Below are positions 1 to 57,797 of a stretch of 57,797 bases of DNA, piece after piece (within the stretch, counting starts at the first letter, position 1; the number at the start of each line of letters is the position of its first letter). Origin of the DNA: Betaproteobacteria bacterium (GTDB taxonomy: Bacteria; Pseudomonadota; Gammaproteobacteria; Burkholderiales; Rhodocyclaceae); assembly GCA_019136545.1 (NCBI GenBank), contig JAGVUA010000023.1, positions 1-57,797 of the forward strand, written 5' to 3'. The notes beneath the pieces are model-generated. The model saw only the letters and a program-made list of their open reading frames with translations, ran no database searches and was not told the origin of the DNA. The position numbers and the translations under genes were made by a program.

Positions 1-60
1 CAGGTACATAGTATCACTTCCGGAAAATTTCGCTAGGCCGGAAGATGACAAAATACTCAG

Positions 61-105
61 ATGGGGTGCAAGGGGTAGCGAGTTCGAATCCCGCCGCCCC
101 GACCA
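61..105 (+). pseudogene. 3' half of a tRNA-Pro(GGG) gene, likely attachment-site remnant
   Basis: The bases fit positions 32 to 76 of a proline tRNA exactly in register: anticodon loop with GGG at 63-65, T loop TTCGAAT at 83-89, acceptor strand CGCCCCG at 95-101, discriminator A and an encoded CCA at 103-105. The matching 5' acceptor strand (CGGGGCG) and D arm are absent from bases 1-60, and the bases just before the loop do not pair with the 3' anticodon stem. The T stem has an A-C mismatch (81/91) and position 48 is A rather than C, so the copy looks decayed. A tRNA 3' end without its 5' half is what integration of an island into a tRNA gene leaves behind. An intron-split tRNA is the alternative; the 5' half would then lie outside the window. 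Confidence 0.6.
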
Positions 106-115
106 AGATTACAAT

Positions 116-149
116 AGGCTTTCCGGTTCATCGCCGGAAAGCCTTTTTT
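116..149 (+). terminator. Rho-independent terminator after the tRNA-Pro fragment
   Basis: Perfect 11-base-pair stem (116-126 with 134-144, AGGCTTTCCGG and its complement), 7-base loop and a run of T at 144-149. It lies 11 bases after the CCA end, as expected for a tRNA transcript terminator. Confidence 0.85.
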
Positions 150-274
150 CTTAATCCCTACCTCTGCCGCTCCTCCCGCGGAAACGTCTCCTTACAATTC
201 GGCGTCGGCAACTTGTTCAGCGCCCTCGTTATTGGGAGCAAGCGCATGTGCGCTGTTTACTCAGGAGAAGATTC

Positions 275-490
275 ATGAACAAGCTGCTTACCGCTCTTAT
301 CGTTGTTGGCCTGTCGTCGAGCGTGATGGCCCAAACGGCTACGTCGGCGCCCGCGGCTCCTGCGGCCACAACTCCTGCCGCCGTCGAGAAGGCTCCGGCA
401 ACGGCGGGCGAGCATAAGACTGTCGCTAAGCATACCGCCAAGCACACCAAGCACAAGAAGACGGCGACGACCAAGGCGCCGAAGCGGTAA
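275..490 (+). CDS. Small secreted Ala/Lys/His-rich protein
   Basis: Predicted 71-residue protein of unknown function. Residues 1-19 form a Sec signal peptide: MNK start, hydrophobic core LLTALIVVGL, then SSVMA before Q20. The mature part is low complexity: an Ala/Pro/Thr-rich half (20-45) and a Lys/His/Thr-rich tail (48-71) with repeated KHT units, so it is strongly basic. AGGAG sits 8 bases before this ATG; an upstream in-frame ATG at 248 would bury the signal peptide. The composition resembles acid-shock or histone-H1-like periplasmic proteins, but no family can be assigned. It stands alone between two terminators. Confidence 0.7.
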   Translation: MNKLLTALIVVGLSSSVMAQTATSAPAAPAATTPAAVEKAPATAGEHKTVAKHTAKHTKHKKTATTKAPKR

Positions 491-899
491 ATCGAGCGTC
501 TCGTGGTTGCATCTGGCTGGCCGCGCTACCAGGAACGCGCAAAGACGATTGCCATCGTCGCAACCGTCGATACGGCCGCAACCCCGACCCCAAGGGAATG
601 ATCAACCGTCTGCTGGTAACGGAATGCGCTGCTTACACGCGGTTACGAAGACATACAGAACTGAAATGTTTTTGACGGAAGCACGGCATAAAGTTTGCGG
701 CGTAGGTCCTTCCTCCTGAGGGTTGTTTCTGACCTTCATCTTCCCCGGCTCATTCCCCCTGAGCCGGGGTTTTTCCCTCTCAGTCGTCACGAAAGGCATT
801 GCCTCTCAACCCGCATTGGCTGGCGCCTGAAATGAGCGTGTGGATGCGCTTGCAGCTCTTCTCAACGGCAGGGCGCAGGCGAGAGGGGACCTGTTGTGA
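491..899. other. Intergenic stretch; possible small RNA near 650-774
   Basis: No convincing protein gene. A 70-codon reading frame at 507-719 has no ribosome site and an arginine/proline-rich translation typical of a chance frame. The 3' part holds a CU-rich anti-Shine-Dalgarno-like run at 708-717 (CCTTCCTCCT) followed by a strong terminator at 743-774, a layout seen in trans-acting small RNAs. I see no clean promoter, so this is only a possibility. Confidence 0.3.
743..774 (+). terminator. Rho-independent terminator
   Basis: Perfect 10-base-pair GC-rich stem (743-752 with 760-769, CCCCGGCTCA and its complement), 7-base loop and a T run at 770-774. It would end either the small secreted-protein transcript or a small RNA from the preceding intergenic stretch. 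Confidence 0.8.
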
Positions 900-989
900 T
901 GGCGGTGGGTCAGGGATTCGAACCCTGGAAGGACTTGCATCCTTGCTAGTTTTCAAGACTAGTGCATTCAACCGCTCTGCCAACCCACC
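900..989 (-). tRNA. serT: tRNA-Ser(UGA)
   Basis: Read on the minus strand it begins GGTGGGT, and the 3' strand ACCCACC is followed by discriminator G and an encoded CCA ending at 900. The anticodon stem-loop has arms CTAGT and ACTAG with TGA at the anticodon. A long variable arm and the T loop TTCGAAT complete a class II serine tRNA of 90 bases. It reads codons UCA, UCG and probably UCU. Confidence 0.95.
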
Positions 990-1203
990 TAGTTCCTTGA
1001 TGCGCCAAGCGTCTGCTAAACGGCTCCAAAGTGCCTCGGTACGGACGCTTGCAGCGCGTTGTTGTTTGTCTTGCTCGATTTGCAGCTACTCGAGCGCAAG
1101 TTCTTTTTAAGACCCGCGCCGTGCGCCGACTCGGCCATACCTCCTTTTTCCGATGCCTGGATGCGAGGTCCGGATTCCGGCGCGCCAATTGCTTTGTCGA
1201 ATA

Positions 1204-1665
1204 TTACTCGGGTTCGTCCCGATCGCCTCGGGTCGCATCGGCCCAGCAGTTGGGGGTCTCATAGATTCGGACTCGTTGCAGACGCAGCTGATTGCCGAGC
1301 GTGGCCTGATATACGGGATCGAGGATTGCAAAAGCCATGCTTGCAAGGTTTTCGGCGGTGGGAACTTTATCGAGGACGACGGTTTTGTGCCCCGGCATGG
1401 AATTCAGGAAAGTCAGTACCGGCGTATCGCCGCGATAGACCAGGAAAGCATGGTCCCAGGCATCGACAACCTGGGTCTTGGCCAATTGCTTGATACGGGA
1501 GAAGTCCATGACCATGCCATTTTCGGCAACGCCGTCAGCTTGCACCGTGGTGCCAATCAAAGTGATTTCGATGGCGTAACGATGACCATGCAGATGACGA
1601 CATTGGCTTTTGTGATCGGGGATGCGGTGACCGGCATCGAACTCGAGGCGGCGGGTGATTTGCAT
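1204..1665 (-). CDS. queD: 6-carboxytetrahydropterin synthase (QueD)
   Basis: 153 residues, the usual size of the QueD/PTPS family. QueD converts 7,8-dihydroneopterin triphosphate to 6-carboxytetrahydropterin, the second step of queuosine biosynthesis. The zinc ligands are visible as His13 (in AGHR) and His26 and His28 (in HLHGH), with the catalytic Cys22 just before. The start is the ATG in front of QITRRLEF, because upstream in-frame codons give a low-quality arginine-rich extension. It is divergent from the radical SAM gene 73 bases away. No queC or queE is present here. A true 6-pyruvoyl-tetrahydropterin synthase is less likely in this type of bacterium. Confidence 0.88.
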   Translation of the reverse strand: MQITRRLEFDAGHRIPDHKSQCRHLHGHRYAIEITLIGTTVQADGVAENGMVMDFSRIKQLAKTQVVDAWDHAFLVYRGDTPVLTFLNSMPGHKTVVLDKVPTAENLASMAFAILDPVYQATLGNQLRLQRVRIYETPNCWADATRGDRDEPE

Positions 1666-1738
1666 GGGGGCGGCTGCATGGTGGAAAGCTGAGGCATTAT
1701 ATCGTCTGGGCAAGATTGCCCCGGAAGCGCCAACAACG

Positions 1739-2590
1739 ATGCCGCAGCGCCCCATCATCCTTTCGACCACAGACCATTCGCGCGAAAGCGCGGGCATGAC
1801 TTATGTGTATCCCGTGGTGTCGCGCCGGGCGGGCGGAGTATCGATCGGCATCAACCTCAATCCCAACAATGCCTGCAACTGGCATTGCATTTACTGCCAG
1901 GTCCCCAATCTGACACGGGGCGGTCCGCCGCCGATCGATCTTGGCTTGTTGGCGCGCGAACTTGACGCGATGCTGGAAGATCTCATCACCGGCGACTTTC
2001 TCGAGCGGCGGGTGCCGACGGGACAGCGCCGGCTGGTCGATATTGCTTTCTCGGGAAATGGCGAACCCACCAGCGCCCGTGAGTTTCCCGACGCGGTAAT
2101 GGTGGCGCGTGACGCCATCTCGCGTTATCGCTTGTCCGATAGTGTCAAGTTGCGCCTGATTACCAACGGCAGTCTGATCGACCGTCGTGCGGTAAGGCAT
2201 GGGCTCGAAAACCTTGCCAGGGCGCGAGGAGAAGTCTGGTTCAAGGTGGACGCGGCCGATGCCCGCTCGCTGGCGCGCATCAATGGCACGCGGGCCGAGG
2301 TTGCCGCCATCCGGCGGCGGTTGGAAGAATGCAGCGCGATTTGTTCCACCTGGGTGCAGACCTGTCTATTCGAGCTCGACGGACACTCGTTATCACCGGT
2401 TGAGCTTAACGCCTTGGTCAGTTTTCTTGCTGCCCAACGGGGCGTTATTCGCGGGGTCCGTCTTTACGGACTGGCCCGCCCGTCAGCCCAGATTGATGCG
2501 CCTCGGCTGAGTCCGGCTCCAGAAGCGTGGCTATATCAGGTAGCCAGCCGTTTGCGCGATCAGGGCCTGACGGTGGAAGTCAGTCCCTGA
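1739..2590 (+). CDS. Radical SAM protein, function unknown
   Basis: 283 residues from the ATG before PQRPII. The radical SAM cluster motif CNWHCIYC (CX3CX2C) lies near residue 45 and should bind a [4Fe-4S] cluster and S-adenosylmethionine. An AFSGNGEPT-type segment near residue 102 matches the glycine-rich SAM-binding region. The family resembles the COG0731-like radical SAM proteins found widely in betaproteobacteria, whose substrate I do not know. It is not QueE, which is shorter, although the divergent neighbour is queD. An in-frame ATG at 1796 is a shorter alternative start, but the STTDHSR segment before it looks conserved in relatives, from memory. Confidence 0.75.
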   Translation: MPQRPIILSTTDHSRESAGMTYVYPVVSRRAGGVSIGINLNPNNACNWHCIYCQVPNLTRGGPPPIDLGLLARELDAMLEDLITGDFLERRVPTGQRRLVDIAFSGNGEPTSAREFPDAVMVARDAISRYRLSDSVKLRLITNGSLIDRRAVRHGLENLARARGEVWFKVDAADARSLARINGTRAEVAAIRRRLEECSAICSTWVQTCLFELDGHSLSPVELNALVSFLAAQRGVIRGVRLYGLARPSAQIDAPRLSPAPEAWLYQVASRLRDQGLTVEVSP

Positions 2591-2608
2591 TCAAATTTGG
2601 CAATTAGC

Positions 2609-2905
2609 TCATCCGCCTTTCTTTTGCGATGCGCGTGCCAGTTTCTTCAGGCTCTTGAACAAATTTGAATCATTGCTCTTGAGGTATTCGACCACCTCGA
2701 AGTCCTCACGCTTGATCTTGGCGATATCGATCTGCTCGACATGAACCAGGCGCAGGAGTTGCTGTACGGGTCTAGGAATGTTGCGACCGCTTTCATAGCG
2801 GGAGCCGCCGCTTTGCGTGACACCAAGCCTGGACCAGAATTGCTGCTGGTTCATGCCGAGCTTGCGACGTATTTCGCGTACATCAAGTTTCTCTGTCGCC
2901 TTCAT
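2609..2905 (-). CDS. XRE-family helix-turn-helix regulator
   Basis: 98 residues. A helix-turn-helix of the lambda Cro/XRE type spans about residues 8-55: VREIRRKLGMNQQQF is the first helix pair and VTQSGGSRYESGR the recognition part. A lysine-rich tail follows. The size and style resemble antitoxin-type or small autoregulated repressors, but no toxin gene is adjacent: the convergent neighbour is the radical SAM gene, and lysC lies behind on the other strand. The start ATG is preceded by a purine-rich AAGGAAAGG stretch. A long dyad at 2939-2976 is a likely operator for autoregulation. Confidence 0.7.
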   Translation of the reverse strand: MKATEKLDVREIRRKLGMNQQQFWSRLGVTQSGGSRYESGRNIPRPVQQLLRLVHVEQIDIAKIKREDFEVVEYLKSNDSNLFKSLKKLARASQKKGG

Positions 2906-2938
2906 GTCTGCCTGCCTTTCCTTTTATAAGATGAATAG

Positions 2939-2976
2939 ATATGACGACAGTGAATAGCCTATTACTGAAGTCATAT
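2939..2976. promoter_or_regulatory. Long dyad, candidate operator of the XRE gene
   Basis: Outer arms ATATGAC (2939-2945) and GTCATAT (2970-2976) are perfect complements. An inner pair, CAGTGAATAG and CTATTACTG, is complementary except for one extra base. The dyad starts 34 bases upstream of the XRE start codon, where a repressor site would overlap the promoter. It could also affect lysC on the other strand. Confidence 0.45.
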
Positions 2977-3086
2977 GTCGCAAAGCATAGCCAATATTTC
3001 AATGCCATACAAGCCCATGTGGCGCTTGGAGCCCCAAATTTGCTGCTGGCGGTCTTCCGCATCCCAGCCGAACAGGCAAGAGCCGT

Positions 3087-3092
3087 TATAAT
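3087..3092 (+). promoter_or_regulatory. Possible -10 box of the lysC promoter
   Basis: A consensus TATAAT lies 36 bases before the lysC ATG. No good -35 hexamer is found at the right distance, so the call is tentative. No lysine riboswitch-like structure is apparent in the short leader. Confidence 0.35.
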
Positions 3093-3127
3093 CGGACGAC
3101 AGATAAATTAGCGGGGCTGCACGGGAA

Positions 3128-4369
3128 ATGGCATTGATTGTTCAGAAGTATGGTGGTACTTCGATGGGCTCGCCCGAGCGTATTCGCGGTGTTGCCAGGC
3201 GCGTGGCGCGGTGGAAGGCGCAGGGGAATCAACTGGTTGTCGTGGTGTCGGCAATGAGCGGCGAAACCAACCGCCTGATCGCGCTGGCCAAGGATGTTTC
3301 GCCCCAGCCCGATCCGCGCGAACTCGATGTCATGGTGTCCACGGGCGAACAGGTCACCATCGCGCTGTTGGCCATGGCGCTCAAGGATCTCGGCTTGAAG
3401 GCAAAGAGTTACACGGGCGGCCAGGTCAAGGTATTGACCGACAGCACCTTCACGAAGGCCCGCATTCTCGATATCGAGGGCGACAATATCCGCCGCGATC
3501 TCGGCCAAGACACGGTCGTCATCGTTGCCGGTTTCCAAGGGATGGACGAGGCGGGCAACATCACCACGCTCGGCCGCGGCGGCTCCGACACCTCGGGCGT
3601 TGCGCTGGCCGCCGCGCTCAAGGCGGACGAGTGCCAGATCTACACGGATGTTGACGGCGTCTATACCACCGATCCGCGGATTGTTCCGGAAGCGCGCAAG
3701 CTCGAGCGCGTTACCTTCGAAGAGATGCTGGAAATGGCCAGCCTGGGATCGAAGGTCTTGCAGATTCGCTCGGTGGAATTCGCCGGCAAGTACAAGGTCA
3801 AGCTACGCGTGCTGTCCAGCTTCGAGGAAGAGGGCAAGGAAACCAACGGCACGCTGATCACTTTCGAGGAAGATACCCAGATGGAACAACCAATCATTTC
3901 CGGCATCGCCTTCAATCGCGACGAGGCCAAGCTGACTGTCCTCGGCGTGCCCGATCGTCCCGGCATCGCCTACCAGATCCTCGGCCCGATTGCCGATGCG
4001 AACATCGACGTCGACGTGATTATCCAGAACGTCGGCCACGACGGCACGACGGACTTCTCCTTCACGGTACCGCGCGGCGAATTCGCCCGCGCCAGGAAGA
4101 TTCTCGACGAGCAGATCAAGCCTCATGTTGGCGCCCGCGCCATCGAAGGCGACAACCGGATTTGCAAGGTGTCGGCGGTCGGTGTCGGCATGCGCTCGCA
4201 TCCGGGTGTTGCCAGCAAGATGTTCCGGGTATTGGCGGAGGAAGGCATCAACATCCAGATGATCTCCACGTCGGAAATCAAGATTTCGGTGGTCGTCGAC
4301 GAAAAGTATCTCGAGCTGGCCGTGCGCGTGTTGCATCGCGCCTTCGGCTTGGATCAGGTGGCAGCCTGA
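3128..4369 (+). CDS. lysC: Aspartate kinase
   Basis: 413 residues, typical of the single-domain aspartokinases of betaproteobacteria. It phosphorylates L-aspartate with ATP, the first step towards lysine, threonine, methionine and diaminopimelate. The kinase domain opens with the KYGGTS motif (residues 7-12) and holds GRGGSDT near 155. Two ACT domains from about residue 265 (LTVLGVPDRPG, then VGVGMRSHPGVA) form the regulatory part, usually inhibited by lysine and/or threonine. An internal start for a separate regulatory subunit is known in relatives but cannot be judged here. dapB, which acts later in the same pathway, lies at 14934. Confidence 0.95.
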   Translation: MALIVQKYGGTSMGSPERIRGVARRVARWKAQGNQLVVVVSAMSGETNRLIALAKDVSPQPDPRELDVMVSTGEQVTIALLAMALKDLGLKAKSYTGGQVKVLTDSTFTKARILDIEGDNIRRDLGQDTVVIVAGFQGMDEAGNITTLGRGGSDTSGVALAAALKADECQIYTDVDGVYTTDPRIVPEARKLERVTFEEMLEMASLGSKVLQIRSVEFAGKYKVKLRVLSSFEEEGKETNGTLITFEEDTQMEQPIISGIAFNRDEAKLTVLGVPDRPGIAYQILGPIADANIDVDVIIQNVGHDGTTDFSFTVPRGEFARARKILDEQIKPHVGARAIEGDNRICKVSAVGVGMRSHPGVASKMFRVLAEEGINIQMISTSEIKISVVVDEKYLELAVRVLHRAFGLDQVAA

Positions 4370-4413
4370 GTTTGACCCAAGGGGCGCGGAACGAGTATCA
4401 TCACGCTCCTTCC

Positions 4414-4506
4414 GGAGAAGTGGCCGAGTGGTCGAAGGCACTCCCCTGCTAAGGGAGCATGCGGTCAAAAACTGCATCGAGGGTTCGAATCCCTCCTTCT
4501 CCGCCA
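4414..4506 (+). tRNA. serX: tRNA-Ser(GCU)
   Basis: Class II serine tRNA of 93 bases. The acceptor strands GGAGAAG and CTTCTCC pair, followed by discriminator G and an encoded CCA at 4504-4506. The anticodon arms CTCCC and GGGAG enclose GCT at 4448-4450. A long variable arm and a TTCGAAT T loop are present. It reads AGU and AGC codons and follows lysC by 44 bases. Confidence 0.95.
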
Positions 4507-4516
4507 GGATTTCTGG

Positions 4517-4912
4517 CTAAACCGGTTTGAGAAAGTTCTGATATTTCTCGCTCGACTCGACGATGTGCCCGACCCACCACAGGGCCAGGAATCTGTGGAG
4601 TTCGATTCTGTCAAAGTTTGCCGTGGTGACGATCTCGGCTGCCAGGTAATCGAATTCTTCGCGCTCTTCCTGGTGATCTTCGAGTTCCGGATAGCCGCTG
4701 CTGGCAAGTAGCGCCGCTTCGGCCGCGAAGTGCTCGCGGGCGAAGACCATCAGTTCGTCGAAGGTGTCGAGAAATTTTTGCTGGCTTGCCTCGCTGTCGT
4801 CGGCAAGACAGTCGGCCAGGGTATTGCAGCGCGCCAGGAGCTCCCGGTGTTGATGGTCGAGGGTTTCGTTACCAACACTGTAGCGGGGTTCCCATTCCAC
4901 CCTATTCGGCAT
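4517..4912 (-). CDS. Hemerythrin-like protein with two iron ligands replaced
   Basis: 131 residues, the size of a single bacteriohemerythrin domain, a four-helix bundle that normally binds a di-iron centre and O2. Ligands that can be placed are His22 (DHQH), His61 and Glu65 (HFAAE), His80 and His116 (WWVGHI). The usual HX3H partner of His80 is Arg84, and the final Asp of HI-X3-D is Ser121, so two of seven ligands are missing and a full di-iron site is doubtful. The start is the ATG with GGAGA 9 bases upstream; a TTG two codons earlier is less likely. It is the last gene of the five-gene redox operon, 30 bases after the orphan gene. Confidence 0.75.
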   Translation of the reverse strand: MPNRVEWEPRYSVGNETLDHQHRELLARCNTLADCLADDSEASQQKFLDTFDELMVFAREHFAAEAALLASSGYPELEDHQEEREEFDYLAAEIVTTANFDRIELHRFLALWWVGHIVESSEKYQNFLKPV

Positions 4913-4942
4913 GGCCAATCTCCAATGGCGGAAAGTTGTCGG

Positions 4943-5371
4943 TCAGAAGCCCAGCGACTCGACGACAACGACAAGATCGGCAAAGCTGGCGGATTCAAGC
5001 TTTGCGGCGAGTGCGGCTTTATCGAGCCCATCGCACTCGAATTTGGTTAGGCTGACTTCGAACGGCAGTTCGCGAATCTCCAGCGGCGACATGAAGCCGA
5101 TATTGCAGATGTGGGCGATGCACTGACGCTCCGGTTCGGAGAGTTCGAGGCCGTGATGTCGCAATAGCTCAAGATAGCGCTCGGCGGTGCGGTTCAGTTT
5201 GCCGCTGATCTCCATGGTGTTCTTCTGGCCATCCGTGAGGATGGCCAGGGGTGGCCCGAAAAAGACGGGCGTCTTGCCGACATGACGCGTCTTTTCTTCG
5301 CGCGTGAGCGCAGGGGCGACCCAAGCAGGATCGCCCCTGGCCGGCTTCTGGTTTTCAGCGGCGTCCGACAT
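4943..5371 (-). CDS. Orphan protein of the redox operon
   Basis: 142 residues, family not recognised. The start ATG overlaps the stop of the cytochrome gene (TGATG), showing translational coupling. Residues 1-50 are proline- and charge-rich and probably unstructured. Residues 53-142 look like a compact helical domain with a CX4C pair (Cys84, Cys89) and a lone Cys113. There is no signal peptide or membrane segment, so it should be cytoplasmic, unlike the exported cytochrome. An in-frame ATG at 5215 would give a 90-residue version holding only the ordered part. The context suggests a maturation, regulatory or sulfur/thiol-handling partner of the complex; that is inference. Confidence 0.6.
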   Translation of the reverse strand: MSDAAENQKPARGDPAWVAPALTREEKTRHVGKTPVFFGPPLAILTDGQKNTMEISGKLNRTAERYLELLRHHGLELSEPERQCIAHICNIGFMSPLEIRELPFEVSLTKFECDGLDKAALAAKLESASFADLVVVVESLGF

Positions 5372-6171
5372 CAGTGCGCAATCGGATGCACTTTTTCGTA
5401 ATTGGCATCCTTCATGCCTTTGGGCAGCTGCGGGGGCGACTCGGGTTGCAACTGTACAAAGCCCCGGTTGCGGGCCCCATCCTGCACGTTGTGCGGGTTG
5501 TGGCACTCGGTGCAGACGAACCAGCGCTTCTTGCCCGTGCTGGCGAATTCGCCGATCCGCTTGCCGTGGATGCCATCCCGCCAGTCGCGCAATTTGTCGC
5601 CATGGCACTTGCCACACAACAGCTGCGGCTGGTCGAAGCTGACCGGATCGCCGAAATTGTCGACCAGCATGTTGCGCTTGGTCGTATGGTGGCAATCCAG
5701 GCACCAGATGCGGCCGCGGCCGTGCTGCAAATCCTTGACGTCGGGCAACAGGCTCTCCATGGTCGGGATCGGCGTCGGCTTCTTGTCCTTCGGCAGCGTC
5801 GGCGGACTGAACTTGGGCCCGACGCCGTTATGGCAGGCGGTACCGCACATTGGCAGGATGGAGAGCTTCTCCGAGCGTGGTTTGACGAGCGCATGCCCTT
5901 CCGGGATCTTGTCGAGCATCGGCATCTTGCCCATCGGGACGGTGCCTTCGTACGGGTCGCCGTACCAGAGCGCCGCGCCGGTCTTTGGCGAGCACTTGAC
6001 GTTGGGCCAGCCTGGCTTGATCTCGCGCTTGGTGATCTCGGAAGCGCCCTTGCGGCTCTCGAAGCAGACCTCTTCCTTCTTCTCCGCGTCCTGCGCGAAG
6101 GCGGTAGCGGCGATTCCGCAGCAGAACGCGATGATCATCGTATGGAATGCAAGTTTTTTCATGATCGTCAT
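5371..6171 (-). CDS. Periplasmic multihaem cytochrome c, one CX3CH site
   Basis: 266 residues with a Sec signal peptide (about residues 1-26, ending TAFAQ). Three standard haem c sites occur at Cys157-His161 (CLDCH), Cys186-His190 (CGKCH) and Cys220-His224 (CTECH). A fourth, CGTACH at 109-114, has three residues between the cysteines. A Cys pair at 36 and 60 is extra. It is most likely the electron acceptor or donor on the periplasmic side for the NrfD/ferredoxin pair upstream. It is much longer than DsrJ (128 residues here) and not an obvious copy of it. ATG at 6162 is an alternative start. It sits one base after the NrfD gene. Confidence 0.8.
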   Translation of the reverse strand: MTIMKKLAFHTMIIAFCCGIAATAFAQDAEKKEEVCFESRKGASEITKREIKPGWPNVKCSPKTGAALWYGDPYEGTVPMGKMPMLDKIPEGHALVKPRSEKLSILPMCGTACHNGVGPKFSPPTLPKDKKPTPIPTMESLLPDVKDLQHGRGRIWCLDCHHTTKRNMLVDNFGDPVSFDQPQLLCGKCHGDKLRDWRDGIHGKRIGEFASTGKKRWFVCTECHNPHNVQDGARNRGFVQLQPESPPQLPKGMKDANYEKVHPIAH

Positions 6172-6172
6172 C

Positions 6173-7381
6173 TCACTTCGCTGCGCCGTACTTGATCTCG
6201 CCCTGCAGGATGCCGATGGCGCCCTTGAGCAGGATGGTCAGGATGAAGAAACCGAACGCCCAGATGCCGACGGTCAGCAGGACTTCGACGAAGGTCGGGT
6301 AGTACTCCGTCACTTCGCCGATCGGGGTTGGAATGAAGCCGGGAACGATCAGGCCCATGCCCTTCTCGATCCAGATGCCGGCAAAGGCCATGATGCAGGG
6401 AATCGGCAGCAGCTTCATGTTGTTGCGAACGGCCGGGATCAGGAACAGCACGAAGGAGGTGACCATCAGAATCACGGCGGCCCAGAACCAGGGCACCAGC
6501 TTGGTCAGGCCGTGCAGGCCGAACATCAGGTAGTAGAGGCCGTTCGCATGCTCGGTGCGCGCGTAGAGCTCAACGACGACTTCCGACATGGTGAGGAAGA
6601 GCGCAATGCCCAGGCACCAGGTGATGATGGTCGTCAGCAACTTGATGGCGCTGTCGTCGACCCACATCTTCGTGTTGTTGCGGATGATGAGGAAAGCCAG
6701 AATGATCAGGCAGGGGCCCGCCGCGAAAGCCGTGGCGATGAAGCGGATCGGCATCATGCTATGGAACCACATCGGACGCGCCGGCATCGTCGAAATCAGG
6801 AAGGCCGTGACGGTATGGATGGAAAGCGCCCAGACGATCGAGATGTACACCAGCGGCATGAAGAACTTCTTGTTGACCTGTCTGCCCGTGTACTTCACCC
6901 ACAGGTAGTAGAAGCCGCAGATGGCGTTCAGGATCAGGTAGCCGGTCAGCACCAGCACGTCCCAGCCCAGCATCGAGTTCGGGAAGTTGTAGATGCCGAT
7001 GATCGGGATCATGTGCCAGAGGCGGTCCGGCCGGCCCATGTGGGCGAAGACGAACATCGTCACCATGATCACGGCGGAGATCGCCAGCATCTCGCCCAGC
7101 ACCGTGACCTTGTGCATGCCTTCATGGTGGTAGACATAAGCCGGAAAGACGATGGTTACCGCTCCGGCGGCCACACCGACCAGGAAGACCAGGTTGGCGA
7201 AATACAGACCGTCGTGAATCTGGCTGGTCATGCCCGTGACGATCAAGCCGTCGGTGTTCTGGAGATAGAACACATACATCATGCCGACGATAAGCACCGC
7301 GAGGAAACCCATCCAGGCATAGAACTTCGTGCCGCCCTTGAGGACGTAGCGCACGTAGTCGGAAACAAAACTGGTTAGCAC
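6173..7381 (-). CDS. NrfD/PsrC-type quinone-interacting membrane protein
   Basis: About 402 residues with some ten hydrophobic segments, as in NrfD, PsrC, DsrP and HybB. These anchor proteins exchange electrons between the quinone pool and a periplasmic ferredoxin subunit. I chose the GTG at 7381 because AGGAG lies exactly 7 bases before it. The longest frame begins at a TTG five codons earlier with no ribosome site. The gene lies between a DsrO-like ferredoxin and a multihaem cytochrome, the composition of DsrJOP, and the genuine dsrP (48083-49288) is a separate gene. There is no molybdopterin catalytic subunit in the operon, so the module appears purely electron-transferring. Confidence 0.85.
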   Translation of the reverse strand: MLTSFVSDYVRYVLKGGTKFYAWMGFLAVLIVGMMYVFYLQNTDGLIVTGMTSQIHDGLYFANLVFLVGVAAGAVTIVFPAYVYHHEGMHKVTVLGEMLAISAVIMVTMFVFAHMGRPDRLWHMIPIIGIYNFPNSMLGWDVLVLTGYLILNAICGFYYLWVKYTGRQVNKKFFMPLVYISIVWALSIHTVTAFLISTMPARPMWFHSMMPIRFIATAFAAGPCLIILAFLIIRNNTKMWVDDSAIKLLTTIITWCLGIALFLTMSEVVVELYARTEHANGLYYLMFGLHGLTKLVPWFWAAVILMVTSFVLFLIPAVRNNMKLLPIPCIMAFAGIWIEKGMGLIVPGFIPTPIGEVTEYYPTFVEVLLTVGIWAFGFFILTILLKGAIGILQGEIKYGAAK

Positions 7382-7392
7382 GGTCCGGCTCC

Positions 7393-8484
7393 TCAATCGT
7401 AGAAGTAGAAGAATTTCGGGAAAGTATTGAGCTCCGCCTTGAGGCGGAACACGTTCTTCCTGGCCAGGATCAGGCTCACTTCACTTTCCGGATCGAGCAA
7501 GTTGCCGAACTTGCGGGCGCCGACCGGACAGACCTCGACACAGGCCGGGTAACGGCCGTGGCGGCTGCGCTGCAGGCACCAGTGGCACTTTTCGACGACG
7601 CCCCGCATGCGCGGCCGGTTGCCCAGATAGTGCGTCACCGGATTCATGTCCTCCTTGGGCAGGACGGGGTTGGCGACGTTGATGCGGCGTGCCCAGTAGG
7701 GGCAGGCGCCCATGCACATGCGGCAGCCGATGCACCAGTTGTAGTCGATCACCACCGGACCGTCCGGCTCGCGATAGGTCGTGCGCACCGGGCAAACCTT
7801 GACGCAGGGCGGCTTTTCGCACTGCATGCAGGCGATCGGCATGTAGGTGGCGTCCTTTTCCGGGACGGCTTCCGGCTCGTAGTGATACTGCCCTTCGAGC
7901 ACCTGACCGGCCGGCGTGTAGGCATTGCCGCCGACTTGGATGCCCAAGCCTTCGGGGTAGCCGTGATCCATCTTGTCTTTCGAGAATTCGCCGCGCTCCA
8001 TCCGGAGCACTTGAATCCACTCGATGCGTTCGCCGGGTCTTTCGCCGCGCGTCTGATTGTTTTCGGCGACGCAAGCCTTGACGCAGCGGCGGCAGCCGAT
8101 GCACTTGCGGATGTTCAGGGCGTAGCCCATCAGGACGCCCGGCTGGGCGTCGGTGGTGTCGACCGTGACCGCCTTGCCGTATTCCGCCGAATAGCGGCGT
8201 TCGAGCCGCGCGCGCGCCTCGGCCTTTTCCTCGGGCGTCATCAGGCGGTAGTTCTTCTGGAAGTGCTCCGCCCACTCGACGGCGGCTTTCGCCTCGTCGG
8301 ACTGGGTCATCAGCGCCGCCGTGCCCATCAGCGACGACAGGCTCAGCAGGCCGCTGGATTTCAGAAAACCGCGCCGCGAAGTTTTCAAGACGGCTTTGGC
8401 GGGATCAGCCGACGCCGGCGGCACCGGGCATCCGGGCGATTGCTCCATGGCCGTGCCGGCCGGGGGGGTCTCCTTCGGGGTCAC
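7393..8484 (-). CDS. Tat-exported four-cluster ferredoxin, DsrO/HmcB-like
   Basis: 363 residues. Residues 36-60 form a twin-arginine signal (SRRGFLK followed by a hydrophobic stretch) after an unusually long N-terminal leader. Four [4Fe-4S] motifs follow: CIGCRRCVKAC at 128-138, then CMQCEKPPCVKVC, CIGCRMCMGAC and CHWCLQ paired with CVEVCPVG. This matches the periplasmic DsrO, HmcB and PsrB-like subunits that pass electrons between NrfD-type proteins and cytochromes. The start is GTG with AGGAGA 6 bases upstream. It is the first gene of the five-gene operon, and an FNR-type box lies about 90 bases before the start codon. Confidence 0.85.
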   Translation of the reverse strand: MTPKETPPAGTAMEQSPGCPVPPASADPAKAVLKTSRRGFLKSSGLLSLSSLMGTAALMTQSDEAKAAVEWAEHFQKNYRLMTPEEKAEARARLERRYSAEYGKAVTVDTTDAQPGVLMGYALNIRKCIGCRRCVKACVAENNQTRGERPGERIEWIQVLRMERGEFSKDKMDHGYPEGLGIQVGGNAYTPAGQVLEGQYHYEPEAVPEKDATYMPIACMQCEKPPCVKVCPVRTTYREPDGPVVIDYNWCIGCRMCMGACPYWARRINVANPVLPKEDMNPVTHYLGNRPRMRGVVEKCHWCLQRSRHGRYPACVEVCPVGARKFGNLLDPESEVSLILARKNVFRLKAELNTFPKFFYFYD

Positions 8485-8573
8485 AGTGAATCTCCTGTAT
8501 GGGTAAGTTGTTTATTGCTTGGCAAGCTAAAAAAAACAGGCGGGGATATTGTCACGCTTTGCCGGGATTCCTT

Positions 8574-8587
8574 TTGATTGACGTCAA
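8574..8587 (-). promoter_or_regulatory. FNR/DNR-type box upstream of the redox operon
   Basis: Read in the direction of the operon the site is TTGAC-N4-ATCAA, one base away from the FNR/DNR consensus TTGAT-N4-ATCAA. It also sits in a perfect 12-base palindrome (8577-8588). A class II arrangement would put transcription start near 8539, with ACAATAT (8553-8546, minus strand) in the -10 position and a leader of about 55 bases. This suggests control by oxygen or nitrogen oxides. Confidence 0.5.
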
Positions 8588-8668
8588 TACGTCCTCATAC
8601 GGGTCGCTTTAGGCGCCTTGACCGCCTTCTTCGTTTATCGGCCGCCGCATTGGGCCGAAGCGCGGGCG

Positions 8669-9649
8669 CTAAGCCGCCGAGGCGAGCCGATCCAGCGCCA
8701 GCTTGGCCAGCGCCGCGATCCAGTCGGGACGTTCGTTGAGGCAGGGGATGTAGCGAAACTCGCCGCCGCCCGCGGCGAGGAAGGTCTCGCGGCATTCGAT
8801 GGCGATTTCCTCGAGGGTCTCGAGACAATCGGCCGGAAAGCCCGGACACATCACATCGATGCGCTTGACCCCCGATCGGCCGAGTTGCTCGAGCGTGGGC
8901 TGGGTATAGGGCTGGAGCCATTCCGCCGCCCCGAACCGCGACTGGAAGGTAAGCTGCCAACTGCCCGTGGGCAGCTTGAGTTCGGCAGCGAGCAGTTCGG
9001 CGGTGCGCCGGCACTGACTTTCGTAGGGATCGCCACGCGCCACGGCGCGCTTGGGAATGCCGTGAAAGCTCATCAGCAGATGATCGGGCCGGCCCGATGT
9101 CTTCCAGTGGTCGAGCACGCTTTGTCGGAGCGCGGCGATGTATCCCGCGTCCTCATGGAATTCTTCGACTTGAGCGATGTCGGTGGCCGTGTCGTCGTTG
9201 GCGCGCCAGGCGCGAACGGCATCGCGGGCGCTCAGCGCCGTGCTTGCCGAAAATTGGGGATAGAGCGGCACCACCACGATGCGGCGCGCGCCTTCACGCT
9301 TCAGGCGGTCCAGCACGGCGGGGATCGACGGCTGGCCGTAGCGCATCGCCCACGCGACCGCGACATCCTGCCTGCCTTGTTGCCCGAGGAGGCCGCGGAC
9401 CAGCTTCGCCTGTTTTTCGGTATGAAACTTGAGCGGCGAGCCTTCGCGCGTCCAGATCCTGGCGTATTTCGCCGCGGACTTGGCGGGCCGCGTGTTGAGG
9501 ACGATGCCATGGAGGATCGGCCACCATAGCGGTCGCGGCAGGTCGACCACGCGCCGGTCGCCGAGAAACTCGGCGAGATAGCGGCGCAAGGCCGGCGCCG
9601 TCGGCGCGTCGGGCGTGCCGAGATTGACCAGCAGGATGGCGTCGCTCAT
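8669..9649 (-). CDS. hemH: Ferrochelatase
   Basis: 326 residues. It inserts Fe2+ into protoporphyrin IX, the last step of protohaem synthesis, and is membrane associated. Family signatures are the N-terminal [11 protein letters not shown], the central [11 protein letters not shown] holding the metal-binding His, and [15 protein letters not shown] near the end with the conserved Glu. The start is the ATG before SDAILL, which overlaps the stop of hrcA by four bases, so the two are co-translated. Haem supply is relevant to the many cytochromes encoded in the window. Confidence 0.95.
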
Positions 9650-10665
9650 GGCGCGGCAAGCGCGCTGGCCAGCAGCTTGGCGGTGATGTCGACGATGGGA
9701 ATGACGCGTTCGTAGGCCATGCGCGTCGGACCGATGACGCCGATGGTGCCGACCACCTGACCATCGACTTCGTAGGGCGCCGCGACGACGCTGCACTCGT
9801 CGAGCGGCGCGATGCCCGATTCGCCGCCGATGAAGACCTGCACGCCTTCGGCGCGATTCGACAGGTCGAGCAGCTGCACGAGGCCGGTCTTGCGCTCGAA
9901 CAGCTCGAACAGGCCGCGCAGCCGTCCCATGTTGGACGACAGATCCTCGACCCCGAGCAGATTCTTCTCGCCGCTGATGACGTACTGTGCCGAGGCATCG
10001 GTGACCGCCTCGCTGCCGGCTTCGACGGCCGCGCTCATCAACTCGACCATGTCGGCGCGCAACTGCTTGAGCTCATCCTGCAGCCGTGCGCGAATCTGGC
10101 TGAAGTCGAGCCCCGCAAAATGCTCGTTCAGCATGTTGGCCGCCGCCGTCAATTCCGACGGCGTATAGCTGCGCTGAGTGAACAGGATGCGGTTCTGGAC
10201 GTCGCCTTCCGTGGTGACGATGATCAGCAGGATGCGCGTTTCCGAAAGATGGAGGAACTCGATCTGGCGGATGCGCGGTAACTGGCGACGCGGCGCGATC
10301 ACCACGCCGGCGAAATGGGTTAACTCCGACAGCAATTGCGAAGCGTGGCTGATCACGCGCTGCGGCTGGTCCGGCTGGATCATTTCCTTGATGCCGCTGA
10401 TTTCCTCGCGCGCAAGGGGCTGCACCGTCAGCAGCGTATCGACGAACAGCCGGTAGCCCTTGGGCGTCGGAATTCGGCCGGCCGAAGTGTGCGGACTGGC
10501 GATGAAGCCCATTTCCTCGAGATCCGACATCACGTTGCGGATGGTCGCCGGCGACAGCTCGAGGCCGGAATGACGCGACAGCGTGCGCGAACCGACCGGC
10601 TGACCTTCGACGATATACCGTTCGATCAGGGTTTTCAGCAGGGATTGGGCGCGGCGATCGAGCAT
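9646..10665 (-). CDS. hrcA: Heat-inducible transcription repressor HrcA
   Basis: 339 residues, normal for the family. The N-terminal winged helix (about 1-75, with [21 protein letters not shown]) binds CIRCE operators. The GAF-like middle and C-terminal part respond to GroEL. HrcA represses groESL, dnaKJ and sometimes its own gene. I found no CIRCE sequence in the short gap before the start, so autoregulation is not supported here. It is divergent from nadK, as in many betaproteobacteria, and forms an overlapping pair with hemH. Confidence 0.95.
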
Positions 10666-10734
10666 GCGGCGATTCTAGCGGTAATCGTCAAGCGCGTCGG
10701 GAAGTGAATCGGGATGTGGTTTAATCAACGGGCC

Positions 10735-11625
10735 ATGGCTACAGCGTTTCGGAAAACCATACACACGGCCGGCCTGATCGGCAAGTATCAGAGTCCGGAA
10801 GTCGCGGAATCGCTGCCGCTGCTGGCGGCTTTCCTGTCGGGGCGCGGCGTGCGCGTGCTGATCGAGGAGACCCTGGCCGGCCAGCTGAAAGTCAGCCATG
10901 GCGAGACGGCGAATTACGAGACGATGGGCCGCCTGGCCGACGTCGCCATCGTCCTGGGCGGCGACGGCACCATGCTTTACGTCGCCCGGCGGCTGGCCGC
11001 CTTTGGCGTGCCGCTGGCCGGCGTCAATCTCGGCCGGCTCGGGTTCATGACCGACATTGCCCGCCACGACATGCTCGCCGGTGTGAACGACCTCCTGGAC
11101 GGCCGTTTCACCACGGAAGCGCGCGTGTTGCTCGACGTGAAGGTCTGGCGCGACGGGGCGCCGATCTTCGACAATCTGGCGTTCAACGAGGTGGTGGTCA
11201 ACAAGGGCGATCTCGGCCGCATGATCGAGATGCGCGTCGAAGTCGACGGCGAATTCCTCTACCTGCTGCGCGCCGACGGGCTGATTGTCGGTACGCCGAC
11301 CGGTTCGACCGCCTATGCCCTGTCGGCCAACGGCCCCATCCTGCATCCCGGCGTTGCCGGCATTGCGCTGGTGCCGCTGTGTCCGCATGCCTTGTCCAAT
11401 CGTCCGATCACCATCGGCGACAACAGCCGCATCGAGATTTCCCTGCTGCCGCCGCACGACGGCCGGGTGCACGTCGACGGCCAAGTGCGCCGCGATGCGC
11501 TGACCGGCGATCGCATCAGCATCGCGCGGGCCCCGCTCGCGGTGACGCTGCTGCATCCCCCCGCCTACAACTATTTCGCCATGCTCCGCGAAAAGCTCCG
11601 CTGGAGCGAACCGCCAAGAAGCTGA
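10735..11625 (+). CDS. nadK: NAD kinase
   Basis: 296 residues from the ATG at 10735; an ATG at 10714 adds seven residues and neither has a clear ribosome site. It phosphorylates NAD to NADP in the cytosol. Key motifs are GGDGTML near residue 75, where the Asp is catalytic, NLGRLGF just after, and TPTGSTAYALSANGP near 190 for NAD binding. It is followed by recN 9 bases downstream, the conserved order in beta- and gammaproteobacteria. Confidence 0.95.
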   Translation: MATAFRKTIHTAGLIGKYQSPEVAESLPLLAAFLSGRGVRVLIEETLAGQLKVSHGETANYETMGRLADVAIVLGGDGTMLYVARRLAAFGVPLAGVNLGRLGFMTDIARHDMLAGVNDLLDGRFTTEARVLLDVKVWRDGAPIFDNLAFNEVVVNKGDLGRMIEMRVEVDGEFLYLLRADGLIVGTPTGSTAYALSANGPILHPGVAGIALVPLCPHALSNRPITIGDNSRIEISLLPPHDGRVHVDGQVRRDALTGDRISIARAPLAVTLLHPPAYNYFAMLREKLRWSEPPRS

Positions 11626-11634
11626 AGCCGCACG

Positions 11635-13287
11635 ATGCTGCGTCGACTGTTCATCCGCGACTTCGTCATCGTCGATCGCCTCGAACTGGAGCTCGAGACG
11701 GGGTTCGGCGCCCTGACGGGCGAAACCGGCGCCGGCAAGTCGATCCTGGTCGATGCCTTGTCGCTGGCCCTGGGCGAGCGGGCCGACGCCACGGTGCTGC
11801 GCCAGGGTGCGGCGCGCGCCGAAATTTCGGCGGAATTCGACGTCGCCGCCGGCGAGGGCTTGGCCGCCTGGCTCGGGGAAAACGATTTCGATGCCGGCGA
11901 TACCTGCCTGTTGAGGCGGGTGATCGACGCCGCGGGCCGCTCCCGGGCGACCATCAACGGTTCGCCGGCCACCTTGGCGCAATTGCGGCAGGCCGGCGAA
12001 TTTCTTGCCGACATCCATGGTCAGCACGCCTACCACGCGCTGCTGCGCGCCGACGCGCAACGTGCCCTGCTGGATGTCCAGATTGGCGCCGTCGACCTGG
12101 CCGCCGAGGTCGCGGCGAAGTTCCGCGCCTGGCGCGGCCTGCGCGAGGCGTGCGCGAGCGCCGAGCGGGACAGCGCGGCGCTGCGCCGCGAAAAGGAAAT
12201 GCTCGAATGGCAGGTTCAGGAACTGCGCACGCTGGCGTTCGAGTCTTCGCGTTGGGCTGAAGAGAATCAGGAGCATCGCCGCCTTGGCCATGCCGCCAGC
12301 TTGCTCGAAGGCGCGGCGGCGGCGCTGGCAATGCTCGACGAGAACGACGGTGCGGTGGCCGCGCGGCTCGACGAGGCGCTGGCCAGGCTTCGACCGCTGA
12401 CCGACTACGACGAGGCGCTGCGGGAACCCGCCGACCTGCTCGATGTCTCGCGCATCCAGCTTACCGAGGCGATCCACGCGCTGTCGCGCTATCGCGAGCG
12501 TCTCGAGCTCGATCCGGCGCGGCTGGCCGAGCTCGAGGCACGCATCGAGGCCGTCACCGCGATGGCGCGCAAGCACCGCGTGACGCCCGAGGAATTACCG
12601 GAAGTGCTGGCCCGCTGCCAGGCCAAGCTGGACGAGCTGGGGCTGGCGGCCGATCCGGCGGCGCTGGCCGCCAAGGAGCGGGCAGCGCGCGCCGACTACC
12701 TGAAAGCGGCGCAGCGGCTGTCGGACAGGCGCCGCCAGGGCGCGACGGAACTGTCGGCGGCGGTGACCGAAGGCATGCAGCAACTGGCAATGGTCGGCGG
12801 TCGGTTCGAGATCGCCCTTCAGCCCGTGGTCGACGGTTCGGCGCATGGCCTGGAGCATGTCGAGTTCCAGGTGGCGGTCAATCCGGGGCAGCCATTGCGG
12901 CCGATGACGAAAGTGGCGTCGGGCGGCGAATTATCGCGTATCGGTCTGGCCATCCAGGTGATCGCCAGCAGCGCCGGCGTGGCGCCGACGCTGACTTTCG
13001 ACGAAGTGGACGTCGGCATCGGCGGCGGTGTCGCCGAGATCGTCGGCAAGATGCTGCATCAGCTCGGCCGGCAGCGGCAGGTGCTTTGCGTGACGCATTT
13101 GCCGCAGGTGGCGGCCCAGGCCGACTGGCAGTGGTCGATCACCAAGGATAACCGGGATGGGGCGACGTTCAGCCGCGTAAACGTGCTCGACCGCGCGGCG
13201 CGCGTCGAGGAACTTGCCCGCATGCTTGGCGGCGTGAGGATTACCGATACCACGCGTCGCCACGCACGGGAAATGCTTGGCGGCTAG
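11635..13287 (+). CDS. recN: DNA repair protein RecN
   Basis: 550 residues, SMC-like ATPase used in recombinational repair of double-strand breaks. Walker A is GETGAGKS (about 29-36). The central 150-370 region is rich in Glu/Arg/Ala and coiled coil. The ABC signature (VASGGELSRI) and Walker B (LTFDEVDVGIGG) lie near 430-465. Its stop overlaps the stop of the convergent GDT1-type gene by four bases. No LexA box is evident before nadK-recN. Confidence 0.95.
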   Translation: MLRRLFIRDFVIVDRLELELETGFGALTGETGAGKSILVDALSLALGERADATVLRQGAARAEISAEFDVAAGEGLAAWLGENDFDAGDTCLLRRVIDAAGRSRATINGSPATLAQLRQAGEFLADIHGQHAYHALLRADAQRALLDVQIGAVDLAAEVAAKFRAWRGLREACASAERDSAALRREKEMLEWQVQELRTLAFESSRWAEENQEHRRLGHAASLLEGAAAALAMLDENDGAVAARLDEALARLRPLTDYDEALREPADLLDVSRIQLTEAIHALSRYRERLELDPARLAELEARIEAVTAMARKHRVTPEELPEVLARCQAKLDELGLAADPAALAAKERAARADYLKAAQRLSDRRRQGATELSAAVTEGMQQLAMVGGRFEIALQPVVDGSAHGLEHVEFQVAVNPGQPLRPMTKVASGGELSRIGLAIQVIASSAGVAPTLTFDEVDVGIGGGVAEIVGKMLHQLGRQRQVLCVTHLPQVAAQADWQWSITKDNRDGATFSRVNVLDRAARVEELARMLGGVRITDTTRRHAREMLGG

Positions 13288-13853
13288 CCGGCGCTTCCCG
13301 CGGCGCCCAGCAGAGTGGCGCCGCCGGTGGCGATGAAGACGCCGGCGGCGATCCAGCGTATCGCCGTCAAGGGCAGTTTCTGCGCCAGTTTTTCGCCGAC
13401 GATCACGGCGGGAACGTTGGCCAGCATCATGCCGATCGTCGTGCCGATCACCACGGCGAACAGGGCATCGAAGCGTGCCGCCAGCGCCACCGTGGCGAGC
13501 TGCGTCTTGTCGCCCATCTCGGCGATGAAGAAGGCAATGACAGTGGTGACGAAGGCGCCCGCGCGGTGCAGCTTGGGATCGTCGTCGAGCGAATCGGGAT
13601 GCAGCGTCCATAAGCCGAAGGCGATGAAAACGAGGCCGGTGATCCAGGGTAGCCATCGGGGATCGACGAGCGAGGCCAGCCAGACGCCGACCGAGCCGGC
13701 AAACAGGTGATTGGCGATGGTGGCGACGAAAATGCCGGCGATGATGGGCCAGGGTTTCCGCAGGCGCGCCGCCAAAACGAACGACAACAGCTGCGTTTTG
13801 TCGCCGATCTCGGCCAGGGCGACCAGGGCCGCCGAGGTCAGAAATGCTTCCAA
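13284..13853 (-). CDS. GDT1/UPF0016 family manganese or calcium exporter
   Basis: 189 residues with six predicted membrane segments arranged as two repeats. Each repeat carries the family signature EXGDKTQ: EIGDKTQ near residue 16 and EMGDKTQ near 112. Members export Mn2+ or Ca2+ across the inner membrane, such as bacterial MneA and eukaryotic TMEM165/GDT1. The start is a TTG with AAAGG 7 bases upstream, 3 bases after the fur stop, so it is probably co-transcribed with fur. That links iron sensing with manganese handling, though direct control is inference. Confidence 0.85.
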   Translation of the reverse strand: MEAFLTSAALVALAEIGDKTQLLSFVLAARLRKPWPIIAGIFVATIANHLFAGSVGVWLASLVDPRWLPWITGLVFIAFGLWTLHPDSLDDDPKLHRAGAFVTTVIAFFIAEMGDKTQLATVALAARFDALFAVVIGTTIGMMLANVPAVIVGEKLAQKLPLTAIRWIAAGVFIATGGATLLGAAGSAG

Positions 13854-13856
13854 AGA

Positions 13857-14297
13857 TCAGCCTTTTTTCCGGTTCGGGCAGTTCGGCTTGGTGCAGTCGG
13901 CGTACAGATGCAAGGAATGTTCAACGACCTTGAAGCCGCGGTCCTCGGCTATTTTGGCTTGCCGCTTTTCGATCGCGGCGTCATAAAACTCCTCGACCTT
14001 GCCGCATTGCAGGCAAACCAGGTGATCGTGGTGGCTGCCCTCGTTGAGTTCGAACACGGCGCGACCGGAATCGAAGAAATGCCGCGTCAGCAGCCCCGCT
14101 TGCTCGAACTGGGTGAGGACGCGATAAACGGTCGCCAGCCCGAGGTCCACCTCCTCGGCGGCCAGTTGATGCTGCACTTCCTCGGCCGTCATGTGGTGCT
14201 TGCCAGCTCCCTTGGCCTTCTGGAACAGGTCGAGAATCTTGACGCGCGGAATCGTGGCTTTGAGGCCCATGTTCCTGAGTTCGTCGGACTTGGTCAT
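13857..14297 (-). CDS. fur: Ferric uptake regulator Fur
   Basis: 146 residues. The N-terminal winged helix (about 1-80, with [12 protein letters not shown] and the recognition region [14 protein letters not shown]) binds Fur boxes. The dimerisation half has the metal-binding [12 protein letters not shown] motif and a C-terminal CTKPNC pair. It represses iron uptake genes when loaded with Fe2+. The start is the ATG before TKSDELR; longer frames run into the intergenic region. It is divergent from bamE, a widely conserved arrangement, and followed by the GDT1-type exporter. Confidence 0.95.
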
Positions 14298-14481
14298 GGC
14301 TGGCGGTTGGGGGCGATGAGTTTCGATGGGACAGACGGCGCAAAGGCCGTCAATGCTTATGATATAGTTTTTCCAGGCCGCCATTGGCCCGTACGATGGC
14401 AGTTTTTCAGATTCCGCATGGTACTTCCGTATTGGCTCTACCGATCCCGGCCACTCTCACAAGCTCTTTGATCGCACAATA

Positions 14482-15740
<1,259 letters not shown>

Positions 15741-15880
15741 GGCAGGGGACCTGCCGGAAGCCCCCGGCGGTTTGCCTGCAGTGTCTCGGCAAGGTACAAT
15801 CCGCAGGTTTGTCAGTCCGGGCATTTGCAGCGCCGCGCCCGTCCTGTTTCCCTCGCGCCTTGCTATCCAGGAGTCCCATC

Positions 15881-17012
15881 GTGCCTCAGTTTCCGCCTGC
15901 CTTACTCGCTCTCGCAGACGGTACTGTTTTTCGGGGCAAGGGCGTCGGCGCCGTTGGCGAGAGCGTCGGCGAGGTGGTGTTCAACACCGCCATGACCGGC
16001 TATCAGGAAATCCTGACCGATCCGTCCTACACCCGGCAAATCGTTACCCTGACCTATCCGCATATCGGTAACGTCGGCGTCAACGGCGAGGACTGCGAGG
16101 CGCCGCGTATTTACGCTGCCGGGTTGGTGATCCGCGACCTGCCGCTGCTGGTGTCCAATTTTCGCAGCGAACGAAGTCTCGATGCCTACCTGAAGGCCGA
16201 GCACGTCGTCGCCATCGCCGACATCGATACCCGCAAGCTGACCCGCATCCTGCGGGAAAAGGGAGCGCAAGCGGGCTGCCTGATGACTGGCCAAGACGTG
16301 GATGGGCTCGATGCCGATGCCGCCATCGCCAAGGCGCGTGCTTTCCCCGGTCTCGCCGGCATGGACCTCGCCAAGGTCGTCAGCGTCGACCGGCCCTACG
16401 ACTGGGTCGAAGGCGAATGGCAGCTCGGCAAGGGCTATGCGCCGCAGGCCGATCCCCAATTCCATGTCGTCGCCTACGACTTCGGCGTCAAGCGCAATAT
16501 TCTGCGCATGCTGGCGCAGCGCGGCTGCAAACTGACCGTGGTGCCGGCGCAGACGTCCGCGAAAGACGTGCTGGCGCTGCATCCGGACGGGATCTTCCTG
16601 TCGAACGGTCCAGGCGATCCGGAGCCTTGCGACTACGCCGTCAATGCGATCCGCGAGTTCCTGGAGCGCAAGCTGCCGACGTTCGGCATCTGTCTCGGCC
16701 ACCAGTTGATGGGCCTGGCGGCGGGCGGCAGGACGCTGAAAATGAAGTTCGGCCACCACGGTGCCAACCATCCGGTCAAGGATCTCGAGTCCGGCCAGGT
16801 GATGATCACCAGCCAGAACCACGGCTTCGCCGTCGATCCGGCGACCTTGCCGGCCAACGTCAAGGTCACCCACGTCTCGCTGTTCGACGGCAGCCTGCAG
16901 GGCATGGCCTGGACCGACCGTCCGGCGCTCTGCTTCCAGGGCCATCCGGAGGCCAGCCCCGGTCCGCACGACGTTTCCTGTCTATTTGATCGCTTCATCG
17001 GAATGATGGAAC

Positions 17013-17029
<17 letters not shown>
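15881..17029 (+). CDS. carA: Carbamoyl-phosphate synthase, small (glutaminase) subunit
   Basis: 382 residues when read from the GTG at 15881, which has AGGAG 7 bases upstream and gives the normal CarA length. The longest frame adds 24 unconserved residues. CarA hydrolyses glutamine and channels ammonia to CarB, for arginine and pyrimidine synthesis. The N-terminal CPSase domain has the [12 protein letters not shown] motif. The class I glutaminase carries the nucleophile in FGICLGHQL and the His/Glu pair in GHPEASPGP. Its last 17 bases overlap carB. Confidence 0.95.
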
Positions 17030-20237
<3,208 letters not shown>

Positions 20238-20319
20238 TGACCTCCCACGCTCACAAACCCTGCTCGCTGCTCCTCACCTGGAGGCGCGGAATAGCTTGGG
20301 CCGGCTCGGCGACATCACG

Positions 20320-20796
20320 ATGAGCAAGTTTCCGATCACCCTGCGCGGCGCCGAGCTGCTGCGCGAAGAACTGAAGCGCCTGAAGACGGTGGAGCGCCCC
20401 AGCGTCGTCGCGGCCATCGCCGAGGCGCGCTCGCACGGCGACCTGTCGGAGAACGCCGAGTACGATGCCGCCAAGGAGCGTCAGGGCTTCATCGAAGGCC
20501 GCATCGCGGAAGTCGAGGGCAAGCTGGCCAATGCCCAGATCATCGATCCGGCGGCGCTCGATGCCGACGGCCGCGTGGTGTTCGGCGCCACGGTCGATCT
20601 CGAGGACATGGACAGCGGCCAGAAGGTCAGCTACCAGATCGTCGGCGACGATGAGGCCGACCTCAAGCAGAACAAGATTTCGCTCAATTCGCCGGTGGCG
20701 CGCTCGCTGATCGGCAAGTTCGCCGGCGATGTGGTCGAGGTTCAGACGCCTGGCGGCCGGCGGGAATACGAGATTCTCGACGTCAGGTACGTGTGA
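20320..20796 (+). CDS. greA: Transcription elongation factor GreA
   Basis: 158 residues, standard length. It rescues backtracked RNA polymerase by stimulating transcript cleavage. The N-terminal coiled coil (1-75) carries the acidic tip in the [14 protein letters not shown] segment. The C-terminal FKBP-like domain ends with [14 protein letters not shown]. The ATG before SKFPIT is chosen to match the family; a frame from 20296 adds eight residues. The order carA-carB-greA is conserved in betaproteobacteria. Confidence 0.95.
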
Positions 20797-20896
20797 CCCG
20801 CCGCGTATCCGGGGCGCTTGCTTCGTTGGCGGTGTCGCTCGCTGGCCGCCGTACCTGCCTGTACCGTCTCCGCACTCGCGCCTTGCCGCTTCGCGA

Positions 20897-21280
20897 TCAT
20901 CCCCGCCCGCGCGGCGGGTTGCGACTGGATTTCTCGGCCGCGGCGGCGGCCTGCTTCTTGGTCAGCGGCTTGCCGCGGCGTGTTGCCGCGGCTGACTTTG
21001 GGGCTTCCTCCGGCTTTTCGCGCCACAGGACCAGAATGTTGCCGATGTGCTGCACGGGTGCGCACGCGAGCTTCGCGCAGATTTCCGCCTGCAGCGCGTC
21101 GCGCGCCTCGCGCTCGATGCCGGCGAGCTTGACCTTGATCAGTTCGTGGGCCTTGAGCGAACGGTCTATTTCCCTGGCCACCGCTTCGGAAAGACCGTTG
21201 CCGGCGATGGTGACCACGGGGTGGAGGGGGTGGGCGGCGGCGCGCAGCGCCCGGCGCTGTTCAGGTGTCAATTCGATCAT
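20897..21280 (-). CDS. yhbY: YhbY-family CRM-domain RNA-binding protein
   Basis: 127 residues. The CRM domain (1-95) has the signature GNGLSEAV and ends in IGNILVLWR. Such proteins associate with pre-50S ribosomal particles. The C-terminal 30 residues are a basic Lys/Arg/Ala-rich tail missing in the E. coli protein of about 97 residues and probably add RNA contacts. It is divergent from rlmE with only 17 bases between the start codons, the usual arrangement. Confidence 0.9.
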
Positions 21281-21297
21281 GTGGCCATTCTAGCGCG

Positions 21298-21930
21298 ATG
21301 ACCCAGAAGTCCCGGCAACACAAGAAAAGCAAGGCGTGGATGCACGAGCACGTCAACGATCCCTACGTCCAGAAAGCCAAGGCCGAGGGCTGGCGTTCCC
21401 GGGCCGTGTTCAAGCTGATCGAGATCGACGAGAAGGATCATCTGCTCAAACCCGGCATGACGGTGCTGGACCTCGGCGCCGCGCCCGGCAGTTGGTGCCA
21501 GTACGTGGCGCGGCGCATTCAGCCCGGCGGCAAGCTGATCGCGCTCGACTTGCTCGAAATGACGCCCCTGGCGGGCGTCGAGTTCATCCAGGGCGACTTC
21601 CGGGAGGAGGACGTCCTCGATAAGCTAAAGTCAGTCTTGGCGGGACGCCGCGTCGATCTTGTTTTATCGGACATGGCCCCCAATATGTCGGGCATATCGG
21701 TCGCCGACGACGCGCGGGTGATGCATCTGGCCGAGTTGGCGCTGGATTTTGCCCGCCAGCACCTGACACCTGGCGGCGACATGCTGGTCAAAGTGTTCCA
21801 GGGCTCGGGATTCATGGAATTGCGCAAGGGGATCATGGCAAGCTTCGACAGCCTGAAGGTACGCAAGCCGGCCGCGTCGCGCGATCGCAGCGCCGAAACT
21901 TATCTGTTGGCGTGCGGTCTGCGGTCTTAA
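21298..21930 (+). CDS. rlmE: 23S rRNA 2'-O-ribose U2552 methyltransferase
   Basis: 210 residues. RlmE (FtsJ/RrmJ) methylates U2552 of 23S rRNA with S-adenosylmethionine. The SAM-binding motif is [11 protein letters not shown] (about 52-62), followed by the conserved Asp in [10 protein letters not shown] and the catalytic Lys in MLVKVFQG. A basic N-terminus ([14 protein letters not shown]) contacts RNA. ftsH follows after 66 bases, as in many proteobacteria where the pair is heat inducible. Confidence 0.95.
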
Positions 21931-21996
21931 TGCGGGTTTGCAGCCCTTCCGAATCGGTTCTACAATCGCCCGACTTATGCATAGCGAGACGAATCC

Positions 21997-23880
<1,884 letters not shown>

Positions 23881-23899
23881 ACGAAACGGAGACAAGCAG

Positions 23900-23924
23900 G
23901 GCCGCGCCATCGCGCGGCCTTTTT
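23900..23924 (+). terminator. Rho-independent terminator between ftsH and folP
   Basis: A 7-base-pair GC stem (GGCCGCG at 23900-23906 with CGCGGCC at 23913-23919), 6-base loop and five T at 23920-23924. The folP ATG begins five bases later, so the hairpin occupies its ribosome-binding region and may act as an attenuator rather than a full stop. Confidence 0.7.
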
Positions 23925-23928
23925 GCTT

Positions 23929-24759
23929 ATGAACAAACCTCTGCAATGCGGCCGTTTCCAACTTGCCTTGGACCGGCCGCTGATCATGGGCATCGTCAAT
24001 CTCACCGACGATTCCTTTTCGGGCGACGGCCTGCGCGGCGGGGCGGGAAATGCCATCGCTCAAGGCTTGCGCATGGTCGAGGAGGGCGCGGATATTCTCG
24101 ACTTGGGCGCCGAATCGTCTCGCCCCGGCGCCGAGCCGGTTTCGCAACAGCAGGAGATGGATCGTCTGTTGCCGGTGATCGAGGGTTTGCGCGGTTGCGG
24201 CGTGCCGCTCTCCGTCGATACCGTCAAGCCCGGGATCATGGCGGCTGCCCTCGCTGCCGGCATCGACATGATCAACGACATCTTCGCCTTGCAGGCGCCC
24301 GGCGCGGTCGAGGCGGTCAAGGCTTCCGCCGCCGCTGTGTGCCTGATGCACATGCAGGGAGAGCCTCGCACCATGCAGTCGGATCCGCGCTACGGCGATG
24401 TCGTCGCCGAAGTGGCGGCATTCCTCGGCGCCCGGGCGGCGGCCTGTACGGCGGCGGGAATTGATAAAAATCGTATCGTCATCGATCCTGGCTTCGGTTT
24501 CGGCAAGACGCTGGCGCATAATCTCGCTCTCCTGCGCCATCTGGACAGGCTGACCGCAGCGGGGCTGCCGGTGCTGGCGGGATTGTCGCGCAAGTCGATG
24601 TTCGGCCTGATTACCGGGCGTTCCGTCGGCGACCGCATGCCGGCCAGCATCGCCGCGGCGATGCTGGCCGTCCAGCGCGGCGCGGCGATCGTCAGGGTTC
24701 ACGACACGGCGGCGACGCGCGACGCCCTGTCGGTATTGAAGGCAATCGAGGACAACTGA
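23929..24759 (+). CDS. folP: Dihydropteroate synthase
   Basis: 276 residues, TIM-barrel enzyme joining p-aminobenzoate to dihydropterin pyrophosphate in folate synthesis, and the sulfonamide target. Signatures are IMGIVNLTDDSFSGDG (about 18-33), LDLGAESSRPGAEPV (about 60-74) and the later DPGFGFGK. No clear ribosome site precedes the ATG, because the terminator hairpin occupies that spot. The stop is immediately followed by the glmM ATG. ftsH-folP-glmM is a conserved order. Confidence 0.95.
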   Translation: MNKPLQCGRFQLALDRPLIMGIVNLTDDSFSGDGLRGGAGNAIAQGLRMVEEGADILDLGAESSRPGAEPVSQQQEMDRLLPVIEGLRGCGVPLSVDTVKPGIMAAALAAGIDMINDIFALQAPGAVEAVKASAAAVCLMHMQGEPRTMQSDPRYGDVVAEVAAFLGARAAACTAAGIDKNRIVIDPGFGFGKTLAHNLALLRHLDRLTAAGLPVLAGLSRKSMFGLITGRSVGDRMPASIAAAMLAVQRGAAIVRVHDTAATRDALSVLKAIEDN

Positions 24760-26115
24760 ATGGGACGAAAATATTTCGGCACCGATGGCGTGCGGGGACG
24801 CGTTGGCGAAGGCCTGATCAATCCCGAGTTCGCCTTGCGGCTGGGGTTCGCCGCGGGCACCACGCTGGTGGACCTGGAAACCTTGCCGGCGGGGGAGCGG
24901 CCGACGGTGATGATCGGCAAGGACACGCGTATTTCCGGCTACATGCTCGAAGGCGCGCTCGAGTCGGGTTTCTCGGCGGCCGGCGTCGATGTGATGCTCT
25001 CCGGGCCGTTGCCGACGCCAGCCATCGCCTACCTTACCCGGGCGCTCCGGCTTCAAGCCGGCGTGGTGATCTCGGCCTCGCATAATCCCTACGACGACAA
25101 CGGCATCAAGTTCTTCTCCGCACAGGGCACCAAGTTGCCCGATGCCGTCGAAGAGGCCATCGAGGCGCAACTCGATCGCCCGCTGGCCTGCCGTGCCTCG
25201 GCCGGCCTGGGGCGTGCCAGGCGCATCGACGATGCCCGCGGCCGCTACATCGAGTTCTGCAAAAGCACCTTCCCGACCGAACTGGATCTGCGCGGCCTCA
25301 AGATCGCGATCGATTGCGCGCATGGTGCCGGCTATTTGGTCGCGCCCAATGTTTTCCATGAACTTGGGGCCGAAGTCATCGCGGTCGGCGCCACGCCCAA
25401 TGGCCTGAACATCAACGCCGGCGTCGGCGCCACCTCGCCGGAATCGCTGCGCCAGGCCGTGCTCGAACATCGCGCGGATATCGGCATCGCGCTGGATGGC
25501 GACGGCGATCGCGTGCTGATGGCCGATGGCCAGGGCCAGCTCTACGATGGCGACCAGCTGCTCTACGTGATCACCCGCGCGCGCCATGCGCGTACGCCCG
25601 TTGCCGGTGTGGTCGGCACTTTGATGACCAATCTCGGCTTTGAGCATGCGCTCGACCGGCTCGGCATTCCCTTCGCGCGGGCCAAGGTCGGCGATCGCTA
25701 CGTGCTGGAGATGATGCAGGAGCGCGGCTGGCCGCTGGGTGGCGAGAACTCGGGGCACATCATCTGCCTGGACAAGCATACGACGGGCGACGGCATCATC
25801 GCCGCGCTGCAGGTGCTGGCGGCGCTGCGCGCCAATGGCGAGACGCTGGCGCAGGCGTGCGGCGATCTCGTGATGTATCCGCAAAAGCTCATCAATGTGC
25901 GCATGGCCGCCGGCTTCGACTGGAAAAGCGATGCAGGTGTCCAGGCGGCGCTCGCGCGGGCGGAAAAGTCGCTTGCCGGCCAGGGCCGCGTGCTATTGCG
26001 GCCTTCTGGTACGGAGCCTGTGCTGCGCGTCATGGTCGAAGGGCGCGACGGCGTCTTCGTCGCGGCGGAGGCCGAGGCGATCGCGGGTGCGGTCAGAGCG
26101 GCTGCGGAGGCCTGA
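24760..26115 (+). CDS. glmM: Phosphoglucosamine mutase
   Basis: 451 residues. It converts glucosamine-6-phosphate to glucosamine-1-phosphate for peptidoglycan and lipopolysaccharide precursors. The active-site phosphoserine is Ser107 in [13 protein letters not shown]. The metal-binding loop is DGDGDR near 247, and the C-terminal phosphate-binding [12 protein letters not shown] is intact. It starts directly after the folP stop. dgkA converges from downstream. Confidence 0.96.
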
Positions 26116-26171
26116 GCGCGCGGCGGTTCCCGGGACGCTTGAGAGGCCGTTGCGGTTGGCCGCGTGCCCGT

Positions 26172-26564
26172 TTAGCCCAGCAGTACGAGCAGCCAGGTTG
26201 CGACTGCGTTGAGCAGCGCGATCATCACGGCGGCACTGCCAACATCCTTGGCGCGCTTGGAGAGGTTGTGGTGGTCGAGCGATATGCGATCGATCGCAGC
26301 TTCGATGGCCGAGTTGACCAGTTCGACGATCAGCACCAGCAACACGCTGGCGATCATCAGCGCGCGGCCAATGTTGCTTGCCGGGACGAAGAATGCCAGG
26401 GGGATCAGCGCGGCAGCCAGCCAGACTTCCTGACGGAAGGCATCTTCATGACGGTAGGCGGCGCGCAGCCCATCGATGGAATAGAACAGCGCGCGCCATA
26501 TGCGTTCCAGCCCCGTCTTGCCTTTGAAAGGGCTTTCCCGTTCCGGTTGTTCGTCGTTGGCCAT
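26172..26564 (-). CDS. dgkA: Diacylglycerol kinase (prokaryotic type)
   Basis: 130 residues from the ATG before ANDEQPERE. Three membrane helices are predicted. The family signature ELVNSAIEAAIDR (about 80-92) holds the catalytic Glu and metal-binding residues. It phosphorylates diacylglycerol released from osmoregulated glucan or LPS modification, in the inner membrane. It is a single gene between the convergent glmM and the divergent tpiA. Confidence 0.93.
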   Translation of the reverse strand: MANDEQPERESPFKGKTGLERIWRALFYSIDGLRAAYRHEDAFRQEVWLAAALIPLAFFVPASNIGRALMIASVLLVLIVELVNSAIEAAIDRISLDHHNLSKRAKDVGSAAVMIALLNAVATWLLVLLG

Positions 26565-26659
26565 CGCTCGATTAAAGCACGAGCGCCGATGGCTACGCGG
26601 CATTTTCAATTGCTGGTGAGGCAGGCTGCCGCTATAATCCTAGGTTATCGAATTCACCG

Positions 26660-27421
26660 ATGGCCTATACGATGCCCCGGATCAAGTTCGTTGCCGGCAA
26701 CTGGAAAATGCATGGCAACCTGGCTAGCAATCTCGCGCTTCTGACCGCGGTGCGCAGCGGTGCCGCATCCCTCGGCGGGCAAGTGGCCGTGTGCGTGCCG
26801 TATCCCTATCTGGCCCAGGCGCAAGCCCTCTTGGCTGGCAGCAATGTCGCCTGGGGTGCGCAGGATGTCTCGGAGCATGCTCAAGGGGCCTATACCGGCG
26901 AAGTGAGCGCGGCGATGCTGAACGATTTCGGCTGCCGTTACGCGATTGTCGGCCATTCCGAGCGCCGCTCCTTTTATGGCGATACCGATACCGTGGTTGC
27001 CGCCAAGTTCATGGCCGCGCTCAAGGCGGGATTGACGCCTATTCTCTGCGTGGGGGAAACCTTGGCCGAACGAGAAGCCGGCATTACCGCCGAGGTGGTG
27101 ATCCGGCAGATGGAGGCCGTGATGGCCGTTGCAGGGATGGCTGCCCTGGGTGAGGCGGTCGTGGCTTATGAACCGGTCTGGGCCATCGGCACGGGCAAGA
27201 CGGCGACACCGGCTCAGGCTCAGGAAGTGCACGCGATGATACGGGCTCGGGTTGCCCGGGATGACGCGGCCGTTGCCGAGGGGTTGCAGATCCTTTACGG
27301 CGGCAGTGTCAAACCATCTAACGCCCGTGAACTCTTCGGACAGCCTGATATCGATGGCGGCTTGATTGGCGGTGCCTCGCTGGTCGCCGATGATTTCCTG
27401 GGCATTTGCGCAGCCGGTTGA
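26660..27421 (+). CDS. tpiA: Triosephosphate isomerase
   Basis: 253 residues. It interconverts dihydroxyacetone phosphate and glyceraldehyde-3-phosphate. The N-terminal GNWKMHGN contains the substrate Lys, GHSERR the catalytic His, [12 protein letters not shown] the catalytic Glu, and the phosphate-binding YGGSVK lies near 213. An in-frame ATG at 26672 (MPRIKF) is an equally plausible start. It leads the tpiA-secG-tRNA-Leu-nuo arrangement. Confidence 0.95.
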
Positions 27422-27456
27422 CGGCTCGAATTAGCGGGACAAGAGAGGATTTTCAG

Positions 27457-27810
27457 ATGGACATGGTTTATCCACTTGTGCTGACGGTTCATATTCTCGT
27501 CGGCGTGGCGGTCATCGGCCTCGTGCTGATCCAGCACGGCAAGGGGGCCGATATGGGCGCGGCCTTCGGCAGTGGCGCTTCCGGTAGCCTGTTCGGCGCG
27601 ACCGGATCAGCCAATTTTCTGTCCAGGACCACGGCCATTCTCGCGGCTGCATTCTTCTTGACCAGTCTGGGGTTGACCTATCTGGCAAGCACCAAGCCGA
27701 GGACGTCCGGGAGCGTGATGGACAGCGTCAAGACCGAGCAGGTGGTGCCGGTACCGGTTGCACCGCCTGTCGAATCGGGAGATTCGAAAGCCAAGGATGT
27801 TCCGAAATAG
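27457..27810 (+). CDS. secG: Protein translocase subunit SecG
   Basis: 117 residues from the ATG with GAGAGG upstream. Two membrane helices (about 3-22 and 52-72) with LVLIQHGKGADMGAAFGSG between them are characteristic of SecG, an accessory subunit of the SecYEG channel. The C-terminal tail is Val/Pro-rich and probably flexible. It follows tpiA by 35 bases and precedes tRNA-Leu. Confidence 0.93.
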   Translation: MDMVYPLVLTVHILVGVAVIGLVLIQHGKGADMGAAFGSGASGSLFGATGSANFLSRTTAILAAAFFLTSLGLTYLASTKPRTSGSVMDSVKTEQVVPVPVAPPVESGDSKAKDVPK

Positions 27811-27915
27811 GAAATAGCGATAAATAATTCTGCGGCGCACAAAAAATGGTACTATGCGCGCCGCTTCGCTGATGGCGTGGCAAACAACCCGCGCCGAAGC
27901 AGGTAGTGGAAAGCA

Positions 27916-28000
27916 GCCGACGTGGTGAAATTGGTAGACACGCTATCTTGAGGGGGTAGTGGCGAAAGCCGTGCGAGTTCGAGTCTCGCCGTCGGCACCA
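27916..28000 (+). tRNA. leuU: tRNA-Leu(GAG)
   Basis: Class II tRNA of 85 bases. Acceptor strands GCCGACG and CGTCGGC pair, with discriminator A and encoded CCA at 27998-28000. Anticodon arms CTATC and GGTAG enclose a loop with GAG. A long variable arm and TTCGAGT T loop are present. It reads CUC and CUU. A TACTAT at 27850-27855 could be its -10 box. It lies between secG and nuoA, as in many beta- and gammaproteobacteria. Confidence 0.95.
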
Positions 28001-28057
28001 GAATCAACAGGCAGTTGCAGGTTGCGGCTGCCGATAACGTGGCAGGGGCCACAGGTT

Positions 28058-28432
28058 ATGTTGGAAAACTATTTTCCTGTCCTCGTCTTTGTGGTCGTCG
28101 GGATTGCCTTCGGCTTCATGCCCATGCTCCTGGGCCGACTGGTTTCCCCGCATCGGCCGGATAGCGAAAAGCTGTCGCCTTTCGAGTGCGGCTTCGAGCC
28201 GTTCGAAGATGCGCGCATGAAGTTCGATGTGCGCTACTACCTGATCGCCATCCTCTTCATCCTGTTCGACCTGGAAATCGCTTTCCTTTTCCCGTGGGCG
28301 ACGATTTTCAAGGAAATTGTCGCGACGCCCGAGGTCAAGCTGTTCGGGTTTGTCGAAATGCTGATCTTCATCAGCGTATTGGTGATCGGCTACATCTACG
28401 CCTGGGTCAAGGGCGCGCTGGACTGGGAGTGA
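28058..28432 (+). CDS. nuoA: NADH-quinone oxidoreductase subunit A
   Basis: 124 residues, three membrane helices. The loop with the [14 protein letters not shown] segment carries the Cys that participates in the quinone site, and [21 protein letters not shown] is the family-typical second helix (split across about 75-95). It is a membrane-arm subunit of complex I near the quinone cavity. The ATG at 28058 lies just after the tRNA; the upstream frame would overlap the tRNA and is discarded. It is the first gene of the fourteen-gene nuo operon. Confidence 0.95.
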
Positions 28433-28436
28433 CCGA

Positions 28437-28913
28437 GTGAGCATCGAAGGCGTCTTGCAGGAAGGCTTTGTCACCACCAGCCTGGACAAGTTGCTGAACT
28501 GGACGCGCACCGGGTCGCTGTGGCCGATGACCTTCGGCCTGGCATGTTGCGCGGTCGAAATGATCCACACCGGTTGTGCTCGTTATGATCTCGACCGTTT
28601 TGGCGTGATGTTCCGCGCGAGCCCACGCCAGTCCGATGTCATGATCGTGGCCGGGACGCTGACCAACAAGATGGCGCCGGCGCTGCGCAAGGTCTATGAC
28701 CAGATGCCGGAGCCCCGCTGGGTGATCTCCATGGGCTCCTGCGCCAACGGCGGTGGCTATTACCACTATTCGTATTCAGTGGTGCGCGGTTGCGATCGCA
28801 TCGTGCCCGTCGATGTCTATGTGCCAGGGTGCCCGCCGACCGCAGAAGCGCTGCTGTACGGCATCATCCAGTTGCAAAACAAGATCAAGCGTACCTACAC
28901 CATTGCCCGCTGA
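28437..28913 (+). CDS. nuoB: NADH-quinone oxidoreductase subunit B
   Basis: 158 residues starting with GTG. It binds the terminal [4Fe-4S] cluster N2 that reduces quinone. The tandem cysteines LACCAVEM (about 36-37), GSCANGGG (near 101) and PGCPP (near 131) are all present. It is part of the connecting module of complex I, four bases downstream of nuoA. Confidence 0.96.
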
Positions 28914-28933
28914 GATTTGGATGCCCGGTTGCC

Positions 28934-29539
28934 ATGAGCGCAAAGCTTGAACGTCTGTGCGATAAGTTGAAGGAAGTCTTCGGCGCCAAGATCGGCGAGC
29001 CGGTGCTGAGTCTGGGCGAGGTGACCGTGGAGGTGCCGGCCGCCGCGTATCACGAGGTCGCCAGGACCATGCGCGACCATGCCGAGCTGAAGTTCGAGGA
29101 GTTGATCGATCTTTCCGGGATCGACTATTCGACCTATGCGGGGCGGACGCCCGGCCTGCACTTTGCGGCGGTGTTGCAACTCATTTCGGTAACGCATAAC
29201 TGGCGCCTGCGCCTGCGCGCCTTTGCGCCGGACAACGAGGCTCCGGCGTTGCCGACCGTGACCGATCTTTGGCACGCGGCCAATTGGTACGAGCGCGAAG
29301 CGTTCGATCTCTTTGGCATCGTTTTCAACGGGCATCCCGATTTGCGCAGGATCCTGACCGATTACGGATTCGTCGGACATCCATTTCGCAAGGACTTTCC
29401 GGTATCCGGCTACGTCGAGATGCGCTACGACCCGGAGATGCGGCGGGTGACCTATCAGCCGGTCACCATCGAACCTCGCGAAGTCACGCCGCGCATCGTG
29501 CGCGAAGCGGGCTACGGAAAGGTGGACGGTCGTGGCTGA
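28934..29539 (+). CDS. nuoC: NADH-quinone oxidoreductase subunit C
   Basis: 201 residues, the 30 kDa subunit of the peripheral arm. The [12 protein letters not shown] segment and [22 protein letters not shown] region (about 120-158) are the family signature. It is separate from nuoD, unlike the fused NuoCD of E. coli. The last eight bases overlap nuoD. Confidence 0.95.
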
Positions 29540-30785
29540 GATCAAGAACTACACGCTCAACTTCGGCCCGCAGCATCCGGCGGCCCACGGCGTATTGCGC
29601 TTGATCCTCGAGCTCGACGGCGAAGTCGTCGTGCATGCCGATCCGCACATCGGTCTGTTGCATCGCGGTACCGAGAAGCTCGCCGAGACTCGGACCTGGC
29701 TGCAGACGGTGCCTTACCTTGATCGTCTCGACTATGTGTCGATGATGTGCAACGAGCATGCCTACTGTCTCGCCGTCGAACGCCTGCTGGGTGTCGAGGT
29801 GCCGATTCGCGCGCAGTACATCCGCGTCATGATGGACGAGGTGACGCGCATCCTCAATCACCTGTTGAACATCGGGACTCATGCCTTGGATATCGGCGCC
29901 ATGGGGATGGTGCTGTACACGTTCCGCGAGCGCGAGGACCTGATGGACGTTTATGAGGCGGTATCGGGCGCGCGCCTGCATGCGGCCTACTACCGTCCGG
30001 GCGGGGTCTATCGCGACCTTCCCGACCGAATGCCCCAATACCGGGTGAACAAATTCAAGGACGAGGCGACGGTCAAGCGGCTCAATGCCGCCCGCGAAGG
30101 ATCCTTGCTCGATTTCGTCGAGGACTTCACCAACCGTTTCCTCGGCTATCTCGACGAATACCACACGCTGCTGACCGAGAATCGCATCTGGAAGCAGCGG
30201 ACCGTCGGCATCGCCGTCGTTTCTCCGGAACAGGCGCTGCAGATGGGCTTCACCGGACCGATGCTGCGCGGCTCGGGCGTGGCGTGGGACCTCCGCAAGA
30301 AGCAGCCTTATGAAGTCTATGACCGCATGGACTTTGACATTCCGGTGGGCACCAACGGCGATTGCTACGATCGCTATCTGGTGCGGATGGAAGAGATGAA
30401 GCAGTCCAACCGGATCGTCAAGCAGTGCATCGACTGGCTGAGAAAGAATCCGGGACCGGTCATCAGCGACAACCACAAGGTGGCGCCGCCTCCGCGCGAA
30501 GCGATGAAGAGCAACATGGAGGAGCTGATTCATCATTTCAAGCTGTTCAGCGAGGGCATGCATGTTCCCGAGGGCGAGGTCTATGCCAGCATCGAGCATC
30601 CCAAGGGCGAGTTCGGTGTCTGGGCCGTGTCCGATGGCGCCAACAAGCCTTATCGGATCAAGCTGCGGTCTCCCGGTTTCCCGCACCTCGCGGCGCTGAC
30701 CGAGATGTGCAAGGGGCACATGCTTGCCGATGCGACAGCGATCATCGGCACCATTGATCTGGTGCTGGGCGACACCGACCGATGA
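29532..30785 (+). CDS. nuoD: NADH-quinone oxidoreductase subunit D
   Basis: 417 residues starting with GTG inside the end of nuoC. It is the 49 kDa subunit, related to the large subunit of [NiFe] hydrogenases without the metal cysteines. [12 protein letters not shown] (about 11-22) contains the quinone-site His, and the Tyr of the family lies in [10 protein letters not shown]. It forms the quinone cavity together with NuoB. Confidence 0.96.
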
Positions 30786-31273
30786 ACGAGCGATCACACA
30801 TGTTGAGCCAGGAATCCCTAGCAAGGATCGACCGGGAAGTGGCGAAGTATCCGGCCGATCAGAAACAGTCGGCGGTCATGGCGGCGCTGCGCATTGCCCA
30901 GGAGGAACGGGGTTGGCTGTCGGATGAAACGATCGATTGCGTCGCCCGCTATCTCGGCATGCCGGCGATCGCGGCTTTTGAGGTTGCCAGCTTCTACAAC
31001 ATGTACGACCTGCATCCGGTCGGCCAGTACAAGCTGACGGTATGTACCAATCTGCCTTGCGCGCTTTCGGGGGGCGTTCATGCGGTTGATTACCTGAAGC
31101 AGAAGCTGGGTATCGATCTCAACGAGACCACGCCGGACGGCAAGTTCACGCTGAAGGAAGGCGAGTGCATGGGCGCCTGTGGCGATGCGCCGGTCATGCT
31201 GGTCAACAACGTGCGGATGCGCTGCTTCATGACACCGGACGAGATCGACAAACTGCTGGCGGAGTGCAAATGA
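30782..31273 (+). CDS. nuoE: NADH-quinone oxidoreductase subunit E
   Basis: 163 residues, thioredoxin-like 24 kDa subunit binding [2Fe-2S] cluster N1a. The four ligands are CTNLPC (88 and 93) and CMGAC (129 and 133). The start overlaps the nuoD stop by four bases. An in-frame ATG six codons later is a possible alternative start. Confidence 0.95.
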
Positions 31274-31274
31274 G

Positions 31275-32618
31275 ATGGCTCTGATCGACGCGATCAATCC
31301 GCTGCTTTCGGCCGGTTGGGGCAAAGGCGACGCGGGATGGGAAATCGGCGACTATGAAAGCCGGGGCGGCTATCAGGCGTTGAAGCGTATCCTGGCGGAA
31401 AAGCTGACTCCCGACCAGGTCATCGCCGAGGTCAAGGCGTCGGTGCTGCGCGGCCGCGGCGGCGCCGGATTCCCGACCGGGTTGAAGTGGAGCTTCATGC
31501 CCAAGGGCAGCGGCGAGAAGTACGTGGTGTGCAACACCGACGAGGGCGAACCGGGAACCTTCAAGGATCGCGACATCCTTCGCTACGATCCTCATGCGGT
31601 GATCGAAGGCATGATCATCGCCGGTTATTCGGTGGGCGCCGCGCGGGGCTACAACTATATCCACGGCGAGATATTCGAGCTTTACAGCCGGTTCGAGCAA
31701 GCGCTGGCGCAAGCGCGGACCGCCGGCTACCTTGGGCGGAACATTTTCGGTTCCGGGTTCGATTTCGACCTGTTTGCCCATCACGGTTGGGGCGCTTACA
31801 TTTGCGGCGAGGAGTCGGCGTTGCTCGAGTCGATCGAAGGCAAGAAAGGGCAGCCGCGCTTCAAGCCGCCGTTCCCAGCCAGCTTCGGTCTCTATGGCAA
31901 GCCGACCACCATCAACAACACCGAGACTTTTGCCTCGATTCCCTTCGTGCTGCGCATCGGCGGCGAAGCCTATCTGAATCTCGGAAAACCGAACAACGGC
32001 GGCACCAAGCTGTTCTCCGTGTCGGGCCATGTCAACAAGCCGGGCAACTACGAAGTACCGATGGGCACGCCGTTCGCAAAGCTGTTGGAGATGGCCGGCG
32101 GCGTGCGCGGCGGCCGCAAGCTGAAGGCGGTGATTCCCGGCGGTTCGTCGTCGCCGGTTTTGCCGGCGGGCGTGATCATGGACTGCACCCTCGATTACGA
32201 TTCGATCGCCAAAGCCGGTTCCATGCTCGGCTCCGGTGCGGTTATCGTCATGGACGAATCGGCCTGCATGGTCAAGGCGCTGGAGCGCCTGTCCTACTTT
32301 TACTACGAAGAGTCGTGCGGTCAGTGCACGCCGTGCCGCGAAGGGACGGGATGGTTGCACAAGGTGGTCCATCGCATCGAGCACGGACAGGGGCGCCCGG
32401 AGGATCTCGCGCTGCTTGGCGATCTGACCGTGAACATCATGGGCCGGACCATTTGCGCGCTGGGTGATGCCGCCGCCATGCCGGTGCAGGGATTCCTCAG
32501 GCATTTCCGGTCCGAATTTGAGTATCACATCGAGCACAAGAAGTGCCTGGTGCCACCCGACGTTCAGAAGGCGGGCAGCACCTTTCACACGCGCATGATG
32601 GCGGGGGCGCCATGTTAG
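31275..32618 (+). CDS. nuoF: NADH-quinone oxidoreductase subunit F
   Basis: 447 residues, the 51 kDa NADH-binding subunit. The FMN/NADH motif [10 protein letters not shown] lies near 60-69. The [4Fe-4S] N3 ligands are in [12 protein letters not shown] near 350 with the fourth Cys near 394 (TICALG). It accepts hydride from NADH, or delivers it during reverse electron flow. It starts one base after nuoE and overlaps nuoG by seven bases. Confidence 0.96.
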
Positions 32619-34930
32619 ATCTCGAGATCGACGGCAAGGCCCTGCAGGTCAAGGAAGGCAGCACGGTCATCGACGCTGCGCATCAGGCTGGCATTTACAT
32701 CCCGCATTTCTGCTACCACAAGAAGCTGTCCATCGCCGCCAACTGCCGCATGTGCCTGGTGCAGGTCGAGAAAGCGCCCAAGCCATTGCCGGCCTGCGCG
32801 ACGCCGGTCACTCCTGGCATGAAGGTATTCACGCATTCGGACCTGGCCGTCAAGGCGCAGAAGGGCGTGATGGAATTCCTGCTGATCAATCATCCGCTCG
32901 ACTGCCCCATCTGCGATCAGGGCGGGGAATGCCAGTTGCAGGACTTGGCCGTCGGCTATGGTTCGTCGGCTTCCCGCTATCAGGAAGAGAAGCGGGTCGT
33001 GGTCAACAAGAATCTCGGGCCGCTGGTCAGCACCGACATGACCCGGTGCATCAATTGCACCCGTTGCGTGCGTTTCACGCAGGAAATCGCGGGCCTGATG
33101 GAGCTTGGCCAGGCTTTTCGCGGCGATCGCGTCGAGATCATGCCTTTCGTCGAAAAGACCGTCGATAGCGAATTGTCGGGGAACATCATCGATCTGTGCC
33201 CGGTCGGCGCCCTGACGTCCAAGCCTTTCCGGTTTGCCGCCAGGACTTGGGAACTGGCCCGGCGCAAGTCGATCAGCCCTCACGATGGCCTAGGCAGCAA
33301 TCTCATCGTCCAGATCAAGCACGACAAGGTGTTGCGCGTGCTGCCGCTGGAGAACGAGGAGATCAACGAATGCTGGCTCTCGGACAGGGATCGCTTTTCC
33401 TACGAAGGCCTGAATGCGCCGGAACGGCTGACCAAGCCGTTGATCAAGCAGGGCGGCGTCTGGAAGGAAGTCGAGTGGAACCAGGCGCTCGATTATGTTG
33501 CCCATGCCTTGCGCGACGTCGCCAAGGAGCACGGCCCCGAGGCAATTGGCGCCTTGGTCAGCCCTCATGCCACGCTGGAAGAAATGTATCTGGCCGGTAA
33601 ACTGATGCGCGGCATCGGTTCCGGCAACGTCGACTTCCGGTTGCGGCAGAGCGACTTCTCCGGCCGACGCCTGGGCACGCCGTGGCTGGGCATGAAGATC
33701 GCCGAATTGAATAAGCTCGATCGTGTGTTGCTGGTCGGCAGCTTCCTGCGGAAAGACCAGCCGCTGGTGGCGCAGCGCCTGCGGCAGGCGGCCAAGCGCG
33801 GCGCACAGATCTCGGTGGTTCACGCTGCCGACGACGACCTGCTGATGGCGGTCTCGGGCAAACTGATTGCCGCGCCCTCGCTGTTGCCGGAACGGCTGGC
33901 CCAGGTGGTCAAGGCGGTCGCGGAATTGAAGGGCGCCGCCAGCGGCCTCGAGGTGACGGTAAGCCCAGAAGCCAGGCAGATTGCCGAAAGCCTGGCGTCA
34001 GGCCAGAACACGGCGGTCTTGCTGGGCAGCTTCGCCCAGCAGCACGAGCGTGCCGCCACATTGAACGCGCTGGCGCAACAATTGGCCGGCTATTTGGGCG
34101 GTCGATGCGGCCTCCTTGGCGAGGCTGCAAACTCGGTGGGCGGTTATGCCGCCAAGGCCGTACCGACAGCGGGCGGCATGAATGCCGCGCAGATGCTTGC
34201 CGAGCCGCGCAAGGCCTACGTGATCCTGGGTGCCGAGCCGGAACTCGATTGCGCCGACGGCGCGCAAGCCGTGGCGGCGCTGCAACAGGCCGAAACCGTC
34301 GTCGTGCTGTCGCCGTTCAAGTCCGAAGCGGCGATGGCGTATGCCGATGCCATCCTGCCGGTTTCGCCTTTTACGGAGACTTCCGGCACTTTCGTGAATA
34401 TGGAAGGCCGAGTGCAGAGCTTCCAGGCGGTGAATCGTCCGCTCGGCGACACGCGCCCCGGTTGGAAAGTTCTGCGCGTCCTGGGCAACCTGCTGAAGCT
34501 CGAGGGTTTCGACCAGGAGAGCAGCGAAGCGGTGCGCGACGAAATATTGGGCACTGCGCGTCCGGACTTCATCGCAGGTCTCGACAACGCCATCGAAGGC
34601 GCAACGCTCGATCTCGCCGCCGGCTCGGGGCTGGAGCGGATTGCCGACGTGCCGATCTACTTCGCCGATCCGCTGGTGCGTCGGGCGCCGAGCCTGCAGC
34701 GAACCCGGGATGCCGCGGAGCCGACGGCGCGCATGAACGCGGCGACTCTGGCCAGGCTCGGCCTGACGGCCGGCACCGCGGTGAAAGTCAGTCTGGGCGG
34801 TACGCCGAGTCGATTGGTCGCGGCGCTTGACGCAGGGGTCGCCGACCATTGCGTGCGCGTGGCGGCCGGCCACGCGTCCACCGCTTCCCTGGGCGCGCTC
34901 GGCGGCGCCATTACCGTGGAGCGCGCCTGA
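32612..34930 (+). CDS. nuoG: NADH-quinone oxidoreductase subunit G
   Basis: 772 residues from the ATG at 32612, the first sensible start; the longer frame lies inside nuoF. The N-terminal ferredoxin domain has CYH and CRMC ligands for [2Fe-2S] N1b and a HX3CX2C-type site. CINCTRC near 150 binds another cluster, and the rest is a molybdopterin-enzyme-like fold without cofactor. It conducts electrons from NuoF to NuoI. Its stop shares one base with the nuoH ATG. Confidence 0.95.
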
Positions 34931-36015
34931 TGGAAGCGTCCGTGCTGCACTTTTTTGAATGGCTCTGGGGGCCGTATTGGCCCGCGCTTTGGTCGTGGTT
35001 CGAGCCGGTTTGGCCGTTGATCTGGGTGATCATGAAGATCGTGGCCATTCTGGTGCCTTTGCTGCTCGGCGTCGCCTACATGACCTACGCGGAACGCAAG
35101 ATCCTCGGCTTCATGCATGTACGCATCGGCCCCAACCGCGTTGGGCCGCTGGGCCTGCTGCAGCCGATCGCCGATGGCCTGAAGCTGTTCTTCAAGGAAA
35201 TCGTTCTGCCGACCAAGGCCGACCCCGGCCTTTACTTCATGGCGCCGGCATTGGCCATGGCGCCGGCGGTTGCCGTGTGGGCCGTGGTGCCATTTTTCGA
35301 CGGGGGCGTGCTGGCCAACCTCGACGCCGGCGTATTGTTCCTGCTGGCGGTTTCGTCGCTCGGGGTTTACGGCATCATCGTCGCCGGCTGGGCCTCCAAC
35401 TCGAAATACCCATTCCTCGGCAGCATACGTTCGACCGCGCAGATGGTTTCCTACGAAGTGTCGATGGGGCTGGCTCTGGTCTGTGTCCTGATGGTCTCCA
35501 ACAGCCTGAATCTGACGGATATCGTGCATTCGCAGGGACGTGGCATGTTCGCCGACTGGGGCGTGGGTGCGCTGTCGTGGAACTGGTTGTCGCTGTGGCC
35601 GATGTTTCTGGTCTACCTGATTTCGGGCGTCGCCGAAACCAATCGGGCACCGTTCGACGTGGTCGAAGGGGAATCGGAAATCGTCGCCGGTCACATGGTC
35701 GAGTATTCCGGCATGGCCTTCGCGATGTTCTTCCTCGCCGAATACGCCAACATGATCCTGGTCGCGGCGATGGTGTCGATCTTCTTCCTCGGCGGATGGT
35801 TGTCGCCCGTGGGCTTCCTTCCCGATGGCATCCTCTGGCTGCTCGCCAAGATGTCGCTGGTGCTGTTCATGTTCCTCTGGCTGCGCGCCACATTCCCCCG
35901 GTATCGCTACGACCAGATCATGCGGCTTGGCTGGAAAGTCTTCGTGCCGGCCTGCCTGATCTGGATCCCGGTGGTCGGCGTCTGGATGATGTCGCCCCTC
36001 AACATCTGGAAATGA
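34930..36015 (+). CDS. nuoH: NADH-quinone oxidoreductase subunit H
   Basis: 361 residues with eight membrane helices. Family signatures are [18 protein letters not shown] (about 54-71) and the Glu-rich loop [17 protein letters not shown] (about 235-251) at the quinone entrance. It couples quinone reduction to proton pumping. The short ATGA-type overlap with nuoG indicates coupled translation. Confidence 0.96.
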
Positions 36016-36019
36016 GACC

Positions 36020-36505
36020 ATGGGTGCCCGCGACCTGATTCAAACTTTCTTCCTTGGTGAATTGCGCCAGGGGTTGTCGGTGACGCTGCGGTATCTGTTC
36101 GCGCCGAAGATCACCATCCAGTATCCGGAAGAGAAAACGCCGATGTCGCCGCGCTTCCGCGGCCTTCATGCGCTGCGCCGCTATCCCAACGGCGAGGAAC
36201 GTTGCATTGCCTGCAAGTTGTGCGAAGCGGTTTGCCCGGCCATGGCGATCACCATCGAGTCGGCGCAGCGGAAAGACGGCAGTCGCCGCACCACGCGTTA
36301 CGACATCGACCTGACCAAGTGCATCTTCTGCGGATTCTGCGAAGAAGCCTGCCCGGTCGATGCCATCGTCGAGTCCAATGTCATCGAGTACCACGGCGAG
36401 ACACGGGGCGATCTCTACTACACCAAGCAGATGCTGCTTGCCAATGGCGACCGCTACGAAGCGGAGATTGCCGAGGCTCGCGCGCTCGATGCCAAGTATC
36501 GGTAG
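36020..36505 (+). CDS. nuoI: NADH-quinone oxidoreductase subunit I
   Basis: 161 residues. Two ferredoxin motifs, [12 protein letters not shown] (about 61-72) and [12 protein letters not shown] (about 100-111), bind the [4Fe-4S] clusters N6a and N6b. These pass electrons from NuoG to NuoB. An amphipathic N-terminus contacts the membrane arm. Confidence 0.96.
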
Positions 36506-36509
36506 CGCC

Positions 36510-37115
36510 ATGGACCTGACGAGCATAGTTTTCTACGTCTTCGCCGCACTGTTGATCTTCGCCGCGCTGCGCGTGATCACCGCGCGCAATCCGGTGCATG
36601 CCGTCCTCTACCTGGTGCTGGCCTTTTTCAACGCGGGCGGCTTATGGCTGACGCTGCAAGCCGAATTCCTGGCGATTGCGCTGGTGATGGTTTACGTGGG
36701 CGCGGTGATGGTGTTGTTCCTCTTCGTCATCATGATGCTCGATATCGACATCAAGCGTTTGCGCCAGGGCTTCTGGCGCAACATGCCGTTGGCCGCCATC
36801 CTGGGCATCGTCATGGTGGCGGAGATGTTTCTGGTGCTGTCCACCGACTACTTCAGCCTGGTGGCGTTCCCCGACAGCAAGGCGGACGCTGGCTACAGCA
36901 ACACCAAGGAACTGGGCCGCCTGCTGTTCACCGACTATGTGTATCCCTTCGAGCTCGCTTCGATCATCCTGCTGGTGGCCATCATCGCCGCGGTGGTGTT
37001 GACGCTGCGGCGCCGCAAGGACGTCAAACATCTCGATCCGGTCCAGCAGATTGCGGTGAAGCATACGGATCGGCTCAGGGTATTGCAGATGCCCGCCGAG
37101 AAGGAGGGCGAATGA
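36510..37115 (+). CDS. nuoJ: NADH-quinone oxidoreductase subunit J
   Basis: 201 residues from the ATG before DLTSIV, with five membrane helices. [21 protein letters not shown] (split at about 53-73) is the conserved third helix with the pi-bulge region of the family. The C-terminal 35 residues are polar. It overlaps nuoK by four bases. Confidence 0.94.
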
Positions 37116-37417
37116 TCACCCTGTCGCATTACCTGATTCTGGCCGCAATCCTATTTACGATAGGCGTGGTTGGCATCTTTCTCAACCGCAGGAATCTGAT
37201 CGTCCTGCTGATGGCTATCGAACTCATGCTGCTGGCGGTGAACATGAACTTCGTCGCCTTCTCCCATTACCTCAATGATCTGTCGGGACAGTTGTTCGTG
37301 TTCTTCATTCTGACCGTTGCCGCGGCCGAGTCCGGCATCGGTCTGGCGATCCTGGTCGTGTTGTTCCGGAACCTATCCACGATCGACGTCGACAAGCTCG
37401 ACGGACTGAAGGGCTAA
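37112..37417 (+). CDS. nuoK: NADH-quinone oxidoreductase subunit K
   Basis: 101 residues, three membrane helices related to MrpC. The membrane-embedded glutamates of the proton path are visible in [13 protein letters not shown] (near 37) and [11 protein letters not shown] (near 72). The start overlaps the nuoJ stop (ATGA). Confidence 0.95.
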
Positions 37418-37421
37418 AGGC

Positions 37422-39407
37422 ATGAAGACCCTTTATCTGATCATCCCCTTTGCGCCGCTGGTCGGGGCGCTTGTCGCAGGCCTGCTGGGCAGGGTTATCG
37501 GACGGGCCGGCGCCCACTGGATCACCATCCTCGGCGTCGCCGTGTCGTTCGTCTGCTCGGTGCTGGTGATGCAGGACGTGCTGGCCGGCAACACCTTCAA
37601 TGGCACGCTCTACACGTGGATGGAGGCGGGCGGCCTCAAGCTCGAGATCGGTTTCCTCATCGACCGCCTCACGGCGGTCATGCTGATCGTCGTCACCTTC
37701 GTCTCGCTGATGGTGCATATCTACACCATCGGCTACATGGCGGACGACCCGGGTTATCAGCGCTTCTTCAGTTACATCTCGCTGTTCACGTTCTCGATGC
37801 TCATGCTGGTCATGAGCAACAACTTTCTGCAATTGTTCTTCGGCTGGGAAGCGGTCGGCCTGGTGTCCTACCTGTTGATCGGCTTCTGGTATACCCGGCC
37901 GACGGCCATCTACGCCAACCTCAAGGCTTTTTTGGTCAATCGCGTCGGCGACTTCGGCTTCCTCATGGGGATCGGCTTGATCGCCGCCTATGCCGGTTCG
38001 CTCGATTACGCGACCGTTTTCGGCAAGAGCAAGGAATTGGCGACCATCACCGAAGTTGCCACCGGCTGGCCGCTCATCACCGCGATCTGTATCGGACTGT
38101 TCGTCGGCGCCATGGGCAAGTCGGCGCAAGTTCCGCTACATGTCTGGTTGCCGGATTCGATGGAAGGCCCGACGCCGATCTCCGCGCTCATCCACGCCGC
38201 CACCATGGTGACGGCCGGCATCTTCATGGTGTCGCGCATGTCGCCGCTGTTCGAGCTTTCCGACACGGCGTTGTCCTTCGTCATCGTCGTCGGCGCCACC
38301 ACGGCGCTCTTCATGGCGCTGATCGCCATCGTCCAGACCGACATCAAGCGCGTGGTGGCCTATTCGACGCTGTCGCAGCTCGGCTACATGACCGCCGCGC
38401 TCGGCGCCTCCGCCTACTCGGCGGCCATTTTCCACCTGATGACGCATGCCTTCTTCAAGGCGGTTCTCTTCCTCGGCGCCGGTTCGGTCATCATCGCCAT
38501 GCACCACGAGCAGGACATGCGGCGCATGGGCGGACTGCGCAAGTACTTGCCCATCACTTACGCCACCGTGCTGATCGGCGCAATCGCCAATGCCGGCCTG
38601 CCGCCGTTTGCCGGGTTCTTTTCCAAGGACTCGATCATCGAGGCCGTGCAGCTTTCGAACGTCTGGGGCGCCGGTTTCGCCCATGTGGCCTTGTTGGCCG
38701 GGGTGTTCGTCGGCGGCTTCTATTCATTCCGCCTGGTGTTCTTCACCTTCCACGGCAAGGAGCGGTTTCGCGACGCGCCGCATGACGATCACGGGCACGA
38801 TGCCCATGACGATCACGGCCATCATGGCCCCGTCGAACCGCACGAGTCGCCGAAGGTCGTCACGATCCCCCTGATCCTGCTGGCGATTCCCGCCATTGCC
38901 GCCGGATGGCTCATCGGGCCGATATTGTTCGAGAACTATTTCGGCAACGCTATCGTCATCGGCGACAATCATCATGCCATCGCGCACATGAAGGAACATT
39001 TTCATGGCGTGATACCCATGATCCTGCATGGCCTGACTTCGGTGCCGTTCTGGCTGGCGATGGCCGGCGCGGTCACGGCCTGGTTCCTGTACATCAAGCG
39101 GCCCGATCTGCCGGCGGTGATCAAGCAGCGCTTCGCGCCGTTCGCCTGGGTGCTCGAGAAAAAATATGGTTTCGATGACTTCAACGACTGGTTCTTCGCC
39201 GGCGGTGCGCGCGGTCTCGGTCGCGGACTCTGGAAAGCCGGCGATCAGGTATTGATCGATGGCCTGGCCGTCAATGGTTCGGCCAGCCTGGTCGGGCGCT
39301 TTGCCGGCGTCGTGCGGCGTTGGCAGAGCGGCCATGTTTACCAGTACGCCTTCTCCATGCTTCTCGGCGTCATCGTGTTGCTGACGCTGTGGCTGGGACG
39401 TAGCTGA
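37422..39407 (+). CDS. nuoL: NADH-quinone oxidoreductase subunit L
   Basis: 661 residues, Mrp-antiporter-type proton-pumping subunit with about sixteen helices and the long C-terminal lateral helix. FFGWEAVGLVSYLLIGFW (about 141-158) and GKSAQVPLHVWLPDSMEGPTP (split, about 231-251) are conserved. A histidine/aspartate-rich segment of about 22 residues near 452-474 (HDDHGH-like, nine His) sits in a loop; its coding DNA has a 24-base imperfect tandem repeat. Confidence 0.96.
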   Translation: MKTLYLIIPFAPLVGALVAGLLGRVIGRAGAHWITILGVAVSFVCSVLVMQDVLAGNTFNGTLYTWMEAGGLKLEIGFLIDRLTAVMLIVVTFVSLMVHIYTIGYMADDPGYQRFFSYISLFTFSMLMLVMSNNFLQLFFGWEAVGLVSYLLIGFWYTRPTAIYANLKAFLVNRVGDFGFLMGIGLIAAYAGSLDYATVFGKSKELATITEVATGWPLITAICIGLFVGAMGKSAQVPLHVWLPDSMEGPTPISALIHAATMVTAGIFMVSRMSPLFELSDTALSFVIVVGATTALFMALIAIVQTDIKRVVAYSTLSQLGYMTAALGASAYSAAIFHLMTHAFFKAVLFLGAGSVIIAMHHEQDMRRMGGLRKYLPITYATVLIGAIANAGLPPFAGFFSKDSIIEAVQLSNVWGAGFAHVALLAGVFVGGFYSFRLVFFTFHGKERFRDAPHDDHGHDAHDDHGHHGPVEPHESPKVVTIPLILLAIPAIAAGWLIGPILFENYFGNAIVIGDNHHAIAHMKEHFHGVIPMILHGLTSVPFWLAMAGAVTAWFLYIKRPDLPAVIKQRFAPFAWVLEKKYGFDDFNDWFFAGGARGLGRGLWKAGDQVLIDGLAVNGSASLVGRFAGVVRRWQSGHVYQYAFSMLLGVIVLLTLWLGRS

Positions 39408-39422
39408 TAGGACGAGAAGCGG

Positions 39423-40898
39423 ATGAATTCCTACCTCCTGAGCCTTGCGATCTGGGTGCCTATCCTCGGCGCGCTTCCGATTCTGGCCCTTGGCTCCGAG
39501 CGCCGCGATGCGGTTCGGTGGCTGTCGCTGGCCGTTGCCGTCGCCGGCTTCCTCGTCACGCTGCCGCTTTACACCGGCTTCGATCGCGCTTACGTCGGCA
39601 TGCAGTTCGTCGAGCTGATGCCCTGGATACCGCGCTTCAACGTGCAGTACTTCCTCGGCGTGGATGGCATTTCCGTGCTCTTCATCCTGCTCAATGCCTT
39701 CATCACCGTCTTGGTGGTGTTGGCCGGCTGGGAAGTGATTGAGGAAAAAATCGCGCAGTACATGGCCGCTTTCCTGATCATGTCGGGATTGATGAACGGC
39801 ATTTTTGCCGCGCTCGACGCGATGCTGTTCTACGTTTTCTTCGAGGCCAGCCTGATTCCGATGTACATCATCATCGGCATCTGGGGCGGCCCCAACCGGG
39901 TGTATGCGGCATTCAAGTTCTTCCTCTACACCTTGCTCGGCTCGCTGCTGATGCTGGTTTCGCTGCTTTACCTGTTCCTCGAATCGGGCGGCAGCTTCAA
40001 TCTCCTCGAATGGCATCAGCTGCGGCTGGCCTTGCAGCCCCAGGTGCTCGTATTCATCGCCTTCATGGTGGCGTTTGCCGTGAAAGTGCCGATGTGGCCG
40101 GTGCACACCTGGTTGCCGGATGCGCACGTCGAAGCGCCGACCGGCGGCTCGGTGGTGCTGGCCGCCATCATGCTCAAGCTGGGCGCCTACGGTTTCGTCC
40201 GGTTTTCTTTGCCCATCCTGCCTGACGCCAGCCACTACCTGGCGCCGATGATGATCGCCCTGTCGCTGATCGCGGTCGTCTATATCGGTTTCGTCGCCCT
40301 GGTGCAGGCCGACATGAAGAAGCTGATCGCCTATTCGTCGATTTCCCACATGGGATTCGTCACCCTGGGTTTCTTCATCTTCAACCAGTTGGGCATCGAG
40401 GGCGCGCTGGTGCAGATGATCTCGCACGGCTTCATCTCGGCGGCGATGTTCCTGTGCGTCGGCGTCATGTACGACCGCATGCACTCCAGGCAGATCGCCG
40501 ACTATGGCGGCGTCGTCAACAGGATGCCGAAATTCGCCGCCTTCTTCATGCTGTTCGCCATGGCCAACTCGGGCTTGCCTGCGACCTCCGGCTTCGTCGG
40601 CGAGTTCATGGTCATTCTCGGCGCCATCAAGTTCAACTTCTGGACGGGCTTTGCCGCCGCGATAACGCTCATCCTCGGCGCCGCCTATACCCTGTGGATG
40701 TACAAGCGCGTCGTTTTTGGCGATGTCGCCAACGATCACGTGGCCGAGCTGCAGGATATCGGCGCGCGCGAGTTTCTGGTGCTTGCCTTGCTGGCGGCCG
40801 CCGTGCTGGCCATGGGCATCTATCCCTTCCCCTTCACCGACGTCATGCATGCTTCCGTGGATAACCTCCTCAAGCATGTGGCGGTGAGCAAGCTGTAA
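39423..40898 (+). CDS. nuoM: NADH-quinone oxidoreductase subunit M
   Basis: 491 residues, second antiporter-like pump subunit with about fourteen helices. The conserved Glu lies in AMLFYVFFEASLIPMYIIIG (split, near 145), and KVPMWPVHTWLPDAHVEAPT is the family signature near 225. It follows nuoL by 15 bases, with GAGAAGCGG upstream of its start. Confidence 0.96.
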   Translation: MNSYLLSLAIWVPILGALPILALGSERRDAVRWLSLAVAVAGFLVTLPLYTGFDRAYVGMQFVELMPWIPRFNVQYFLGVDGISVLFILLNAFITVLVVLAGWEVIEEKIAQYMAAFLIMSGLMNGIFAALDAMLFYVFFEASLIPMYIIIGIWGGPNRVYAAFKFFLYTLLGSLLMLVSLLYLFLESGGSFNLLEWHQLRLALQPQVLVFIAFMVAFAVKVPMWPVHTWLPDAHVEAPTGGSVVLAAIMLKLGAYGFVRFSLPILPDASHYLAPMMIALSLIAVVYIGFVALVQADMKKLIAYSSISHMGFVTLGFFIFNQLGIEGALVQMISHGFISAAMFLCVGVMYDRMHSRQIADYGGVVNRMPKFAAFFMLFAMANSGLPATSGFVGEFMVILGAIKFNFWTGFAAAITLILGAAYTLWMYKRVVFGDVANDHVAELQDIGAREFLVLALLAAAVLAMGIYPFPFTDVMHASVDNLLKHVAVSKL

Positions 40899-40916
40899 CC
40901 CGGCGCGAGAGCAACG

Positions 40917-42398
40917 ATGCTGAAGAACTTCGTCATGCCAGACCTGTACCCCGCCGCGCCGGAGCTATTCCTGGCGGCGATGGCCTGCATCATTCTCCTG
41001 GTCGATGCGCTCACCGGGTCAACTCGGCGCTGGCTGGCACCGGTATTGACGATGTTGACCTTGATCGGTTGCGCGCTGATCACCTATGCCACGCTCGACG
41101 GCATGGCAACCCTGACCTTCTCCAACATGTTCGTCGACGATCCGTTGTCGGACTTCCTGAAACTGTTGCTCTACTTCGCCGTCATCACGGTCCTGATCTA
41201 CGGCCGCGGTTATCTGGCCGCGCGCAATCTCGACAAGGCGGAGTACTACCTGCTGCTGCTGTTCGCGACGCTGGGCATGATGGTCATGATCTCCGCGTAC
41301 AACTTCCTGACCCTCTATCTTGGCCTGGAATTGCTTTCCCTGTCCCTGTACGCCATGGTAGCCATCGACCGGGATTCCTCTCGTGCGACCGAAGCGGCCA
41401 TGAAATATTTCGTGCTCGGCGCCCTGGCATCGGGCCTGCTGCTTTACGGCATGTCCATGATCTACGGCGCGACCGGAACCCTCGAACTCGGCCGGGTCGC
41501 GCAAGCCGTGCATGAAGGCGTCGCCAACCGTACGATCCTGGTGTTCGGTTTGGTATTCCTGGTGTCGGGCATTGCCTTCAAGCTGGGCGTCGTTCCCTTC
41601 CACATGTGGATTCCCGACGTCTATCACGGTGCGCCCACGGCTGTCACGCTCCTGATCAGTTCCGCACCCAAACTCGCGGCGTTCGCCATGGTATTGAGGC
41701 TGCTCGTATCCGGGCTGTTCGGGCTTGTCGAGCATTGGCAGATCATGCTCATGCTGATGGCGGTGCTCTCGATCGGTGTCGGCAACTTGGCTGCCATCGC
41801 GCAAACCAACATCAAGCGCATGCTGGGCTATTCGGCGATCTCGCACATGGGTTTCATGTTGTTGGCGCTGATGAGCGGCGTGGTCGGGGCCGAGATCGAT
41901 CCGATAGCGCTGATCAATGCCTACAGTTCCGCGCTTTACTACAGCGTTTCCTACGTGTTGATGTCGCTGGGCGCTTTCGGCATGGTGCTGTTGCTGTCGC
42001 GCAGCGGCTACGAAGCCGAGAGCCTCGAGGATTTCAAGGGCCTGAACAAGCGTAGCCCCTGGTTTGCGCTAGTCATGGCGGTGCTCATGTTCTCGATGGC
42101 CGGCATTCCTTTCTTTGTCGGCTTTTTTGCCAAGTTCTCGGTGTTGCTGGCAGCCGTCGCGGCGGGACACATCGTCGTCGTCGTCCTGGCCGTGATGTTC
42201 TCGCTGATCGGCGCTTTCTACTACCTGAGAGTCGTCAAGCTGATGTATTTCGACAACCCGGTGGATGGCGCGCCGATCCAGGCGGGTTTCGACATGCGCC
42301 TGCTGATGTCCCTCAACGGCTTGGCAGTGGCCGCGTTCGGCCTGTTCCCCGATGCGCTGATGATGCTGTGCACCGAGACGCTGGTGCGTTCGCTCTAG
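40917..42398 (+). CDS. nuoN: NADH-quinone oxidoreductase subunit N
   Basis: 493 residues, third antiporter-like pump subunit with about fourteen helices. [20 protein letters not shown] (near 128) and [21 protein letters not shown] (split, near 222) are signatures. It is the last gene of the nuo operon. Only four bases separate it from the convergent SOR-like gene, and no terminator hairpin is visible. Confidence 0.96.
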
Positions 42399-42402
42399 CA
42401 GC

Positions 42403-42861
42403 CTACGCCTGGGTTGCGGCGAATCGCTGTTTCGCCGCGCGCGCTTCAACCGCCTCGGCCTTCGAATAGGCCTTTCCCGACCACAGCAGCCGATAGGCGA
42501 GCTCCTCGTTGCCGTTTTCGCAAAGTTCCAGCACCGAGCGGAATAACGGCTGGAAGGTCGGGCTGCGATGGGACGCCTCGTGTTCCTCGAACGATCGCCA
42601 GCAGGTGACGATCAGCGCCTCGCGATCTTTCAATGCGTTGTCCACCGGCTGACCCACGGTGCTGCCCTCGTTCGATATCATGCCGCTGTTGAGCAAGACC
42701 ATTCCCCCGATGAAGCCAGTGTCGGAATGATAGGTCTTGACGTTTTCGCAGAGCATGGCGACGCGCTCTTCCAGGTCTTCAACACCGTAGTTCGGTTTAA
42801 GGATCACGCGATTGACGGTGACGATGCCGTCGCCATCGAAACCAGGAATGAATCCGGACAT
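42403..42861 (-). CDS. Compact sulfur-oxygenase-reductase-like protein
   Basis: 152 residues with a strong ribosome site (GAGGAGG, 5 bases before ATG). No signal peptide is seen, so it should be cytoplasmic. From memory of the Acidianus ambivalens SOR (about 308 residues), the active-site Cys31, His86, His90 and Glu114 have counterparts here: Cys38, His94 and His98 in HEASHRS, and Glu120 in EXXY. The spacing is close, and landmarks such as the early N-x(3)-LK, GFIG (49-52) and LFR (106-108) line up. The last 20 residues have no counterpart. A generic dimeric alpha-beta barrel, such as an antibiotic-biosynthesis-monooxygenase-like protein, is the main alternative. It lies between nuo and the dsr region. 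Confidence 0.6.
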   Translation of the reverse strand: MSGFIPGFDGDGIVTVNRVILKPNYGVEDLEERVAMLCENVKTYHSDTGFIGGMVLLNSGMISNEGSTVGQPVDNALKDREALIVTCWRSFEEHEASHRSPTFQPLFRSVLELCENGNEELAYRLLWSGKAYSKAEAVEARAAKQRFAATQA

Positions 42862-42964
42862 GCTAGCCTCCTCTTGTTGTCGGCGGCATTGACGCTACTT
42901 GTCGTTGCCACGATCTAGAGATAGTGCCAGAATCGAAAAGTTCAATATAAATCAATACCATGTG

Positions 42965-43534
42965 ATGAGTATGGATGATTCCCGCTTTACCGAGGACACC
43001 TTGGCGTCGGAGGAGGTATTCGCCGGACGCTTGCTTCATGTGCATCGCGACAAGGTGCGTCTGCCTGATGGGCAGGAAAGTATCCGCGAGTGGATTGCCC
43101 ATCCCGGCGCGGTGGTCGTCGTGGCGCTCCTGGATAACGGCAAGCTGTTGTTCGAACGGCAATACCGGTATCCGCTCAGGCGTGTCTTCATCGAATTGCC
43201 GGCGGGCAAGATCGATGCCGGCGAGCACATTCTCGACACGGCTCGGCGCGAGCTCAGGGAAGAAACCGGTTACAAGGCCAAGACGTGGCGGCATCTCGGC
43301 ACCATGCATCCGTGCATCGGCTATTCGAACGAGCGCATCGAGATCTTCCTGGCGCAGGGCTTGACCTATGTCGGGCACGAACTTGACGACGGCGAGATTC
43401 TCGAAGTGATCGAACTCGGCGTCCACGACGCGCTGCTGTCGGTGCGCGATGGCGAAATCACCGATGCCAAGACGATCACGGCCCTGCTGTGGGCCGAAAA
43501 GCTTCTTTCGGGCGCGTGGCCGCTGCCGGCGTAG
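42965..43534 (+). CDS. nudF: Nudix hydrolase, ADP-ribose pyrophosphatase type
   Basis: 190 residues from the ATG at 42965; a second ATG two codons later is possible. The Nudix box GX5EX7REUXEEXGU is intact as GKIDAGEHILDTARRELREE-TGY (about 79-101). The family hydrolyses ADP-ribose or related sugar nucleotides to AMP and ribose-5-phosphate. It is divergent from the SOR-like gene with 103 bases between starts, and precedes the sensor kinase by 31 bases. Confidence 0.85.
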   Translation: MSMDDSRFTEDTLASEEVFAGRLLHVHRDKVRLPDGQESIREWIAHPGAVVVVALLDNGKLLFERQYRYPLRRVFIELPAGKIDAGEHILDTARRELREETGYKAKTWRHLGTMHPCIGYSNERIEIFLAQGLTYVGHELDDGEILEVIELGVHDALLSVRDGEITDAKTITALLWAEKLLSGAWPLPA

Positions 43535-43565
43535 AATTCTATTTTTCCGCGACAAGAGGTGACGC

Positions 43566-44798
43566 ATGGATGCCGCTGGCGCGCCACGCTCGGCAGACCT
43601 CGAACTGGATGTCGACGACACCAACAAGCTCGAGGCGCTCAGCATCATCTCCGAAGTTTCGGCGAATCTCGCCGACGAGGACGATGTCGAGGAACTGCTG
43701 GGGCGGTTTCTCGGCACCATGCTGCGCTTGGCGCATGCCAGCGCCGGCGCCGTGCGGGTGCTGACGACCGACGGGCGTCACTTGCGACTGGTCGGCGCCC
43801 GCGGCTTGCCCGCCGAAGTCGTGGAGCGCGAGCGCGTCGTCCCGATCGATTGCGGTTTGTGCGGGCGCGCCGTACTCGACAATCGCACCCACTACGAGAT
43901 CGACCTGCACGATTGCGCTACCCGAACCGGCCACCCCTATTTCGATCGCGATTGCCAGGCCATGGTGGTCGTGCCGCTGCGCCACGGCGGACGGCTGATG
44001 GGCACCTACAACCTCTTTTTGCCCGAGCAATTCGAGCTGCCGGAGGAGGTCGTGCTGCTGTTCCGCTCGATCGGCGAGCACTTGGGCATGGCGCTGGAGA
44101 ACGCCCGCCTGAAGCGCGAGAACTTGCGCATCGCGCTCATGAACGAGCGGCAGATGATGGCCGCCGAAATTCACGATTCCCTGGCCCAGACCCTGGCCTA
44201 CATGAAAATGCGGGTCGCGCTGCTCCAGGATGCCCTGGCGGATGGCGAGACCGAGCGTGCCGGCAAGTACTCCGCCGACGTCGGCCAGGCGGTCGACATG
44301 GCCTACGGGCAACTACGGGAGCTGCTGACGCAATTCCGCAACCGGATGGACCCGCTCGGGCTCATCCATGCCTTGCGGGAGATGGCCGTCGGGTTCCAGG
44401 ATCGCACCGGCATCGTGCTGGAATTCGATAATCGCGTTTCCGATCTGCGGCTGTCGGTCGATCAGGAGGCGCAGGTCTTCTTCATCATTCAGGAGGCGCT
44501 GGCCAACGTCGTTCGTCACTCGGGGGCCACCCGGGCGCGGCTGTCGCTGGAGGGCGCCGGCGACTATTACGTCGCCACGGTGGAAGACGACGGTCGCGGC
44601 GGCCAGGGTTTCTTTGCCATCGCCAACCGTACCGGCGGCTTCGAAGAGCATCCGCGCATGCGCGACCACTTCGGTTTGGCCATCATGCGCGAACGGGCAA
44701 GAAAGATCGGCGGCCGCATCGAGGTCGCCAACCTGCCTGATCGGGGGTTCCGGGTCCGGCTGATTTTCCCCGTGATGCCCATGAGGTCCGCCGCATGA
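43566..44798 (+). CDS. Soluble NarX-type sensor histidine kinase with a four-Cys GAF domain
   Basis: 410 residues. No membrane segment is seen, so the sensor is cytoplasmic. A GAF domain (about 25-180) contains four cysteines, Cys96 and Cys99 (CGLC), Cys117 and Cys130, an arrangement suited to an Fe-S cluster or thiol switch. The HisKA_3 dimerisation helix follows, with the phospho-acceptor His203 in AEIHDSLAQTL, then an HATPase domain with N (IIQEALANVVRHS) and G (DDGRG, FGLAIMRERA) boxes. It overlaps the response regulator gene by four bases. Its place beside the dsr operon suggests a role in sulfur or redox control. Confidence 0.85.
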   Translation: MDAAGAPRSADLELDVDDTNKLEALSIISEVSANLADEDDVEELLGRFLGTMLRLAHASAGAVRVLTTDGRHLRLVGARGLPAEVVERERVVPIDCGLCGRAVLDNRTHYEIDLHDCATRTGHPYFDRDCQAMVVVPLRHGGRLMGTYNLFLPEQFELPEEVVLLFRSIGEHLGMALENARLKRENLRIALMNERQMMAAEIHDSLAQTLAYMKMRVALLQDALADGETERAGKYSADVGQAVDMAYGQLRELLTQFRNRMDPLGLIHALREMAVGFQDRTGIVLEFDNRVSDLRLSVDQEAQVFFIIQEALANVVRHSGATRARLSLEGAGDYYVATVEDDGRGGQGFFAIANRTGGFEEHPRMRDHFGLAIMRERARKIGGRIEVANLPDRGFRVRLIFPVMPMRSAA

Positions 44799-45460
44799 GC
44801 GACGACCGCATCCGCGTGCTGCTGGTTGACGATCACACCCTGTTCCGCAAGGGGCTGGCCGAGTTGCTGGAGCAGCGCGGGCAGATCCGCGTGGTCGGCA
44901 TGGCCGGCAACGGCGATGCCGCGCTCGGCCTGCTCGCCGAGACGAGCCCCGATGTCGTCATCACCGATCTCAACATGCCGCCGCAAGGCGGCATTGCCCT
45001 GTTGCGGCGCATCCGTACCGAGAACTGGCGCGGTCCGGTGCTGATCCTGACGGTTTCCGACGCGGAAGACGATCTCGCCGGCGCCATGCGCGCGGGCGCG
45101 CAGGGCTACCTGCTGAAGGACATGGAGCCGGACGACGTCGTCGATGCCGTGCAGCGCGCGGTCCGGGGCGAAACGGTAGTGGCGCCGACCATGACCATGA
45201 AACTCGTGAACCTGCTGCAGGGCGGGGCGCCGGCAACGGCGAAGGCCGACGCGCTCAAGCAGCTGACCGCGCGCGAGCGCGAAATTCTCGACTACCTGGC
45301 CCAGGGCCTGTCGAACAAGGCCATCGCCCGCGCGCTCGACATCAGCCACGACACGGTCAAGCTGCACGTTCGCCACATCCTGTCGAAACTCAATCTGACC
45401 TCGCGCGTCGAGGCCGCGGTGTTCGCCGTCGAGCAGAAGTCGATCAAGCGCGATCAATAG
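44795..45460 (+). CDS. NarL/FixJ-family response regulator
   Basis: 221 residues. The receiver domain (1-120) has the acidic pair in LLVDDHT, phospho-acceptor Asp58 in VITDLNMP and Lys108 in LLKD. The LuxR-type helix-turn-helix (about 152-212) reads LTAREREILDYLAQG, then SNKAIARALDISHDTVKLHVRHIL in two segments. It is co-translated with the upstream kinase and ends 54 bases from the convergent end of the dsr operon. Its target promoters cannot be read from this window, because the dsrA promoter is outside it. Confidence 0.92.
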   Translation: MSDDRIRVLLVDDHTLFRKGLAELLEQRGQIRVVGMAGNGDAALGLLAETSPDVVITDLNMPPQGGIALLRRIRTENWRGPVLILTVSDAEDDLAGAMRAGAQGYLLKDMEPDDVVDAVQRAVRGETVVAPTMTMKLVNLLQGGAPATAKADALKQLTAREREILDYLAQGLSNKAIARALDISHDTVKLHVRHILSKLNLTSRVEAAVFAVEQKSIKRDQ

Positions 45461-45514
45461 GAGCAATAGAGTAGGCGCGAGCGGGCGGCGGCTGCCGCGC
45501 CCCGCATCGCGCCG

Positions 45515-46291
45515 TCACGCGGATTCGGGCAACCAGGCCAGTTTTTCGTGCAGCTTGACGACTTCGCCGACGATGATCAGCGTCGGCGCCTTCAGTTTCG
45601 CGGCGTCGGCCAGGCCCGGCAACGTGGTGAGAGTGCCGGCAACGGTGCGCTGACGCGGGGTGGTGCCCTGCTGGACGATGGCGGCCGGCCAGTCCGGCGG
45701 CAAGCCGTGCTCGATCAGCTTCTCGCAAAGCAACTGCAGTCCGTGCAGGCCCATGTAGATCACCACGGTCTGGCGGCGCCGGGCCAGGCCGGGCCAGTCG
45801 AGATTCATGCTGCCATCCTTGAGATGGCCGGTGACGAACACGCAGGCCTGGGCATGGTTGCGATGGGTCAGCGGAATGCCGGCATAGGCGGCCACGCCGG
45901 CGGCGGCGGTGATGCCCGGAACGACCTCGAAAGGAATGCCCTGTTCGACCAGCGTTTCGACTTCCTCGCCGCCACGGCCGAACGTGTAGGGATCGCCGCC
46001 CTTGAGACGCACCACCCGCTTGGCGTCGCGGGCGAGGCGAACCAGCAACAGGTTGAGTTGTTCCTGGGGCAGGGCGTGGTTGCCCCGCTCCTTACCGGCG
46101 TAGATTCTCTCGACGTCGGGGCGGGCCAGCATGGCCAGAATCTCGGTGGAGACCAGATTGTCGTAAACGATGACGTCCGCCTCGCCGATCAGTTGCGCGG
46201 CGCGCAAAGTCAGCAGTGACGGATCGCCGGGCCCGGCGCCGACGAGATAGACCGTTCCGGCCTGGGCCGGCAGCGAGGTTCGCAGTGGCAT
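45515..46291 (-). CDS. cobA: Uroporphyrinogen-III C-methyltransferase
   Basis: 258 residues, SUMT alone without the CysG dehydrogenase/chelatase part. It adds two methyl groups to uroporphyrinogen III to give precorrin-2, the precursor of siroheme. Signatures are [17 protein letters not shown] (about 15-31), [15 protein letters not shown] (about 94-108) and VVPGITAA. The start overlaps the dsrR stop (ATGA). As the last gene of the dsr operon it would provide siroheme precursor for DsrAB. Precorrin-2 dehydrogenase/ferrochelatase must be encoded elsewhere. Confidence 0.93.
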
Positions 46292-46632
46292 CAGGCGCAG
46301 CTCCCACCGCAGGAACCGCAGCCGCGGGCGCGTTCGCCGCCGCAGGTGCCGTCCTTCGGATTGATGAAGATGAACTGGTATTCGCCGGGCCGCAGCTCGA
46401 CGAAGTCGAGCGTGGCATCGTCCAGCAATTCCTGGCTGCGCGGCGAGATCAACAATTGCAAACCCTCGCATTCGACGACGCAGTCGTTTTCGCGCTCCTC
46501 GTCGAAGCCCATGCCGTAAGTGATTTCACCGTCATCGTCCACTTTGGCCGCGACCCGCAAGGCCGTGCGCTCGGGTTGCGTTGCCGCGGCACTGAGGATC
46601 TGCGTGGCGGCGGCGGGGGTCACTCTGAACAT
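46291..46632 (-). CDS. dsrR: DsrR, A-type (IscA-like) scaffold protein of the dsr operon
   Basis: 113 residues with the A-type fold pattern: [21 protein letters not shown]-like core about 26-46 and [19 protein letters not shown] near 81-99. The first Fe-S ligand of IscA (Cys35) is missing, as described for Allochromatium DsrR. Unlike that protein, the C-terminus is Cys-rich (Cys97, 105, 108 and 112), and Cys51 and Cys55 are also present. The start lies 13 bases inside dsrN. DsrR supports post-transcriptional production of Dsr proteins in Allochromatium; its job here is inferred. Confidence 0.8.
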
Positions 46633-48023
46633 CGTGGGCTCTCCTGGAAACAGCCCAGCATCTTACAACGTCGGGCGAAGTCGACGAAGCGGCTTGGCCA
46701 ATCGCAGTCGCCCGTCGAGCGCAGATGCGTGTAGGACGCCAGCAGGTTCTTGTAGACGATGCCGTCGTGCGCGCCATCGATACCGTGGCCACGCTTCACG
46801 TCGTAGGCGAATTGCACATCCGCCGCGAGATGGTCGAGGCTGGAATAGTGGAATTCGTGGGCCCGCAGCGGCTTGGCCTGCTTGGCGGCGGCGCGCCAGG
46901 GATGGCGGGCGGTGGCGGCGAGGACGACATAGCCGCGGCCGACGGGTTTTTCGTGCATCGTGACGTCGCCGGGGATGACGCCGACCATCCGGCGCACCTT
47001 GCCTTGCCACGCTATGGATCGGGCGAGATACATCAGTCCTCCGCATTCGGCATAGGTCGGCAACCCGGCCTCGATGGCGGCGCGAACGCTGGCCCGCAAC
47101 GCGGTATTGGCTTCCAGCGCGTCGAGGAAGGATTCCGGAAAACCGCCGCCGATGAGCAGGGCGTCGCAGGCGGGCAGGCTTGCGTCGCGCAGCGTGTCGA
47201 ACGGCACGAGGGTGGCCCCGGCGGCGGCGAGGGCGTCGAGATCGTCGGCGTAATAAAAGCCGAAGGCCTCGTCGCGGGCGATGGCGAGCCGCAGCGGGGC
47301 GCCGGCAGCCGCCTGGCGCGGTGCCGGTGGCGGCAGCGGCGTGTCGTCACGGCTGACTTTCAGCAGCGCATCGAGATCGACCTGCGCCGCGATCCGCCCG
47401 GCGATGTCGGCGATTCTGGGCCCGGCGGCGGGCGCCTCGTTCACCGGCATCAGGCCGAGATGGCGCTCGATCAGCGCCAGGTGCTCGTTCTCGTGAATGG
47501 CACCGAGCACCGGAACGTCGGTGTAATGCTCGATGACGGCGCGCAGCTTCGATTCGTGGCGACTGCCGCCGAGTCGGTTGAGGATGACGCCGGCGATGCG
47601 GATCTGACGGTCGAACGCCTGGTAGCCGAGAATCAGCGGCGCGATGCCGCGCGTCATCCCGCGCGCGTCGAGTACCAGCACGACCGGCAGGTTGAGCAGG
47701 CGCGCCAGCGCGGCGTTGCTGTTGGCGCCGTCGAGCGCCAGGCCGTCATAGAGCCCCTTGTTGCCTTCGACAAGACAGACGTCGGCATCGTGACCGAAGC
47801 GGGCGAACTGCGCGCGAATCTCGTCGTCGGCCGACAAGAAGAAGTCGAGGTTGCGGCAGGCGCGGCCGGCGGCCAGACCCAGCCAGAGCGGATCGATGTA
47901 ATCCGGTCCTTTCTTGAACGGCTGGACGACCAGGCCGCGCGCCCGCAGCGCCGCCGCCAGCCCGATGCTGACGGTGGTTTTGCCTGACGATTTATGCGCG
48001 GCGGAGATGAGGAAACGATGCAT
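46620..48023 (-). CDS. dsrN: DsrN, siroheme amidating synthase (CbiA-like)
   Basis: 467 residues, close relative of cobyrinate a,c-diamide synthase. The N-terminal ATP-binding P-loop is HKSSGKTT (10-17). The class I glutaminase-like half carries the nucleophile Cys327 in YAECGGLMY and EFHYSS near the end. In dsr operons this protein amidates siroheme to make the siroheme amide of DsrAB. A role in cobalamin synthesis cannot be excluded, but no other cob gene of that pathway is adjacent apart from the shared methyltransferase. Confidence 0.88.
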   Translation of the reverse strand: MHRFLISAAHKSSGKTTVSIGLAAALRARGLVVQPFKKGPDYIDPLWLGLAAGRACRNLDFFLSADDEIRAQFARFGHDADVCLVEGNKGLYDGLALDGANSNAALARLLNLPVVLVLDARGMTRGIAPLILGYQAFDRQIRIAGVILNRLGGSRHESKLRAVIEHYTDVPVLGAIHENEHLALIERHLGLMPVNEAPAAGPRIADIAGRIAAQVDLDALLKVSRDDTPLPPPAPRQAAAGAPLRLAIARDEAFGFYYADDLDALAAAGATLVPFDTLRDASLPACDALLIGGGFPESFLDALEANTALRASVRAAIEAGLPTYAECGGLMYLARSIAWQGKVRRMVGVIPGDVTMHEKPVGRGYVVLAATARHPWRAAAKQAKPLRAHEFHYSSLDHLAADVQFAYDVKRGHGIDGAHDGIVYKNLLASYTHLRSTGDCDWPSRFVDFARRCKMLGCFQESPRCSE

Positions 48024-48082
48024 GATTCACCGATCCCGGAGGCGCCAAGCGCGGCGGCTGTGACCGGCGTGGCGAAAGGAAG

Positions 48083-49288
48083 TCAATCGCCCTGATGGAT
48101 CGCGGCCTGATCGAGATGCGTCAGGTCGTCCTCGGGCAGGAACTTGAGGACGCGCACGCCGACCGTGGTCATCAGGAAAGCGACCCCGACGCCGCCGAGG
48201 CCGAGCAGGATTTCCGGCAGCTTGGGCGCGTACTGCGCGACCTGGCCGTCGTAAAAGCTGCTGCTGACGATCATGCCCGGGAACAGTTCCAGCGGATAGG
48301 CCTGGCCGCCGATGATGAAGACGTAGAGGGTGAAGAACGCGCCGATCACGATCAGCAGCGCGGCCGTCATCAGGGAACCGCAACGCATGCTCAGGGAGGG
48401 CAGGTAAAGCAGCACCAGCGGCACGATGCCGCCGATCAACACCTGGCCGATCCAGAACATCGGCGCGAATTCGCTATCGACCAGCAGGAACTTCTCGAAG
48501 GATGCCTGCCGCGCGAAGTACAGGTTGGTCAGGTGGTAGACCGCGACGAAGTACAGCGTGGCGGCGACGAACAGGCCGAGCAGGTTCTTCATCCGCTTCA
48601 GCACGGTCGGGTGCAGCGTCATCTGGTTCCAGCGGAACATCGTCGCCTGGACGATCAGGAATACCGCCAGGCCCCAGGCGAACGACATGATGATGAACAT
48701 CGGCGCCAGGATCGCCGACTGGTAGGCCTGCCGCGCCACCAGGAAGCCGAAGATCGAGCCGGTGCCGGTGGTGAGGATCAGCCGCCACAGGAAGGCGGTG
48801 AGGCCGAGCGGTTTCGACCAGGGATTCATCCGCCGCTCCATGAGCGTCCAGAGATAGACGGCGACGATGCCGAACATGCCCGAATAGAGAAAGACGTTCC
48901 AGGCGAATACGGAAGTGAAGTTGTAGTGAGTCGCGGCGATGATCACGCGATCGGCGCGGCCCAGGTCGAGCATCAGCACGAACAGGCCGCCGGCCAGCAT
49001 GGCAAGCGTCAGCAGGCCCGACAGCGGCGCCCGCTTCTTGTACACCGTCTTGCCGAACACCGAGCCGATGGAGGCGACGTTCAGCACGCCGGACGCGGCG
49101 ACGATCAGAAAGATGGCGAAGACGTGCGGCATGCCCCAGACCACCTGGTTGTTCATGCCGGTGACGACATGGCCGCTGTGCTCCATGTGCAGCGCCGCCG
49201 CCAGGCCGATGGCGACGACCAGGCCGCCGACCGCGGCAAGCACGTAAAACAGCCGTTCCTCGGCGCGAGAGTGCGGGACCAGGCTCAT
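48083..49288 (-). CDS. dsrP: DsrP, NrfD-type membrane subunit of DsrMKJOP
   Basis: 401 residues with about ten hydrophobic helices. It exchanges electrons with quinone and passes them to or from the periplasmic DsrO and DsrJ. Polar and charged residues such as those in MEHSGHVVTGMNNQVVWG (about 35-52) fit a quinone pocket. It lies four bases downstream of dsrO and 59 bases before dsrN. The second NrfD protein at 6173-7381 is only distantly similar. Confidence 0.93.
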   Translation of the reverse strand: MSLVPHSRAEERLFYVLAAVGGLVVAIGLAAALHMEHSGHVVTGMNNQVVWGMPHVFAIFLIVAASGVLNVASIGSVFGKTVYKKRAPLSGLLTLAMLAGGLFVLMLDLGRADRVIIAATHYNFTSVFAWNVFLYSGMFGIVAVYLWTLMERRMNPWSKPLGLTAFLWRLILTTGTGSIFGFLVARQAYQSAILAPMFIIMSFAWGLAVFLIVQATMFRWNQMTLHPTVLKRMKNLLGLFVAATLYFVAVYHLTNLYFARQASFEKFLLVDSEFAPMFWIGQVLIGGIVPLVLLYLPSLSMRCGSLMTAALLIVIGAFFTLYVFIIGGQAYPLELFPGMIVSSSFYDGQVAQYAPKLPEILLGLGGVGVAFLMTTVGVRVLKFLPEDDLTHLDQAAIHQGD

Positions 49289-49292
49289 GATG

Positions 49293-50024
49293 TCAGATTC
49301 CTTGGTAGCGAACGCCGGTGTTCAGCTTCAGGTCGGCCCGGACCTGCGTGGTCGCCGCGCTGGCGGCGCGACGGACGATCTCGCTGTTCGGGTCTTCAAG
49401 GTCGCCGAAGAGCATCGCCTTTTCCGGGCAGGCTTCGACGCAGGCAGGCAGCCGACCCCGGTCGATGCGCTGGACGCATAGCGTGCAGGACTCGACGCAG
49501 CCGATGCCGCGCGGCACTTCGGGATTCTGCTGGGTGAGCGGCTGATGGACGAAGGAACGCGCCTTGTAAGGGCAGGCCATCATGCAATACCGGCAGCCGA
49601 TGCAAATGTGGCGATCCACCAGCACGATGCCGTCGGCGCGCTTCATGGAGGCGCCGGTCGGGCAGACATCGACGCAGGGCGGCTCGGCGCAGTGCTGGCA
49701 CATCATCGGCAGCGAATACTGGCGGTCGCTCTGGGGATCCTTGATATCGATCTTCCGGATCCACTGCGATGCCTGGCGCGGATCGGCCACCGTCTCGTTG
49801 ATGCCGTTTTCGGTCGCGCAAGCCGATACGCAGACGTCGCAGCCCTTGGCGCACTTGGTGGTGTCGATCAACATGCCCCAGCGCTGGCGCTTGGTGGCCG
49901 GCTGGCCGGCCGCCCGCTGCGATTGCGCCTGCGCGACCTGCATCAGGTGTACGCCGGGGGCGATGGCAACCAGCCCGAGGCCGGCCGTGGCGGCGAGGAA
50001 GCCGCGGCGATCGTTGTGGCTCAT
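49293..50024 (-). CDS. dsrO: DsrO, periplasmic four-cluster ferredoxin
   Basis: 243 residues with a twin-arginine signal (DRRGFLA, residues 5-11, then a hydrophobic run). Four cysteine groups follow: CAKGCDVCVSAC, CQHCAEPPCVDVCP, CIGCRYCMMACP and CTLCVQ with CVEACPEK, each binding [4Fe-4S]. It bridges DsrP and the cytochrome DsrJ. The start overlaps the dsrJ stop by four bases. Confidence 0.94.
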   Translation of the reverse strand: MSHNDRRGFLAATAGLGLVAIAPGVHLMQVAQAQSQRAAGQPATKRQRWGMLIDTTKCAKGCDVCVSACATENGINETVADPRQASQWIRKIDIKDPQSDRQYSLPMMCQHCAEPPCVDVCPTGASMKRADGIVLVDRHICIGCRYCMMACPYKARSFVHQPLTQQNPEVPRGIGCVESCTLCVQRIDRGRLPACVEACPEKAMLFGDLEDPNSEIVRRAASAATTQVRADLKLNTGVRYQGI

Positions 50025-50407
50025 GGCTTGGCTCCGGTGGCCTTGAATCCCGTCTTGGGCTGGTGGCAGTCCCAGCAGTCCAGTTTCACGGCCGCATAGG
50101 CATGGCAGCTTGCGCAGAAATGATCCTTGCCCAGCACGGAGCCGGTCGACTTGCTGGCATGGCACTCGATGCACTCGTTGAGGCTTGCCTTTTCGCCGCG
50201 AATGCCCTGGCGCAGCGTCCTGTCGCGCTGATGCTTGAGCATGTCCATGTGGTTGCGGCGCATCTCCTCGGCCGGCGCGATGCACGCGCCCTCGTTGGCG
50301 ATCCTGATGGTCGGCTTGGGAACGCCGTCGGCCGCCCCGACGGGGCCGACCAGCAAAGTCAGCCATGACAGGACGCCGAGCGCAAGCAGTGTTGCCGCAC
50401 GTCGCAT
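50021..50407 (-). CDS. dsrJ: DsrJ, triheme cytochrome c
   Basis: 128 residues with a Sec signal peptide ending near Ala26 (GPVGAAD). Three CXXCH sites lie at 79-83, 98-102 and 111-115. Cys42 (GACI) corresponds to the cysteine proposed as axial haem ligand in Allochromatium DsrJ, which gives one haem His/Cys ligation. It is the periplasmic cytochrome of DsrMKJOP. The ATG at 50407 is chosen because the longer frame runs into dsrL. Confidence 0.93.
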   Translation of the reverse strand: MRRAATLLALGVLSWLTLLVGPVGAADGVPKPTIRIANEGACIAPAEEMRRNHMDMLKHQRDRTLRQGIRGEKASLNECIECHASKSTGSVLGKDHFCASCHAYAAVKLDCWDCHQPKTGFKATGAKP

Positions 50408-50421
50408 GGGAAATTTCCTCG

Positions 50422-52404
50422 CTATTCGCCCAAGCCCATCTGGATGTAGCCGGTCGGGCAGACATCGTGGCAGATGTGGCAGCCGATGCACTTGTCGTAG
50501 TCGGTGGCGACATAGCGGCCGGTGGTCGCCTCGGTTTTCTTGACCTTGTAGACGGCGGTCTGCGGGCAGTAGACGACGCAGTTGTCGCATTCGAAGCACA
50601 GGCCGCAGCTCATGCAGCGCTTGGCTTCGGCGATCGCCTGCTTCTCGTCGAGCGGGTCGAGGCGCTCTTCGAAATTGCCGAGCGCCTCTTCCTTGGTCAG
50701 GTGCGTGATGATGCGCTTGTTGCGCGGCGTGTACTGAAAGTGGCCGAGGAACAGTTCGTCGTGGGGAATGACGTAGCGATCGGAGCGGTTCTCGAAGTTA
50801 TGCACCGCGCCCTTGGATTCGCTGGTGCCGCGGATCGGCTCCTTGATTTCCTCGAAGCCAACGCCTTTCTCGACATACTTGCGCATGAGGTCGAAGGTGT
50901 GCACGTCGATCTTCGGCCGCCGGCCGACCTCGTGTCCGGCCAGATACTGGTCGATGCCATCGGCGGCGATGGCGCCGTGCCCGATGGCGGTGGTCAGGAG
51001 ATGCGGGCGGATCACGTCGCCGCCGGCGAACACGCCGGGCTTGTTTTGCACCTGATAGTTCCGGTCGGCGGTCAGGCCGCCCTTGCCGTTGTCGAACTCC
51101 TCCAGGCCGGTGAAATCGACGGCCTGGCCGATGGCGGAGACGATCAGGTCGGCGGGCAAGTCTTTCTCGCTACCCGCGATCTGCTTGATCTCCAGTTTGC
51201 CGCCGGCCATCTTGGCTTCGCACTGCGCCACCTTCAGCGCGGTGGCGCGGCCATCGGCGCCCTTGACGACGCCCACCGGCATCCAGCCGCCCATGATCTC
51301 GATGCCCTCGGCCTGCGCATGCTCGATTTCATGCTTGCTGGCCAGCATCTTGTCGGTGGTGAACACCGAAGTCAGCACGACTTCGGCGCCTTGGCGCGCC
51401 GAGACGTCGGCGACATCCTGCGCCATCTTGCCGGCGATGGCGCCTTCCCAGTCGGTCGGCTTGGCGTCGGTGATATGACCCAGGCGACGGGCAACCGTGG
51501 CGACGTCCATCGAAGTGTCGCCGCCGCCGACCACCACGACGCGCTTGCCGACATGGCGCAGGCGACCGTCGTTGAAGGCCTTCAGGAAGGCGGTGGCGGT
51601 GACGACGTTGGGGGCATCGGTCGCGTTCTTGTCGCCCTCGATCGGCAAGGACCGGCCAGCCTGGGCGCCCAGGCCGAGGAAGACGGCATCGAAGTCCTCG
51701 CGGAGCTGCGCCAGGGTGACGTCGGTGCCAATGCGCGTCTTGGTTCTGGCGACCACGCCGAGGTTGAGAATGCGCTGGATTTCGGCATCGAGCACGTCGC
51801 GCGGCGTCCGATAGCCGGGAATGCCATAGCGCATCATGCCGCCCAGGAATTCGTGCTCGTCGAAAATGGTGACCGCATGGCCCTTGAGGGCCAGCTGGTA
51901 GGCCGCCGACAGGCCGGCTGGCCCACCGCCGATGACGGCGACCTTCTTGCCGGTGAGCTTCTCGGGCTTCTTGAATTGCAGATTGTTCTGAATGGCGTAT
52001 TCGCCGAGGAAGTGTTCAACTGAATTGATGCCGACGTGGTCCTCCACCTGATTGCGGTTGCAGCCCGTCTCGCACGGCGCCGGGCAGACGCGGCCCATCA
52101 CCGCCGGCAGCGGATTGGCCTCGGTGAGGCGGCGCCAGGCGTATTCCTGCCACGGCATGACCGGCTTGCCGTCGGCACCCATGGGCGGCTTCTCGATGCC
52201 GCGCACGATATTGAGGTAACCGCGAATATCCTCGCCCGACGGGCAGGAACCTTGGCACGGCGGCGTGGATTGAATGTAGGTCGGGCACTTGTGCGACCAG
52301 CTGGCCTGGAAAATACTGTCCTGCCAGCGCTTGACCTTGGTGTCGCCGTCCTTGAAGCGGCGGAAAGACAGTTTGGTGTCCTGGACTTCGGTCGTGAGTG
52401 ACAT
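50422..52404 (-). CDS. dsrL: DsrL, NAD(P)H:acceptor oxidoreductase of sulfur oxidation
   Basis: 660 residues, GltD-like iron-sulfur flavoprotein. An N-terminal cysteine region (about 40-120), FAD motif VIGGGPAGLSAA (about 155), NAD(P) motif VVVGGGDTSMD (about 300) and two C-terminal ferredoxin motifs, one in CMSCGLCFECDNC and one in CIGCHICHDVCP, are visible. DsrL accepts electrons from DsrAB during sulfite formation and reduces NAD(P)+. Its presence is a strong marker for the oxidative direction of the pathway. Confidence 0.94.
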   Translation of the reverse strand: MSLTTEVQDTKLSFRRFKDGDTKVKRWQDSIFQASWSHKCPTYIQSTPPCQGSCPSGEDIRGYLNIVRGIEKPPMGADGKPVMPWQEYAWRRLTEANPLPAVMGRVCPAPCETGCNRNQVEDHVGINSVEHFLGEYAIQNNLQFKKPEKLTGKKVAVIGGGPAGLSAAYQLALKGHAVTIFDEHEFLGGMMRYGIPGYRTPRDVLDAEIQRILNLGVVARTKTRIGTDVTLAQLREDFDAVFLGLGAQAGRSLPIEGDKNATDAPNVVTATAFLKAFNDGRLRHVGKRVVVVGGGDTSMDVATVARRLGHITDAKPTDWEGAIAGKMAQDVADVSARQGAEVVLTSVFTTDKMLASKHEIEHAQAEGIEIMGGWMPVGVVKGADGRATALKVAQCEAKMAGGKLEIKQIAGSEKDLPADLIVSAIGQAVDFTGLEEFDNGKGGLTADRNYQVQNKPGVFAGGDVIRPHLLTTAIGHGAIAADGIDQYLAGHEVGRRPKIDVHTFDLMRKYVEKGVGFEEIKEPIRGTSESKGAVHNFENRSDRYVIPHDELFLGHFQYTPRNKRIITHLTKEEALGNFEERLDPLDEKQAIAEAKRCMSCGLCFECDNCVVYCPQTAVYKVKKTEATTGRYVATDYDKCIGCHICHDVCPTGYIQMGLGE

Positions 52405-52424
52405 GGCGTTCGTCTCCGGAAATG

Positions 52425-53978
52425 TTATTGCTCGTTGCCGAGGCGGATGGCGGTGCTGACCAGCTGGTGCACGCCGCCCACCAGGCCCATCTTGAAGCCG
52501 TAGTAGGGCAGCACCTTGGTGAATTGAGCCTTGCAGATGGCGCAGATGGTGGCCATGAAATTGACGCCATGCTCATCCACCACGCGCTTGAGCGCTTCCA
52601 TGCGCGGCAGAGCGCCCTTGACGCGGATGTCCATCAGCTCGTCGGTGAGCAGTCCGCCGCCGCCGCCGCAGCAGAAGGTCTTCTCGCGGGTGGTGTCGGG
52701 CGCCATCTCGAAATAGTGGTTGGCGACCGTCTTGATGATGTGGCGCGGAATGTCGAACTGTCCGCCGGGCGTGTCGCCCATGCGCGAAGCGCGCGCGACG
52801 TTGCAGGAATCGTGGAAAGTGATGATGCGATTGTCATTGGCCGACTTGTCGAACTTCAGGCGGCCCTGCTGGATGAGATCCCAGGTGACTTCGCAGATGT
52901 GCGAGGGCTGCTTGTAGTTCGGGTCGAGCTGCTTCTGCAGTTCGATGGCGAAAGGATCGTTGCCGCCGGCGCCGATGCCGGTCAACGTGTTCCAGAAGGC
53001 ATAGGCGACACGCCAGGCATGACCGCATTCGCCGACCACGATGCGCTTGACACCCAGTTCCAGCGCGGCTTCGCGCACGCGCAGGGCGATCTTGCGCAAC
53101 TGGTCGTAGTTGCCGATGAACATGCCGAAGTTGCCGGCTTCCGAAGCCTTGGTCGATAGCGTCCAGGAAATGCCGGCGGCGTGGAAGACCTTGCCGTAGC
53201 CGATCAGGCTCTCGATGTGCGGCTCGGCGAAGAAGTCGGCCGAGGGCGTGACCAGCAGCACTTCGGCGCCCTGTACGTCGAGCGGATACTTGACGTCGAC
53301 GCCGGTGTCTTCCTTGACGTCCTCCTCGAGGCCGCTCAGGGTGTCCTCGAGCGCGGGGCCGGGCAGACCGAGGTTGTTGCCGATCTTGTGCACCTTGCCG
53401 ATGATTTCGTTCGAGTACTTCTGGCCGTAGCCGACCGAATCGAGGATTTCGCGGCCGGCCATGGTGATCTCGGCGGTGTCGATGCCGTAGGGACAGAACA
53501 CCGAGCAGCGCCGGCACTCGGAGCACTGGTAGTAATAAGTGAACCACTCGTCGAGCACTTCCCTGGTCAGGTCACGCGCGCCGACCAGATTCGGGAACCA
53601 CTTGCCGGCCGGCGTGAAGTAGCGGCGATAGACGCTGCGCATCAGTTCCTGGCGGGCCACCGGCATGTTTTTCGGGTCGTTGGTGCCGATGAAGTAGTGG
53701 CACTTGTCGGTGCATGCGCCGCAATGCACGCAAGCATCGAGATAGACTTTCAGCGACCGGTAGCGCTCGAGCAGTTCGCCCATGCGGCCGATCGCCTTGT
53801 CATGGGTTTCCTGCCAGTTCTCGGCCAGCTTGCCGGGAAAGCCGATGGCTTCCTGGATCTTGTCGCTGGCGATATAGGAGCGAATGTTTTCGGTAGCGCC
53901 GACCCGAATCGCCGGGACGGTGGGAAACTCCCGGAAGGCCGGGGCTTCAACCTTGGCTTTGGCGTCCGGGGCGGCCAT
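52425..53978 (-). CDS. dsrK: DsrK, HdrD-like catalytic subunit of DsrMKJOP
   Basis: 517 residues, cytoplasmic. Two ferredoxin motifs, CVHCGACTDKC and CSECRRCSVFC, lie in the N-terminal third. CCG-type segments (HDSCNVAR, FCCGGGGG and ICAICK) carry the non-cubane active-site cluster shared with heterodisulfide reductase HdrD. It acts on DsrC in its disulfide or trisulfide form. The start is the ATG before AAPDAK, one base after the dsrM stop. Confidence 0.95.
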   Translation of the reverse strand: MAAPDAKAKVEAPAFREFPTVPAIRVGATENIRSYIASDKIQEAIGFPGKLAENWQETHDKAIGRMGELLERYRSLKVYLDACVHCGACTDKCHYFIGTNDPKNMPVARQELMRSVYRRYFTPAGKWFPNLVGARDLTREVLDEWFTYYYQCSECRRCSVFCPYGIDTAEITMAGREILDSVGYGQKYSNEIIGKVHKIGNNLGLPGPALEDTLSGLEEDVKEDTGVDVKYPLDVQGAEVLLVTPSADFFAEPHIESLIGYGKVFHAAGISWTLSTKASEAGNFGMFIGNYDQLRKIALRVREAALELGVKRIVVGECGHAWRVAYAFWNTLTGIGAGGNDPFAIELQKQLDPNYKQPSHICEVTWDLIQQGRLKFDKSANDNRIITFHDSCNVARASRMGDTPGGQFDIPRHIIKTVANHYFEMAPDTTREKTFCCGGGGGLLTDELMDIRVKGALPRMEALKRVVDEHGVNFMATICAICKAQFTKVLPYYGFKMGLVGGVHQLVSTAIRLGNEQ

Positions 53979-53979
53979 G

Positions 53980-54702
53980 TCAGTTTTTCTCCAAGCTGGC
54001 CGCCCACGGCGCCAAGTGGCGCGTCTCACGCGGGTTGTCGACCTGGTTGCGCGAAGGGCTGAAAAATATCCCTGGGGCGTGCAGCAGCTTGCTGAACGGG
54101 AACACGATCATCAAGGTCGCCACCAGCAGCAGATGAACATAGAGGAGCGGGTCGTCGGGCAGCGGCTGGACGTCGAAACGCATCAGGCCCAGGAAAAACG
54201 CCTTCACGCCGACAATGTCGGTGTGCATCAGAAATTTCATGCCCAGGCCGCTCAGGCCGATCAGCAGCAGCAGGACCAGCATCAGGTGATCGGAGACCGT
54301 CGAGATGTAGCGGATGCGTTCGACCAGGAAGCGCCGCGCCCAGAGACCGCCGAGTCCGGCGACCATGGCGAAACCCGCATACATGCCGAACGGCTGGGCG
54401 AAGGCCACCCACGACCAGACGGGTTCGGTGAAGTAGCGCAGGTGGCGGACGAGGACCAGCGCCAGGCCGAAGTGGAACAAGGCCGCGAATATCCAGATCC
54501 AGAGGTTGCCCTTGAACAGGCTTTCGAAGAACACCACCTCGCGGAACATCCGGAACGCCACGCCGCCGCGCGTCGTCGGTGCCGGCGTCGTCGGAATCGA
54601 CAAGGGCGCCGGCGTGCGGGCGAAATCGAGAATCTTGTACGCCAGCCCCACGACGAACAAGGCCGTGGCGGCGTAGAAGAGGAGTGCGAAGAAAGATGTC
54701 AT
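53980..54702 (-). CDS. dsrM: DsrM, NarI-like cytochrome b subunit
   Basis: 240 residues with five or six membrane helices and histidines for two haems b (for example in LFHFG, VRHLRY, SDHLM and the HLLL helix). It couples DsrK to the quinone pool across the inner membrane. The ATG before TSFFALL is chosen; the longer frame enters the 117-base gap after dsrC. Confidence 0.93.
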   Translation of the reverse strand: MTSFFALLFYAATALFVVGLAYKILDFARTPAPLSIPTTPAPTTRGGVAFRMFREVVFFESLFKGNLWIWIFAALFHFGLALVLVRHLRYFTEPVWSWVAFAQPFGMYAGFAMVAGLGGLWARRFLVERIRYISTVSDHLMLVLLLLIGLSGLGMKFLMHTDIVGVKAFFLGLMRFDVQPLPDDPLLYVHLLLVATLMIVFPFSKLLHAPGIFFSPSRNQVDNPRETRHLAPWAASLEKN

Positions 54703-54819
54703 GTCGGCGGCTTCAAAAGCATGCGGTCGCGATCGCAGGCGTCGGACGGCCGGCCACGGCCCCCCGACAGGCGCACCCTCGCACCCGCCGGTACCGCGAC
54801 GCCGCAAAGAACGTTGGGG

Positions 54820-55152
54820 CTAGACGCAGCCGGTGGGCTTCGGCAGTCCCGCGATCTTGCACGCCTGCTTGGCCGGTCCATACGGGAACAGTTCGTACAG
54901 ATACTGGCTGTTGCCTTTTTCCGGCCCCAGCTTCTTGCCGATGGCCTTGGTCAGCACGCGCACGGCCGGGGCGATCTGGAACTCGTTGTAGTAGTCGCGC
55001 AGAAAATTGATGACTTCCCAGTGCTGTTCGGTCATGGTGACACCTTCCTGTTGCGCCAGGAAAGTGCCGACTTCCTCGTTCCAGTCGCCAAGATTGATCA
55101 AATAGCCTTCTTCGTCGACTTCGTAGGACTTGCCGTTAACTTCGATAGCCAT
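54820..55152 (-). CDS. dsrC: DsrC, sulfur carrier protein
   Basis: 110 residues. The flexible C-terminal arm has both functional cysteines, Cys98 and Cys109 (C-x10-C, ending GCV), which form the disulfide or trisulfide handled by DsrAB and DsrMK. It receives sulfur from DsrEFH. The body carries the typical GYLINLGDWNEEV and LRDYY segments. A 117-base gap to dsrM contains no clear terminator. Both cysteines separate it from TusE-like relatives with only one. Confidence 0.96.
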   Translation of the reverse strand: MAIEVNGKSYEVDEEGYLINLGDWNEEVGTFLAQQEGVTMTEQHWEVINFLRDYYNEFQIAPAVRVLTKAIGKKLGPEKGNSQYLYELFPYGPAKQACKIAGLPKPTGCV

Positions 55153-55189
55153 TTTGGGTTTCTCCTCTAAGTGAGTGATCGTGCTGCGT

Positions 55190-55486
55190 TCAGAGCCAGG
55201 ATTGGCAAGTGTCGTATTCGGCCACCAGGTCGACGAAGCCGGCGTAATCGACCAGCGTGACGCCATCCATGGCGCGGTCGGCGATGCCACGCGCTTCCAT
55301 GTCCGGACCCAGCGCGAAGAGCTTGAACTTGCCGCCGGCGGCCTTGAGCTTGGCCTCGCCTGCGCTGCCCCGGGTTGCCGCGTAGACCCCGTCCTCGATC
55401 AGCAGGATGGCGCCGGGCTCGGCCGATTGCAGGCAGGCGTCGAGCGAACCGCGGTCGAGGGGGGACTTGTTGACGATATTCAGCAT
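55190..55486 (-). CDS. dsrH: DsrH, sulfur relay subunit (TusB family)
   Basis: 98 residues from the ATG with GGGAGAG upstream. Together with DsrE and DsrF it forms the DsrE2F2H2 hexamer that relays sulfur to DsrC. Cys18 corresponds roughly to the conserved Cys20 of Allochromatium DsrH, and Cys94 lies near the C-terminus. The gene follows dsrF by 10 bases. Confidence 0.92.
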   Translation of the reverse strand: MLNIVNKSPLDRGSLDACLQSAEPGAILLIEDGVYAATRGSAGEAKLKAAGGKFKLFALGPDMEARGIADRAMDGVTLVDYAGFVDLVAEYDTCQSWL

Positions 55487-55496
55487 GATCTCTCCC

Positions 55497-55859
55497 TCAG
55501 AACGACAGGACCACGTCCTGCTCTTCCATCCGCTTGCCGAGTTCGGCGCGCGACATGATTTCCACCGGAACGCACAGGTCATCGGCGGTCAGGCCGCGTG
55601 CGGCCAGCGATTCCTGGTCGACGTAGAGCTTCGTGACGTCGTAGTCCTCGAGCGCGCCGTAGGTCTTCTCGAAGCCCTTCATCTCGATGCCTTTGGTCTG
55701 ATGGCCTTTCTTGAGCTGATAGACGCCGTCGTCGAGGAAGGCGAGCGACACATCCTGCTCGAAGGCGGCGGCGATCAGCACCACCTCCAGGGACTCCAAC
55801 GCGTAGACGGTGCCGTAGGGCGCCTTGCGGTTCACCATCATGAATTTCTTGATTGTCAT
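55497..55859 (-). CDS. dsrF: DsrF, sulfur relay subunit (TusC family)
   Basis: 120 residues, DsrE-like fold. Signatures are the RKAPYGTVYALESLEVVL segment (about 11-28) and the C-terminal LCVPVEIMSRAELG. It is structural within DsrEFH and lacks the catalytic cysteine of DsrE. It lies 12 bases after dsrE. Confidence 0.93.
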   Translation of the reverse strand: MTIKKFMMVNRKAPYGTVYALESLEVVLIAAAFEQDVSLAFLDDGVYQLKKGHQTKGIEMKGFEKTYGALEDYDVTKLYVDQESLAARGLTADDLCVPVEIMSRAELGKRMEEQDVVLSF

Positions 55860-55871
55860 GCGGTTTTCCCT

Positions 55872-56264
55872 TTAGTCGCCGAACGTGACCAGACGATCCG
55901 ACTGGATGCCGGCTTCGATCAACTGGCCGAGACCGGAAATGCGGAAGCCCGGCGCCAGATTCGTGGCGTCCTTGCCATTGCGCTTGGCCTCGCCTTCGTC
56001 GACGATGCCGCGGCGCTGGGCGGCGGCCACGCAGACCACCAGGTCCAGCTTGTTTTCTTCGGCCAGCTTCGACCAGCGGTTGACGATGTTGCGGTCGTCC
56101 TGCGGCGGCGTGGTCAGGCGCGTCGCGTTGTTCACGCCGTCGTGGTAGAAGAAGATGCGGAAAATCTCATGGCCCTTGGCCAGCACCGACTTGGCGAACT
56201 GATAAGCCGAGTCCGATGCCTGGTGCGTGTAGGGGCCTTCGTTGATGAGGATGGAAAACTTCAT
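55872..56264 (-). CDS. dsrE: DsrE, catalytic sulfur relay subunit (TusD family)
   Basis: 130 residues with the active persulfide cysteine Cys78 in VVCVAAAQRRG, the same number as in Allochromatium DsrE. It binds sulfane sulfur and passes it to DsrC. DsrEFH is known only with the oxidative Dsr pathway, so this supports sulfur oxidation rather than sulfite reduction. It follows dsrB by 13 bases. Confidence 0.95.
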   Translation of the reverse strand: MKFSILINEGPYTHQASDSAYQFAKSVLAKGHEIFRIFFYHDGVNNATRLTTPPQDDRNIVNRWSKLAEENKLDLVVCVAAAQRRGIVDEGEAKRNGKDATNLAPGFRISGLGQLIEAGIQSDRLVTFGD

Positions 56265-56277
56265 CGTTCCCTCGTGA

Positions 56278-57354
56278 TCAGAAGCGGATATGGGCCGAGG
56301 CGTTCAGGTTGGCCCGGCCGCCGCGCCAATCGTCGATCATGTACTTGGTGAAGGGCAGGCCGGTCTTTTCGAAAAACCGCGGCCAGCCGATCCGGTCGAT
56401 CCAGTCGGCCATGCGCTCCCACGGCCGCGCATCTTCCTTGTACGTCATCAGGATCTTCTTGACGACGGCATTGACTTCCGGCCAGCGCGGCGCATTGTTG
56501 GGCAGACCGGCGGCAACCATCTTGTGGAAAGTCGGCTTGCTGCGGGCATTGGAATTCTTGCCGCCGACCCAGATGGCGAGCTTGGAATGCTCGGGATCGT
56601 TGATCTGCATGGGCGGGCAGGGCGGGTAGCAGGCGCCGCAGCAGACGCATTTCTTCTCATCCACCTCCAGCGTCGGCTTGCCGTTCACCAGCGCCGGGCG
56701 GATCGCCGCGACCGGGCAGCGCGCGACGACCGCGGGGCGTTCGCAGACATTGGCCACCAGGTCGTGATTGATCTTCGGCGGCTTGGTGTGCTGAATGACC
56801 ACGGCGATGTCGGCCTGGCCGCCGCAGTTGATCTCGCAGCACGAGGTGGACAGGCGGACGCGGTTCGGCATCTGCTCGTTCTTGAACTCTTCATAGAGCT
56901 CGTCCATCATCGACTTGACGACGCCCGAGGCGTCGGTGCCGGGAATGTCGCAATGCAGCCAGCCCTGGGTGTGCGCCACCATCGACACCGAATTGCCGGT
57001 GCCGCCCACCGGGAAGCCTTCGGCTTCGAGCTTGGCGATCAGCGGCGCCACTTTCGCTTCTTCGGAAACCATGAACTCGATGTTCGAGCGAATGGTGAAG
57101 CGGACATGGCCTTCCGCGAACTGGTCGGCGATGTCGCACAGCTTGCGGATGGTGTAAACGTCCATCTGGCGCTGCGTGCCGGCGCGCACCGACCAGACCT
57201 CGCCGCCGGTCTTCGAGACATGGTGCAGCACGCCGGGGCGCGGACGATCGTGTGTTTTCCAGTTGCCGTAGTTGGCGGCCAGTGTCGGGTGCAGGAACTT
57301 CTTGCTGTCGGGTACGCCGCACTCGTCGGCACGGCGTTGGGGGGCTTGCGTCAT
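56278..57354 (-). CDS. dsrB: Dissimilatory (reverse) sulfite reductase beta subunit
   Basis: 358 residues. The siroheme-[4Fe-4S] cysteines are in STSCCEINCGG (171-177 region) and ANVCERP/ARCPV (about 204-213). An inserted ferredoxin domain has CVCCGACYPPCP (236-247). With DsrA it catalyses six-electron conversion between sulfide-level sulfur and sulfite, here probably oxidising DsrC-bound sulfur. The gap to dsrA is 108 bases and holds a strong hairpin, which is unusual because the two subunits are equimolar. Confidence 0.96.
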   Translation of the reverse strand: MTQAPQRRADECGVPDSKKFLHPTLAANYGNWKTHDRPRPGVLHHVSKTGGEVWSVRAGTQRQMDVYTIRKLCDIADQFAEGHVRFTIRSNIEFMVSEEAKVAPLIAKLEAEGFPVGGTGNSVSMVAHTQGWLHCDIPGTDASGVVKSMMDELYEEFKNEQMPNRVRLSTSCCEINCGGQADIAVVIQHTKPPKINHDLVANVCERPAVVARCPVAAIRPALVNGKPTLEVDEKKCVCCGACYPPCPPMQINDPEHSKLAIWVGGKNSNARSKPTFHKMVAAGLPNNAPRWPEVNAVVKKILMTYKEDARPWERMADWIDRIGWPRFFEKTGLPFTKYMIDDWRGGRANLNASAHIRF

Positions 57355-57410
57355 CGCTTGTCTCCAGGAAGGTCGCTCATTGTCGCTATCGGAGTAGGGT
57401 CTCGGGCCTG

Positions 57411-57449
57411 GCGCAAAGTCAGGCGTGGCGTCGCGCCTGACTTTCGCGC
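57411..57449 (-). other. Strong hairpin in the dsrA-dsrB gap
   Basis: Arms AAAGTCAGGCG (57415-57425) and CGCCTGACTTT (57434-57444) are perfect complements of 11 bases with an 8-base loop. With a one-base bulge (57445) the outer GCGC arms add four more pairs. No T run follows on the minus strand, so it is not a standard terminator. It could protect or process the mRNA, or be a small repeated element. Confidence 0.6.
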
Positions 57450-57462
57450 AGTTCGGAGAATG

Positions 57463-57797
57463 TCAGGCAGCCGCCTTGCGGGCGTTGGCCTTGGCCACTT
57501 CCTCGTCCCAGTCGTCCATGCGCACGTAGGGATTCATGCGCGGACTCGACACCATGTTCGGATCGATGTCGAGGCCGATGCCTTCGAGGAAGTTCACCAG
57601 GCCGATCCGTTCGATCATTTCGCCGGTGCGTTCGTGCTCAAGCGCATTTTCAGCGAAGAAGTCGACGATGGTCTTGGCCAGTTCGACCAGCTTTTCGTAG
57701 TCTTCGTCTTTCTTGAGATCGAAGAACGGCACGACGACAGTGCCCATCAGATCGCCGATCTTGAGGGTGCGCTTGCCGCCGATGAGAATGGTGGCGC
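57463..57797 (-). CDS. dsrA: Dissimilatory (reverse) sulfite reductase alpha subunit, 3' end
   Basis: Partial: only the last 110 residues are in the window and the gene continues past its right edge. The visible part begins ATILIGGK, continues LKIGDLMGTVVVPF, and ends in an Ala/Lys tail. These are typical of the C-terminal region of DsrA after the ferredoxin domain, which includes the MIERIGLVNFLE helix. The siroheme ligands lie outside the window. It is the first gene seen of the dsr operon. Confidence 0.92.
   Translation of the reverse strand, partial: ATILIGGKRTLKIGDLMGTVVVPFFDLKKDEDYEKLVELAKTIVDFFAENALEHERTGEMIERIGLVNFLEGIGLDIDPNMVSSPRMNPYVRMDDWDEEVAKANARKAAA

Follow-up and report, generated by a model that had tools for sequence, protein, structure and literature searches.

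What does a protein do that keeps the active-site residues of sulfur oxygenase reductase (SOR) in half the length? A gene for such a protein is found in a Rhodocyclaceae contig (the whole stretch analyzed, 57,797 nucleotides, is called the window here). The sequence-only reading of this DNA compared its product with the N-terminal half of SOR, and the sizes agree: 152 residues against ca. 310 in SOR, which has two fused domains, the C-terminal one being absent from the short protein. We refer to it as half-SOR. No description of a half-length SOR was found in the open-access literature, which is what the search covered.

A conserved gene, its relatives and its neighbors

Translation of the ORF gave the 152-residue product as first described, from an ATG at 42861 (Table 1), and the earlier residue numbering (Cys38, His94, His98, and Glu120) was correct (codons in Table 1). 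The gene is real and strongly conserved, since its dN/dS against eight relatives is 0.065 to 0.22 and 478 stretches of named genomes encode relatives of it.

Table 1. Features of the window around the half-SOR gene
Feature	Position	Strand	Evidence
Half-SOR gene, type A, 152 aa	42403..42861	-	ORF and translation, purifying selection, family alignments
Shine-Dalgarno AGGAGG, 5 nt before ATG	42867..42872	-	Sequence; good quality
Asn17 codon, matches invariant Asn of SOR N-terminal domain	42811..42813	-	26/26 members; 4/4 SOR-N; 1/30 ABM
Cys38 codon, counterpart of SOR Cys31	42748..42750	-	26/26 members; profile-profile and joint alignments
His94 codon, counterpart of SOR iron ligand His86	42580..42582	-	Alignments
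His98 codon, counterpart of SOR iron ligand His90	42568..42570	-	Alignments
Cys114 codon, aligned with one of two later SOR cysteines	42520..42522	-	26/26 members; 4/4 SOR-N; 3/4 SOR-C; 1/30 ABM
Glu120 codon, counterpart of SOR iron ligand Glu114	42502..42504	-	26/26 members; 4/4 SOR-N; 3/4 SOR-C; 0/30 ABM in joint alignment; unpaired by hhalign
NUDIX hydrolase, start approximate, divergent neighbor	42962..43534	+	Pfam PF00293; same cluster in 32/81 loci
GAF-HisKA_3 sensor kinase, NarQ/NarX-like	43566..44798	+	Family matches; same cluster in 27/81 loci
NarL-type response regulator	44795..45460	+	Family matches; same cluster in 17/81 loci
dsr operon, partial dsrA to uroporphyrinogen methyltransferase, with IscA-like gene	45515..57797	-	Family matches, dsrA end

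A survey of 199 genomes of the same family, free of any motif filter, yielded 27 matches, one of which (L027) was a helicase and was dropped before counting. The remaining 26 half-SORs, the one in the window included, fall into type A (19 members, 74 to 100% identity) and type B (7 members, 35 to 39% identity over the alignment). GGAG stands shortly ahead of the start in 15 of the 19 type A genes. None of these 26 genomes had both types; one type per genome is nevertheless not a rule, as “Candidatus Thiodiazotropha endoloripes” (G621; L111 and L123) combines a half-SOR of type A with one of type B. Among the 478 loci of named genomes, the best 80 share at least 70% identity, come from alpha-, beta-, and gammaproteobacteria, among others, and bear titles such as Rhodocyclaceae, Thiobacillus, Sulfuricella, Chromatiales, Thioalkalivibrio, Thiodiazotropha, and Magnetovibrio. 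The same search found half-SOR in Halochromatium and Thiohalocapsa, which are largely anaerobic phototrophs, and a tblastn search against plasmids gave no match. Of 34 carrier genomes drawn from these best 80 of 478 loci, 3 also have a full SOR that scores above the cut-off. One metagenome-assembled genome of Thioalkalivibrio paradoxus (G599; L108 and L122) has two full-length SOR genes together with a half-SOR. A PF07682 search of 398 genomes of the phylum matched nothing, neither the gene of the window nor any control, and is silent on the absence of SOR.

By eye, the half-SOR gene comes after the end of a nuo operon, and NuoL/M/N-type genes recur nearby in 27 of the 81 loci; of the 80 loci fetched, 56 had 3 kb of flanking sequence on either side. 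We sought a conserved operon around half-SOR across the 81 loci and did not find one; among the 33 loci listed besides the window, most of them from outside the Rhodocyclaceae, there was no widely shared neighbor. The loci bearing the sensor kinase are titled Rhodocyclaceae, Rhodocyclales, other Betaproteobacteria, or plain Proteobacteria. In its N-terminal part, the kinase of the window has a C-G-L-C-G stretch, and paired cysteines are also seen in the kinase beside a type B gene in genome G017 (L170, 14780-15946). There, with names given by eye, the type B gene lies between the methyltransferase at the end of dsr and sat, adjoined on the same strand by a regulator and a GAF kinase. Family matches in the dsr operon of the window cover DsrK, DsrO, DsrP, DsrC, a DsrM-like gamma subunit, a sulfite reductase subunit, and proteins of CobB, methyltransferase, and IscA type; further genes, judged by eye, are presumably dsrE, dsrF, dsrH, and dsrL.

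Sequence and predicted fold against SOR and ABM proteins

SOR (PF07682) was the only Pfam match of the window protein and thus the best family, although the score (E = 0.0064, 15.8 bits) stays below the curated cut-off of 25; 19 of the 26 members match this family at E values up to 10 (best, 0.0015). Because of its length, the missing second domain, and the Pfam cut-off, we do not file half-SOR as a SOR. Searched against the PDB with the family profile, the seven top sequences were all SORs (best, 6m35, E = 3.3e-4), with His94 and His98 landing on His86 and His90 of StSOR; with the window protein as a single-sequence query, no SOR appeared at E values up to 10. In profile-profile comparison, the probability was 79.9% for the SOR N-terminal domain (SOR-N), 64.5% for the ABM family, and 0.2%, i.e., no match, for the C-terminal half (SOR-C). 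The score with SOR-N was 37.1 (maximum of 22.2 in 200 column shuffles, 14.0 with the reversed profile), so that the similarity proposed earlier goes beyond chance. As the score with ABM, 32.1, also exceeds all 200 shuffles (maximum, 20.3), the family is related to both, on sequence somewhat nearer to SOR-N. The window protein itself had no match to ABM (PF03992, curated score 23.1 bits) at E values up to 10, and no ABM protein was found in its genome at E ≤ 0.001. Contrary evidence, it had been stated, would be a better match to the profile of an unrelated alpha-beta-barrel family; on sequence none is seen, though by a modest margin, while by predicted fold ABM-type proteins come first.

The model of half-SOR is ferredoxin-like (mean pLDDT, 86.6), and most of the 50 Foldseek matches listed (of 141 at E ≤ 0.001) are barrel proteins of ABM type; IsdG and IsdI are included, and there is no SOR among those 50. 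Both point to a predicted ferredoxin-like fold of ABM type; the affinity to SOR is favored by sequence and not by fold. In a tree of 55 rows, half-SOR and SOR-N share a branch (support, 90/90), which was recovered at 83/73 in a reduced tree that leaves out six shared residue columns and six long ABM rows. Long branches meet there between half-SOR and SOR-N, the alternative grouping of SOR-N with SOR-C was not rejected (p, 0.29), and the tree support is left unstarred. The tree thus joins half-SOR to the SOR N-terminal domain with moderate, not decisive, strength.

In the StSOR study (PMC7398979), His86, His90, and Glu114 are reported as iron ligands, replacement of any of them or of Cys31 by alanine made activity undetectable, and alanine at Cys101 or Cys104 lowered it ca. 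10-fold. Cys38, His94, His98, and Glu120, which the sequence-only reading had paired with these four essential residues, are retained in all 26 same-family members, and the invariance extends to type B. Homologues without the HxxxH pair and the Glu, which would have spoken against that reading, were thus absent from this set. Together with Asn17 and Cys114, the four are invariant in 26/26, 29/29, and 61/61 aligned half-SORs (overlapping sets; one alignment, A4, took 60 of the best 80 named loci). The pattern also holds in 80/80 loci of the named-genome set, where HxxxH is partly there by construction, as HE[AKQ]SH was one of the two search patterns; the same-family, phylum, and Thioalkalivibrio-family surveys are free of this bias. 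The Cys101/Cys104 pair of SOR is absent from half-SOR, and one invariant cysteine, Cys114, aligns with a SOR cysteine.

SOR (solved structures, e.g., 6m35 and 2cb2) is the best sequence relative, with counterparts in half-SOR of its Cys31, His86, His90, Glu114, and one later cysteine. A joint MAFFT alignment comprised 22 rows of type A, 7 of type B, 4 of SOR-N, 4 of SOR-C, and 30 of ABM, the last being 30 of 44 places listed in the ABM search. All six residues are present in 4/4 SOR-N rows. In the ABM rows, Asn was found in 1/30, Cys38 in 0/30, His94 in 6/30, His98 in 2/30, Cys114 in 1/30, and Glu120 in 0/30 (4 of the 30 rows having gaps in that column). Glu120 and Cys114 are not specific to SOR-N, because 3 of the 4 SOR-C rows show Glu and Cys in those columns. 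Aligned with hhalign, Cys38 and the HxxxH pair match their SOR positions; Glu120 does not fall on the Glu of SOR there, although MAFFT places it so. ABM/IsdG proteins have in common with half-SOR the predicted fold, the Foldseek matches, and, in IsdG, an Asn, a Trp, and one His in corresponding positions, but the 30 controls have neither its Cys nor its Glu, and profile score and tree put it nearer to SOR-N. Within residues 61 to 70, half-SORs have a near-invariant S-N-E-G-S stretch (S63, E65, G66, and S67) in a region of low model confidence. It is missing from the two SOR-N rows among those listed of the joint alignment and may be a lid or a docking site.

Occurrence with dsr and Hdr-like genes

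All 26 same-family carriers have dsrA, and half-SOR was found in none of the 151 genomes without it. The dsrA gene itself is present in 48 of the 199 genomes (44 above the cut-off, 4 partial), 22 of which lack half-SOR. The sample of 398 genomes across the phylum, which has two genomes in common with the previous one, gave a similar result, with dsrA in 9/9 carriers, half-SOR in 0/345 genomes without dsrA, and 44 of 53 dsrA genomes lacking half-SOR; a fragment with stops in G331 was a false match and was dropped. The association with sulfur oxidation suggested from this one locus is thereby borne out, although the genomes are related by descent and the tallies are descriptive. The suggested location near dsr stands for some genomes only; in 7 of the 26 carriers of the same family, dsrA is on the contig of half-SOR and no more than 30 kb away, and half-SORs were also found in genomes that lack dsrA. 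In Table 1 of PMC11267869, Alvin_1688, an ABM-annotated gene of Allochromatium vinosum, is down on pyrite, like most dsr genes.

Strict dependence on dsr had to be rejected. A dsrA gene was found in 32 of the 34 carriers drawn from the best 80 of 478 named loci; the two exceptions are G602 and Thioalkalivibrio thiocyanoxidans ARh2 (G628), the latter with Hdr-like genes. In the family of this Thioalkalivibrio, 33 of 47 genomes carry half-SOR, 13 with dsrA and 20 without. HdrB-like genes are present in 20/20 of the dsrA-less carriers, and the four carriers without them have dsrA (HdrB, TIGR03288, served as a proxy for Hdr-like genes, and all matches were below its cut-off). PMC6382920 reports Hdr-like genes in all dsr-negative Thioalkalivibrio of that study. 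One system or the other is thus found in 33/33 carriers, which says little, because 12 of the 14 non-carriers also have one; this family shows only that dsr is not required. Half-SOR is not tied to rDsr alone.

Possible functions

Judging from the conserved site, half-SOR probably works with the catalytic residues of SOR. That it is a cytoplasmic single-domain relative of SOR-N, with a metal site and a persulfide cysteine, and processes sulfane sulfur seems to us an evenly balanced proposition. The protein would probably fold as one ferredoxin-like domain, and its homodimer would form a barrel of the kind that SOR builds from its two fused halves. Each subunit would probably bind one mononuclear iron (or another metal) through His94, His98, and Glu120. 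Cys38 would probably accept sulfane sulfur and carry it as a persulfide, assisted by Cys114. The most likely reaction, in the cytoplasm of rDsr- or Hdr-bearing bacteria, would be oxygenation or disproportionation of sulfane sulfur drawn from a persulfide or polysulfide, and the presence with both systems suggests a step that they share. A more far-reaching reading, somewhat less likely than not, has half-SOR as an undescribed iron-dependent enzyme of the cytoplasm that oxygenates or disproportionates sulfane sulfur. It would be a homodimer of single domains, similar to the precursor that gave rise to SOR by duplication and fusion, and would act beside rDsr and Hdr-like systems in many sulfur-oxidizing proteobacteria. 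A strictly O2-dependent role is spoken against, since Halochromatium and Thiohalocapsa carry the gene. Persulfide dioxygenases of the ETHE1 type have a metallo-beta-lactamase fold; half-SOR resembles them in the proposed substrate class alone, and the window protein had no ETHE1-type match in Pfam.

The main rival, possible but doubtful, is that half-SOR carries or senses persulfide and, in spite of its SOR site, does no oxygenation, the sulfane sulfur on Cys38 being held near the metal and handed to a Dsr or Hdr-like relay or signaled to the neighboring two-component system. Such a protein may act at the shared step, since it occurs with rDsr or Hdr-like genes, and it would suit the largely anaerobic phototrophs. 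The recurrence of the kinase and regulator clusters (Table 1) and the presence in G017 of a regulator and a GAF kinase next to the type B gene also favor it. However, the kinase cluster is in 0 of the 33 loci listed besides the window, and a pure carrier could do without a metal site built from three residues, whereas all three (His94, His98, and Glu120) are invariant here.

A lesser and rather improbable role is that of a haem or siroheme handler of IsdG/ABM type, linked to dsr through siroheme. The IsdG triad is given as Asn6, Trp66, and His76 in PMC4835899, and half-SOR has Asn17, Trp88, and His98, with the same Trp-to-His spacing of 10; the Foldseek matches, a weak ABM match in 10 of the 26 members (best E, 0.01), and the ABM profile score above all shuffles agree with this. 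However, the same Asn, Trp, and His are found in SOR-N, Cys38 and Glu120 are in none of the ABM controls, and the SOR-N score is the higher one. Finally, a decayed, truncated, and inactive SOR would account for the half length and for the score below the SOR cut-off, but is hardly credible given the dN/dS values, the invariant site residues, and the identity of at least 70% across the best 80 of 478 loci, which reach from alpha- to gammaproteobacteria.

In sediments, lakes, and soda lakes, sulfide and sulfur are to a large extent oxidized by bacteria with rDsr or Hdr-like systems. For the question of how sulfane sulfur is handled around these machines, half-SOR offers one gene and one protein. 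With the catalytic residues of SOR, it was found in our surveys only beside an rDsr or an Hdr-like system; being almost restricted to intracellular sulfur oxidizers, it is a good candidate for an overlooked part of the pathway. The chemistry of SOR, or an ancestral form of it, would also be seen here in a protein that lacks the second domain.
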